From Tubiluchus corallicola (lineage: Eukaryota; Priapulida; Priapulimorpha; Priapulimorphida; Tubiluchidae), in the NCBI GenBank assembly GCA_030141605.1, contig JAQGDQ010000087.1:496001-560000 (forward strand): a stretch of DNA of 64,000 bases. Reading direction: 5' to 3'. Both the position numbers and the translations under genes were made by a program. Below, piece after piece: positions 1 through 64,000 of this stretch. Each line of letters begins with the position of its first letter. Positions within the stretch are counted from its first letter, which is position 1. The notes under the pieces were generated by a model that was given only the letters and a program-made list of their open reading frames with translations, ran no database searches and was not told where the DNA came from.

Positions 1-652
1 GGAATGCATACTACGAATCTTTATGTAAGACAATGTATTTAATGAGTCCTTAAATGCTTCTACTGACTAAAAAATAACGAAATCCAAACTACAGCAATGC
101 GAAATTAAGTGTAAGCGTGACATTGAATTAAATGTCGACAATAACCACCTGTAAAACAATAAACGCATCAACCACGCCCATCACCGCGAAGGCCAACGAC
201 AGCAACAGCAAATAACAACATAATTATTACCACCTCACCAACAATGGTCACAAAAGTTTACCAAATGACACCATCATCACCATCTCGTCATCATCATAAT
301 CAGCAGCAGCAGCTGCAGCAGCATATTCGCCCACGATTGATAACTTTACGAGCTTCATATCGCTTGCTACACATGTACTTAATAACAGATAGTTTCATTC
401 ACAAATCGTTTATGAGTTATTATTAATGATGACAGACATGTGATTAATGATCCATAAAAAACATTTGTAGTCAATAGTCACTCTGTCAGTGATTAGCTTA
501 CATCCAAGGTAGCATCCAATGCCCGAGGTTAATTTACTGCATCAAATTACACCCAGCCTGGTTGTTGCTGGCAATCCAAAAACCATGCTAGCATCACGTT
601 AAAATTCTATTCAAAAATTGCTGTAATAGCTTTGAGTGATACGATCACTTAC
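1..652. other. Intron sequence at left edge
   Basis: This should be the start of the next HIF-alpha intron on the minus strand. I looked for the C-terminal degron (LAPYIPMDDD-like) on the minus strand and saw none. A CAG/CAA-rich patch lies at about 195-325. Confidence 0.5.
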
Positions 653-844
653 CGTAGCCGAACAAATCCCTGCAAAACTCTACGAATTCAGGTCCTAGTG
701 AGTACAACGATATACAACAGTCTTCAGACGACTCGTCCAAGCAATACTCATCAACGTGTTTATGCGGCATGATTATATCACAGTGTAACAGAGCTTCCAA
801 TAGATGATGCTCCTCAGCCTGGCACCTAGCACTGGAGATATTCA
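653..844 (-). CDS. HIF-alpha coding exon 10: region after the NODD
   Basis: An open phase 1-1 exon (acceptor TTTCTCAG, donor G|GTAAGT) encoding [20 protein letters not shown], then [15 protein letters not shown], and later [18 protein letters not shown]. Its middle aligns weakly with human [20 protein letters not shown], which follows the NODD, and its phase fits exon 9. I infer it belongs to the same gene. The conservation is too low for certainty, and a further small exon inside the 9.95-kb intron cannot be ruled out. Confidence 0.75.
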
Positions 845-3800
845 CTGAGAAAGTGAGCTATGGAATCCGCCGCCACCGCTTGCTTCAACCGAAGATTATA
901 TGACGTGCTAAATTTAGTTGGTTTTACGCAGGATTACACCAAAGAAACCCAGCAGGCATATATGGATAGGTCTCGCTACAAGCAGGTTCAAACTACTATG
1001 CACGTGCTCACCTATGGACTTGTATACGCTGATCACATACCTGATTATTGATAAGCAACCAGTTATCAAGGGAGTGTAAATCTGTTCGATACACACCAAG
1101 TCTCACCTACGAGGCTGATCCATCAATGCCATGAAATCAATAGTGCTCTACTGTTTTGCAAGAAATGCACGCAGACGAATCGTTAAAATGGGTATTATTC
1201 GAATTTCAGTGAATTCACTGTCCAGGTACGAATTTTTCTGCAGCTCAAGGTCGTTTGCAAAAAGCTATACTTATTCATATCTCACATGGCCTACTCTCGT
1301 TTAGTCGCAGCGAAAAATCGCAAGCACGTGAATTTTTAAATCATTAATGGCAGCAACTAACTACAGCCAGCTTGAACTTCAGATTTTTGCAGCTACAGGT
1401 AGCTGAACAGCACCACGTGTACATAAAATGCAGGCAAGTTAGCACGTGTAAATTGTAGCCAAGTGCGCATGCGCAATTTACATTCTTTACGGTCGTAAGT
1501 ATAAAGGTACTCTAGTCACTATACAACTCATGCGCGCTATTTTACGATTGGTGCATTTCTTCGGAAATCGATTTCGTAACCAGCTAAACGAAAAATTTGA
1601 GCGTCTTTAAAATGAACGTCTGGCCTTGATTTCATGAATACATGAACTGCTCTTCTGCGTGCCTCTTTCAGTGAAGCATCACAGTGGCCTTGAACAAGAT
1701 TTAATGGTTCTGTAAAAGATAATTCACCCTACTCCTGAATGCAAACTCTTGAGACCGGGGAGTGCTTTAAACAGTCGTTACTCGCCAAGCCCAGGCCATT
1801 CTTGACTGTTTTCCTTTGCAGCAAAAACGATGGATGTACTCAAAATACAGCAAAAATTTAAACAAAAAAGTTTAGGAGGAGAGAGCGAGAGACAAAGAGG
1901 GGGAGAGTGTTTGTGTGTGAGAGAAAAGGGGAAGAGAGTGAAGAATGAGGAGAGAAAGAGGAGAAGAAAGAAGGGCGAGAGCGAGAGAAAGAGATTGTCT
2001 TCCACCTAGAATCGCAAAAATGCCTTGTCAAAACACGCCAAGGTAATAGCCAATGGGTATGTCGCACAAGGTAACGGGCACGGAAAGAATGTTATACACT
2101 AGGTTGTGTCAAGGCATACCACGGTAACGGGCACGGCACACCAGGATAAAAAAGTTAAATGCGCATGTCCGCTGTACTGCCCTATTTTAATACCGAGAAC
2201 AAGTTGTAGTTTATTGCGAGTGAATATTAAGCTACGGTTAAACCAGACTCTTTTCCTCACTTTCCTTGACTCCTTGAGTCATTATAGGAAGTAGAAAAAA
2301 ATGCTGGCAAAATGCCAACCGGAAATGCGACCCTGTTTATCTTTTTTGCTACTAATATCAAACAGACAACTTTATTCTTGCATCTGGCTAAGTTACCTCA
2401 CACAAAATACTAACCATTGCTGATTAATGTCTTGTTTATTAATGAGTTAATCAATATGAATTTTTTTCATTATAGTACGTATCGAGTATTATGTGAAAAT
2501 GTTTTGTAGGTGCACTGTATTTTTAACACATTTTGTTACCCAGTAAATCCTAAAACATTTCTAAATAGCTTAAAAGCTTGACAGAAAAGTCGAAAAAGTA
2601 CTTGTTGGATTTAATAAATTTTTAAGTGAGAAATTTAAAGTACAGAGTGGAATACAGTTCAATTCGCGCATGTAACTAGATTTTTGGAAAAAGGAAAACA
2701 CAAATAGGTGGACAAGTTTGAAGACGAAAAGGGGCAACAAAGCTGCTTACGTCTTGAGGCCTATCCCTTTAAAAGATCACACACCGTGTATCCTGAATAC
2801 TTGCGAGAGTAAACATTTAGCTTTCCAAAAGCACATTCCAAGATTAGCATACAACGCTTCAATATAAGGCCAACCGACAGACAGGCTTTGTGTGTAGATG
2901 ACTGGTAGCACAGAAAATTGATGAGTTCATAAATTTGTAAACTAACAAACACATGAAAGCAGTGCTAGGTTAGAAAGACAGAACAAGATGTGCACCTCAA
3001 TTGGGACTCGAACCCCAGGCCTTCAGTTTTCCGGGCGGATATGTTAGCCACTACACGGTTATGTATGTAAGGAAAGTATCATTTCAAAAAGAACACAAAG
3101 ACTATCTAAACGGAAGATAGGGATTAAGATAAATTCCAAGCGCAGTTTCACATTTTATTTCACTGAATAAAAGGCCAGTCCGGAAAAAACCCAATCGCTA
3201 ACACGCCATAAACAGTAAGTAAATAGCGAATTTTGAAGTAAGAAAAATTGTGTTTAGCATCTTTCAATGGCAATACAAATTAACATCAGTTTACCCGGTT
3301 TGACTTACATCTCACTTTTAATTCCTGTAATTCAACTACAGATTTGAACTAACTACACGCAGCGCTTTATATTAAACAACAATTAACCTAATAAGAAACA
3401 AGCTGAGGAAATTTTTGTAACGTATGTATATGTAATACAATTCATAAGCATGAGGTTCAATAACTTTAAAGTTGCATTGCAACTTGTTGCTGCACCTTCA
3501 GTGGGCAAAACTGGATACATACTATTCATCACTAGCTGAGGGGATCCGGAAGTGTCGGGCCTCCTCAGATTTTATATCTACAAGCTTTCGATTTATCCGG
3601 ATTCCCTGACAGAAATTTTTACACAGCGTCAAGAATGATATGTTGCGACATACACGCGCAAATATCAGAGTTCAGGTCGGCTACCAAAAATACGCACGGT
3701 TGTTGAGATAGCGGCTGCTGACGTCAATCGATCAGCCGGTCGCTGATTGGCTGACAGCGACACACCTCTCTTTCAGCCAGTACAAAGTACGCGGCAGGTC

Positions 3801-6800
3801 AGTTTGAGTTTCTCAAGTAGGGTTTAAGCAGTCAGTAATATGCACACTATTGATGCGTCTTATCAAGCATGGCAAACTAAGGATGTAACAGCAAATAGTG
3901 CAGTAATTCAAGCCAAAACTCGAAAGTAAGCCCCCGTTGAGAGTGTTGATTTTCTAAACATGTCGCATTGGTTCAGTGTTTGTCTGCTTAACAACGTTAG
4001 TATTACAAGTAGAGTTCAAACTATCATGTACAACATTCTGACTGACTAACGACTGCTAACTGTTACAGAAGTTAAGCAAAAAATGGAAGAAAAGATTTGC
4101 GTATAATAATTTACAAACAGAAAGAAACGATGGTAAAAATAATCAGAATAGGACAGAGTAGCAGAGCATGGCAGGACACGGCATGGGAGTGAACGGGACA
4201 AGACAGTGCAGGACAGAGCAGAACAGGACTTGAGAGAACGGAAGAGGGCATGACAGGACAGGTAATAGCACATAACAGAGCTGAACATAATAAAATATTT
4301 AATAGAACGAATTATACTAGGGCAGGATAGGATAGGATAGGATAGGGTGGGGTAGGATAGAATAGGATAGGATAGAACACAATCGAAACAGACAGAACAG
4401 AACAGAATAGAAGATAATGGAATAGAATAAAAGGGAACGGAACAGAACAGACCAAAATAGAATAGAACGAAATGGAATGGAACGGAATAGAGTAGAATAG
4501 AAATAGAACAGAACAGAATGGCACAGTATGACACAGCAAAGCAAAATACAATAAAATAATGTAATTGTTCAACGTTTTTTATCACGGGCCCTGTCTTGAA
4601 ACCGCCAAAGATGAAAAAACCAAAGTTGTATTTTATCACTTGATTCATCTATTCAAAGAACACCAATGTTGCATAACGAAGACATAAGCAGCTATACTGT
4701 AGACTAATCCTACCAACATAAAAACTTGCTAGCCAAGAAAAAGAAACTCTAAACTTGTAGAACGAGTAAGAAGATAGGCCACAAGAATCAAGTGTGGCTG
4801 AGTAACCAAAATAATGTTTTGTGGCTCAACTGGAGAGATTAGTAAATATAGGCTAAATGAAACTCGCGTTGTCTATAAAACAAAAATAAAAACACATTTC
4901 ACATTTAATGAACCCACTAGATAAGTTAATTGTGGTGTTACTTATTCGTTTTTCTAAAATTAGGAAATTCTAAATTGGTATGTTTTATAAAATGAAGTGC
5001 ATAGAGTGGATTATCATTAAGTACAATACAATTAAAACTACATTTAATTACTGCAATCATGTAAAATGTAATTATAATGGGGTAACGAACCAAGAATTAC
5101 TGTGTTACCAAACTTTTTATGCAAGAAAGTATGCAAGGTCAAACAGACAAGAAAAAGGTTGCAATTAACAATAAAGGCTTAGGATTTTGCCTAATATTAG
5201 GCAACTTTGCCTAACTTTGACCAGACGGTTTAGCCTGGTATTAACGCGTCCGCTTTCCGTACGGGAAGTCGTGAATTCGAAACAGCGGCGAGAACAAAGA
5301 CTTTAAAAAATTGTACCTGCAGTTGCCCTGCTTGGCGCGTGGCATTTAGGATAAAAGTGGGATAATAACAGATAATGCTACGTAGTCGTAGATTGTTATT
5401 TACAGTCGGCGATAATAGCTCTTTGAGCTAAAGTTAATTGTTAAACCTTAACCAAGTCTTTAACTCTTTGGTTAAGTCTTTAACCAAAAACAGACTTTAA
5501 ATAGATAATATTATTATTATTTAATTATTTAATATTAATTTCCTTTAATAATTATGTGTAAACAAGCTTCAGTAGGTGCATAACTGCACGATCAACTGAC
5601 AAACGACGTGCTAACAGTCTAACAGACATGCTAACAGTCTAACAGACTTGATTCATTCCTTACACAAGTAATGGGCTTGGTCTCACTGCAAAAAAGCACG
5701 CGCAGACATTTTTACCATTTCTTTACAGCTCACTTTCGTCTGGTAGCGGCTTATTTATCGATTGAGCAACATCGGCTTCCATTATTAAATTTCACTTCTC
5801 GTCCCTAAAAATTCTACAGGAAAATGTCAGCCGAATAAGCAGCAGCTTCCAGGCAGGAAAAACATCAAGCTCCTAAGCAGCTGATAAGCGCAATAAAAAA
5901 CTGGCATTTCAAAACCAGCACGCCATCTAGCGTCCCAGCCTATTCCTCCTCCTTGCGGAAATCAGGACAAACAGATGATAGCAATAATACGGCATCGTTA
6001 TTTTATAAAAGTTTTCTGTTGCATTGAGGAATGTCTGCGCAGCACAAGTGGTGGCAATTTTACTGGAACAAATTTCAAAATTTCTCATTAATTCTTTGTT
6101 GGTAGTTAAGACAGTGCCAAAAGCATCTATGGTAATTAAGTTATTACACTGGAATTACGAGATTTTATTACACGGCCCGAAATTTTGCAAGCTGGAATCC
6201 AAAACCCAGTGGCAGGACTATTTAGTGTGGAGGGACTGTAACCTCTCTAATTATCAACCCTAACCCTCTAGGAAAATACTCTTAAACTATCGGCTTCTTT
6301 TGAACCACGGTTGATTGTGAATATATCGGGCGGCAATGTGAAAAAATGTGAAGACGTTTAGACTACAATAATATTAGAAACAAAATCCTACAAATCCCAC
6401 TTTGAAATTTCACAGCACGATATTACAGTGAATTAACCTTCTGCTTTCAAAGTAACAAGTTTAGAGTTTTAGTGGTTATTAAGTTATGGCTGAAAAGCTT
6501 TTGTTAAAAAATTAAATGCTGAAACAGTGCCTGTTAATCATTAATTGAAAAACAGCAAACGTATAAAACACTCAATACATGGCAGCGAAAAAAAATACGA
6601 AATCAACCAGTTTGTATCATGGTCTACCACTGAATATAAACCACTGATAAAGATTTGTTATCAAGAAAGAATAGGACTTGCACTTCTGGATTACGCTATG
6701 ATGCAGAGGAACGACAGTTAAAAAATTCTGAATGTTGGAACTAAATCTCTCTTAGAGAAGTAAAAAATTGTGTCAGCTGTTGGAAGAAGTGACTTCGTCT

Positions 6801-9800
6801 AATTTGCATTGAAAATGACGGACACATTGAACAGTTGCTGTAAATTATACTAGCAGTGACACAATTTTTTTCCAGCATTTGTGTTTTTTTTTACTTGTTC
6901 ATTTAAAACGTCTAAACTTTTGGACAAATCCAAAGGAAATGATCTAAAATCTTTGAGATTTATACATAAACGTCTGTGACATCAGCGTGGGTAATTTCCA
7001 AGCAATTCCGTTATTTTCTTCAAGTATGTCGTGATCAAGACTTCGGCACATTTCTTGTCCCACCTGATATTTTCCTTTTTGATCAGCGAAATAAACAGCC
7101 AGGTATCAATACGATGAAAAAAATCTGCTAGAGCAAATACTGAACCCATACATTCACTGAACAGCTTCAGCATTGGCTAACTTCAGCTGCTAAAAACATA
7201 TCACCGCTATTCTCGCTGCTTGGCCATTCTCCGCGCCAAAATGCGCATGTATCCATGTATCAAAGTACCTGTTTATATATACCTGAATTCTCTATCTAAA
7301 TAAACAATAAGCGATACCATGTGCTATATAACCAACAAGATCTGATAAAAGATTAATATGTTATTATACTATGTAGAGTAATTCGTGACGTGCTGCAGAC
7401 TACCTCGGGTAATAAAAAACCATTTACTTTTGAAGAGTAAAAGCTCAAAGCATAAAATTATGCTTTATCAAAATCAGGATTAGAGCGAGAACAAGGCAAC
7501 TATGGTGAAAAATATAATTTTGCTGTTATGTGGCAAATGTTTTGCATTGAAATTACACTACCTGCTGATAATATACATTATATGTACAACTAGATTATAA
7601 TTAAGTAGGACAGAACTGAGAGATATAAATGAAATACTAAAATTATTTATTCCACGGCTAACACTTAGTTATATAATAAATTCCTACTATTATCAAGTAA
7701 CTTTGAAGCAGCTTCAGCAAAAAAAGAAGAAATATGTAAAAGCCAAGCTTTTTCATCCTCTGCTTTAGTTATAACAATTGAACTGGACTGACATTGATCA
7801 CAAGATAGGATGTTAAGCGATACAATACGACACGATACTTTTTTCCAATGATACGATATCGATAATTTGTTTTTCAGATTTCAAGTAAATAAGCTTTTCC
7901 ATAGCTTCGTTGTGCGCGCGCACAGTTGCTGTAGGTCAAAGGTTAAATGTACCACAGCGACGCGTCTTAACTACAACCGTCACATGACATGTGGGTAAAG
8001 TAAAACCGTTTGTTCCATCAATTCAGTAACTTCAGTTGTTTTACGTGAACTTTACGTAATAATGCATTAGTCTGCGCGTGGAGCGATTTACTAGCAGGAT
8101 CTGCCTGGGACCATGAAAAAATGAACTAGATAAGGTTCTAGCTAACTGTTACAACATGTTAAAACTCCTACTATTACAATAGCATAGGCTGCGAGGCATT
8201 GTCATTTGTACACAAATGCGTGCCTGGTGCATTTAACCTTTGACCCTTTCACGAACTTCATCAATTGCTGGAACTGTGAAAAGGCTTATTATTTCGAATG
8301 GTAAAACTGATACTGATTGTGCAAGAAATCTCAGTGTATTCAAGCACCATACATTTGAAGACTGTTTCCTAATTAACGTACATACACATGTAACCTAAGA
8401 CAACAATTCTGTTCTTTGCTTAAGTTTTCACTTTAAAAGTTTAATAGAAAATGCACATTAAAGCATAATAATAATTTAAAAGGTGTCAAATGCAAGACAA
8501 TAGTGGACATATCCTGTTGAAATACAAACTAGGTTACACTGTACGCAAACGCTGCATAAAGATTACTACATATATATACATATAGATATATAACGATAAA
8601 CTGGAAGCGCCATCTGTGAAAGAAAAAACAAAATTTTAATCATCCGCGTTGCTATATCAACAAAAAGCAAAACCAACATACGAAATGACTTTAATTAACA
8701 GCAATAAAAACAAACAAAGCATGGCATTCGGTACCAAAACGACAACTCACGGTTTGCACGATAAATGTGCATAAAAATTAAATTTACAGAGTGCAAACAT
8801 TAACAAAATTTAACGCAAATATCGAAAGCGATGCACAGATTTTTTGCAAGCTCGTTGCTAAAAACAAACTCTTTCAAACAAAACGGCATTTTCAATTGAA
8901 GAACTAAAAACTTTACTGAAACGATGTTTACAAGGAATGCAAAACTTCTTAAGACAGACGGCTGCTGAAAGCATCAACACGACTTCCTATTGAAACTAAT
9001 GTCAGTCCCCAACACTTAATTAATACAACCACTGAAGCATTCAGTGCAAGTGAAGAAGTATTTATAACACAATTCCTTAGTAACTCCTGCATATGTGAAA
9101 ATAAAGGCGCATGTGCACAGTAATGGATGTCCTAGTTTCCGCCAAATGCCCCACAGGTGAGCAGAAAGAACATATCATGATCAGTATACTCATCACCATA
9201 GTAGAGTTTGATACAGGTGATATACTAACAAGCCTTCAATCATTAATGACAGAGTATTAGACGAGTATTCGACCAGTAACAGTTATTGTAGTTACGGATT
9301 TGCCCCTATGATCACGTAGTCATGAGCAAGGATACGAGTCTTAACATAAGGATCAATAGACAAAATCATCTAAAGGATTCTTATTCATGATAATCAGCCA
9401 CTAAGGACGTCATTATTTTAAATTAGTGTAATAGACATGATAATCACCTTGCAGTAATCAAATAGCTGAAAAAAGAAATAAAAACGAATTACGGAATAAG
9501 TTCTCATTTACTGAAATTTTAAAACGAAATTTGATTGATAAGAAATGCGAAAAAGTCATGACTGAACCTGGAATTGAACCAAGAGCTACACAACACCCTG
9601 CAAATCATGAAAGGTCTGCCAGCTCCTAAACCATTCCATGATTTCTAGGAGTTCATTTAATTTTTCCAAGTTAAACTATATCATTATTCTTCACCATCTT
9701 TCTTCAGACTTTTGGCCAAACTTCAAAGCTTCTAAAAGAGTTCTGACTCTTGCTTACTTTAGTAATTTATCAACAACCAAAACCACAACAACAAATAAGG

Positions 9801-12800
9801 AAAACTTCAGAATCACATGTAACATAAAATATGTTTAAAACTTAAAGTTAAAGTTCCAGTTTCTTAATGAAACAATTTGTCTTTGGACATAGCAGAAGGG
9901 TATTCACTTTCCAACCTCCGCACAGGTAATTTCTATGGAAAAACAGGTTTTCTGTTTGGTTATTATATGGTTATATTAGCTCTTCATCAAATGCGCTGCC
10001 TCATATGACTCTAAAACGACCTATAAGGCTTATTAGTCGGTGAATTAGTTATTGCTGAGAAAGGATGGAGGGGCAAATGACCTGTCATCTGCAGACGACT
10101 GATGGATACCTGCAGGATATCCGCAGCACACCTGTAATCAGTGTCTCAACTTTGTAATGAGCTTCATCCATCTTAGGCACACACAGGTAAATACAGGAAA
10201 CCAAACTTATGGCCGAGCATTCTTCCCAATACGATATGTACAAGCGAAGCTCCGGCCGCTTGCTGCGCATGTAAATAACTTGTGGAGATTTTTCCGCTTA
10301 AATGTGTGGATGGAATCAAAAATAGACGGCGTAAATATAGTGTATCCAAGTATAAATGGCTTAATATAAAGCATCAAGCACAGCAATGGAATTCGAAGCC
10401 CATGGTTTCGATAGACAACTCTTAAAATTTCGTCTCTTCATTCCCAACAAATAATATACTCTGTTTAAGAAAAATGTACAATTCTACAATTGCCGATTTC
10501 TGAGTACACTTACGCATGTCCACACAGGAAACTTTTTAGAAGTTTGAAGTTGAAAATGCATGTGCATCAACAGAAAACATAGTAAACCACGAAGACATAA
10601 AACAAAAGTGATTAAAAACAAAGATAAACATCAGGCTAATCTAAAATCTGTCGTTTTCTACATCCTCTTACTACATCCACAAAAACCAAAATGTAAAAGT
10701 GCAACGATTTTGATAATAAAACTAGTCACACAGCACCAACTAAAGTAAGAATAAAAGTATTTTTGGCATAATATTCCAAAATGTTTGTCAACTTACCAGA
10801 GGCTGGGTAACTCAGTGGGATACAGACATCTCCTGCTTGTGGTGCTAAATGTGTCAAATCTTCCGGTTCCTCTTTTACTACTAAAAAAACAATAAATCAC
10901 ATGTACAGTTGTACAGATAATAACATTTTTGTACATTCAGTGTGATGAGCACTTGATTAGTCATTTAAGAAACTTTCAAATAATTGTTGTATAAGAGCTG
11001 GCATTTTAGAATGTAAACAATTATTAAATCAGGGAATGTTTTGTAGACTTTCTCTTTGTATCATCAACCTAAAATCAGATTAAAATTTAATGAGTTAAAA
11101 TTGCATAAATATTGCAATTACTGGGTAATACATACTGTTGAATTAATTCAATTTTAGCTCATTTTAAGCAGATGATACGGACTTTAACAAATAACGCTTT
11201 AATTAGAACTAAAGATAAACAAAGTAATGTCAAATGCACAGAAGAGCAATACCATTTGGGGACAGAATTGAAAGTTTCACTTAAATGGGATAGCCAAATT
11301 ATCAGCAGTGTACCACGTAAACCCTAGGAGTAGTAGACTGACAAATTACAAATAAGAAAAATTAATCTTGAGACTAACTTCTCTTTTCAATTCACCTTAA
11401 GAAAAACAACACCAGAACCTATCCATAATGATACTTTTCTTGCAAAATAAAAAGCTGCAAACTTTTTTTAAATCTTATAAGAAGTGTTGGCATTAACCAA
11501 TATTTTTGTTGCATTTAATTTACATCTTTGCTACACTAACTTGGTCAGAAAATGTGTGTTGTGTGTGTGTATGCTTGTTAAAGCAACACAAATCAGATTT
11601 ACTAATCTAGTGACCATGTAAACGATTTATAAGGCAATGAAGAAAGAAGTTTAATCCGAAATCTTATAACGAGCATTAATTAGACCGCAGTCTTGCAGAC
11701 TGGATGGGAACAAGATTCACAACTTTTTCAATAATTATTACTGAAAATCATTATTGAAATCAAAAAAGATCGAATGCGGATAAAAAATAATCATGGATCG
11801 AATCTTTGCGGATTAGAATTAAGATCAACGTTAATCCACAGCTTTGATAAACAATATGAGCATCGAAGTGCAGTTGACTGTTTAGCAAATGTGAAACATT
11901 TTTTATTTTGTCGTGCCGATATTACCTAAATTCATAATTTTGTTTGTTCCCATTTTCCTGATGAAGTGCAGACTGCAACGCAGAACAAAAGATTTTCAGT
12001 TTTTTATTTACACGTTTTTATGGTAGCTGCATGTTTTTCAAAATGTAAATCATCGTTGCACAGGATTTGCTGAAAGATAATTCACTTCTATTGTGGTACG
12101 AGTTAATTTAGTAATTTTCATTTTCACTCTCCACTTCCAAAAGCAACTAATTGGCATGCCATTAGGTGTATTTGAATTGAAATTAGCTGTGAGATTGTAG
12201 ATATGAAATCTTGCGGATTGGGAACGGATCGCAGATTTGAGTTATTTCAGTGGCATATTTGCTGTTAATAGGAAAATGCAGATTTTGAGCGGAGTTTGGA
12301 TTCGAAAGTTTGCAGACCAAATTGTTCACAAATCGAGAAATTAGCCGATCCAATCATCTCTGTTAGACAATTACTCAAAAAACACACTGAATTAAAGAAC
12401 TAGAGATCATTATTCAAACATGTTAATCGAAAGTGGTGCTAACAAACCACTGGTATAGCAGTGTCTAGTTTTTTGCTGAATTACTGCTGTGTTTGCCTGT
12501 CTTGAGGGCAGATTTTTTTGTTATAATAGAATTCTGCCTGCCCAGTGTCTACAACAGACGTAATAGGCATATGATGATGATGATGATGATACAATTGTCA
12601 ACAAATATCAAATGCAATACAATGCCAAGCATTATATGCATTTCTAACAGTCTTTAGGCTGGTAAGAAATGTAGTTCTAAGCTATTCTGCTGCTGCAAAA
12701 AGTCAACTAGCAAAAGATCAGCTGACAGTCTAGCAGTGCAAATGATGACAATTAATAAAAGTAAATGCTCTATCGTTGCTGCTGGTGCCACGAAGCAATA

Positions 12801-15800
12801 AATGTGTAAAGCAATAATGTGACGTTCGTGAGAGCATTTCTAAGAATGACAACAGCTGTCAAAGCTCAAGTTTACGCATTTCCTGCTTTTATTCTGGCAA
12901 CTACCATTTGACACAAAAAGCATTTTCCAAGGGTTTAGCCTATTAAATTTATATTTAAGAAAAAATTCTCAACGACTGTGTTACTGTGACAACACTCAGT
13001 TGTAAGACACTTGTAAATCATACGCCATGATCACTGTTAAGTTTTTCTTAAAAGATTCTCTTTCTTAAACTACAGGTAAGTACTTTGCCTGACGAATAAT
13101 TTATGCAGTAAACTAACCAAGTACTCTAATTATAATCCCTGGACAACTGCATCAAAGAAAGCTTTAACTTAGCAGACATCGCCTTAATAATAATGTCAAA
13201 CTGCTGATGTTTAGGTGCTTTCACAAAACTGTTAACTGTTCTGTAAGGAAGCCTTATAAAAACTGATAGTAAATGTAACAAATAAAAATGCCAGGCACCT
13301 ATTGATTGAAAAGTTTGTCTTCAAGAAAGATCAATGCCATGTTCGTCTATTCAAAGGTACTGATTACAGCCAAGACAAGTATCTATCAACGTAAGAGGCT
13401 TAGTCTGATAGAGCATTATAACCAGCACTATTCAACACTGTCATTATCAAAATTGAACATCGAGTAGAAAAAGACAGAAATAGAATACCCAGATAGGAGT
13501 GCACATGCGAAAACCGTAACAAGTGACAAACTAACACATTACTTATTATAATGTTGAGGCTATTATTAATGATGAAACAAACTCACAATTAATTAAATTT
13601 TGATGGCAAACTTGAAAGAAAGAAAATGTGAAAAAGTTCGGGAACAGCCTGAATTTGAGCCACGGTCCTCCTGCTTATTAGGCAGATGCCTTAAGGCACT
13701 CGGACACTGTAACTTCGTGTGGTCAAGGACTCCAAAATTCATCCCTATACCTGATGAATGGAAAATGGAACAGACTACCGAGGAGCATAAGAGTAACTGG
13801 GGAAACTAAAAATTACTTCTAATAGTGTCACAGTCATACAACTAGGGTAAAAAGAAACTATAAAACTTTAGTTCCGATAAATGTTGGTTTGCAGTTTAAA
13901 CTGGATTCAAGCAAAAATATACGCTAATACGGCACATAGAAATAATGTACATCGTTTATTTGAAGGAAGACAAAGGATTATTCTTGATAATAAACCAGAC
14001 TCTGATCTTGCCATGTTTGTAGTATACTCCATTCTGGCTTGCAGTATGACAAATTGTATAAAAACAATTAATTAAAGGATTATAGCACGCCTTAAACCAA
14101 ATTCGATCTGACATACGCAATACAGAAAATGAACACATCGCCTTCTTAAGAACGGTTTACATCAAAAGATTATTACAGAAAAAGTTTAATTTCGCATTCG
14201 CTCGTTTAGTTTTTGGCTGTTGCTCGCATTTCACCATTTTCTATTTAGATGGACGACAGCACCTGAACCACAAAAATGCGTTGCAGGAAAACGCGCACTG
14301 TACCTGATCAAAAACAGGCGCTGTACCTGATCAAAAACAGGTGCTGTGCCTGATCATCAGAACACATTTTGTGAAATCACTAACATAAAATTGGAATTTA
14401 AATTTCTTCTACCTTTAATTAACCAAGTCGACTCAAATCATAGCGAATGCTTAATGGTAGCACTGTATTTCAATTTTTGGCTTTCGTAAAAACATGAGTC
14501 ATACACTCACAGAATGTTTCTGTGACTATAAGTGACGTCATCGTTAACTGCACTTGCAGGCCTATAGCTAACCTTCCAAGCCAATATTCAATTTACAGAA
14601 ACATTCTGGCATTATTATCGATGTTAAAATGTACATTTTTTACGATACTTCAAAATGTGATACGCAAAAATATGCAAAATATGTAAAATCGTCCCGTTTT
14701 CCTTTAAATGAAAGAAATTAGTGCTTAAAATTAGCACGTTTCCGCATATCAAAAAGCGTCGAATACATTTTTAATTGGTCGACAATTTTTTGTTCTTTTC
14801 TTACTTGGGACTCCTCACACAGATTATTATTCTTCATACGTACATTAGTTACATGAATCCTATATTTCAACAAGTCATTTTTGGGCTTCGTCACCTCTAC
14901 TCAGTCATTACGATTCAACTACAGGTTAGTTAACACTCATTTACATTACCTGTTAATACTCGTACTCGTGTTCCAATCATGCCAAGTACAAAGCATAAGC
15001 GAATCCGCGGGGACACCATGAGACAAATAACATGCATTTACGTAAATGCCAGCAGGCTTTCCGACGGCACGTAATGAGCAGCCATGTGCGGGTGATGGAC
15101 GCTGTTTGTGCGACAATTTGTTGCTTTTAGCAAATTAGCGGGTGTCAATTTGAAAGCAAAATAAAAGGCAACAACAAGGATAGAATATAAAACTCATCTC
15201 CAAACTTTGGGATTGGCAATAAAGTATAGAGACAAAGCGAGAGCAAGACGTGTGAGAATATTTTCCACCAAAGGTTGGAATTAGTCAAAACAGTAAAAAA
15301 CTGAAAAAACTGTTAATAATAAAACTGCCATTCTATTACAACAAAAATCTTGGTACCATTTTCGTTTCTCTCATTTGACCTCAAACTTATTTTCAAGGTA
15401 AAAATGCAGAAACAAATTTTTATAACGTCCGTAATAAAATAATAAAAAATTTCAAATAGCATTTAGGTAAATTTGTACAAATCTTTGCATAGAATTCGAA
15501 AAAGATATTTCAAGAATAGAAATATTCTAGAATAAAAGAAATACATACATTTCTGAAATTGTCCAAGAACACTCAGTTTTGTGAACTATTTATCGATATG
15601 GGGAACAATTATCGACTGCCAAAAGTATCGATCCCTTCTTTGTTTTCCTTCTATTCATACTTACATAGTAATACTGCAAAGGGTTAACTGTTTTAGGAAA
15701 AGTTTCAGGAATGAAAAGTTCAAAAGTGAAGTGCGATTACCAAACAAATTACCTTACCATTCTAGACCACCTGCTTAAAATCTATTCAGTTCCACTTAAT

Positions 15801-18800
15801 AGCAAAGCTAAGCAGCACATTTAGTCTCACTAATGATCAGAATTTTTTGGATTATTTATTATTAATTCAAGTTTAAAAATACGTACCAGTAAGGGAGCCA
15901 TTGTGCTCCACGCCCACGTAACCTTGATTTATATCTTTGCTATTGACTGGTGAAAACACAGTGTCAGTACTAAACAACACTTGATGGTACTTCTCTTCAT
16001 TACGGGCCAGTTGCTGCTCCAAAGAAAGGATTGTGTCCTTTCCTTCCATGCCACTGGAATCAAACAAAAATAACATAAGCAATGCAATACAATCAGTGAT
16101 TGCTGTATGTTTACGAACACCAATAAACTATGGACATAGTTTGCATGCCTACAAACTAGAAAAGTGAATTTTCTAAATAAGTTTAGTAATAAAAATTAAG
16201 TTTTAGTGTGACGGACCTACATATTCAGTAAAATGAACTGCCTTACAAAATAATTGTGCAGAAACATCAGGTCAATTTTTCCCAAAAAAATGCATATCCA
16301 GCTAAAACAAATGTATGTTTTAATAGTATAAAAAGCATTTTAACAATCATACAAATATGGGAAAATCAATCATAACTAACTCTGCACATTTAAATTTCTT
16401 TCCTTTAAAATTAAACTATATTTGCTTCGCCATTTCAACTCTGTATTTAAGTATGATTGCAGTACTTATAACTTTGTTATCATTCTGCCATATGTATTTG
16501 CCACGATATGTATTGTACAGGGTGTTGGGAAAAGATAACCCACTACACGTTAAAAGTTAAATACCAAGTAGACATAAATGTATTTTTTCATATTTTAATC
16601 ATTATAATATTTCCTATTAAATGTTTTTTAAAATTTTCGTGCAGAAATTAACATAGATCATACCTCTGTCCATTTATGACCTTCAACAGACAGTACTAGA
16701 TATTAAGGTAAGGTGTTTCTTTGCTCAAAATTAAATGCTCTTTCACCTGGTTTGTTGGTTTTTATCTATTTTTTTGGAACTGTGGGAGGAAATATTTTCC
16801 TGTCACCCTTTATTTGTATTTTAGTTACCGTAATTTTTAGAGTTCTATATTGCTACTTTGCAGGACACATTTACAGTTATTTGGGCAAAGGTTTCAGCAA
16901 AAACTTAATATATGCCAACCGATTTAAGATTTTTACCATTTTGCTCAATTTTTAACAGTTTAAAAGTTTTCTTGTTTCACTCCACACTGGTACATTCATA
17001 GTTAAATCTGATGACATTAATACACTTGCTTTGCAATAACCACTACTAACCAAGCTTGTGTACACTAAGTGCACATGAAGGAAATTAGTTGTTTCTAATC
17101 ACAATCATTTCCACATGGCATTTAATTAATTTATCTCCCAAGACCGGTGCGACCTTAGAGAATAACATCTTCATCATAACTGCAGCTTCTATAAGAAACC
17201 TAATAATACCTGTTCATCAACATGGCCCATTGATTACAATAGATGGCAGGTCAAATAACAGACAATATCTACCTGAGTACATAGTTGACACAAACAACGA
17301 ACTGTGGCTTATGTGTTCTCTGATTCGCTACGACTGTCGCTTGCGTCTGCACCCAGACGTAACCACCGCATTTCGTTAGCAACCGGTACTTGCCCGTGGT
17401 CACTTGGCTTTTTGAAAATACTGCAAAAAAATTGTTGTTTAATTTATTTTTATTATATGATTACTAACATTGAGGCAGTTCCATGGCTGCTGATGTTAAC
17501 AAATTGAGCTGAAATAGCAAGGTTCTAAACAAAATTCATTTGCAAACTCATTTGTTGGCCACGATTATCGACAAGTGGCTACAAATATAACGCAAAACCA
17601 TTTTCTTCTAAATCTTACAAAAATTTAAACTTTTAATAAATTGTTCTTTCTTTACGCTACAACTTGTTTATTTAGTTTTTCTTATTAGCTATAATATCAA
17701 CTAATGACAGAAATAATGCTGCTGTGCTCACCTGTGGCCTTTTTCTCCACTTGGACCCTCCAGGTATAATTACGTATATCACATTATGGATCTCACAAAT
17801 GCAATATGCAAGTTGTGCACAAAAAAGCTACAAAACTAGTGATACTCTTATCGCCATGGATCCTTTCTTGTGGTTTTAATTTTTCATTTTTACATTTATG
17901 AGTCTCAAGTGCTAATATGTTAATAACACCATATCTTGAAAGTAAGTATCTCTTTAAAAACAGTAGGTTTCACTAACAGAAGATTTCTCATATACACAAT
18001 TAGGACATTATCTACATATGCAACACGGAATTTACGTAGTATAGCATAGTAATAATAATGATGCAGATAGGAAAACTGAAAGTAGCATTATAGATGGGAA
18101 TAATTGATACTGGATAACAAGGGATACTAAATAAGAGCAACAACAATTAGGTTATTAAGCTGCTTCGTTAGTCTTTTCTCTGGCTACTTAGGTATAACCT
18201 CAATTTACACCTGACGATACTTCGTTGCCTTGACAACTAGTTAGCCTGATAATTATTATTGAACAGCAGGCCAGTAATAGGCTATTCACCCTACAGATAA
18301 GTTGAGAAGCTAATAAACAACAAGAGGAGCATCAAGTGTTGAAAGCCTGGTACCATACGACACGGCAAAACTCGCAAGGCTTCCAAACAATTTCATCAAG
18401 TATGACCTTGTTTTACTGCTGCATCCAATATTTCTACCCTGGTCATTCTTGGAAGCAGAATGACTGGCTTACAAATTCAGTTTTTTCCTTCGGGCTTCTT
18501 ACCTGTGGAATTCTTTTGTAGAAACCTGGTTTCCTGTTAACTAGAACCTCAACCACTTCAAAAGGAAAATTAATAGGAACTGCCATACGAGCAAATTAGT
18601 TGCAAGAAAATTTTAAATTTCTGCACTTGTAATTAGGGAGCTTTACATTTATACTGGAAGTTCCTTACTTAAATTGTTTGTGTTTTTTGTATAACAAATG
18701 TAGAGAAATCCATTTTAAAGATGCTACATTTAACTTGCTAAGAATTCAACTCAAAGAACATTTCTCAACATCCCGTATAATGAAGTTGGACTTTTGACCA

Positions 18801-21800
18801 TTTTTGCGAATGCGGATGTTAACAAAATTGAGTAAATTGACAATGTTGACGTAGCCTTGTCTTAAACCAGTTTCCTAGATGAAAAATGCCATTTAGTTAA
18901 TTATTAAAAGTATAAGAAACGAATGTGAACGGCTTGACAATGGCTTTTTCAAAAATCTCTTTTGATGATCAAGTGGTACCCGGCATCATAACCTTTGAGA
19001 AAACTTAGTTTTAAAAATCCCTTGTCGTCAAGTAGTATTAGGAAACCAGAAAGTAAGAACACAGAAGACTGAAACTAACTTCTCTACTTAACGGAAAGTC
19101 ATTTAGCATGTTTAGCATTTACCGTTATCAGTTAAATTTAGCAGAATGTGACAAAGAAATTTGCAAAAAACTGTCTATAAAGCATAAAGTTGATTTATAC
19201 TACTGCTGTACAGAAGTTTTCAGGTGCATCGGTAGCCGTCATTCACTTGAAAATTATGATGAAACTGATGGACATCGTGATTTTTCGTAACCGCATCGTG
19301 GCTTTCAGTAAGCAAACGCTACTTAAACAAATTTAAGTTTCTATGGCTTGCCTAACGTTCAAGCAAAAATATATCACAAAATTAGCTATCGATATTTTTT
19401 AACTTATAATACTTAAGAAGGAAACTGACAGTGCACTGCTTTTCTTCAGCCGATGAACGACGTAACTGGTGGAAGAATGGTCTTTAAAAATGGAAGTGCC
19501 CAAGTATGAAATAATCGCGACTTTAAAGCGATTTACTAATTACATGAAAACTGATCACATTTTACAGCCGTCTAACATTTTTTGCCAACACTGAAATAAG
19601 CTTGACTTTTCCTTTAATAACATATATGTTAAATTGAAATTAGAAGCTGCATTTGAATCTCATTATAGCGGCTGCTTTCAATAACCGGAGTTCAAATGGA
19701 GGACTGATGATGCATTGATCAAGACTGATTAAGGATTATTGCAATCATTTCTTCGCAGTATTACTTCTTTCTTTAATGACAGCAATGAAGACATTTACCC
19801 AAATCACCTACGCGAATTAATTATGCGTATGGGTAAACACCAGATCGCCTGCGTCATCATCGACCAGATCTATCGAATGACCTGAAGTCACCTTCCCAAA
19901 TTCAATACTAATCACACAGAGACTTTCTACCCCATTTCCTTACCTGTCCTAGCACAAAGACTAATTTGCCTCAGAGTAATGGACATCTGAAGCAAATTAC
20001 CACTGCCCAATGCAATTAACCTGAATATGTCTGATTAAGTCACATAAATCACATAATCGCAATTCGTAATTAGTGAAAAGAAAGTTTTCAAAATAAGATG
20101 ATATTGATGAACTCGCTGACCAAGACTAATGCATTCGAACATCGACCTCTGACAACTCCTATAACCTATACTAATCATTCGAAGAAACGTCATTATAATC
20201 CCACGTGCTTGTATCACTTAAAACTTACAAACAAGGCGAGAAAATAACATTACTTAAAGACAAAATCTTGTCAAATAAAATCAGAAAATGTCAAAGACGA
20301 CGTGTAAGTATAACTAATAGGTCTTAAGCAACCGAAGAACACATATAAAAGGCAACATTTAATACACTAAGCAACTAAATGTACAACCATTAACAAGACT
20401 AATTAACAAAATCTAATTGCTGTGCACCCGATCCTTTTGCAGAGGAAATGTAATTTACACGGGCCAACAAACAAGGTAAAGAAAAAAGCAATGCACTTTT
20501 TCTTTTTTAAGTTTAATTATACAACTTTAGAGGAATAACATGAATAAATTTTCGCACCACCTACAGAAAAGTAGAGAAAAATTTCAATATGTGTGTAAAA
20601 TTAAGACAAAAACTCATTTTACAGCCGAAAAACTAAGACAAACATGCATAATCCCTTACAGCTTTACAACAGTCATTACAAATAAACACTATTACACAGT
20701 ATATGCCTCTGCTATATAGAGAATTTACGTCAAGACAGAGCTGCAAAGAACACCAGGTGTAGAGCAGAACAATAAACTACATAATCTGCCAGTTTAACGT
20801 CACACTGCACCTGAGCTAAATCACAGGTATACAGAACTCTTAAACGACATAAATATAAATCTTGCGAATTTCGAGAAATAAGTGTTTTTTTTCAAATTTC
20901 TGTTTGCCAAAATATTTCGTCCAGCAAAAATCCTACCTCTGCCAAAACAAACCCCATAAATACTCACATCAAAGCAACAATGAAAGTGAGGATGCTAACT
21001 GTAAGGTGTAACAAAAACTACGGTTACAGAGAAGTAACAGCAGCGGGGGTGTATAAGTACAGCTTACGCAAAGCTGACCATCTCAAAACCAGAAAGAAAA
21101 CAAGAAAAAAGGTGTGCGTGAAGTTCTAATGATGCAATATCATGTTGTGACATGACCTTGCAGATGCAGTACTTGGACAATCTAATACAGCATGGTAAAC
21201 TGATGATATTAACGTCCCTGGATACACAATAGTAACATTAACAAAAATAGTGGCAACACTATGAGAAATGATTTACGCTAAAAAAATATATGCACTGAGC
21301 CGTTTCATTCCACAATCTAACAAAAACTGCATCCTACTGAAAAAACTACATTAAAACGTTAGCTGACATGAATGAGTATGGGAGCCCCAACTCAAAAAAG
21401 GGCAGGAAAATGAGTTGGTAAATGATGAAATATCAGCAAAGCGACCAAGGTCAAAACAGTCATAAAGGAATTATGAATCACAAAGTTAAATACAGGTTTG
21501 TAGACTATTACTATTGATAAGATATTACTGCATGGCTAGCAGCAGTGCTGAATTATCACAACCAGCTAAACACACGTCTGAAAGCTGCAATTCGTGTTTA
21601 GTTCACAGACACAAACAACAAATTATTACGATCATCATTATTAATTGATTATTAGTTATACTTACAATTTTTAAAACTTTGACTAAGCTGTTCACTATCC
21701 AGTGCATGTTGAAGCTCATACATCGATCGGTCAGTCAGTTCACAAGCTTCGTAACCCAGTAAATCAAAAACTCTGCAAATGTTACAAAACGTCATTTTAA

Positions 21801-21878
21801 TCATCAATTAATTTTTTCAACATGAACATAAGTAGTATCATCAAGGCCATCACCACCATCAATTAATAATAATAATAC

Positions 21879-21911
<33 letters not shown>

Positions 21912-24900
21912 TGTATGTATGTATGTATGTATGTATGTATGTATGTATGTACGTATAATATGTATATATATATATATAAAAATTGTAGGTAAAACTTAGA
22001 TAATTTGTCTCTGTCCTGCAGTGTTTAGTGAACACAAACATTCGACAGCCAAAATTTTACAAAGTAGCAGATGAAAATTTAAGAACCACAAAGGCAAAGT
22101 AAACTCACCTGTCATCAACGTAGGAAAACTTCATGTCAAGCCCATGGCGGCTTACAAATGTTTGGCTTCCCAGTAACGTGTCTATACTGGATGGGTGTGG
22201 TATAAGCTGGCAGGATAAAACTAAACATGATTCTTTTTTACTCTCTTCTACGGTAACAAATCTACCCATGCAATGTACCACCTGAAAAGGAAAGAAAAAT
22301 GTTTTAGCTAGAGTACAAGTATGCACATGGCACACGAACATGCATGCATGCACGCGCGCATGCACGCACGCACGCACACACACACACACATGCAGTACAT
22401 TGATAAGACTTAATAATAATAATAGAAGCGAGACTTTGGGGTGCTTTGCTCAAGTGTTTGACAAAAACTAAAGGCTAGAGCTGTACCGAGAGGCCTTGTG
22501 TCAACTGGCCGAAGGTCAGTAAGCTGCCCACTTCAGCTAACTGTTTGTTTGTTTACCAGATATGATTGAAAATTTCTGGTCTTACAAATGCAATAACATA
22601 CTCCTACTCTATGTATGACAAATGTCTTCAGCAACACCTATTGAGTAAGCTACAATGCACAATGCCAGCCTATCGTTGGATGACTAGCAACCTTCAAAAA
22701 AATTTTCAAGTTCAAGGTCGGTACAAATCATCCAGTACCACTATGTGTTAAACAAAACAGTTTTGGCCAGGATTCATTTCTAAACATCTACAATAACAGT
22801 TAAATCGTTACAAATGCTAATATTAGAGCATTACATACCCAGTTTTATATTAAACATAATAGTACTGCATATTGCCAACATGCAACTAACATGTTTTTTA
22901 CACTACGACTTTAGTGAAGAATGACAAATTATATGAAATGCTTGCAACTGCTGTAGTTCTGCACGACCTACTACAATCATTTAAAATGCAATTTCAGCGG
23001 ACAAACTCTAGCCACACTTACTGTTGCTATAACAGACAGCAAAAACTTAAAGATACTTAAAGCTATAGCTTTAGACGTATTGATTTAGTATTCGGCACAA
23101 AATACAAAGTGAAACCTAAAAAAAAGGCAAATGCAGTAGTTATGAGAGGTGTGCAACCCCGGTTTCTAAGAATTATCATTTACGACAACTTTTATTTTTC
23201 AACGATGCATTTCCATGGACAACTGTAAACAGTGTCTGAAGTGCTCATCAAAGTGCTTTGCAAGCACATTGATTGATTACACTTTGAAAAGAGTGTTTGG
23301 AATTGAAGCAATATTACATAGCATCTCGCTTGAACTGGAAACCAAATGGCGAGAGAAGCAAACCAGTGCAATTTATTGCTTATAGAAATGTTAGAGATAG
23401 GTGTCTGTTGTGAACAACTATATTTTTTGCTAATCAATTTTTTTAAAGTGAACAAAATTTTCACTCATTCGGGCATAAATAGCGCACTTGTATGGTAGAA
23501 GTACATGCACTACAGTGTTAAACAAGGTGTGACAGATAATTTAGTTTTTTCCCTGTACTAAGCTGTTTCATGTTGTGGCCTTATTGTTCTCATTCTTTTT
23601 CTCGTTATTTTAGCTACTGTCAGTGTTGTTAATGTCGTTGCTGTTGTTAATCAGTCAAATTTGAAATAACTTGGTTAGTGTGGACATTGTCTGAACTAAG
23701 TTTGGTACTGTTATGAAACGTGCGACAAGTAACATTATTGTGCCTTATTTTGGTTACAGAAATAGCTTGGAAAATTATAATGTTTTTGTAAATTTCCGTG
23801 TCAAGTACTCTTATTAGTATAAAACTTCTTGTCGTTGGTTCACTGTCTTCACGATTCTCCTCAATAATTAAGGTTCTTATAAAGTCTGTCGATATTAGAT
23901 ATGGAAAATTAGATGTAGTGTGTAAAAACTATATTAATAAGTACAAACGGCATAAATCAGACCTGCCTGTACATGCAAAAGGTGCGTGTATATCTGCACA
24001 TGCATGAGGTGAATCAAGAGTATTGCACTCGCCCATCTCATACACCAAGTGCAAACACCCTCAGTTCGCCGGTTTTTACCCGAAACAGTACCCCATTTTT
24101 GACAACGTTTATGAGCTCAGAAATTTGTAAAAAGTAGCTATATTAGCAAGTAATCTCAAATAAAGCTATATTTGAAAACGGTGTGCCTTGTCTCAACAAG
24201 ACACATAAGAAACCAGACATGGCCCTGTCTGGCCCATACAAAAAAAAAGATTCTTGAATTTTTGTGAAAGCTTTTGACATTTACTAAAAGCAAAAATGAT
24301 CTGAGACGATAGAAAATGCAGCTTAGTTTTTCCATGGCCTTAACCTGTCAGGTCACAATGTAGCAATGACGAAACGTAATGAACTATAGCTGCATTAAAA
24401 TTTATTTTCTGCAGAGTGGATGAAAAATGCAAACATAAAATGTTGTCATTCTTTAGCAAAAGCTCCATTAGAGTGAAAGAATAGGAAATTAGAATTCAAC
24501 AACCGGTAGAAAGAAATTTGCCCTACAAACCTGAAGGCATAGGCCAGGACCTGAATTTTAATAATCTGGACAAATAAATAAATAAAGCATTTTTTCCATT
24601 TTTGTCAACAATTTTAGGCAAGATCAAGTGCAGTACTTAGTAAAATCTTTCTGAACGAATCTTAGCGAAGGTCCAGATTATTAGTGTTTTAGAACTAGAA
24701 CAGCAAAACATGAAGGATAGGAACCACAACTAGATTCCCAAGGGCAGATCCAGATCTGGTCACGATCCGATACACCCATACTGTAATGTGTACTATCAGA
24801 AGCATTAGTAAAGGAAGTTAGAAATTGGAGATACTTTTATGGAACACCCATATATATCTTTGATTGTTCAACCCATGGGTACACTTGCTGGCTTACCTTC

Positions 24901-27900
24901 CACGTAGCAGACTTCAGATTAACATTTCGACCTTTACTTGTTAACGTGTTTTTTATTCGAAGAAAAAGTGAGCATGGTTCCCTGTCGGTTTTCTTGGCTG
25001 TAAACAAGGCATTTAGTTCGCTGTGGTCACACGGATGACTGTAATCGTATATACTTTGTCCAGTCATGTCGACCTGCAAACAGGTTAAGCATTAATTGAC
25101 ACATAAAACGATAAGCACATTGACAGGCGGTATAATGTTGATACACTGATAAACAAAATATAGGTTTAATCAAGTGATTTATTTGCTCGTGCCAAAAAGA
25201 TCCATTTCGTGGTGAGGACGCGTGGCAAAACTTCTCGAGAAAATATTCCTTGCGGTATTCCTCACGAAATTGAAACACATTGTTTTCTACAGCACATTTC
25301 ACACAGAAGCTGCATGAGGAATTTCCTCATGTAATTCTTTGTGAGGAATTCTGTCACCATCTAGAAGCTATGCATCCTCTTCAGGAGGATTTTTCCACTT
25401 GGTAGAAGTACTGCATGTTCCATTTTCCCAAGAATTCCTCTTGGAATTCACACTAAAAATTAACTACTCAGTTACTTCTTGCTTAACAAACAGCAATTAA
25501 CATAACCCATAGCATAAAATTATAAGTTTTTAAATTCCCTGTTAACAGCGATATTTTTGTTACATTAATGCAGCAGGGATGGTTATATTTCTGAAAAACA
25601 AAAATAACATACGCATATATTTATTTTATATATGCATATTTTTAAATTATGAATCATTTAGTAGAACTTTATTAGAAAAATAAAAGGTCTGACATTACAT
25701 TGACTAACATTATCAATTGAACTTCGTATATCAGAAATGCGAAAACTGTAACTGAATTTAGACATGGTTATATAAAATATCAAATGAAAAAGTCAAAATG
25801 TCAAAGCAGTCTCTGAATTCTTTTTTTTTGTAATTGAGTCCTAATAACTCGTCTAAAGCGTCCGGAATCACTCTAGTGTAACTGCAAAATTCCTCCAGAC
25901 CGTCTCTCAATTGCTAGTGCAAGGTTACAACAATGCCACGGCAGTGCTGCCTTGTTTCATTAACTGATGATGCATCCAATGATGATGATAATTAATACTG
26001 CTGTAATAATAGTAAGCACTCAGCAAAAACATTACACTGTCCTTGTTATCCATGTTGAAGAGTAACAGCTACAAGTCTGCAACTCACAAGGTGACTGGAG
26101 CTATTTGGACGTGCACAAAAAAACGTGCACTTTCTGTGTGAAATAGACTTTCTTGCTGTATGAGGTTTCGAAAAAAAATCATAATTTTCTGAAAATTTTC
26201 TGATTTTCCGACAGCAATTCCATGAGTCATTTTCCTTGCATCCTCATTGTGAAATGGGCCTAAGGCTAAAAGACTGGTAGGACAGTACAAATTTTAGGAC
26301 CTCGTTTTATGCAAACAGGAAAACAATGTAAAAACTTGTGTTTTTAGTAAACGTATGGCTTCTAAGCAAGAGGAACAGTTGAACAGTCACAAAATGTGTG
26401 CTTAGCAAAGGGTGCACTTATCAGCTGCTACGCTTCCTTAACAAAATTTGTTTCTTTTATTGAAGCAAATGTATACACAACCAAATATGGTTAAAACATT
26501 TCTGCCAGTTCAGCATACATCTCGTTTCCAATTACCCTTGATAATTAATAAGATCTGGTCATGAATATGATTGCCATTAACAATAAGCGCTTTACAGTAA
26601 GTGCTGGACTCTATGATGCTGCATATTAAGAGTAAACTTGGCAGCCAAGACAGAATAGCATGTTTGCACAGCTATGGACTTAGAATAGATGTCAAACTTT
26701 AGTCATTTCAACCATTAACAAACAAACTACATAAATTTGGCTCATATTTCTAATGAAGATCACCTTGATGCAACATTCTTAATATTTAGTTATCAGCAAT
26801 TTACATATTTCTTTAAGAACGAAAAACTTCAGTGCTCTGAGACACGTAAATATCACTGGCTACAAACCTGAGAAAGGCCAAGATACTTGGCAATATTTTC
26901 AGATAAGAACATTATGTCTCCTTCTGGGGACAAGATCAGGAGAAAGCCGTCCAGAGCTTTCAAGTAGTCTTCCTCGGATACCATTTCATCCTTTACAGGG
27001 GGAAGTTCCACTATAAAAATTTCACATAATTATATATAATTATAACAACAATTACATGTTTATTCATATTAAATCATTCAGATATTATCAACAATTTCAG
27101 CAGTACTAAAGTAATAAAATACTAGCAGTCCAACAAGTATCCTTATGCAAATGAATCATCTGTTTGTGGTTGGGTAATGTTAGGACTGATCAGGTCCTGG
27201 ATAGGTGATCAGTAGTCAGCCAGAACTTTTTGCATATAGGACTTGCATTGACAGTAACGCTATATAAAAATGTCAATTTAAACTCCCGCGATGACTGTTA
27301 GATGCAGCCATTTTGACTGTATATATATATATATATATATAGAGAGAGATGATAGATATAGATAGATAGATATAGATATATACTACATATAGACAACACT
27401 GGGTAAAGTTTGAAAAAATAATCAAAACATTCGCAGCGCACATGTCATTAACTAAATAAAATTTAAATAACTGTATGTTGTCAATAAGATTAAAAATCCG
27501 TTTTTGCTTAGTGAGTGGTGCAACCTGGAGGGTGAGTCAACGACAGTTTTTCAATTAGTGAAAGCATTTTAAATAATTAATAATTTTCTTTTCTAGTCAC
27601 ATAAGTCTTTCAAGTAGGTAAGGGAAATGCTAAGTAACATAACTTCGCATGGAAAGTTTTATGGGACTAGTTTAACATTTCCTTTTCTTCCCCTGATTTA
27701 CGTTGTGCGTATAAGATGGCGTAATGGTGCGGTCAGAACAGTACTGCGAGAGATTTAAAATGAAAACAAACAAAAAATCCTTTCAACGCGAGTACGATAT
27801 ACGCATAAAATTGCTATAAAATAATTTAATTTTTAAGGCGATTTTTCTGAAACCTACTTCAGGTACTTTTCTTGTCCTTTTACAAGTTTTTTAATTTCTC

Positions 27901-30900
27901 CATAATACATTTATCATTTATATAGTGAACACAAGGTAATACACATTAAATTATATAAAATGTTTACACAGGTTGTATGGAGAGAAAGTGAGGATCCCAA
28001 CCTTCATGGGGGACTGCACAAACATCAGGTGCAGTGGGAGGAATTTACATAACCTCTCTATACTGTTTGGACAGTATTTGATTAAACTGTCGTCTGAATA
28101 TGCAAACAAAAATTCCCGATTTATTCACCAGCTTCAAATGTACATTTAATTGGTAGATACGGCTGGCATAAAAAATAAACATTTTCAACGCGGCTCAAAA
28201 CCAGCTTAACAGAAAACTAAAATTTTAGGACTTGCAGGAAATTTTAGAATTCAAACTATGTAATCAAGTACAACATGCAGTACTACTGACCTTAGACCTG
28301 GCCTACGTTCCATGGCCAGAAGGTAAAATTGTACAAACTAAGCACAACATACAGTACTACTGGCCTTAAACCTGGCCTACGTTCCATGGCCAGAAGGTAA
28401 AATTGTACAAACTAAGCACAACATACAGTACTACTGGCCTTAAACCTGGCCTACGTTCCATGGCCAGAGGGTAAAATTGTACAAACTAGGTACAACGTAC
28501 AGTACTACTGGCCATAGGCCTGGCCTACATGGTACACAGGCCTACAGGCGTTATCCAATGAACGTGATTCATTAAATCTAATATAAACGTTACACAGAAT
28601 TACTCCTATGCTACCTTAAAGGTGATAATACAAAAAGTCATTACTAAAATTGCTCTTTCAGTTGATTAAGAAGATGAATGACTTGGCCCAAAGCCTAAAA
28701 GTCTTGGAGGACGGTCTTAAATTTTGTCATCCCAAGGACAACCACCTACAGTTATAAGACTCTAGTGCATTTTTACGCTTGATTTTCAATGATTTAATTT
28801 TACTTGGTCATTCAGCGCATATGTTCTTTACAGAATGATGAAAATCCAGGCTTTGAATTGAAGTTTAATTTATATGGTTACAAGGAAATAATAAAATGCA
28901 ATACTAAATGGCATATCAATAAATGGCAACAGTTTTATTATTTGTGCCAATGCATTGTAAATTGCATGCATGCCACACAAATTTCTCGTAAATCTTATGT
29001 AAATTAGTCAGGATAAAATAGCACAGAACTAAAATGAAAAAAGAAATAACTTTAAAAAAAATTGCATGTATTAACTTTTATGAAAAATTGTGCAAAATTT
29101 TTTAATAACACTATTCTCTGTAAATTATAAATTCCGTCATATTTTGTTATTTCGTAAATTTCTGTACGTAGGACCACAATTATATTACAGAATTACAAAC
29201 CAATGAATAAGTATTTCAGGCAATTTTGTTTTTATAACAATAAGGTGTTTGTCAAAATTTGTTAACTTATAATGAGTTTGAAACTGATTCTCCAATAATT
29301 ATTAAAAGTTGTTGCCACCTCACATACTGTCTGTTACCCATTTGAACCAAATTATAATGATTTGTATCATCACTCGCCATCTTAAGGCAATTATCTATAC
29401 AAATTTCATCACCTTAGCAAGAAATAACGTCTATTTGTTTCTCCCCTGAACCAAGCTACATCAAATTATATTTCTTAATCACAATGGGTGCTTAACGTTT
29501 TTTATTTTGAGCCCAGTCCAATATACGACCAAAAAAAACTTACATTTTTCCACTAAATGTCGCATCTTTAGCCAGCTAATAGCGATGCGCATCAGTGAAG
29601 CTTTATCAAGATGTTGTGCAGTTTTGGCAGGAAGCGGCATCAGCGAGGACATCTCGGAGAAAATCTCTGACTCCTTCCCCCGCCGAGATCTCGCTGCATC
29701 TCTGGACTTCTCCTTCCGTTTTTCTGAATTTCTAAGAAAACAAAATGGGAAAACTTAGCTGATTACGATGCACATATGCATTTACGTACTATCATAGCAA
29801 AATGTTGTGCAAGTTTTTAGTACATGCAGGATGAGTGAGTGGTCTAATGCACTGACTCTGATGGGATCTAGGGATGGCTTTTGTTACATTTTATCCTTGC
29901 ATCTCTATGTTTCTATTTTGTGTTTTTAGTCTGTTTGCTTATTTATTTGCCTGCTCAGTCGCTAAATCGAGGAGTTTGTTTACTACATTTTTTGTACATG
30001 ATTTCTTCAAACATAATTTGAATCACTCAAGAAAGTTTGAAGATATGAATTAACGGCACTGATCTCATGATAGTCAATGATAAAATCACAGACCACTGTG
30101 CGCTTGCAAAGACCAAGTCACAGCTGTTTGGTTTAAGGAAGCTACTGCCAGAGAGACTTCCAGTACCGGTGTACAGTACAGAAACTAATCTTGTCACTTA
30201 AAGGCAATTTGAAGAAACCTACAATAAGAGAGCTAGCTTGGGGTGTGATCTGTTGCATAACGTTTGAGACAAATACATAAGTTTAAAAAATCTCAACAAG
30301 AGGAACAGTTTTTGTATAATTATATGTGAACGTGATGTACATGAGATTTCCTTCTAGAATAATGAACGTTTAGCCAACAGTTAGGAACTGATTTAATATC
30401 ATGACACACTGTCAACTTCTGTCAATAAATAGATATCAATAAAACATATTCCAAGGTCATCAAACTTTCATCAACCCATATTTTTGACAATTAGATGCGT
30501 CAATAAAAACGTTAAAATAAACTTATTAGAGGTTTTACGTACATATTTTTGGATAATGACGTAAGGACAGATATCTAACCACTTGCTGTAATAAATGACT
30601 TAAATTAGCATTCACAAAAAGTTTAAAAATAAAAAGTTGGTGAGCTTTTTAACTCTTTTATGATGTTACTCAAAGAATGTGAAGAACATAAACAGGTCAC
30701 AAAAGTAGAAATGTCAGTTTTTATTAGTGCCATGACTCCCTTCACTTCCTGTAGAATAGCAAGAAAACGCAAGCGAACACATATATCAGTATGCTAACTT
30801 CAAAGTTCTTAAAAACTTAATTAATGTTAACTTAAAGTAACAAAGCCTCATTACCATTAATTACTGTTAATGTCTGTAATAAATGTTCTAAATTTTAAAA

Positions 30901-31629
30901 TTAATAAAGTTAATTGTGTATTCATAATGGCTATGGCTAGTTTTTAACAGCTTGTACAAGAATTAATATGCCTCATCACCATCATCATTATCATCATCGT
31001 CGTTGTCGACATCATCAACGTCATTGTCATCAACACCATCATCATCATCATCGTCTGCAACACCACCGTCAAAATCATTACCATGTACGAGGAGAATGAT
31101 GACATTATCATCATCATCATCGTCGTCGTCATCGTCTGCAACATCACCTGTGTCTTATAATGGCAGGTATCGTAAAAACTACGGCACACGAAAAACGTGT
31201 TTTATCCCAACAACGAGTTATACAGACAATACTTAAAAACTTGTACACCAAAACTAATGCACGCTGAAAATTATTTTATGAAATCAAAACAGTGAAGGAC
31301 GGGAATGAATTAACATGATTCACGACACTTTTTCTCTTAATTTTTCTCACATAAATAACCTTAACAATTAACACTGCCCCATGATCAGTGTCTAATATTG
31401 CTATTACAAGTTTAGCAGAAATCAGTAAGGAATTTTCATTGAGACAAGATACAAACTTGTCATTAAACTTTATGGATGTTAGTAAAAAACAACAACAGAT
31501 ATTTCGTAATCTGTATATAACTAGCTCTCATAATCAACGTTTCCATCAAGTGCTAAAAGACGTTATCGTGATAATTGAGAAAGCAATCTTCAGCACAAGT
31601 GAGCACAAAATAATTAATGTTCGCTTGTC

Positions 31630-31668
<39 letters not shown>

Positions 31669-31936
31669 AGCAAAGACTGAAAGACAGCTAGAATGGAAGT
31701 TGACATAGAGCTTTGAAAAGTTAAATATTACAAAGCTGACAAACTTGAAACAGATCAACGTACCTTTCAATTTTTCTATTTATAAAAACCGGTGGAGGGA
31801 GAGTGTACTTATAGGCGCTATAGTCCTGTAAATGAGAGTAATCCCAATAATAAGGTTGTGCATAATGCACAGAATTGTAAAATCCATAATCCAAGCTAGG
31901 TCGAAAGTTGCACGCGGTCGCATCACACATCATCAT
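653..31936 (-). CDS. HIF1A-like: Hypoxia-inducible factor alpha subunit (HIF-alpha), 10 exons, 3' end outside window
   Basis: Seen: ten exons at 31764-31936, 29544-29731, 26868-27010, 24897-25073, 22109-22281, 21666-21772, 17273-17420, 15887-16053, 10797-10880 and 653-844, all bounded by AG and GT with frame kept at every junction (1552 nt, 517 codons). The start is the first of three ATGs; an in-frame TAA lies 12 nt upstream. Order: tyrosine-rich N-terminus (1-57), bHLH (about 59-120), PAS-A (about 132-240), PAS-B plus PAC (about 270-370), oxygen-dependent degradation motif [10 protein letters not shown] with candidate hydroxyproline P439. Family knowledge: HIF-alpha binds ARNT and hypoxia response elements in the nucleus; in normoxia PHD enzymes hydroxylate LxxLAP and VHL drives degradation. 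SIM, trachealess and NPAS1/3 have a similar bHLH-PAS core but lack this degron, which decides the call. The C-terminal degron and FIH-target transactivation domain must lie left of position 653. Exons span over 31 kb. Confidence 0.95.
1873..1995. repeat. GA-rich low-complexity tract
   Basis: Imperfect GAGAGA and GAGGAGAAAG repeats. ORFs over it on the minus strand are low-complexity translations rich in Ser, Phe and Leu. Confidence 0.85.
3000..3068 (-). mobile_element. tRNA-derived SINE head (or degenerate tRNA-like)
   Basis: On the minus strand TAGTGGCTAACATATCCG resembles an A box, and GGGGTTCGAGTCCCAA is a good B box, spaced as in a tRNA. The acceptor and anticodon stems do not fold convincingly, so a SINE promoter is more likely than a functional tRNA. 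Confidence 0.5.
4140..4545. repeat. Degenerate purine-rich pentamer array
   Basis: Tandem pentamers of GGATA, GAACA, GAATA and GGACA types, with a clean block of GGATA repeats at about 4325-4372. The plus strand is almost pyrimidine-poor. Its reverse complement is open in several frames (up to 200 codons of Ser/Phe/Leu/Tyr/Pro), which is a by-product of the repeat. Confidence 0.9.
5215..5292 (+). mobile_element. tRNA-derived SINE head
   Basis: GGTTTAGCCTGGTATTAACG (A-box-like) is followed about 35 nt on by GTGAATTCGAAACAG (B-box-like). No full tRNA cloverleaf. Confidence 0.4.
9545..9640 (-). mobile_element. tRNA-derived SINE head
   Basis: The minus strand reads ATGGTTTAGGAGCTGGCAGA, then CTCTTGGTTCAATTCCAGG, an A-box and B-box pair typical of tRNA-derived SINEs. 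Confidence 0.45.
10797..10880 (-). CDS. HIF-alpha coding exon 9: N-terminal oxygen-dependent degradation motif
   Basis: This 84-nt exon encodes [18 protein letters not shown] then [10 protein letters not shown]. It aligns with human EPDALTLLAPAAGDTIISL around hydroxyproline 402. The LxxLAP core (L434, L437, A438, P439 in my numbering) is intact. Family knowledge: PHD hydroxylates the proline, and VHL-elongin then ubiquitylates the protein. The acceptor is TTTTTTTAG and the donor G|GTAAGT, phase 1. The exon has phase 1 at both ends, so skipping it would keep frame and remove the degron. Confidence 0.94.
13625..13715 (-). mobile_element. tRNA-Ser/Leu-like SINE head
   Basis: On the minus strand GTCCGAGTGCCTTAAGGCAT and CCGTGGCTCAAATTCAGGCT resemble the D-arm and T-arm of a class II tRNA gene. 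The A box is mutated and the acceptor stem does not pair, so a SINE is likelier. Confidence 0.5.
14296..14357 (+). repeat. Short tandem repeat, 23-bp unit, about 2.7 copies
   Basis: The unit is close to GCTGTACCTGATCAAAAACA plus GGC, repeated twice nearly identically and then a third diverged partial copy. It lies in HIF intron 8. Confidence 0.85.
15887..16053 (-). CDS. HIF-alpha coding exon 8: linker after PAS-B
   Basis: The exon starts [15 protein letters not shown], which aligns with human SGIIQHDLIFSLQQ directly after PAS-B. The remainder ([19 protein letters not shown] and onward to GSLT) is poorly conserved, as expected for this disordered region. The acceptor is TTCCAG and the donor G|GTACGT, phase 1. 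Confidence 0.92.
16054..17272 (-). other. HIF-alpha intron 7 (1.2 kb)
   Basis: AT-rich, with several hydrophobic chance ORFs on the plus strand (for example 16713-16955). No supported gene. Confidence 0.6.
17273..17420 (-). CDS. HIF-alpha coding exon 7: PAS-B, second half, and PAC
   Basis: [20 protein letters not shown] then [11 protein letters not shown] and [32 protein letters not shown] is the hallmark of HIF PAS-B (human QVTTGQYRML, GGYVWVETQATV). The acceptor is TTGCAG and the donor AG|GTAGAT, phase 2. Confidence 0.96.
17421..21665 (-). other. HIF-alpha intron 6 (4.2 kb)
   Basis: Splits PAS-B between exons 6 and 7. Apart from short AT-rich runs I see no gene and no recognisable mobile element. 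Confidence 0.6.
21666..21772 (-). CDS. HIF-alpha coding exon 6: PAS-B, first half
   Basis: [20 protein letters not shown] then [15 protein letters not shown]. It corresponds to human [20 protein letters not shown] and HALDSDHLTKTH. The donor is T|GTAAGT, phase 1. The intron to exon 5 is only 336 bp, the shortest in the gene. Confidence 0.95.
21881..21955. repeat. (ATGT)n microsatellite
   Basis: About 17 near-perfect TATG/ATGT tetramers followed by a TA run, in the 336-bp... adjacent HIF intron 5 between exons 5 and 6. It is likely polymorphic. Confidence 0.95.
22109..22281 (-). CDS. HIF-alpha coding exon 5: end of PAS-A and entry to PAS-B
   Basis: VVHCMGRF, then [16 protein letters not shown], then [18 protein letters not shown]. 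The blocks match human CLVLICEPIPHPSNIE and TFLSRHSLDMKFSYCDER. The donor is AG|GTGAGT, phase 2. Confidence 0.96.
22282..24896 (-). other. HIF-alpha intron 4 (2.6 kb)
   Basis: A CA/CG-rich simple repeat lies next to the exon (about 22336-22392, alternating purine-pyrimidine). The rest is AT-rich with no gene seen. Confidence 0.6.
22336..22392. repeat. CATG/CACG/CA alternating repeat
   Basis: Alternating purine-pyrimidine tract (GCATGCACGCGC then CACACA), able in principle to adopt Z-DNA. It sits about 55 bp upstream of HIF exon 5 in transcript direction. Confidence 0.85.
24897..25073 (-). CDS. HIF-alpha coding exon 4: PAS-A core
   Basis: The exon is 59 codons in phase 0, from [20 protein letters not shown] to KSATWK. 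It carries the family blocks [14 protein letters not shown] (human TGHSVFDFTHPCDH), [13 protein letters not shown] (human FLRMKCTLTSRGR) and NLKSATWK. The loop between them is shorter than in human HIF-1alpha by several residues. Confidence 0.96.
25074..26867 (-). other. HIF-alpha intron 3 (1.8 kb)
   Basis: Contains several scattered copies of AGGAATTCCTC-like palindromic words between about 25250 and 25455, which may be remnants of an inverted-repeat element. No gene. Confidence 0.5.
26868..27010 (-). CDS. HIF-alpha coding exon 3: start of PAS-A
   Basis: The exon contains [20 protein letters not shown] then [13 protein letters not shown], the opening beta strands and first helix of [12 protein letters not shown] is a HIF-alpha signature. 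The acceptor is ATAG and the donor CAG|GTTTGT, phase 0. The linker from bHLH to PAS-A ([15 protein letters not shown]) is short and acidic. Confidence 0.95.
27318..27385. repeat. (TA)n/(GATA)n simple repeat
   Basis: A TA dinucleotide run followed by GAGA and GATAGATA tetramers in HIF intron 2. Confidence 0.9.
28268..28531. repeat. 74-bp tandem repeat, about 3.6 copies
   Basis: Units start at 28268, 28342, 28416 and 28490, exactly 74 bp apart. Copies two and three differ by very few bases. Each unit contains CTGGCC ... GGCCAG inverted arms around CTACGTTCCAT, plus the word CAGTACTACTGG. It lies within HIF intron 2. Confidence 0.95.
29544..29731 (-). CDS. HIF-alpha coding exon 2: bHLH domain
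   Basis: The exon encodes [20 protein letters not shown] followed by a helix-loop-helix ending near KMRHLVEK. The basic region [12 protein letters not shown] is essentially identical to that of HIF-1alpha and HIF-2alpha, including the arginines that read the NCGTG core. The loop-helix 2 block [14 protein letters not shown] matches the HIF consensus LDKASVMRLTISYL. The acceptor is CTTAG and the donor T|GTAAGT (phase 1). The plus-strand ORF over the same bases is its shadow. Confidence 0.96.
30968..31142. repeat. CAT/ATC trinucleotide tract
   Basis: Imperfect CATCAT repeats interrupted by GTC and AAC triplets. Both strands show matching Ser-rich or Met-rich spurious ORFs. Confidence 0.9.
31632..31667. 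repeat. (GA)n microsatellite
   Basis: A perfect GA dinucleotide run of about 18 copies, about 100 bp downstream (in transcript direction) of HIF exon 1. Confidence 0.95.
31764..31936 (-). CDS. HIF-alpha coding exon 1: tyrosine-rich N-terminal extension
   Basis: This exon encodes residues 1-57 and two bases of R58. It contains nine tyrosines, a tryptophan and several phenylalanines, with stretches such as [16 protein letters not shown], then a proline patch (LPPPVF) and the basic NRKIER that leads into the bHLH. The donor is AG|GTACGT, phase 2. An in-frame TAA 12 nt before the first ATG supports the start, unless the exon is entered by a splice at the CAG just before that TAA, which would still leave the stop in the mRNA. 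Human HIF-1alpha has fewer than 20 residues before its bHLH, so this leader is about three times longer. I do not recognise a domain in it. Confidence 0.85.
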
Positions 31937-32510
31937 GACAGAAAATGGTTACTGGTACAGATAAACTGTAGATAAGAAAACGGCGAAGGCACTTGTGACT
32001 TGATACAAAAAAGTTGTTCAAAAAACGAAGACGATGCGAAGCTCGTTGAAATACAATGTTCAGCAGTAGAAAGCACACCGCTACAATTGTGCAAGTTCTA
32101 TTGGCAGATCAAGTTCGTAGAAAAAAGTCAATGTGCTTCGTGAAAAAATGCCAAAAACTTTTACGGCGTTCCGTTTAACACTTTGTGCGAAGTTAGTTGG
32201 CCAAAGAAAAGTTTCAGTGCGCTCCCTTGCACTATCTGCAAAGTTGTGATAGCAGTAGCTCTGTTGTGTAATCTACGCGGATGTAGCGCACTCACATCGT
32301 ACTAAAAACTCTGAAACAGCATCCGCCTCTATCGTACATCCCAGGTATACAAGAAAACTGACCAATATGATACTCTCACGCGTGGTCATCCTAGCCGAGG
32401 GATGCGCTATTGCAACTCCTAGGGCGCGCATCGTTGTGACGTAGGTAAGGAAGCTTGTCGTGTGACAATCAGCTGAATCCTTACCGCTCGGCACCACAGC
32501 TTATACAACA
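31937..32510 (-). promoter_or_regulatory. Presumed 5' UTR and promoter region of the HIF-alpha gene
   Basis: This stretch directly upstream of the start codon is visibly richer in GC and CpG than its surroundings. It contains CCAAT (32362-32366), a GCGTG hypoxia-response-type core inside CACGCGTG (32377-32384), and a TGACGTA CRE-like site (32437-32443). No clear TATA box was picked out. The promoter role is inferred from position and base composition; a minus-strand ORF at 32273-32497 is probably fortuitous. Confidence 0.4.
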
Positions 32511-33434
32511 TTCATAGCAATAATTGTTTATGACTCATTTATTACAGCTGCTAAGTTTTTACATTTAAAGGAAACGTAAACCGAACAGCACGGCATTTCT
32601 TGACAAGCCAGGAGAAAATGCTGCAGTAAAGTTGCCCTGATCAACATAAGACTTCATATTATTTATTCGTCGTATAGAAAAAATCCAAACTAGAATAGAA
32701 TCGTTTCACATACAATAAATAATTAGTCAGATGATAATTTGAATAATTTTCATACACTAGAAAAAATGTGTCTATAGCGGGTCGCTAGAATCGGCAAACT
32801 CTTTCAATTTTTTATAATAACTTAAACTTCAATCTTACTATTCTCACTGTCCTTGTGTTACAAAAAGAATGAATCCAAGCTTTTTTCAATAACTCATTTG
32901 CCTTTCATTTGGTAAACCACGCCAAAATCTTATGTTTCGAAACCAACTAGGCAATACTTTTTTCCCAAAAAACGCAAGTATCAATTAGATAACGGTACTT
33001 CCTTCTTTCATCGCTGAAGGACCTCAAAGTTCTTGAAGCATTCATCAGTATTAAGCTGTACACGTCACAAGTGTGCCAGATTAAAAAGGATTGAAAAAGG
33101 GGTTTCAGTTCGACTCAACCAGGGCAATTTGACACAATAAATCTATTTCGAGTTTCGACTAGGCACGATACAGGCGGCAATGGAGACTATATAGCCCGAA
33201 ATAAACTCAGATGCAGTAAAAAGTGCAGCTGAAATTAATCCAACTCATAGAAACTAAGATGGCGACATTATGTCAAACAAAAGATGGCCTGAGGTGATTT
33301 GCTGAATGAAACATAGCAAGCTTATAAGTAGCTAGACAGACATTATAACGTGCTGATGTAACAGTTAGCAGGTTTCAACACCTAGATTCAATCTCAAATT
33401 AGAGATTCTCGTGTTCTGTCTCACTAATTTTTCT

Positions 33435-33615
33435 ATGGGTTGGGTGCGCAAGTGGTTTAGATTTCGGACTGCAACCACGCAGTCTTGAGTTCAACACCCA
33501 GCAGCTGCCAACGCCAGGACATATGCCCTACACATTATTCGTTTTTTGTGTGTTGCGCTAAATAGCCATTAGTGCTATTGTGTTAAATGAACGACGGTAA
33601 ATAAATCTTGTCTTT
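33435..33615 (+). mobile_element. tRNA-derived SINE
   Basis: A tRNA-like head (GGGTGCGCAAGTGGTTTAGA as A box region, GTCTTGAGTTCAACACCCAG as B box region) is followed by an unrelated body and an A-rich TAAATAAATC end. Of the SINE-like pieces here it has the most complete head-body-tail layout. Confidence 0.55.
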
Positions 33616-35037
33616 ATGTTTTTTCTATTAATGTAGACTAAAACGATAACTCTATGTATCAATAACTTACAAATTTAAACTGTGAATGAACCCATTTTAA
33701 TACTAAGGCATGAAGCCAATACTGATGTAACATGTAAACACGTAAACAAGTATACATGCATTTCCAGCTGTCCAATTCAGCCAATCCGAGAATCCAGCAA
33801 AACTCGAAATTTATGGCATGTAGATAAGAACCAAGCAGTTTATACAGACAGTATAAAGATACATCGTCGCAGAAAATACGAAATTTCAAGCACTTTTCGT
33901 CTTGGTTTAAATGAAATAAAATGTCAGACTTTGAATTCGCCAGTATATCACTATATCACAATCAACTATAGCCCAGCATTTGATAGCAATGTTTTAAAAC
34001 ATGAGGTATATATAACAAGTGTTCCTTACTTTCTTCATTGCTGAAAATTTTAAAAATCAACTCTGTTTTTGGTGATGAAGTTGCGCTGACGAAAGTCGTA
34101 AATGTGTCAGCTACCCAACCAGCAGCTTAATAACTGTACAACTTTATAAATTATTAATAACTGCACCAAGGCCTGTCAGTGAACAGATGGTTGAATCAAT
34201 AACTCGCACTGGCCATTTCATTCGCCGTACCGATCCTGGCTGTTTAACGCGCATGCATTAAGCTCCCAACATAGCTAAGACACTTCTACCGGTTCAATGT
34301 CTTGGATAATGAACTAGATCCCAATCTTGCCACAACGATCTACATTGAATCTGTCGTACTGTTGCTTTTTAATACCTAATATAACCAAATCACAAAATTG
34401 CTGTTAACAGTAATCATATGTACAGTACAAGATTAGCTAGCCAACAAGTAATCTTATTAAGTAATGTGGGTGTGAACAAATTGCTAATATCACAGATTTA
34501 CAGCAAATTTTACTCAATTTTTCAGCAGCATTTGGTGAGTGAATAAGAAACAACACAGCTAGAATAAATCAGTTCAGTCAAAACACTTTGCAGAGATTTC
34601 TGTTTCTTTAAGTATCAACATTTTCAGATTCAATTAGTGAACGAAACACCTGCTGGTTAAAGGAAACTGCTGAAGACTTGTGAGTGCTGCACAGTGATGC
34701 AACTATCAATTATTATAATGCAGTTGGCTGCTAAGTCGATGACGTTTGCAACGATTTGCACTTGTTCATTTAGCAATGAAGGAAGAACATTACTAATGCA
34801 TACCACATTTTATTATGACCAAGCAAAATCCTAAAAATGTCAACACTTTCTTCCTCAAATTATTCACTTAATAACCCAAAGTGAACGAATTTTTTTTTCA
34901 CATATCTATTTTCTTTAGAAGTGTTGTGTTTACTTTTTACACAAAATAATTAATCTAACTATTCTCAAGAAACCCATACCTAGCTTACCTGTAAAATGTC
35001 CACCTGCCTGCCTGTCTAATGCAAAGGCAAACAGACA

Positions 35038-35118
35038 TACACACACGCACGCGCACGCTCACGCACCCCCCCCCCCACACACACACACCTACCCCCCCCC
35101 CCCACACACACACACACA
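35038..35118. repeat. CA repeat with two poly-C blocks
   Basis: CACGCACGCGCACG, then two runs of at least ten C residues, each followed by CA dinucleotides. The reverse complement has long G runs. Confidence 0.9.
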
Positions 35119-35454
35119 TGAAGACATAGCTGATACATGTGATCAAGTCACCAGCTATTTATTTTCATTTAAATCTGGCTGCTCACATGGTGGAATAACT
35201 GAACATAAGTGCAGAACTTCTTTACAATAAACTCAGAGCAAATAAGAAGCCCAGAATTTGGGATAAGAACTACGACTTCTTTTTTAGCAACAAAATCGTC
35301 ACACGAAAAGTAGAATAGGATGGATAGCAATAGAGGAACTTAGTTGCAGAGCTGACAAAGTTGCAAACTTGACGGCACTGAAATCGAGTGCCTAAAGTAT
35401 GAACGTATGTGAATTACGTTGGAAATCTTTGGGAATAACTGGGATAGGTCTAGG

Positions 35455-35530
35455 CTCGTAGAGCTCCAGCTGACACAACGCTCGACTGGTTAGCATCCAA
35501 AAGGTCACTAAATCAAATCGCAGCCAAGCA
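35455..35530 (+). mobile_element. Possible SINE head
   Basis: ACGCTCGACTGGTTAGCATC followed by GGTCACTAAATCAAATCGCA resembles a decayed tRNA A/B-box pair. Weak. Confidence 0.3.
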
Positions 35531-38500
35531 ATAACTTTTTCACATCTGCATTCTTTAGACGTAATTGGTCTGAAAGTTCAAAATTAATATTTGCGTTTAT
35601 ACTATCATGCGTCCACATTAATGAAACTTTTTTAAAAATTTATATATTTAAATTTCAGAGTCAGGGCATTTTTACAAGATTGACTTCCTTAATGCCCTGC
35701 AGCACAAATCATCGAATTAGGTTATTTAATTAAGTATATTTCAAAATTTGATTCTTATTGAGTATTTCGCTTTTATTAAATATTGAATCATTGAAATTTC
35801 TGTATTTTTAGTGCGCCGGTTGTGTTTGTATTGATACCAAATAAACAACTCTGAATCTTTCTTTTGTTGTTGTTTTTATTGGTGACCTGGATGTTGTTGT
35901 TGTTGTTTAAACAAGCATTACCTTAGATAAAGAAGATATTTGCAATGGCGAGCTACCAAGTAAACAAGCACACCATGCGAATCTAAAGTAGATAAATAGG
36001 ACACATGCACTAAGTCCATGGTCACATAGAGCCACTGAACTCAGGGTTCAATAAAAACGCCATAAATACGCGCATAATATTCAGCGATGCCAAACGAGCA
36101 AAAACGCATTGCAGTGATTGCACATGCCGTAGTACTACTAATCACCGATAAACTAGGCACAGATGAAGCCACGTTCAAATCTCACAAATCGTTAACAGAT
36201 GGCTCCACCTGACTGAATAGGTTTTCAGACATCCGTGTAGACACGATTAAATTCATTTCTTGTTTAAATAAGTTTGGTAAATGTTCCACATTTGCGAACA
36301 TCTGTCACTTTTACTGCACAGATGGCGATTTTATGGCATGTGTGGGATTTCCTGCTAACCCACTCAAAAGCATTTAGACTAAGGAAGTGAGATATTTAAA
36401 GTATTTAAAACAGAAATTATAATTAAAATCAAATCACCAATATCCCATTAACCAATCATTAATTTTAATGATTAATAACCTAAGGTAGCCTTTTAACAAC
36501 TTACAAGAAAGCTACTTTTGCTTTAACAGGCGATACAGCTTTACTTTATAACCTGCTTTGTGATTTAAAATCCATCTCGGTTATCTACACTTTAAATTTT
36601 CAAATCTGTAACGTTGTGGTCTGCCAAATTATTTTACAAATTAAAAGTAAAAATGCAATCTGAACAACATAATTTTTATAGAGCCACCTACTGATATCAC
36701 TGACCAATTGTGGTTAAATCTGAAACATATAAAATGCTATTCATAATGATGCTATTATCATAATAATTGCAATAGAACATTGCAATTTGCTATTGTTGTT
36801 TCAGATATTTTTATCGCTAATTAGATATTGTAAAGAACGTGTATTAAGTTTTATAAAAAAATGTTTAGACAACTACTCCTACTACCATTACTTTTAAAAA
36901 CTTTTATGAAAACAACAATCAAAGCTATTCCCACAAATTTGCTAACTGTGCAGAAGAAAATGACCTAAATGAGAAAGAGTTCAACTGATTTTGTCTATAA
37001 CATGGAAATTTTCCTTATGAACCCATGCCGGACATTAGATACACAATCCCGGAACAAAAACCGGATGAGTGACCGGAAAAGGCAGAGACAAGAAACTGAT
37101 AAATTTCAATCTACTGGCCCCCAGGAACTTCGAAATTAGGACATGCCGGGTTCAAGGGATAAAAATGTAAGAAAACAGTATGTCCCATTCAGTTTAATGA
37201 CATAAATACTGCATCCCCCATGTTAAAGTGGCCAATGAAATCATTTTAGTCAAAATCATACATCAAACTGTTAAAACATGTTAAGTATTTTTTATACCAA
37301 TTAAAACCATTGCTCCTTGGTGTGTTTTTTAGCATTTACCAGTAGTACAGGAAGTAAAGATCCTGTTTACAGCAAACAGGAAATTTATATATAGAAAAAA
37401 TGGACTTTTGAATGACCAGGCTATTTTGATGATCACACAACTTTGTGAATTTACTCAGAACTCAGAAGTAAATAATACAGTAATAATTAATTTTAATTAT
37501 TCAGTAATTATAATAGTATTTAGTAGAAGCGATGTTTGTTAATAAAGCATGTAGCGCATATATAATACATTCAAGCAGTTTCAAACTGAGCTAAACTTAA
37601 CAAAATAAACATGAGATTCTGAGCTTGAAGCAAAGATTCGTCATATTGCAAGTTTTTATTTATTCAATTCACTTGCTATAAATTACTAAAGGATATGTAT
37701 TACAGCACATAGTATGTATTATTATTAGTATATATGTATTACAGTAGATATGTATTGTTAAAACCTATGGGTATTTTTACATTGTTTGGTACTCATATTT
37801 GCATGTATTTACATTCACTGTTTACCAAACATCGATAAAGATATTTTGAATTTTCATTCATCTGAGATTGCTTCCTCAGCATTTATATGTTACATCTACT
37901 GTCAAAAAAGAATGCAATTATGTAAGGTATTTTAATAATCTAAACGCATGCCAAAAGGAGATTGTATTTCTATCAGTCATCTTCATCAGAATACTGAAAC
38001 TCTGGTATGTCTGCATTACAAGATTGGCTGCATTGCTCACTTAATAATTACATAAAAATTATGTGCATCATTCAATACTGATAATGGACTACTACTCAAT
38101 GCTAATGATATTTTAATATACGCTAGAGCAGCTTGTGCATTATTTCCAGAAATGCCAATCCTCATTCTTTACTTCCTGATACACATTAGTTGCCTCATCA
38201 TCAAAACCAACACCACATCAGCCGGAGGCTGCGGCTTCAGCTAACAGACGCTCTCAGACATAAACACGGATGTTTCCCTGACTACGAGCTTCGTCTAAAC
38301 TAGCCAGCAACTGCAGATAGCACAGTAAATGCAACCAGTTGAAATGCTTATTTTCTTAACAAATACTGATCCTGATTCGATTGCGACAATAAGTGTTTAC
38401 GCGTAACAAACTCTAATGCGCAGAGTTTATTTGTCTTCACCCTTAACCTGTATATTCTTCAGCGGTCTAAAGTCTAGGCACTTTAAAAGAATCGTAAGAG

Positions 38501-40648
38501 GAAAAGGTGAAAAAAATTATCGAAGCATACAATCCACAGTGAAACGTGTATACATCACGTCATACATTAAGTGTAAGGCGAAATGGCAGAACAGTAATAG
38601 GTGGTCTTTGAATTTTTTTCACCAAGGAGGCAAACTCGTAAAAAAATATTAAAAAAATGTAAAAGTTCACAAAAAAGCAGAACAACTTTAAAGTGCAGCA
38701 ACTATCTCATTACAATAAACAAAGATACAATTGCAAAAAATTAAATTAGAGGAATTTGGAATAAGACAGCAGTCTTCAGTCACTCATATAGTCCTCTGCT
38801 ACCCTTTCTCCTGCATAATAACATGCGCACATCTTCCGCATGTAAGTAGTTATGTATTTTTTCCTTTATGTCTAGAAGACATAAACATTATAACTATCAT
38901 AACTCGTAAATTTCATATGTACTTATGAGCTCAAACTCAAAAAACTAAAAAATGAAGTTTGGAAATGTGGTTTAAATTAGAAAACTTGACGTTTTTAGTC
39001 TATACAAAGCAATTATTCCAATCACGCAGACACTCTGACCTACAATTGCCTTTTCACTGACTGCGAACCCGATTTCAGGCAAATCTGCCGATATTTGCTA
39101 ATCTAAGTAAATCTGATGAAATATTTACACCAAGCAACGAGTGAAAGTCCTTGAAAAAGGCGACTGAGGAAAAATCTAGGGATGCTGGCATTTGCGTCAA
39201 ACCGTTTTACGTGTGTAGGAAGTTGTAGAACTGATTTCCGATGATAAGAGAAAGCATTGTACGTCATTCAAATCGACAACTTCCGCTTGACCAGCGAGGC
39301 CCTCGGCACTGGGTCAAATCATTTACTTCAATAAACGAACAATAAAAAACAAAAAATTTTAACATCTCGCACCTTAACTATTAACGACATGGCTATGATT
39401 AGGAACAAAACCATTTTTATACAGTCCGAAATTTAACTGGTTGGAATCCAGAGCACTCAATGGCAGGGCGGACGGCAGGTTGTGGCAGGACCGGAATCTT
39501 CCTCCATATCACAGCTAATCTCTAAGATGAGATATTGAATTTGCTCTAATCTCGACCACATTTGGATATGAATCTATCCTACCTCAAGAAGTAAATTATC
39601 AGGACCTGTATGGTAAATGAAACTACCCCCAACCCAGCACTTACCCAGACCAGCATTCACTGACTAGCTTTAGTGCTTATACCAAAAGAAATGCCCTCCA
39701 ACAGTCTACCTTAACGAAAACAACCAAATCTTGCGGAAATCTATAAAACTGCATAATCTATTCTGGACTGTTTAAATGCAAGCTTGCAGAACTCTACTGT
39801 TTAAACGTGAACTGGTGCAAACTGGACGTGTATGTTAGCAATGATGTGTCAAAACATTAAATTTTTTATTAAATACCTAAAAATGTATTACGAGATCCAC
39901 CAATTCAGCAAAGTTACACAAAGTTGTAATTACCACACTACATTCTATATTTGGACTGCTGTTTTTGTCGAGCAGGGTAACCATTTAGGAGTTTAATCTC
40001 CCAATCTGATTGCGTATAATATCAGAACATTTGAATTACTGTAAGTGCAAGCAGCTGCTTATAATACTTAAGAGATATCACCATATTACGTATAATACGC
40101 TACTATTATTACTAATACAACAACCAAAAGCCAAAGAGTTTCTTTAGTAATTTCCTGTGTTACGGACAATATCTCACGTGAGAACAAAATGTCACAATGC
40201 TAGATAATGTGACATCCCTAAAATAAGGTGGAACTGAACACTTACATTGCAGAAGGTTGAGAACTGCATGTTAAACAACTAGTAACCATAATGCAGTGCT
40301 TTTTAAATTTTGGTAAGAAACAAACTTCATTTTTCGGGTTATAATTATGCATCTGAAAATCTACTGCCACTGAATGCCACATGCATTTCATCTTGCTTGA
40401 CAAGAATTGTTGTAAGACGAACTATTAACCTAACTCTTAAACAACTATATGAGCCTACATCACAATGTGTCAAATTCCACAGGAGGATAACAAATATAGC
40501 CTAAAGAGAAATCAATATTATTGCAACTAGACCCCAAAGGACAAATTTACTCTCATTCATGTTGTTCTTTACATATAAGGAATGAATTTAGAACTATTAG
40601 TATCTTGTAAGAGAATATTACCCTCCTCCCTCTCAAAAAAACTAACAG

Positions 40649-40815
40649 CATAATTTTTTTTTGTTTTGTTGTGTTGTGTTTTTGGTGTGTGTGGGTTTTT
40701 TGTGGTGGTTTGTTTTGGGTTGTTTTGTTTTTTTTTTTTTGGTGTTGTTGGTTGTTGGTGTGTTTGTGTGGTTGTGTTGTTTTTGTGTTTGTGTGTGTGG
40801 TGGTGTTTGTTTTAG
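40649..40815. repeat. G/T-only low-complexity tract
   Basis: About 160 bp almost free of A and C on the plus strand (TTTTGTTGTGTTGTG and GTGTGTGG types). The overlapping long ORFs on both strands (Cys/Trp/Val/Phe or Thr/Lys/Asn/Gln-rich) are artefacts of it. Confidence 0.9.
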
Positions 40816-43800
40816 TCAAATCTAAAAGAGTAACGTGGCAGAGAAAGTTAAACATGTGTACAGTTGAAAGTTGTAGACATGATCTCATCAGCATTATAAC
40901 TGATATCAAGCATCTTATGTTACCTGCTTCGCCAGGAAACCATGAACTAGAATCTCGAGCATTAAGTTTTATTCACAGGCAATTATTCGTTGCGGTTTCG
41001 GTATGATCGGGGATGGGTCGTGGTTTTGCGGCCCCAAGTTTTTGAAGTTTTAATGAGCACTGATAAAGCAATGAAAGTTGTGATTAGAAATTTTTGGTAA
41101 GATATAGCCATTTCATGTTATAAAAAAGTTTAGACTTTTTAAAAGACATATTTGCAGTAACAAGTTAATACTTGTTCACAGTAACAAGTTAATACTATGC
41201 TCAATTTACATCAGCTATAGTTTGAGTAAAACCTTCTGTTAACCAACAAGAACAGAAAGTAATCCCAAACTACACGATGGATTTGAGAATCAGTTGACAT
41301 TGCTTGTAAATCTGGAGAACACAACTCTTAATATGCCAATGATGAACAAACAAAGTGTCAGGAAAGTTATAGGGAACCATTAATTCCACCATGATATCTA
41401 ATGAGCATGTGTGGTTACACCAATGCACATTATGCTTCTCACAGTAGACTGAAAAAATGCAAGAACGACTGCAAGAAGACATGGACAATTTTTACGATGC
41501 TTAGTTAATGTGCAACAAAAAAATAAAACCTAGGCTTTTATGAGTAATAGAACAGTAAGATATATGTCAGTTTTCCAGGAAGTTCCCACTTGTTATTCAC
41601 TATCCATCAAGAAAAGCTCAGCTGATGTTAGTTGAAGAAACTAGGCAGCCTAGTTTTGAATTAACAAAAGTATGGCAGTTGGGTTTCATTGAGTTTTCTT
41701 TATTCGAGGCAATGGCACTAACCACTCTACGAAGCATATTCAATCACTTTTAGAAAATTAATGCCAGACTTGTGCAAAACCTGCTGAACTTTACAAAATA
41801 AATTTGAATTCACGTGTGAAAATAAATCGTCATAATGTGTGCTTGGCTTCAAAGTTTTAAAGTCAAACTAATACCTCGCTATAATATAAGCTTTTACAAC
41901 TTAAAATCTTACTCTCATAACAAACATTCAATTTATTTTTTATATAAACTTACTGTAAAACTTGTTTCTTTTGATTTTTTGTCACTTCCTTATTAGCAGA
42001 ATTAAATTTGAAGAATTGCCATTTTTTGTTGCGCGAGACAAATAATATTATGAATACAGTCACGAGGACAACAAAGATCGGTAACCAAAGACACTTTCTG
42101 TACCTCGCATGTCATTCTCACCCACTCACACCAAAGACGCGAAACATGGGATCCTTACAGCAACGGACGCGTTCGAAATTTGCCAGAAAAAAGTAAATTA
42201 TTTAATTTATAAGTCTCTTTTGTTTAATAATAACTATGAATTCTTTGTTTAATCATAATAATGCACTAAAAAGCTTTGAATATTATATGTTGGGGCTATA
42301 TAGGCCTTTAACCAATGCTGACCACCTTGTTTCCTGCTGTTTAATCTAGACTATATTTACTAACTAATAACCCAACAAATTCAGATTACCCCTTTTGAAC
42401 ATAAGTAAGAAAATTATCTCTGACAACAAAATTAGTTAAAAAGGTGGACAAGGCTCTTATTTTTCTTGTAAACTGAAAATTGAAAAGTATATCCAAGATT
42501 CTCATTCAATGAACGATTACGGTATGATTTCACAAATGAAATTATAAAAGTCCTTGAGTCTCAACCAGATACAAAGAACCACAGACAGCTAGGTTCACAT
42601 TGTTTGTGACAATGTCAAGTATTATTTTTTCAGGAGCTACAACATGCTGCACATTTTAGTTAATAATTGTAGTTACCACCCACCATTTGCCCCTGCATTG
42701 TGTATTATGTAATTGTTTTCTATATGCAAATTGCATCCATTTACTAAAACGTATTGTACCTTTTGAATGTATGTAATAAACAATGATAATATTAATAAAT
42801 AAATCACTGATTTTCTGGTATCGGTTTTCAAATCCAAGCTATATAACGTGCTACTGACCCTTAACTGATGCAGTTTAAGAATGATTTAAAAACTAAGCCA
42901 GAAACATCTAATACTGTACTTATCTTATATTATACAAACAGCAGTGTAAGACCTCCCTGGCTAAATACAACAGCCCCAGTATTCTTGCTTAGCTAAGATG
43001 CAAATGATTTGCAAAAAGAAAAAACAAACAAACTCGGGGTGCCATCTATCAAAAAAACGAAAAACTATTTCGACGCATTCAATTTTGAAACACAATTTTT
43101 CCAAAATTTTAATACTCCACGATATAAAAATTTACCGAACTGCCACTGGTCAATTTTGTCCACTTCTTGGGAATTCGATTTACAGAATCAATAGGAGCCA
43201 TTGCAAAACTGTGCTACTAATGCTGAGAATATGGGTAATGCTACGGGAGCATGCACGTAACACACATATATTGCAACACACCAACCGATTAATTACCAAG
43301 CATATGTACACAATTCTCTAACATTATAACGACACAAAGTTAGGAAAGGATAAGTGCTTCTTTAATTCTTGTTGAATTCACAGCTGCAAGGCGCAACACA
43401 AGTTCGACGAAAAAGTGCTAGAGTGCTGCATGCTTACTGACTGTCCGAAGTTTTGGGTAAGTATCAGCATTCTTATTGTAAGGGAAATCTGATTAATTAA
43501 TACTGGAAATTTTAAACATTCTGGTTAAATAAAAGGCAAGCATACAGAAGTGAATTATAAATGAGGCAACTCGTAAAATTGTAAAATGGTCACCATTTTC
43601 ATTATACCAATCGCAAAGCATGGCTAATTGGCACATATTGCTCAAAGACTGAAGCACAGGGAATGAACACTTTTAAACTTGCTTTGTTCCACTGCACCAC
43701 AGAAAGTGACTATAAAATTAAAGATAGTGGATCGATTAACAGGTGAAGCCAAATCTTTTTCGACTATCGAAGAAAACTGAGAATGACTGAGATTACCAAT

Positions 43801-44363
43801 GTGCAATGTAGATGAGATAGTAAGTTAAGTATTGCAAGTTGTGGGATACTTATGATATTGTTAGAGTTACTAGACGTCTCATCCCATATTTTATAATTTT
43901 GTCCCCTGTCCTGTACTGACCTTTCAAGGACACCCAAATGTCCAGTATTTAGTTCGATTTCAAATTTCGTAATAAAAACATATTTTTACTACCTACCAGC
44001 CTATTTGTCACTTGTTCAGTTGCTATGGTTAACGTTTTACTTTCCAGTTTAAATAATTTTTTAGTTCATTTTCTGTATTATTTGTATTAAATAATAATTT
44101 TCAAAATTATTTTCCTTTATATTTTTATTCTGTCTCTATTGAATAAGAATTTTGCAATGATTGCACTTTCTCAGAATTCGTTTAGTTATCTATATTGCCT
44201 GTACTAAATAATAATAATAATTCTCTGCTGTCTGTATTAAATAAATATTTTCAAATTATTTCACTTTCACAATTTTTTTTTAGCTTGTATTAAATAATTT
44301 TCAAAGGATTTTACTTCTGTTTTCCTCATAATCCATTTTATGAAATCTTTGCTTTATGTTTTC
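40816..44363. other. Intergenic DNA
   Basis: No gene I can support. The ORF at 42998-43321 lacks any recognisable motif. A degenerate tandem repeat of TGTATTAAATAATAATTTTC-like units runs from about 44060 to 44330. Confidence 0.5.
44060..44330. repeat. Degenerate AT-rich tandem repeat
   Basis: Three to four diverged copies of a unit containing TGTATTAAATAAT, ATTTTCAAA and TATTTCACTTT-like words, with spacing of roughly 70-90 bp. Confidence 0.5.
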
Positions 44364-45258
44364 ATACCTGTCAACCTATTATTAGCGTTGCCCTTATATA
44401 GGGTCTTGCTAAACCTTATAAGACAGCACGGGACCTTACCGAATCTGAAAATATGTTAATTTGCTGGGAGCCAACAGAAACAGACCAGTCACGAGATCGC
44501 ATATCAGTCCACACAACAACAAAAATCATTGAAACATGATTTTATTGTCTTGTTTTCATGAAAAAAAACTATTTAGTTATGGTGTGATATTATTTATGTA
44601 TGCATATCAGATGGAACAAACACTTAACTTTATATATACATATATATTAAAAAAAAGACAAAACACATAAAAACGAGAGAGGGTTCAAGTTAATCTCACA
44701 TTCTTCCTTATAGTTTTATTCCGAAAAGTTTTAGTTTTCGCCACACTTTCCTTGTGTCCACGTGTTGAGAAATGGCTCTTCAGGTCGTAAAACCCGGACG
44801 CTCGCACTTTCACATTTTTCCTACATGGAACACAAAACGAGTAGTCGGAGCCTTCTGACGAGGCTTTCACCCATCCAGCGTGTGCTCCACCACAAAACTT
44901 TGGGCTCTCCCATTCTTTTAAATGACGTCCAGTTCCAGTTTTTTGCTTTTTCGCCGGAGGAACACGTTCGCTTGCCATGTTTTTTTTCACGAATGAAATA
45001 GCAGAAGTGGTTAACCGGATGTTAAAAATTATTAGCTGAGTGTGCGCAATGACAACGTTTGAACGGAAGTAAGATCGTCTGCATGAAAGTACCGATCGAA
45101 AAGGGAATATTCGATGCGATTATTTTCGCTGAGCAACATTTTGATTTTGCCGTATATTTTTCTTTTCGCCGTATGGATTTTCTTGTAAGCCGTATTGGGC
45201 CAAAAATGCATTTTTGCCGTACAGCAATACGGCCAAACCGTATAGGTTGACAGGTATG
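44364..45258. mobile_element. DNA transposon, about 0.9 kb, with terminal inverted repeats and a zinc-finger ORF
   Basis: The left end CATACCTGTCAACCTAT and the right end ATAGGTTGACAGGTATG are exact reverse complements of each other (17 nt, of which the TA dinucleotides could be target-site duplications). Inside, near the right end, CGTATTGC and GCAATACGG words form subterminal repeats. The interior is richer in GC than the flanks and holds one intact ORF (44685-44990, minus). There is no transposase catalytic domain, so the element should be non-autonomous. The superfamily is uncertain: a hAT or Tc1/mariner-like origin is possible. Confidence 0.75.
44685..44990 (-). CDS. Transposon-borne small zinc-finger protein, 101 aa
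   Basis: A single-exon ORF with ATG start. It begins with a basic PPAKKQKTGTGRH patch, then a HLKEWESP motif. The core is C-x2-C-x16-H-x5-H (FCVPC ... KSHFSTRGH), a BED/hAT-like zinc finger that in related elements precedes a transposase. A basic C-terminal tail (KTFRNKTIRKN) follows. No DDE/D or hAT dimerisation region is present, so it is either the first exon of a longer transposase that has been lost or a stand-alone DNA-binding protein of the element. It lies wholly between the inverted repeats. Confidence 0.65.
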   Translation of the reverse strand: MKKNMASERVPPAKKQKTGTGRHLKEWESPKFCGGAHAGWVKASSEGSDYSFCVPCRKNVKVRASGFYDLKSHFSTRGHKESVAKTKTFRNKTIRKNVRLT

Positions 45259-48200
45259 TGTTTTTAACTTATTTCTCTACTTTTATTATTGGTCTATGTA
45301 TGTAGGCATGTATTCTTTTATACATATATAGTACTATATATGGAGAGAGATTTTAAGAGTGTCCCACATTTCTAATTTTCTAATCTGGCAACCGTAGACA
45401 TTGTACATGTACACACGTGTGCAAAACTTGACAAATCTGTTTACATAAAAATAATGGGAGATATAGACAAAATTTGTATTCACCTTAACTTGTATTAATT
45501 AAGTAGTAATAATTCTCCAAAACCACATAAGTGCAATCTACTTAAAATTCTATGGTAACTATACAACACTGTTGCACATATCTTGTGTCTATGTGTCTTA
45601 GTAAAGGTCTAGCACAACTGTTTTAGCTCATTTAACACACTACTGTACTAGTCTTGATTAATGAAGCCTTGCATGGGCCAAATTTACAAATAATGGGCAC
45701 TAGCAAAACTGACATTATGGTATAGCTATAGGAATAATCTCCTCAATAATTAAAAACCTTCGACTTCCAAAGTTGCGACATACAGTACAGTAGTCTACAT
45801 AATACAAGCAACATGCACTCATTTCCAATGGAATTAATCTTACCTGCGTTTTTCTCTAAAAACGCTTGACATTATCTGATAACTCTCAGGTCACAAACAT
45901 CTGTCTGCCTAAATTCACTAACAATAAAAGTTACAGTTTGCTGAAAAATAAAAACGGTAAATTAAACTTTCAGGAAAATTAAAAGATTCCTGGTCGTTCA
46001 ACACTCACAAAACAAGGTCAAAATGACGACTGCATTTATAGCGCCATCTATGAATCAAATTTGGTAACTTTCTATGTTTATGTGTGCATGATCCATTAAT
46101 TGTGTGGCATTAAAAAATCAGTACCTATTTGACACTAATAAGATATTTTGAACAAATCCAACTTTATTAAGCGGAATGATTTATCTGTTTCACGAATAGG
46201 CATACGCAGATAATATTGCCATTCAAATTTGAGATTATTCTAGTCATTTTTAATGATTTATTTTGTGATTTCTTCTTAATTAGTTTGTAATAATCGACCA
46301 GGAATAATTAAGTCCAACACACATTTCAATAGTTATGTGAACATTGTGTTTCTTGCATTCGTGTATGTTGGTAACAGTATTTTTGAACGCATGAAATAGG
46401 ATAAAAAACTTGTAACTAAGACTATAGCTACTCAAAAATAAATTACTTCCTTTTTTACTTTCTCTTAAATCTGATTAAAACAATAATCAAGTTTGGTAAG
46501 CACAAACTCAACGAATACCAAGTTGATAATTTCTGGTGAATATTCTAAAAAATCGACTTCGTTTTAGACAACATCTCTTCAATGTATGATACTCAAATTT
46601 TACAGAAATAGTCAAATGCTGTTTACAAAATGGGAAAATTATTTGTTAGGGCTTGAAACAAAATAACTAGGCTAGATTCTTAGTTTTAGAAGCCATTATT
46701 CACAGATAAAAAACTTTGAGGTTTGATTATAAATTTTTCTTGCAATAAAAATGAAGACAATATAATATTTAATAAATTTCTATTTGAATCTGTGTTTGTA
46801 CAGTATGATGCTATAAATCAATTTTGTAGCAATGCCCTACAATTATTTTCCTATTATGCAAGTATTATTAAAGAAGAAACACCTCTTAAAACCCTCACCT
46901 TTGCTATGCAATGAAACTTTAATTGACAATGAGGCATTGAAAAATTATCTGTTATCAACTCTTATTAGTTAACAATAAGGTTGCTGACAGGCCAAGTCAC
47001 TTGAAACAATTATTGTTTCCATTTGCTGGAACATGAGTCGCAGTTACAAATTTGACAAGAAACATAGTAAGGCAGCACTGAAACACAATTTAATAAGTCT
47101 TTTAACTAAAGCTAAACGACAAAACCAGAAAAGCTCATGCTTGAAAGATTTAACTTCTCATACATTTTACAATTACAGTAAACTTCTTTATACCACCCAC
47201 TTTGGGACCATAAGAAATTTGGCGTCATAGTGAGATTGGCATCATAGAGAGGTGTGTTCAATTTTGCCACAGACAAATTGCAAAACAGGCAGACAAGTGT
47301 ACACAGATTAGACTCCCCAATTTTTGCTCTAAAGGTCAAAGAATGAAAAGAAAACTCATCATCACAAAATTATTCATTTGTGAATTAATAACTCAATCAA
47401 ATCAATGATCTTTATTATGAACTTTTTGTTTACGTAATAAACATGTCCTGTATTCAAATACATCATATAAAAGACTGTAGGCCAACTGCTCCATTAAACA
47501 CATCAGTATGTAAAAAAAGATTAAGTCATAACTACGAACTTCTCCCTGGGATTGTCTGATTTCTAATGTAATAAGTTTATTGGCAAACAATTAACACAAT
47601 AGTAAACAAGCTACTATCACACTACATGCTGGTGAAAAAAATCCACGTGTTTTCTTATCAGTTCCCATTACGACTACGTGCCAGTACGTGGTGCATTCAT
47701 TGTGATTATACAGCACATTCTTTTATACAACTCGTGACGTCTAGCCAGTGTCTATGACTCAGCCAGACATGTAGCAGCCTCATACAGTGGGCATTCTTAC
47801 TAAGAAACCACTGGCAGTTGAGAGAATTGAGGCTGCTGGCGGTATTTCCCCATTGAACACATATATTAATTTGCCTGGTGGATAGCACGTAATAGGTGGC
47901 GGTATATCGGGTTATTTTTATATACATTTGAGTACAGCCGCTTCAGGTGGTATAATATAACGGGGGGTAGCTTAACTAATCATAAAACGAATGTGTACAC
48001 TAACTAATATTTTCGCTGCTTTGATACATGGTTCCTAAAACAACACACACGAAAATTCCTTTCGTTGAAGTTAACTCAAACTACCCTGATATTTCAAAAC
48101 TAGTTCCAGCACTCATAGCATTCTTTGTATTGCGTTTAGCATCTCCACAGTCACAACTCAAGCCACAAGCTTAGAAGCAACGTATCACAGTAGGTGCAAA

Positions 48201-48262
48201 CTCCCACTCATTGCGAGTGACTCGCTTCAGTACAATTGCCCTCACGTGATGGCAAGGCACTT
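45259..48262. other. Intergenic DNA
   Basis: AT-rich with no supported gene. The left neighbour is the transposon; the right end is the presumed 3' UTR of the minus-strand coiled-coil gene. Confidence 0.5.
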
Positions 48263-50791
48263 TTAACATGGTTTTGAATATGATGAAAGTTCTTGTTCTA
48301 ATTCTTTTATTTCATCAAGAAGTTTACATTTCTTCAACTTTAACTGAAGCAATACATCTAAAAATACAATAAATGATGATTGAAAAAATGCATGAGAAAA
48401 AACCTGATGCACATGTCAGGTGTATTTCAAAGATTTTGCAAATTCATGACATACAGAGTCTTAATTTTTAGCTGTAACAAATCTACAGCACATAGACTTT
48501 CAAAATTTGACAGGTGCTAAGATCTCAATTGTATTATAATATTTGAAACATTAAAGAAATTTAACGTGGAACTTTTGAAGCAGTTAAACATATATTATGT
48601 ACCAACACAGCTGCAGATGACACACAGTTACATAAGAAATTGTCATATAATGGTAATTCCCAACATACAGTGTATAACCATTATAATGAACACAGTTTAT
48701 TGCGAACACACCGGTAATGCAAACTCACAAAAGGGAAGGAACTTTCGACATTTATTTAGCTAGTATAATAGCTTTCATTACAGCATGCTCTGTTATTGCA
48801 TATTGCGAACTTCTTGTCAGGTCAAATTGTTTGCATTACTATGTATTTATAAGTTTTTATTGCGTACTTTACCTTTACAGCCATTTGCAAGTTAATTTAC
48901 AGTTAAATTTAACCCATCATTCTTGGTGCTGCAAAAAAGTTGCTGAGCAAGCAGCATGCGGAGTTATGACATGTCGAAAAGTCATTTTGTCTACTACTGT
49001 ATAAAAATAATGAGTCACTCAGCAGTTTATCATCAAGCTGTTTTGCTTATGTATGTACAATGGCAGCGCACTGCTGAGATGTTTTTTTCATACAAGTGAT
49101 AAATCCTATGCAAAAACTTTTCATAAAAGGGACAAACAATAAAAATTTTTTATGCAAACAAAATTGACTGACTTTTTTGAATCTCGTTGACTTTACTAAA
49201 CAAATCAAGTAAATTTAAAACAGAACATGCACACGCAATTTAGCATGGAAACGTTTGATAATTTTTAGTTTATTGAAATTACATACTTTTCATTGAATTT
49301 AACTATGCTGCAAATTAGTTGTTACTTGACAACATCTTCTAAAAGTAGTTACAATCCGCTATGAAGCCACACATTGTACATTATGTATACACTTTTATTG
49401 TTAATAGTCCCTCTAGTAGTCATACACATGTGATTAGCCGCATATGCTTATAGAGTACCTCGGTTATGGAGCACTTTTTCTGGGTCCTTGGGCAGGTTCA
49501 CTAGACTAATGTTATACTGTACATTAAACATAATAGCAGTTAGGTATAATACCATAAATGACAAAAAAAATTTGTCGCAATAAAGTAAAGAATAAAAGTC
49601 AAGTCACCTTCAGTTAATTCTGGATGTTGTTGAAGTTCTGCTACAATATGGAGAGCTTTATCATGAGTTGAAGAAGTGCATGTACCTTCACTACAGTCAC
49701 CCCATTTTGTTTCAAGGTATTTTTTCTCTACTACCTAAATGCAATATTAAGTAGCATAATTAAACAAAGCTTATTAATGATAATAATTCAGTAACTAGTC
49801 TGGCATGCAAAACATTGGGTTACTACATTACAGAGTTTTTTCTGACCAAATGCCTAGACACTATTTAACCATTACCATGGAATCCGTTTTATCATAAAAA
49901 TTAGAGTGCAAAGTTACCTATTGTGCAGTCACAATAAAAAAGCTGGCTAAGAGCTAACTACATCAAAAACAAAGAGAATGATACCACCTTCGTGAACCAG
50001 GGGTCGGTTTCACAAAGTTGTCACTAAGTTAACAACATCATTATTACATTCAATTAACTATTAATAACGACATAGTCAAGTTAGTGACGGCTTTGTGAAA
50101 CTGGGCCCAGATCTGTTTATAAGATTACAACGCAAGCGAGTTACCCAAAAAGATCCTCCTAACTATTTACCACATAATAACATTTTCTAATTGTTAATAT
50201 CACACAACCGAATAAAACTACCTATATGCGGTTTTTATTTACTTTTGTAGTGCTACATTTTAAGGCAGCACATGAATTCTGTAACAAAATCACTGTAGTT
50301 ATTACAGAGCCTTATGGCTTCTTTTCCAGCCAAAAAAACATCCCTGTTAAATAGCCATGCGGAAAAGACCAGATTCACCTCCTAAGCCAAAAAACATCCC
50401 AGTTAAATAGCAATGTGGAAAAGAAGCCATAAGGCTCACTAGTCTCTCTTGTACTGATCACTGCCTTAAACTACTTGGGCAATAAATCAGGACTGTCTAT
50501 GTAAAAACTTTTACTCATAGTATACTACACCTAAGCTGAAAATTATCACAAAAAACATAGCAAGTTCGGAACATTACATATCTCAAATTACACACTTATG
50601 GAGCAACTTAGGACAAGAATATTTACCTGTGACAAATGCTTTATATCCATGCACAACTTTTTAACATTATTAGAAATTCTGTTTTGTTCCTGTTCCTCTT
50701 CATATCGCTGTTCAGCTGCAGCTTTATATGCTTCTTTATCTACGATATCCACTGTCGTTGACGTCACTTCTTCAGAATTCTCAAAGCTCAT
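48263..50791 (-). CDS. Small charged coiled-coil protein, 128 aa, 3 exons, unrecognised
   Basis: Exons 50627-50791, 49608-49734 and 48263-48357 (387 nt with stop) join in frame with clean sites: CAG|GTAAAT to TTTAG, then AAG|GTGACT to TTTTAG. The start ATG begins MSFENSEEVTSTT. The protein is acidic at first, then helical and charged (AAAEQRYEEEQEQNRISNNV), has a central Cys-containing loop (KWGDCSEGTC), and ends in a heptad-rich helix (LLQLKLKKCKLLDEIKELEQ) before the stop. Size and layout suit a small subunit of a multiprotein complex, for example a cytoskeletal or kinetochore component. I do not recognise the family and assign no function. The first exon stays open upstream of the ATG to an acceptor at 50815-50816, so there is at least one more 5' exon, coding or not. 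Confidence 0.75.
48358..49607 (-). other. Intron 2 of the coiled-coil gene
   Basis: AT-rich, 1.25 kb, no other feature seen. The plus-strand ORF at 48717-49004 is antisense and has no motif. Confidence 0.6.
49999..50110. mobile_element. MITE, about 110 bp, with long terminal inverted repeats
   Basis: The left arm GTTTCACAAAGTTGTCACTA and the reverse complement of the right arm GTTTCACAAAGCCGTCACTA match at 18 of 20 positions, flanked by GGGTC/GGGCCC. The whole element is nearly one hairpin. GGGxCxGTTTCACAAAG ends of this kind occur in many marine invertebrate genomes. It lies in intron 1 of the coiled-coil gene. Confidence 0.8.
50307..50437. repeat. Foldback element: perfect 21-bp inverted repeat enclosing a direct repeat
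   Basis: The arms at 50307-50327 (starting GAGCCTTATGGC) and 50417-50437 are perfect reverse complements. Between them a unit of about 37 bp (CCAAAAAACATCCC then GTTAAATAGC and GGAAAAG) occurs twice in direct orientation. The layout suggests a small foldback transposon or a duplicated insertion. It lies in intron 1 of the coiled-coil gene, about 200 bp from the MITE. Confidence 0.85.
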
Positions 50792-52117
50792 GTTTGTAAC
50801 ATGCTTATTGTTATCTGTAAATAAAATAATGGTAACAAATCAATAACATGTACGTGCCTGTGGAGCAGTTATTCACATGTGCATACAAAACTCTGTTGAA
50901 AATTAGATCTGTTGGGAGCGGAGTAGGACACTACTAGCCAAAGTAGGAGAATTTGTGTACTTGGGCTAGCCTATATTATTAATAGTAACAATTGAAAACG
51001 TCAAGACATGTTGAAATTATACATCTGATAAAATAAAATAATCTTATACGGCCAATAAGTATGGCTTCGATATTAATCCTTTTGAGGTGAAATAAGCCCA
51101 CTTGTTAGGTGATTCCAACGTTTGCTTAAGGTATAATCATTTTTATTTGATCTTGCTTGCTTTACAGACAAGTGATCTGTTTCACTACCTCTTGGACAAA
51201 TAATTGTTTTCTACTAAGTAAACGGGCTAGCGAGCTATGAGCCCCACATAGTTTCTCTCTTTAAAGCATTAGATACTTAGTTAATGTTATAATTATATTA
51301 ATGGAGCTAATAATAACGATGATATTATTATTACGTTTGTAAATAATACATTTGTAAATTGTCACTAGGACTATCAATCATTATTATAAAGTTGACTTTT
51401 TTCTAAAACAAATTTAGTTTTATATTTTATTATGTCATAATTCTCGATTCTCGACAGAAATTGCCAGTGCCCTACATGGGCTGTCCATGTACGATACTTA
51501 GCGTAGGTGTCCTACTTCGGCTAGCGGCATACTCCACGCCCTATAAGATCAATTCTGTGCGAAAAACGATTCAATCCCATACCCTTATTAGATATGAACC
51601 TATAACTTTAGTGAATGGGCTCTGGCGATCGATCTGGCCACTTGCGATCTCAGTTGCAACTGTGGCATCTTATAAGCCTCTTTCAAGTCACCTCTCAGTC
51701 TCTGGTAAGCTAGTGTTGGCAATTTAAGGAACTTCAACTAGTCAGTATACGATAATTCTCTCAAGTCACTAAGCCTTCTTGTCACATTTCTTTATGCTTG
51801 TTCCAGCTGATCTATATATTTCACCATTGATGGGTGCCACACTGAGCTTGAAAACTCCAAATGGGGCCTTGCAATCGCTTTGTGCAGACAGATAAACATA
51901 CAATGGGTAGGGTTACCTGTCTAAGGGTAAGTGGTAAATGTTCCATCTTAAGTAATTGGCCTTATATTGACGTTCTAGCAAAAAATTACAGTCTAGATGG
52001 TTCTGCTGTCAGCACAAATAAAATTAATTATGATGTATTAGTTTAATACTTTTAATACTATTAAAAACAATAACCTGCAAAACTGTGAAACCCACATCGT
52101 TACTTGCTGACACTTAC

Positions 52118-52231
52118 AATTTTCAAAAGGTGGCGCTACTAATATGGAAAAGCTTTGAGAAGATTTCTTGTCTTGTGTTGATAGAGATGGAAACCCCAGA
52201 AAGGTAAAACCATTATTACGCGCTTGAATCA
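52118..52231 (-). CDS. Candidate upstream exon of the 128-aa coiled-coil gene
   Basis: 114 nt bounded by a good acceptor (CTCTCTACAG) and donor (T|GTAAGTG). It is open in one frame throughout (IQARNNGFTFLGFPSLSTQD and onward to LVAPPFEN), phase 1 at both ends. Splicing to the acceptor at 50815-50816 keeps frame through the short stretch before MSFENSEE. It could instead be 5' UTR or chance; no domain is recognised and no further upstream exon was found. Confidence 0.3.
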
Positions 52232-55068
52232 CTGTAGAGAGCAGGATGCCTAGGGAGTAACCCGTGCATAATTGCCAACTAGTATGGGACGTAGGAAATT
52301 AATATGAAACACATATAGAACGTTTGTGCTTGTACAGCATCTTGCATATAGATCACCATATACTATCACAATCCACGTCTCTGCATATCATCTTCCCACT
52401 ATACACGGCAGGCGATAAGCCCATTGCTGTACATGGTGAGGCGATACAAGGCAAGTTGATATGCACCGCTGTGGTGTAGGGGATGTGGCAAGCACGAACG
52501 TCCCACTAGTATTTTCAGGCACCAGCTACAGTTATTTATTACTTAATAAAATGATAATGTTAGTTAATGCTAGTTAGCTAGAGCTTCCGGGTAACCCTTT
52601 CACTTGTCACTTGGTGCTACTCACACAGTAACACTAACAGTGTCAGTACGCAGTTATGAAAAAGTGCTTGCTGGTTTATACAGTATATAGAATGAGCACT
52701 AAACTTTCAAACTTTTAATAATTTTGTTCAGGTTCAGTTTCTCTGAATGTCATGGGGTGGACTGTAAGTAACTATAATTCTTGTTCTTGTCTAAGATTTT
52801 CCAAATACAGTTCGACTTCATTTTGAAGACTCTTACCCAGTATGAGTGTGCATGCCAAACAATCAGAATCAGAAGACTGGTGAGGATAGTTAAAGGATAA
52901 TGGAAATTAGGTATCTGGGAATGAAGTGATAATAATTGTGCGTGCTTCTGAAAATAGTGTGTCCAATAAGCTCCTTATTGCAAGAGCACTATCCCTTCAC
53001 CTGGGAAGAGCCCTCATTGGTGTATCAATGTCCATCATTGGACTTATGCTTTAGATTACCTGCAGACAACAGGTGACGGATACGTTACCACATTATCATT
53101 GTGCAAATTCCATTCCAGGATGTTGTGAATGAAGAACAAGTGCTTGAAGTATTTGCCACTGCCAATAGATATATGATGTGCCTGTTAAGTTTCAGCTCAA
53201 ATTGCGGCAGAGTGAAATTTTGACATAAATGGCATCTGGACAGCAACAGTTCAGTGTATTTTGTAAAACATTACTAGTCTCACACTCTGTTTCCTAATAG
53301 GTAACGTTGACCAGTGGGTGAAATGTCTGCAGCATATCCCTCTCTAGAGGTGTGATGGTATTGATGTAGAGCAAATCTTTCTGCTCTCTATTGAACCATT
53401 TTAACTTGGCTTATTAGTACTTGCGTTTAAAGGTCCCTGTCTGGCAGAATTACAAAGTGGGCCACACAAGTGCAACGTAGGCTTTGTTATTCATCTTAGG
53501 TAGTGTCGTTATAGGCATCCAGGTAATCGGAATTCTAACTATATCTCTGTCCGAAACCGGACCGGAACAGAAAGAATTGTTTCAAGCAGGATACTACAAA
53601 GGCTGCTTTCATTTTAGTTGTAGTTCATTAGGGTAGAATTAATTCCTAAATGCTAGAAAGCACTGAAGTACCCCTAGAACATTTTACGAACTAACAAGAA
53701 TTGCTTAGTTGACATATTAGTGTTTAAGAGCCCATAGTCTTGAGTTTAGAACATTTCTGATGCTATTATAACTACAGCTACTAGGATAATAAGTTACTAA
53801 TCCAAAGTCTTGGGTCTGTTAGCATTAATGATTTCCATCTTTGAAGTTTAAAGTATTATTGACCATTGAAGTGACACGACTGTTGTGTTGGTTCGAACAG
53901 AGGTCATTTGAGATATGCACTATGAGATCTTTAATGTATTTTACATTCTTTAATTAAATCCGTTGCATAATCTTAGTCAAGATAATTTCACATCAAGATC
54001 ATGTCGAAAATAAAATGTGAATTAATTTTTTTGCATTTCCCGTCTTTCAAGTTGGTATCAAAACTTAATTAATTTGTGGGCAGTACCATCATTACATAGT
54101 TTAGTATATATAACCATGGAGAGTGTATGACAATCTGTGTGGTTTGGTTTTATGAGTAATGACAGTTTTGCACATAGTAAGCTTTATGATCAATTTAAAC
54201 TCCCGGGAGACCAAGGTGTTCAAATCATACTGGAATCAACACTTTCAGCAATATAATACAGTATAGCTTAGGTACCACATCTTTGTTGATGTAGTTTTTC
54301 ACCTTTAAATTTTTCTCTTTTTTTATAATGTTGCAGAAAAAACTTTTTTTGTTCAGATTTTTGTTATTTCTAAATGCCCGCCAATTCTTCTTCCATTTCA
54401 TTTTGCTACAAAAACAAAATGCAATGCGGTAACACATGTGTGTTCCAGATCTTATATGCCATTGTTACAAGCAAGCATGTAATCTTTCATTTTCATCACC
54501 AAGCATCACTCTTCTTAGCATCTATGCATCAAGATTTCTGTAAGATCATTTTTGAATTGAAAATTCATAGTAGTTAGTTTGGGTTAAAAAGTAAGACTCC
54601 GGGCCATAAAATAAGTAAATGTGGTAATTACAGTACTAAAACAATGACTGGAATGCACTATTAGATACGTGCAAGAAAATGTTTGAATTGGTTATTTGTT
54701 GTTAACTATCAATTTTTTGCAATTGGCAATGTTGCTAACGATGTTACTAATCATTAACTTATTTGTTTGACATCTACTAGAACTAAAATAAGAGAAATAC
54801 ATATTTAAGGTGAACTAAATGAAGAAATGAGTGAAACTGAGGAATCACGGCATTTATAGAAATCATGAATAAAGTTGTGGTGTGTTGTTCTAGATAAATG
54901 GATGCCAAGTGTTTTGACTACTTAAATGTCATTAATTATCATCATGCATTTTTAGTATTTTGACCAGCTGCTTACTTAAATGTGCTCTGAGGTTTCCATA
55001 ATCATGGTAATAGCTACCATTTGTGAAAATTAGTAAAATATTGTAGAAGTCTGAAATCTGGTGTCACA
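52232..55068. other. Intergenic DNA between the divergent coiled-coil and BRMS1-like genes
   Basis: The two genes point away from each other, so this stretch should hold both promoters. I see no clear TATA or initiator. A weak SINE-like tRNA head may lie at 52468-52530 (GTGGTGTAGGGGATGTGG). The 3' half is AT-rich. Confidence 0.4.
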
Positions 55069-55351
55069 ATGGATACGTATCCAACCTACATGGACATGGT
55101 CAAGCTAGTGGATGATGTGGGTAATCAAGAACGGTTAGCACAGTCAAAACCAGTCTCCCATAAGCAGCCCACAAACGGCTTCATGCGATTCGCTCTGGAG
55201 AAAAGGAGCGAAGTAACGAAAGACCATCCAGGCATGAGCAATCGAGAAATCACAAAACTGCTGAGCACTCGATGGAAGCGCATGAGCAGAAGTGAACGTA
55301 AGCCGTATGAGATTGATTTAAACCAGAGCGATTTTAAGCGCAGGAGAAGAG
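55069..55351 (+). CDS. BRMS1-like coding exon 1: HMG box
   Basis: The exon encodes [16 protein letters not shown], then the box [20 protein letters not shown] and [20 protein letters not shown], then FKRRRR. The PxNxFMxF start, EITKLL helix 2 and W at residue 69 match Sox/TCF-type HMG boxes more than HMGB type, although I cannot assign the subfamily. The donor AGAAGAG|GTAACT (phase 1) joins to ATAATGATTCG in exon 2 to read D-N-D-S-K. Read through without splicing, the frame continues to a stop at 55425, giving a 118-aa HMG-only protein. Confidence 0.8.
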
Positions 55352-58300
55352 GTAACTTCAGGAGTTGGGAATATGGCTCGGCAAAGCAGAGTATCCCGAT
55401 TTACAGGGTAAAGAATAATTGGTGATTTTGTGAAATTAAGTTACTTTATTGTTCGAAACTAAGATTTTACAGTCAGTAAAAATATAAGCAATGAATCATA
55501 CACTTGTTAAGTTCTTGCTTTTATTCGGGATTATGTTGACGTAAGTTCAAAATAAAGCTCTAATGTTCTAAAATATTGAAAACTACAACAGCTTTTTTTA
55601 AATCAAAGCTTAGATTACATAATAATTACTTCAGATAGCTAAATTTTGTTAAAAGCTGCACGAGGCTCAGCAAATCCGCTAAGACTGTCGCCTTTTTGTC
55701 ACATTCACGTGAACAACAAATAGGTGCGGTACAGTGATAAGCATGATCATGAAGTGCAGTATTCGTTTGTGATGTCGGTGTGACATAGAGCCCATTTTCT
55801 TGACATCACATCAGCATTTTCTAGCAGTCTTCGCTTACGCAAACATGCTTGACGTGCAGGGAAGATGCCTACCATTGCACACACTATGGTTAGTTTGTGA
55901 CGTAAGCGATAGCTGTGTTCATTTGCCGTTAATCAACTTCTGAGGTAATTATTCAAATATTAGAAACAATTGCTAACTTTTACAAGCAAAAAATGTATAT
56001 TTTGGACAGTAAATTAAAATGAGATTGAGTTTAATCAGTCGTTTGCTGTTCCTTTTAGACTTTAGATAATGATTCGAAGGATGGGAAAGATGACAGTGAA
56101 GATGAAACTATGGATATGGATGAACCAGAGGATGTTATTACAGTTGTTGAGAGTGATAAAAGCACTGATGAATCCACATCATCTGCAGAGACGGATGCTG
56201 AGGATAGCTCTGGTATAGTACTGACTGTCTCCAGCTTTGCAAATATGCTCTTAATTAAATATCGGTGCTTGTGTAATGTTGCTATGCTCTTTAAAGTATT
56301 TCGCTAATTTTTGAAGACTAGCTTGATGTTATGTTTTTGGTTAATTTAATGATTTCTGAAATATTGTATTATTTATGCTTACATGAAAGTACTGTGTGTG
56401 AATCTGCTTTATTTTAAAATGTGGATGCTTTCATTTTTTGATCTGCATTAGAAATTTTTGGGGATTCTGCCATAAATATTATGCCGCTGGTTGTAAATAT
56501 ATTGTCTTGTGTTACTTCTAGTATTTTTCTTAAGGGTATTTTAAAAAAAGCATTAATTTTTAGTAAAAGTAATATTGAATGAAATACCAGTTGATCTTCT
56601 GCGAATTTCAGACATGGATGAAGAAGAATGTGAATTGCGGAGAACGGAGTGTTTGTATGACATGCATGATTTAGAAAAACAATTCAGTGATTTAAAAGAA
56701 AAGTACGTATTTTTCTTTTTTTAGTTTCTTGCAGCAATGAAAAGTTTCATCATGGCATGATATCGTTTGACTTGTTTACAATAACACTAATTTGCCCTAT
56801 TGCCTTCCCACTTTTTTATTGGAATATGCCTGTTTCTGCGCTCTCAGTTCATTGTTATATTTTATTATAGTTTGTACAGAGAGAGAATAAGCCAGATTGA
56901 GGCAAAATTAAAAGAAGTCCATTTGGGTGTGGCTCCCGAGTACTTAATACCTCTGGGTGAACTCCAAGAAAATATGCGTGTTCGAACACAAGTTGCAGGT
57001 GAGGTAGTAGTAATCACATTCTTGGTTGAAAGAAATGCGGTTTTATGACTTAGTTAGTAATTTTTGCACAATGTGTATGTGATTTTGTGCCCCAAGGATG
57101 CTGTATGACAGTTTCATGTGTGTTATCTTAGCTAGAAGAAGTAATACTTCTACAGTTTGATGTGCAGAAGAAACATGTCATATTCACTTTTGGTGTCTTC
57201 GATAATCACGTTTAAGTTGCTTATATTGTCTATGGAGATATTGTTTATTTATTGTTAATACATGTATATATGCATGTTGTTGTGGATTTATTACAAGGTG
57301 AACATTGTGAAATTCTCAAATTGACATTGATTGTTGTCATTGCGTGATAATATTTGCAGATTTTTATGCTATTACGTGACGAAATCATTGATGTGGACGA
57401 ATGAAACTAAACAGCATTATTATTCTTTTGAGAGTTTTGACTAATTTATTAACTCGAATACTTAGGTATTTTGAAAGAACTTCGTACTGAAGCAGTTAGA
57501 AAAGATTATGATTGTGAATTGCAGTCAGCACATCAAAGCTATGAGGTAGGTCTGAAATTTGATGGAGTTGGTGCATTAGGTGTGTAGTAAGTTCGTAAAA
57601 TTTTTATTTTTATGTTGTTTAGAGATGTGTTCGGCAATATTAAAACTAGTGTTTCCATCGAGTACTCGGGTACTTACCCGCATTGTTTATTATCCGAGCC
57701 TGATATTCCTACCCATTCCAACAGTGAAAATGCAGACAATATTATTAATAGGATGGTCATTAAATAAGAATTCATTTAAAATTTAAATGCTGCTTTCAGT
57801 GGCACACTTGTACTGTACAATAGATACCTACTAGGAAACTATTAACACTGTACTGGCACATTGCCAACCTCCACTCAAACGGTCTTTAATAAATTATTAT
57901 TTGAAATACTGCATAGGGATGTTTTCAGCATTAGCAAGCTAACAGCGATTATATCTCTATTAGTTACAAGCATATAGCAGACCAAACCATTTTTGCTGAA
58001 GGGATGACCTACAAAACTTCACGGAAAATAAACTGTGATTTTACAAAAGGGTTAATTATTCAAGCAAAATGGTTTATTAACATCTAAAGGCTTTCAGGCC
58101 ACTAGCAATGATGCCAACAAACAGATTGTTAAGTTTAACAATCCAGATTGATTGTTTAACGTTACTCAAAAACCACAATAGATTATTATAATCCCTATGC
58201 TGTAGGTGATTCATTGATAAAACATGCAATACACATAATTAAGAAGCCTGAGAGATAAGGCGGTGCAGTGGCAGAACACTAATTTTTGTGATTCAAGTGT

Positions 58301-60709
58301 CCAAGGCTCGTGTTCAAGGCCTAAGCCTGTAATATAACTGAATGTTTATTGCTATGATAACACTGTTTGTTGAAATGTACCAGTGGTTGTTTTTATTCGC
58401 AAACATAAATGATTACAATTTACTCAGTGCCACAAATCTTAACAACCGAGTACCGGGGTACCCGACTGGTATAAGCAAAAGGGTATCCAAGTCTGATTTT
58501 TGCTGATTGATGTAAACGCTAGTTAAAACAGCTATACTTTTGTGGTAAATTGAATTTTTTGCACTGCTTAATTTTTGTGCATTTTGTGTGATTTGCAATT
58601 GGCCACATTATATGAATTTCCTTTATACTTTTACTTTGCATTTATACTAATGAGAATGAAGGGTCTTTTCTGTAAAATTTAATTTGTTTTCAGTCTGACA
58701 AACTGCTGGTTTATGACCAAGTGAAATCAGAACTTGAAGAGAAAATCCGACATTTGGAAGAAGATAGGGATAATATAGATATAACATCAGGTAACTTGTA
58801 ACTGTAACATCTGTGAGGGAATCTTAAAAAGTTAAATGCAGCAGCTTGCTTGAATAAGTTATTTTCTTTATATTTCTGATGAGTCAATTCAGAGTATGGG
58901 TTACATTGTAGATCACAGTGACAATTTCATTTCTTTATTTATAGATAAACTTATTTATAGAGAAAACTATAGATAAAGAAGAACTTTCATCTAAGATAAA
59001 GATTGCAATAATAAAAGCTTTTCTTGAGATGAAAAATCTTTATGACATTTGTCTTGAAATAGTATGTACATGAGCTGAAACGAAAAAAATCATTCCATTG
59101 TTAGATTATTGTATTTTGTTTTGAATTTCTACATTTGTACTTGTATCTTTCATACTGCACTAATAATAACTTCGCACTGAGCTTCCTATATCTGCTTTTT
59201 TATTTATGATGATTGCCATTTTGTATTACATTTGAACAGACATATGGAATGAACTACATTTTGGCTCAAAGAAGAAAAAGAAACAAACTAGTTCCATGTT
59301 TCCGGAGAAAAGACGCAAACCTGTAACAGTAACTGGACCATACATTGTTTATATGCTGTCGGAAGCTGATGTTTTGGAAGATTGGACAATAATTAAAAAG
59401 GTGTGGTGTTTAACTGACTTCACAATTTAATTGCCATTTTGACGGCATTTTAACTGTGGAGTAGTTCAGTTGCAAGACAGTGTTCTTGCATTCACTGCTT
59501 TAACTGACTTACCTTTTCTAATTTTTCAAATAAAACTGGCGCCACTTGTTAGCTGTCGTGTGTATATGAACTTATTTATCAGGTTTTGTCTTTCTTACAG
59601 GCTATGGGTATACAGAAGAGAAAAGGTGAGAATATTTCAAAACTATTTCATGCCAACAGATTAGATAGCTTATTGTTTCAAAATGTACTATTAAAATCTA
59701 GAAGAAAAGACAAGATTATTTAGATGGTGACTTAATAGTGATGGTTTTCAAAATTAGTCAACTGTTTTGTAAAAGTAGACTGTGAAATAACTTGATACCT
59801 TATGATACAATACAATGGCATTACTCATATCTGAGTTGCTGATCTTATAGTCAAGTTGCCTGACTGCACCATTACCTTGATATGTGGGACAAGTTTTAAA
59901 CCTATAGACAAACATTAACCTATAGTTATGCTTGATTCAGACTGTTTGTCCACCTGTTTTACATACTTTATTGCACTGAAGTATTGTTTGAGAGACACAT
60001 AATACACTTTGCAAATAAACTACTCATATTCTGCACAAATGTCCATTTTGATCTGTAACAAAATGTGAATATGCTCACGAACTTATGTCACTTGTATGTA
60101 GAATAAAGCAAGCAAACTATAAGCTTGGCCTTAATAAGTTATTGATCTGAAACTGAAAGACTTGAAAATACTTTGGGGTGCCATCAACAAAGCAAAGTAG
60201 GAAAAGGGTTACGAGTCCTTTCTGTAGACTTGACAGCAGCCTCAACATAAAAATGCTTGTTTGACTTTTATCACATTCCTGAATTTTGTCAGACTACCAA
60301 CCAGCAAAACTGCCATCAAAGTACTTCAAAAATTTTCGGGAACATTCCCGTTGGATGGTAGTTTTTGATCGCTTGCTTTTGCTGGCTTTTTTATCAAGGA
60401 GTGAAAGTGCTTTATTGTTATTTCACATTCTAAAACAATGTTGAATTAAAACACAAACATATTTTCATGACAAAATTCAGCAAAGTCATCATCAGTATAA
60501 CCACTCTGCATTGCTTTTCTGTATTGCAGTATTGCTTGATTTTGATAATATCGAATGACAAATGTAATTAACTAAATTGTATTAATCTGAAATTTACATA
60601 CTTATGGCTAGTGATATGACATGAGTATTAACATTCTGCTTATTTTACATTTTAGTTAAGCAGTTTTGTCAAAAATAGTTTCTCTTGTTGTTTTGCAGTG
60701 AGACTGTGA
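55069..60709 (+). CDS. BRMS1L-like: HMG-box/BRMS1 fusion protein (Sds3-family Sin3-HDAC corepressor subunit), 9 exons, 340 aa
   Basis: Exons 55069-55351, 56066-56212, 56612-56702, 56871-56998, 57466-57545, 58694-58790, 59240-59400, 59601-59625 and 60699-60709 join in frame with GT-AG borders (1023 nt with stop). Residues 34-85 form an HMG box; 95-143 are acidic; 146-290 are the Sds3/BRMS1 coiled-coil region ([76 protein letters not shown]); then a lysine-rich stretch and the hallmark [19 protein letters not shown] (about 307-325). BRMS1 and BRMS1L bridge and dimerise within the nuclear Sin3-HDAC complex. The ATG has a good Kozak context (acaATGG). The protein ends after [11 protein letters not shown], like short BRMS1, and lacks the extra C-terminal domain of BRMS1L. 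The HMG box is not a normal part of this family. Confidence 0.85.
55551..55556 (+). terminator. Possible intronic polyadenylation signal after the HMG exon
   Basis: AATAAA lies in intron 1, 126 nt after the in-frame stop of the unspliced HMG reading frame. If used, it would yield a stand-alone 118-aa HMG protein. Confidence 0.35.
56066..56212 (+). CDS. BRMS1-like coding exon 2: acidic region
   Basis: [20 protein letters not shown], then [20 protein letters not shown] and ETDAEDSS. It is equivalent to the acidic Ser/Glu-rich N-terminus of human BRMS1 and BRMS1L. The acceptor used must be the second AG (TTTAG at 56061-56065); the first, 7 nt upstream, would break the frame. An internal ATG at 56110 would give a start resembling ordinary BRMS1, so a promoter in intron 1 could make an HMG-less form. 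Confidence 0.8.
56612..58790 (+). CDS. BRMS1-like coding exons 3-6: Sds3 coiled-coil core
   Basis: Four exons (56612-56702, 56871-56998, 57466-57545, 58694-58790) encode the dimerising helical core. [20 protein letters not shown] matches human [20 protein letters not shown], and later blocks ([42 protein letters not shown]) match equally well. Introns are short (168-1148 bp). The junction of exons 3 and 4 gives N in KENLYRER, where BRMS1 has K or Q. Confidence 0.9.
57546..58693 (+). other. Intron 5 of the BRMS1-like gene, with repeat content
   Basis: Contains a SINE-like tRNA head at 58258-58335 (GGTGCAGTGGCAGAACAC and CTCGTGTTCAAGGCC) and two GGTACC-type palindromic motifs, GAGTACTCGGGTACTTACCC at 57660-57679 and GAGTACCGGGGTACCCGA at 58448-58465, that may be the ends of an inserted element. 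Confidence 0.5.
58258..58335 (+). mobile_element. tRNA-derived SINE head
   Basis: An A-box-like GGTGCAGTGGCAGAACAC and a B-box-like CGTGTTCAAGGCC are spaced as in a tRNA gene. No full cloverleaf. Confidence 0.45.
59240..60709 (+). CDS. BRMS1-like coding exons 7-9: basic stretch, GPYIVYML block and stop
   Basis: Exon 7 (59240-59400) carries [20 protein letters not shown], a likely nuclear localisation signal, and the family block [20 protein letters not shown]. Exon 8 is 25 nt (AMGIQKRK) and exon 9 adds VRL then TGA. The last junction (TTTTGCAG acceptor) is the least certain because only three codons follow. Confidence 0.8.
59626..60698 (+). other. Intron 8 of the BRMS1-like gene
   Basis: 1.07 kb, AT-rich, with nothing recognisable. 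A plus-strand ORF near 59470-59664 overlaps exon 8 in another frame and is fortuitous. Confidence 0.6.
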
Positions 60710-60946
60710 CGATTTCTGCCATTACAAGAGCAGCAGACTCACTTCTCTTCAACTTACCTCAGTCTGCAACACCTGTAAATAGTTAATGTAAATAATGTAC
60801 AGACAAACATTGAAATGAAGCTATATTGTAATTAGTGATTTGCCCAGTAATTGCAAGTCACTATTTCGTGATGTTTTACTGCTGTTTGAGAAACCTCAGT
60901 AATTTTGCTAAACAGTTAACTATATCTGTGTAATGTAATTTGGAAC

Positions 60947-60952
60947 AATAAA
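60947..60952 (+). terminator. Polyadenylation signal of the BRMS1-like gene
   Basis: Canonical AATAAA 238 nt after the stop codon, followed within about 20 nt by a T-rich stretch. The 3' UTR is short and AT-rich. Confidence 0.7.
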
Positions 60953-60979
60953 ATATCTTTTCAAACTACATTAAAATTT

Positions 60980-63618
60980 TGAAAGCTTATCAGTGCTTCT
61001 TTGTGACTCCAAGTAAATGAAGTCACAAAGAATCAAGATCTGCATAAAGAATGGTTAGGAAAGCAAGTTGTGACTGCTTGAAAGATGCCAAGATTTCATT
61101 TGACGGCAGTGTAGCTGTTGAGCATAAAAGAGAATTAAATGGTAAATGATTGTTAGTTAATTAATATTGGTGCATTATATTTAGCAAAAACAATTCATTT
61201 CTATAAATCTCTGATTGATATCTCAATGTAGTGATATACTGGCTTTTGTAACACTTACCATGCTCAAAATTCAATGGATAATTCTGGTGTTAGATTTGTT
61301 TTTAATAATTGGCGCCACATGATCGAGTAATTTTAACTGCTTTTAAACAAACAAAATGCACCAGCAAATATTGATTTTTAAATACTGAACTATTGGGAGT
61401 AAAGGCTCAGGAAATTCCTAAAAGCCTATGCAACCCTAATTAAAAACTGAGATTTTTTAACATATACTGTAAAACCTTATATTATAATAAGTGTGTAGTT
61501 TGACTTTAAAGAGCCAAATGCATTTTTTAATGCAGTATGTGAATGGTTTTGTTCAATTTGGAGCCTACAGTTTGATATGTAACCCGCATCTTTTCATCCA
61601 TTTTGTGAATCATTTCATGTGTACAGTTTTTCAAATTTCTATAACTTACCCAATTGGCATTTTTACAATTGCACATTTCTGCCGCACAGAAGTTACAAAT
61701 GAATGTCCGGGTACTGTCTCAGTGTATTATGTAATTTTATAAAAAAATATTGATTTAGTATAAACTGAAATTAGTTTGATTCATTTTTACTTATTCTTAT
61801 TGATTTTTCTTATTGGTAAACACTTATTGTGGCTTGTTCCTTTTAATACACCTAAACCAAATTTCCATGTGCAAGTGGCTACACTCCACACAGAAACTAA
61901 AACTAAACAAATCATGTTGTGATTTTATCCAATCTTGCACATTTATTTGAAAATTGAAAAACCTGTACAAATTGCTGTGTATATGCATAATAGCGCACGA
62001 GACAGCCTGAATTACATTCATGATTTGAAAAGTTCAATCATTATGGATACAGGAATAAATAAGCTGAATAAACTTCATACTTGCATAAATCTTTCCATTT
62101 ACAGATAATAGTCATAAGACTTACAATACTACAAAACTGATTACATGAATAATGGGATGACAAAAATAAATCAGTATTATTATTGCTATAGGTTTAGGCA
62201 TATAATGCAGCAAACAAATGAAACAAATACTGCATATATTTTTAGTACTTTTGTACTGAAAGGTACATAGGCGGGAAGGCATAGGATTAACATGTGAAAC
62301 TTTGATAGTTTTCCATCAAAAAAATGTGAATGCATATTTTCAGAAATTTGCAGTGCATTATGAAAATAAAACTTCCATGTTGCAAATTTCAAATTTTTTA
62401 ATGGAAAGAGAAACAGTCCAGTAGTTTAAAGGGTTTGCTCAAATTTTTATCTAATTTCTCGAAACCAAACAATTAGCTCAACCACATTTTTTTCATTTTG
62501 ACTGTACCTTTAGATAACGATATAGCCTCATACTGTGTGACATATGAGAGCCACAACTTCACACAGCCATATGCAGCCACAGTGTTTTTAAGTTTTCAGT
62601 GCAATACTCACAATGGAGTAGGATCGGCAAAGAACTAAAGAGTATGTTTGCCTAAAATGCTGTACGACTAAAACATTTCTTCAAATCATAATTAGTTAAC
62701 TATTTTGACGTTTTTTTTTTCATCGCCAATATTATTAGTCATTTCAGCCCAGCTGCTCAGAAAAACTTCGAAAATAAAGTCGAGTTCAATTGTAGCAAAT
62801 AATTCTGGTAAAGAAAAATTTGATTTGGCTAAATGGCAAAGTAGAATTCCAGAAAAAAATATGTCAAACTGAATTTGTCAGGATAATTCATTAAAGAATA
62901 CGTCAAATCAAGGAATGGTGATCACTTGCAATTTGAAAAGCAAGTCATAAAATAATATAAGAAGAAAACAATGAACTACAATATGTATACCGCAATATAC
63001 AAATAATGAAAAAGCTAGATAAAAAGCACCTTTCATCTAAAGCATCTATAAGTTACTACAAATGCTCTCTTTTGCAACGGACTGGCATTTTACTTCACAA
63101 ATTTACAATTTGAAGATGTTGGCACTTCCACACTTCCGTAACTAATAATAACATTCGAGTATTGCAGTACGAACGACTAGTGCAAATCCATCACAAAACA
63201 AGATATGTCAGGAATCAAAAAAAAAACTCAAACAATAGTCAAATAGCAATTTACATTAATATATACATATGCTTAATCACAGCATAATTCTCAAGAAAAG
63301 TTTATTTGCAACATTTCTAACATCGTACTTTATATTGTTAATAGAAATGAAAGCTCACACAAATATACAGAGGGAAACTCTAGAGACTTCAATTCCATGG
63401 TGTTGATAATGAACTAGCCACTAGCAAGTGAGTTAAACCTGATGTAATGTTAATGTGATATAATGTAGAATGTCGTGATCACAGCCTGTTGATTAAAACA
63501 GTGAGTATTATAGCTTTATAAACTTCATAACATATATTTTAAGATCAGAATATACCCACACCGCCTGCTGATGTACTACAATCGTCTGAAACAAGGCATA
63601 TAATTCTGCAAACCTCAG
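60980..63618. other. Intergenic DNA
   Basis: No gene or RNA gene seen. AT-rich with short chance ORFs only. Confidence 0.5.
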
Positions 63619-64000
63619 TGGCGGCTCGTAGATAACACTAGTGGGGGGTTTTGCTTCAGAAAATTTATACCATTGTTTTAACATTGCGTAAAACGAAACA
63701 AAAATACAAAATGAAAATTTATAAATAAGCTTGATAAATAGTTTAAATTGCTACAGTTCAAGCCTGACCCATTCATTTAAAAATGAAATCCATTCTTCTT
63801 GTTTTACTTTGCACGAAAAGATTAATAAAAGATTAAAAGATTAATAAGTCAAAAAGAAATGCCATCCCTTACACTTGCACAACAGTCTCTCCACCCAGCA
63901 CTCTCTGTCGTATCTCAGACATGTGTGCTTAGCCGCATGAGCACGAAAGCCAAACACCGCGTCGCTGGAACTGTGAAGAGCACAGCTCTGTCACGTGCAC
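63619..64000. mobile_element. Possible transposon terminus running off the right edge
   Basis: CAGTGGCGGCTCGTAGATAA followed shortly by a run of six G. CAGTGGCGG starts with a following G run are typical termini of hAT-type elements in animal genomes. The interior near 63880-64000 is clearly richer in GC than the flank. The other end is outside the window, so this rests on one terminus. Confidence 0.35.

Follow-up and report, generated by a model that had tools for sequence, protein, structure and literature searches.

In a 64,000-nt stretch of Tubiluchus corallicola DNA (the window; positions 496001–560000 of contig C544), an exon encoding an HMG box and the downstream BRMS1 gene may form one transcription unit. 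At a probability of about 0.4, this was the single most likely model, given that coding-like sequence in the first recognisable BRMS1 exon reached up to its acceptor and that the HMG exon was the best upstream start exon in 53000–56000. The weights were assigned by judgement; two readings with separate genes received smaller shares, and the rest was left unspecified. The initial annotation had proposed such a fusion through one particular junction. The fusion was retained as possible, whereas the junction named for it was not favoured, an old MITE was found in the intron, and BRMS1 has a closer candidate start, ATG 55491.

The HMG-box ORF (55069–55425; this and the features below are on the forward strand unless stated otherwise) was open throughout, began in the context ACAATGG, and encoded 118 aa followed by a stop. 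It was intact and present in a single copy, and the codons of its N-terminal part and box were coding-like. The Pfam profile HMG_box (PF00505) matched the ORF over profile positions 2–54 of 69 with 55.8 bits (cut-off, 25.4; E = 6.3e-15), with the box at about 55162–55320. With this match and the open frame, the HMG-box coding stretch reported initially from 55069 onward is real. No other domain was found in the 118-aa ORF. In an AlphaFold model made from the single sequence, the mean pLDDT was 66.9, with the box helices at about 90 and a low-confidence tail; the best fold matches were HMG boxes (Bobby Sox homolog, 1.6e-3; HMGB2; HBP1), none of them with E ≤ 0.001. HMG boxes bend DNA.

A search of the genome (343.5 Mb, 2344 contigs) with the ORF gave seven matches, one of which was itself, and the next best was only 38% identical, which argues against a recent retrocopy. 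An exon-by-exon profile search gave at least 34 HMG-box matches genome-wide, this ORF included. HBP1 was rejected as the source of the exon: the HBP1-like exons sit on C2317, where the HMG exon comes after an AXH exon, and AXH, taken together with an HMG box as the mark of HBP1, was matched four times in the genome, on C1048 and C2317, and not on C544. Capicua was likewise rejected, since the box that we take from its motif to be capicua-like is located on C2136. No relatives of the HMG ORF were found among the viral contigs searched. Two other loci are recorded here as separate observations. On C1048, an HMG box lies in a single 241-aa open frame (locus L002, 1453–2178, reverse strand) whose first half is coiled-coil-like, and the protein may resemble NHP10/TFPT. 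At locus L009 (1123–1612, forward strand), overlapping frames of tandemly repeated FKL/QTQFQA-like units adjoin the capicua-like HMG exon.

The BRMS1 gene begins at 56059 or 56066, depending on the acceptor used. Its product matched Sds3 (PF08598) with 76.6 bits (cut-off, 25.4; E = 3.6e-21), and its best solved relative was the human BRMS1 coiled coil (2xus, 2.4e-10); in both queries the last exon was wrong over about 30 residues, which lie outside the matched stretches. The first recognisable exon (56066–56212) encodes the acidic N-terminus and has its first in-frame ATG at 56110. The coiled-coil start at 56612–56702 was supported by the Sds3 profile, the 2xus match and splicing, and the exons at 56871–56998, 57466–57545, 58694–58790 and 59240–59400 by the Sds3 profile, splice signals and genome matches. 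A further exon (59601–59625, AMGIQKRK) was placed by splice signals and by what we take to be likeness to the end of human BRMS1, and the proposed last exon (60699–60709, VRL and a stop) by a splice signal only. Seven introns of 168–1148 nt thus follow the first recognisable exon, the last of them defined only by a splice signal. The BRMS1 protein had six matches in the genome, all of them to its own exons. On C1779, two Sds3-like exons near the profile cut-off presumably belong to SUDS3. With a query of 194 of the 246 residues, trimmed of the acidic start and of the three C-terminal residues, no BRMS1 relatives were found in prokaryote contigs. Elsewhere in the window, two frames were observed on the reverse strand: a 144-aa ORF at 44685–45119 with a Cys/His pattern, presumably like a transposase zinc finger, which matched no Pfam or NCBIfam family over the cut-off, and a frame at 50588–50839 resembling the start exon of another gene, with a sub-threshold match to Pfam SVIP (E = 0.023).

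Splicing could join the HMG box to BRMS1 in a single open frame by two possible junctions. The junction proposed initially uses the phase-1 donor GAG/GTAACT (55351–55352) and the acceptor ACTTTAG/ATA (56065–56066). This donor was indeed good, scoring 4.08 and ranking 42 among the 3351 GTs of the forward strand of the window, on a generic matrix not trained on this species; with the same matrix, the seven donors of BRMS1 scored from −0.5 to 8.7. The frame across 55351/56066 ran into the acidic stretch and on along the BRMS1 exons, including the Sds3 core, with no stop in between, and gave 340 aa; the open frame was as had been described. The alternative junction uses the phase-0 donor AGG/GTAAAG (55407–55408, score 1.76), which is in frame with the acceptor TTCCTTTTAG/ACT (56058–56059) and gives 361 aa. 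Of the two AGs, which are 7 nt apart, the one before 56059 comes first and follows a tract richer in pyrimidines, with 20 nt separating it from the next AG upstream; at six other BRMS1 acceptors (56612 to 59601), the preceding AG is 18–58 nt off. The first AG past the branch site is usually the one that is spliced. From donor 55351, this first AG breaks the frame, which reads ...RRRRDFR and then two stops, so that it ends after three residues, whereas from donor 55407 the frame is kept. Thus, 56066 is the second AG, 7 nt past a better one, and 55351/56066 is not the favoured junction.

To determine how readily such junctions arise, synonymous shuffles of the ORF (n = 5000) were scored. A phase-1 donor of at least 4.08 appeared in 26% of the shuffles, and one in either usable phase (0 or 1) in 40%; therefore, in-frame joining alone is unsurprising. 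A usable-phase donor of at least 1.76 appeared in 94%, so that the mere presence of donor 55407 means little. Among the 39 ATG ORFs of at least 60 aa in the window, four carried such a phase-1 donor and eight a phase-0 or phase-1 donor.

Base composition broke at 55408, where GC fell from 0.47 to 0.26 (logLR, 7.3); the corresponding logLR was 2.8 for position 55351 and 5.5 for the stop codon at 55425. In a codon model whose training set was ten genes or longest open frames from this genome, the codons from 55351 to 55407 were coding-like (LR 5.6), and the whole 24-codon tail had an LR of 2.0. In a narrower codon model, based on BRMS1, Sox genes and one further HMG gene, the tail was non-coding-like, with 14% of 842 non-coding windows scoring as high, which would favour donor 55351; the broader model was relied on over the narrower one. 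It was also considered whether the HMG fold extends beyond 55351, but the tail resembled six HMG boxes of the genome at chance level, its similarity score being matched by 32% of 1794 open non-coding translations, and this counts neither way. By composition and codons, junction 55407/56059 fits the end of the coding-like sequence better than 55351/56066. The composition break and the coding-like codons would be explained nearly as well by a separate HMG gene that ends at 55425.

The region between the two coding stretches is mostly occupied by an old MITE copy, an inverted-repeat element flanked by TTAA, at 55529–56057, which makes up 529 of the 714 nt of the 55351/56066 intron (74%) and 81% of the alternative intron. 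A genome search with the gap sequence gave about 2660 first-look candidates. Besides itself, 40 matches were listed, of which 39 were long, covering about 55529 to 56055 at 80–84% identity, and one was partial (78%). Among 14 fetched copies, 13 had inverted repeats at both ends, with a length of 536–558 nt, and of these 13, read by eye, 10 had TTAA on the left and 12 on the right. Terminal inverted repeats, TTAA flanks and many copies of one length identify the element as a TTAA-flanked MITE. The window copy, the only one of this family found in the window, has kept its right repeat, which provides the pyrimidine tract ahead of the AG at 56057–56058; its left repeat is not recognisable, so that its left edge is uncertain. 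Its mean identity to the 14 copies (0.864) was practically that among the 14 themselves (0.866), which dates the insertion to roughly the time when the family spread. Motifs of promoters and poly(A) sites between the two coding stretches (CpG, TGACGT, CACGTG and AATAAA at 55551) had been considered as evidence for two genes; this argument was dropped because all of them are part of the MITE, as is the CpG-rich sequence that starts at 55529. As a side observation, an AG also stood right at the right end of one of the 13 other copies (L030). As the family is abundant and its right end is pyrimidine-rich, it may supply acceptors elsewhere.

If the HMG exon is not part of BRMS1, BRMS1 must start in another way, and this could have happened through the MITE itself. 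A real though not a likely possibility is that the HMG ORF stands alone as a single-exon gene and that the first exon of BRMS1 was split. The original exon would have run from ATG 55491 straight into 56059, the MITE would have hit a TTAA about 20 nt past the start, and translation of BRMS1 would now begin at ATG 56110, from a leader in or before the MITE, so that its acidic N-terminus would be shorter. Consistent with this, ATG 55491 and the 17 nt after it (55491–55510; MNHTLVKTLDND...), which end in TTAA at 55507–55510, were open and in frame with BRMS1 when the MITE flanks were joined at that TTAA, giving 255 aa. An in-frame open ATG within 12 codons was found, however, at 16% of nearby non-coding points, and 39 of 500 boundary choices gave one, so that this frame is suggestive only; the seven codons from ATG 55491 were not coding-like (LR 0.47), the uncertain left edge of the MITE weakens the reconstruction, and the stop of the HMG ORF lies only about 65 nt before this ATG. 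Between that stop and the MITE, no donor scored above −1.02, which favours the fusion. The donor at 55540, just inside the MITE (score 3.08), is out of frame from ATG 55491. As for the present start, ATG 56110 has a suitable context (ACTATGG), but four out-of-frame ATGs lie ahead of it. The stretch 56065–56112, which ends with this ATG codon, had a coding score above that of open non-coding controls (fractions as high, 0.0 of 1450 and 0.000 of 5206). An upstream coding exon is therefore expected, unless the coding-like stretch before 56110 is a relic of the lost start, as the split exon would allow. In a published comparison (PMC13173789), vertebrates alone showed an intron ahead of the BRMS1 start, which favours an unbroken first exon. 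An old insertion must also have been tolerated inside a coding exon if the exon was split, and it would presumably be tolerated more easily in an intron, which is a point for the fusion.

The start of BRMS1 could also lie in some other upstream exon, beyond the HMG ORF or inside the MITE, again with two genes, but this is unlikely. Among ATG start exons in 53000–56000 that read into the BRMS1 frame with a donor score of at least 3, the HMG exon had the best donor (4.08), and the runner-up, 53323–53349 (MSAAYPSLE), was nearly equal (3.99). The latter is in frame into the first AG, and its nine codons were coding-like (LR 6.3). Two non-HMG start exons with such donors were present in these 3 kb, so that one is expected by chance. 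If the start lay beyond the HMG ORF, the HMG gene would be nested in a BRMS1 intron, and nesting of genes on the same strand is uncommon. Candidates inside the MITE had donor scores of 2.44 and 1.41, but the one at 55845 was not coding-like (LR 0.12). Several of these results weigh against the fusion: in-phase donors are common by chance, 55351/56066 needs the less favoured AG, 53323–53349 has a nearly equal donor, and the MITE flanks give BRMS1 an in-frame ATG of its own. In addition, one survey does not describe an HMG box in BRMS1 proteins, with 'HMG' occurring 0 times in its main text (PMC13173789), and no HMG-BRMS1 or HMG-Sds3 fusion was found in literature titles among the matches listed.

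Under the fusion model, the exon from ATG 55069 would be spliced onto the BRMS1 exon across an intron that is now mostly filled by the old MITE, most probably from 55407 to 56059 (361 aa) and otherwise from 55351 to 56066 (340 aa). Both domains, the open frames, the MITE and a coding signal at the exon edge were observed. The joint transcript would be translated into a protein with an HMG box, an acidic linker and the BRMS1 coiled coils. BRMS1 is a component of Sin3-HDAC, according to the text available of the comparison (PMC13173789), and a subunit of this complex that carries an HMG box could contact DNA directly. It is doubtful, on balance, that the lineage has its own HMG-BRMS1 protein, in which a transposon end serves as splice acceptor and the corepressor has a DNA-binding module of its own.

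The predicted product was compared with known systems. BRMS1 and BRMS1L, Sds3-family subunits of Sin3-HDAC, have the Sds3 domain, the coiled-coil start and the acidic N-terminus in common with it; the gene described here differs in the possible N-terminal HMG box and in the MITE directly before the first recognisable exon. With HBP1, SOX and HMGB, it shares the HMG box, by profile and by fold (best E, 1.6e-3), but here the box lies in a short 118-aa ORF, and the HBP1 of this genome is elsewhere (C2317). HMG20B/BRAF35 of LSD1-CoREST and SMARCE1/BAF57 of SWI/SNF combine an HMG box and a coiled coil in a chromatin-modifying complex; those are separate subunits, whereas the box considered here would belong to BRMS1 itself. 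In CSB-PiggyBac, genes were joined via the splice signal of a transposon. A mobile element would likewise aid splicing here, but it would contribute splice-site sequence only and no coding domain. The C-terminus of BRMS1 is short and without the capped Tudor domain, as described for human and demosponge BRMS1 in the text available of the comparison (PMC13173789).

If the fusion is true, a Sin3-HDAC subunit could be brought to its targets by a DNA-bending domain of its own rather than by partner proteins, and a short transposon would have contributed to the form of the joined gene. If it is not, the locus would be a clear case of a transposon between neighbouring coding units mimicking one gene in sequence-only models.
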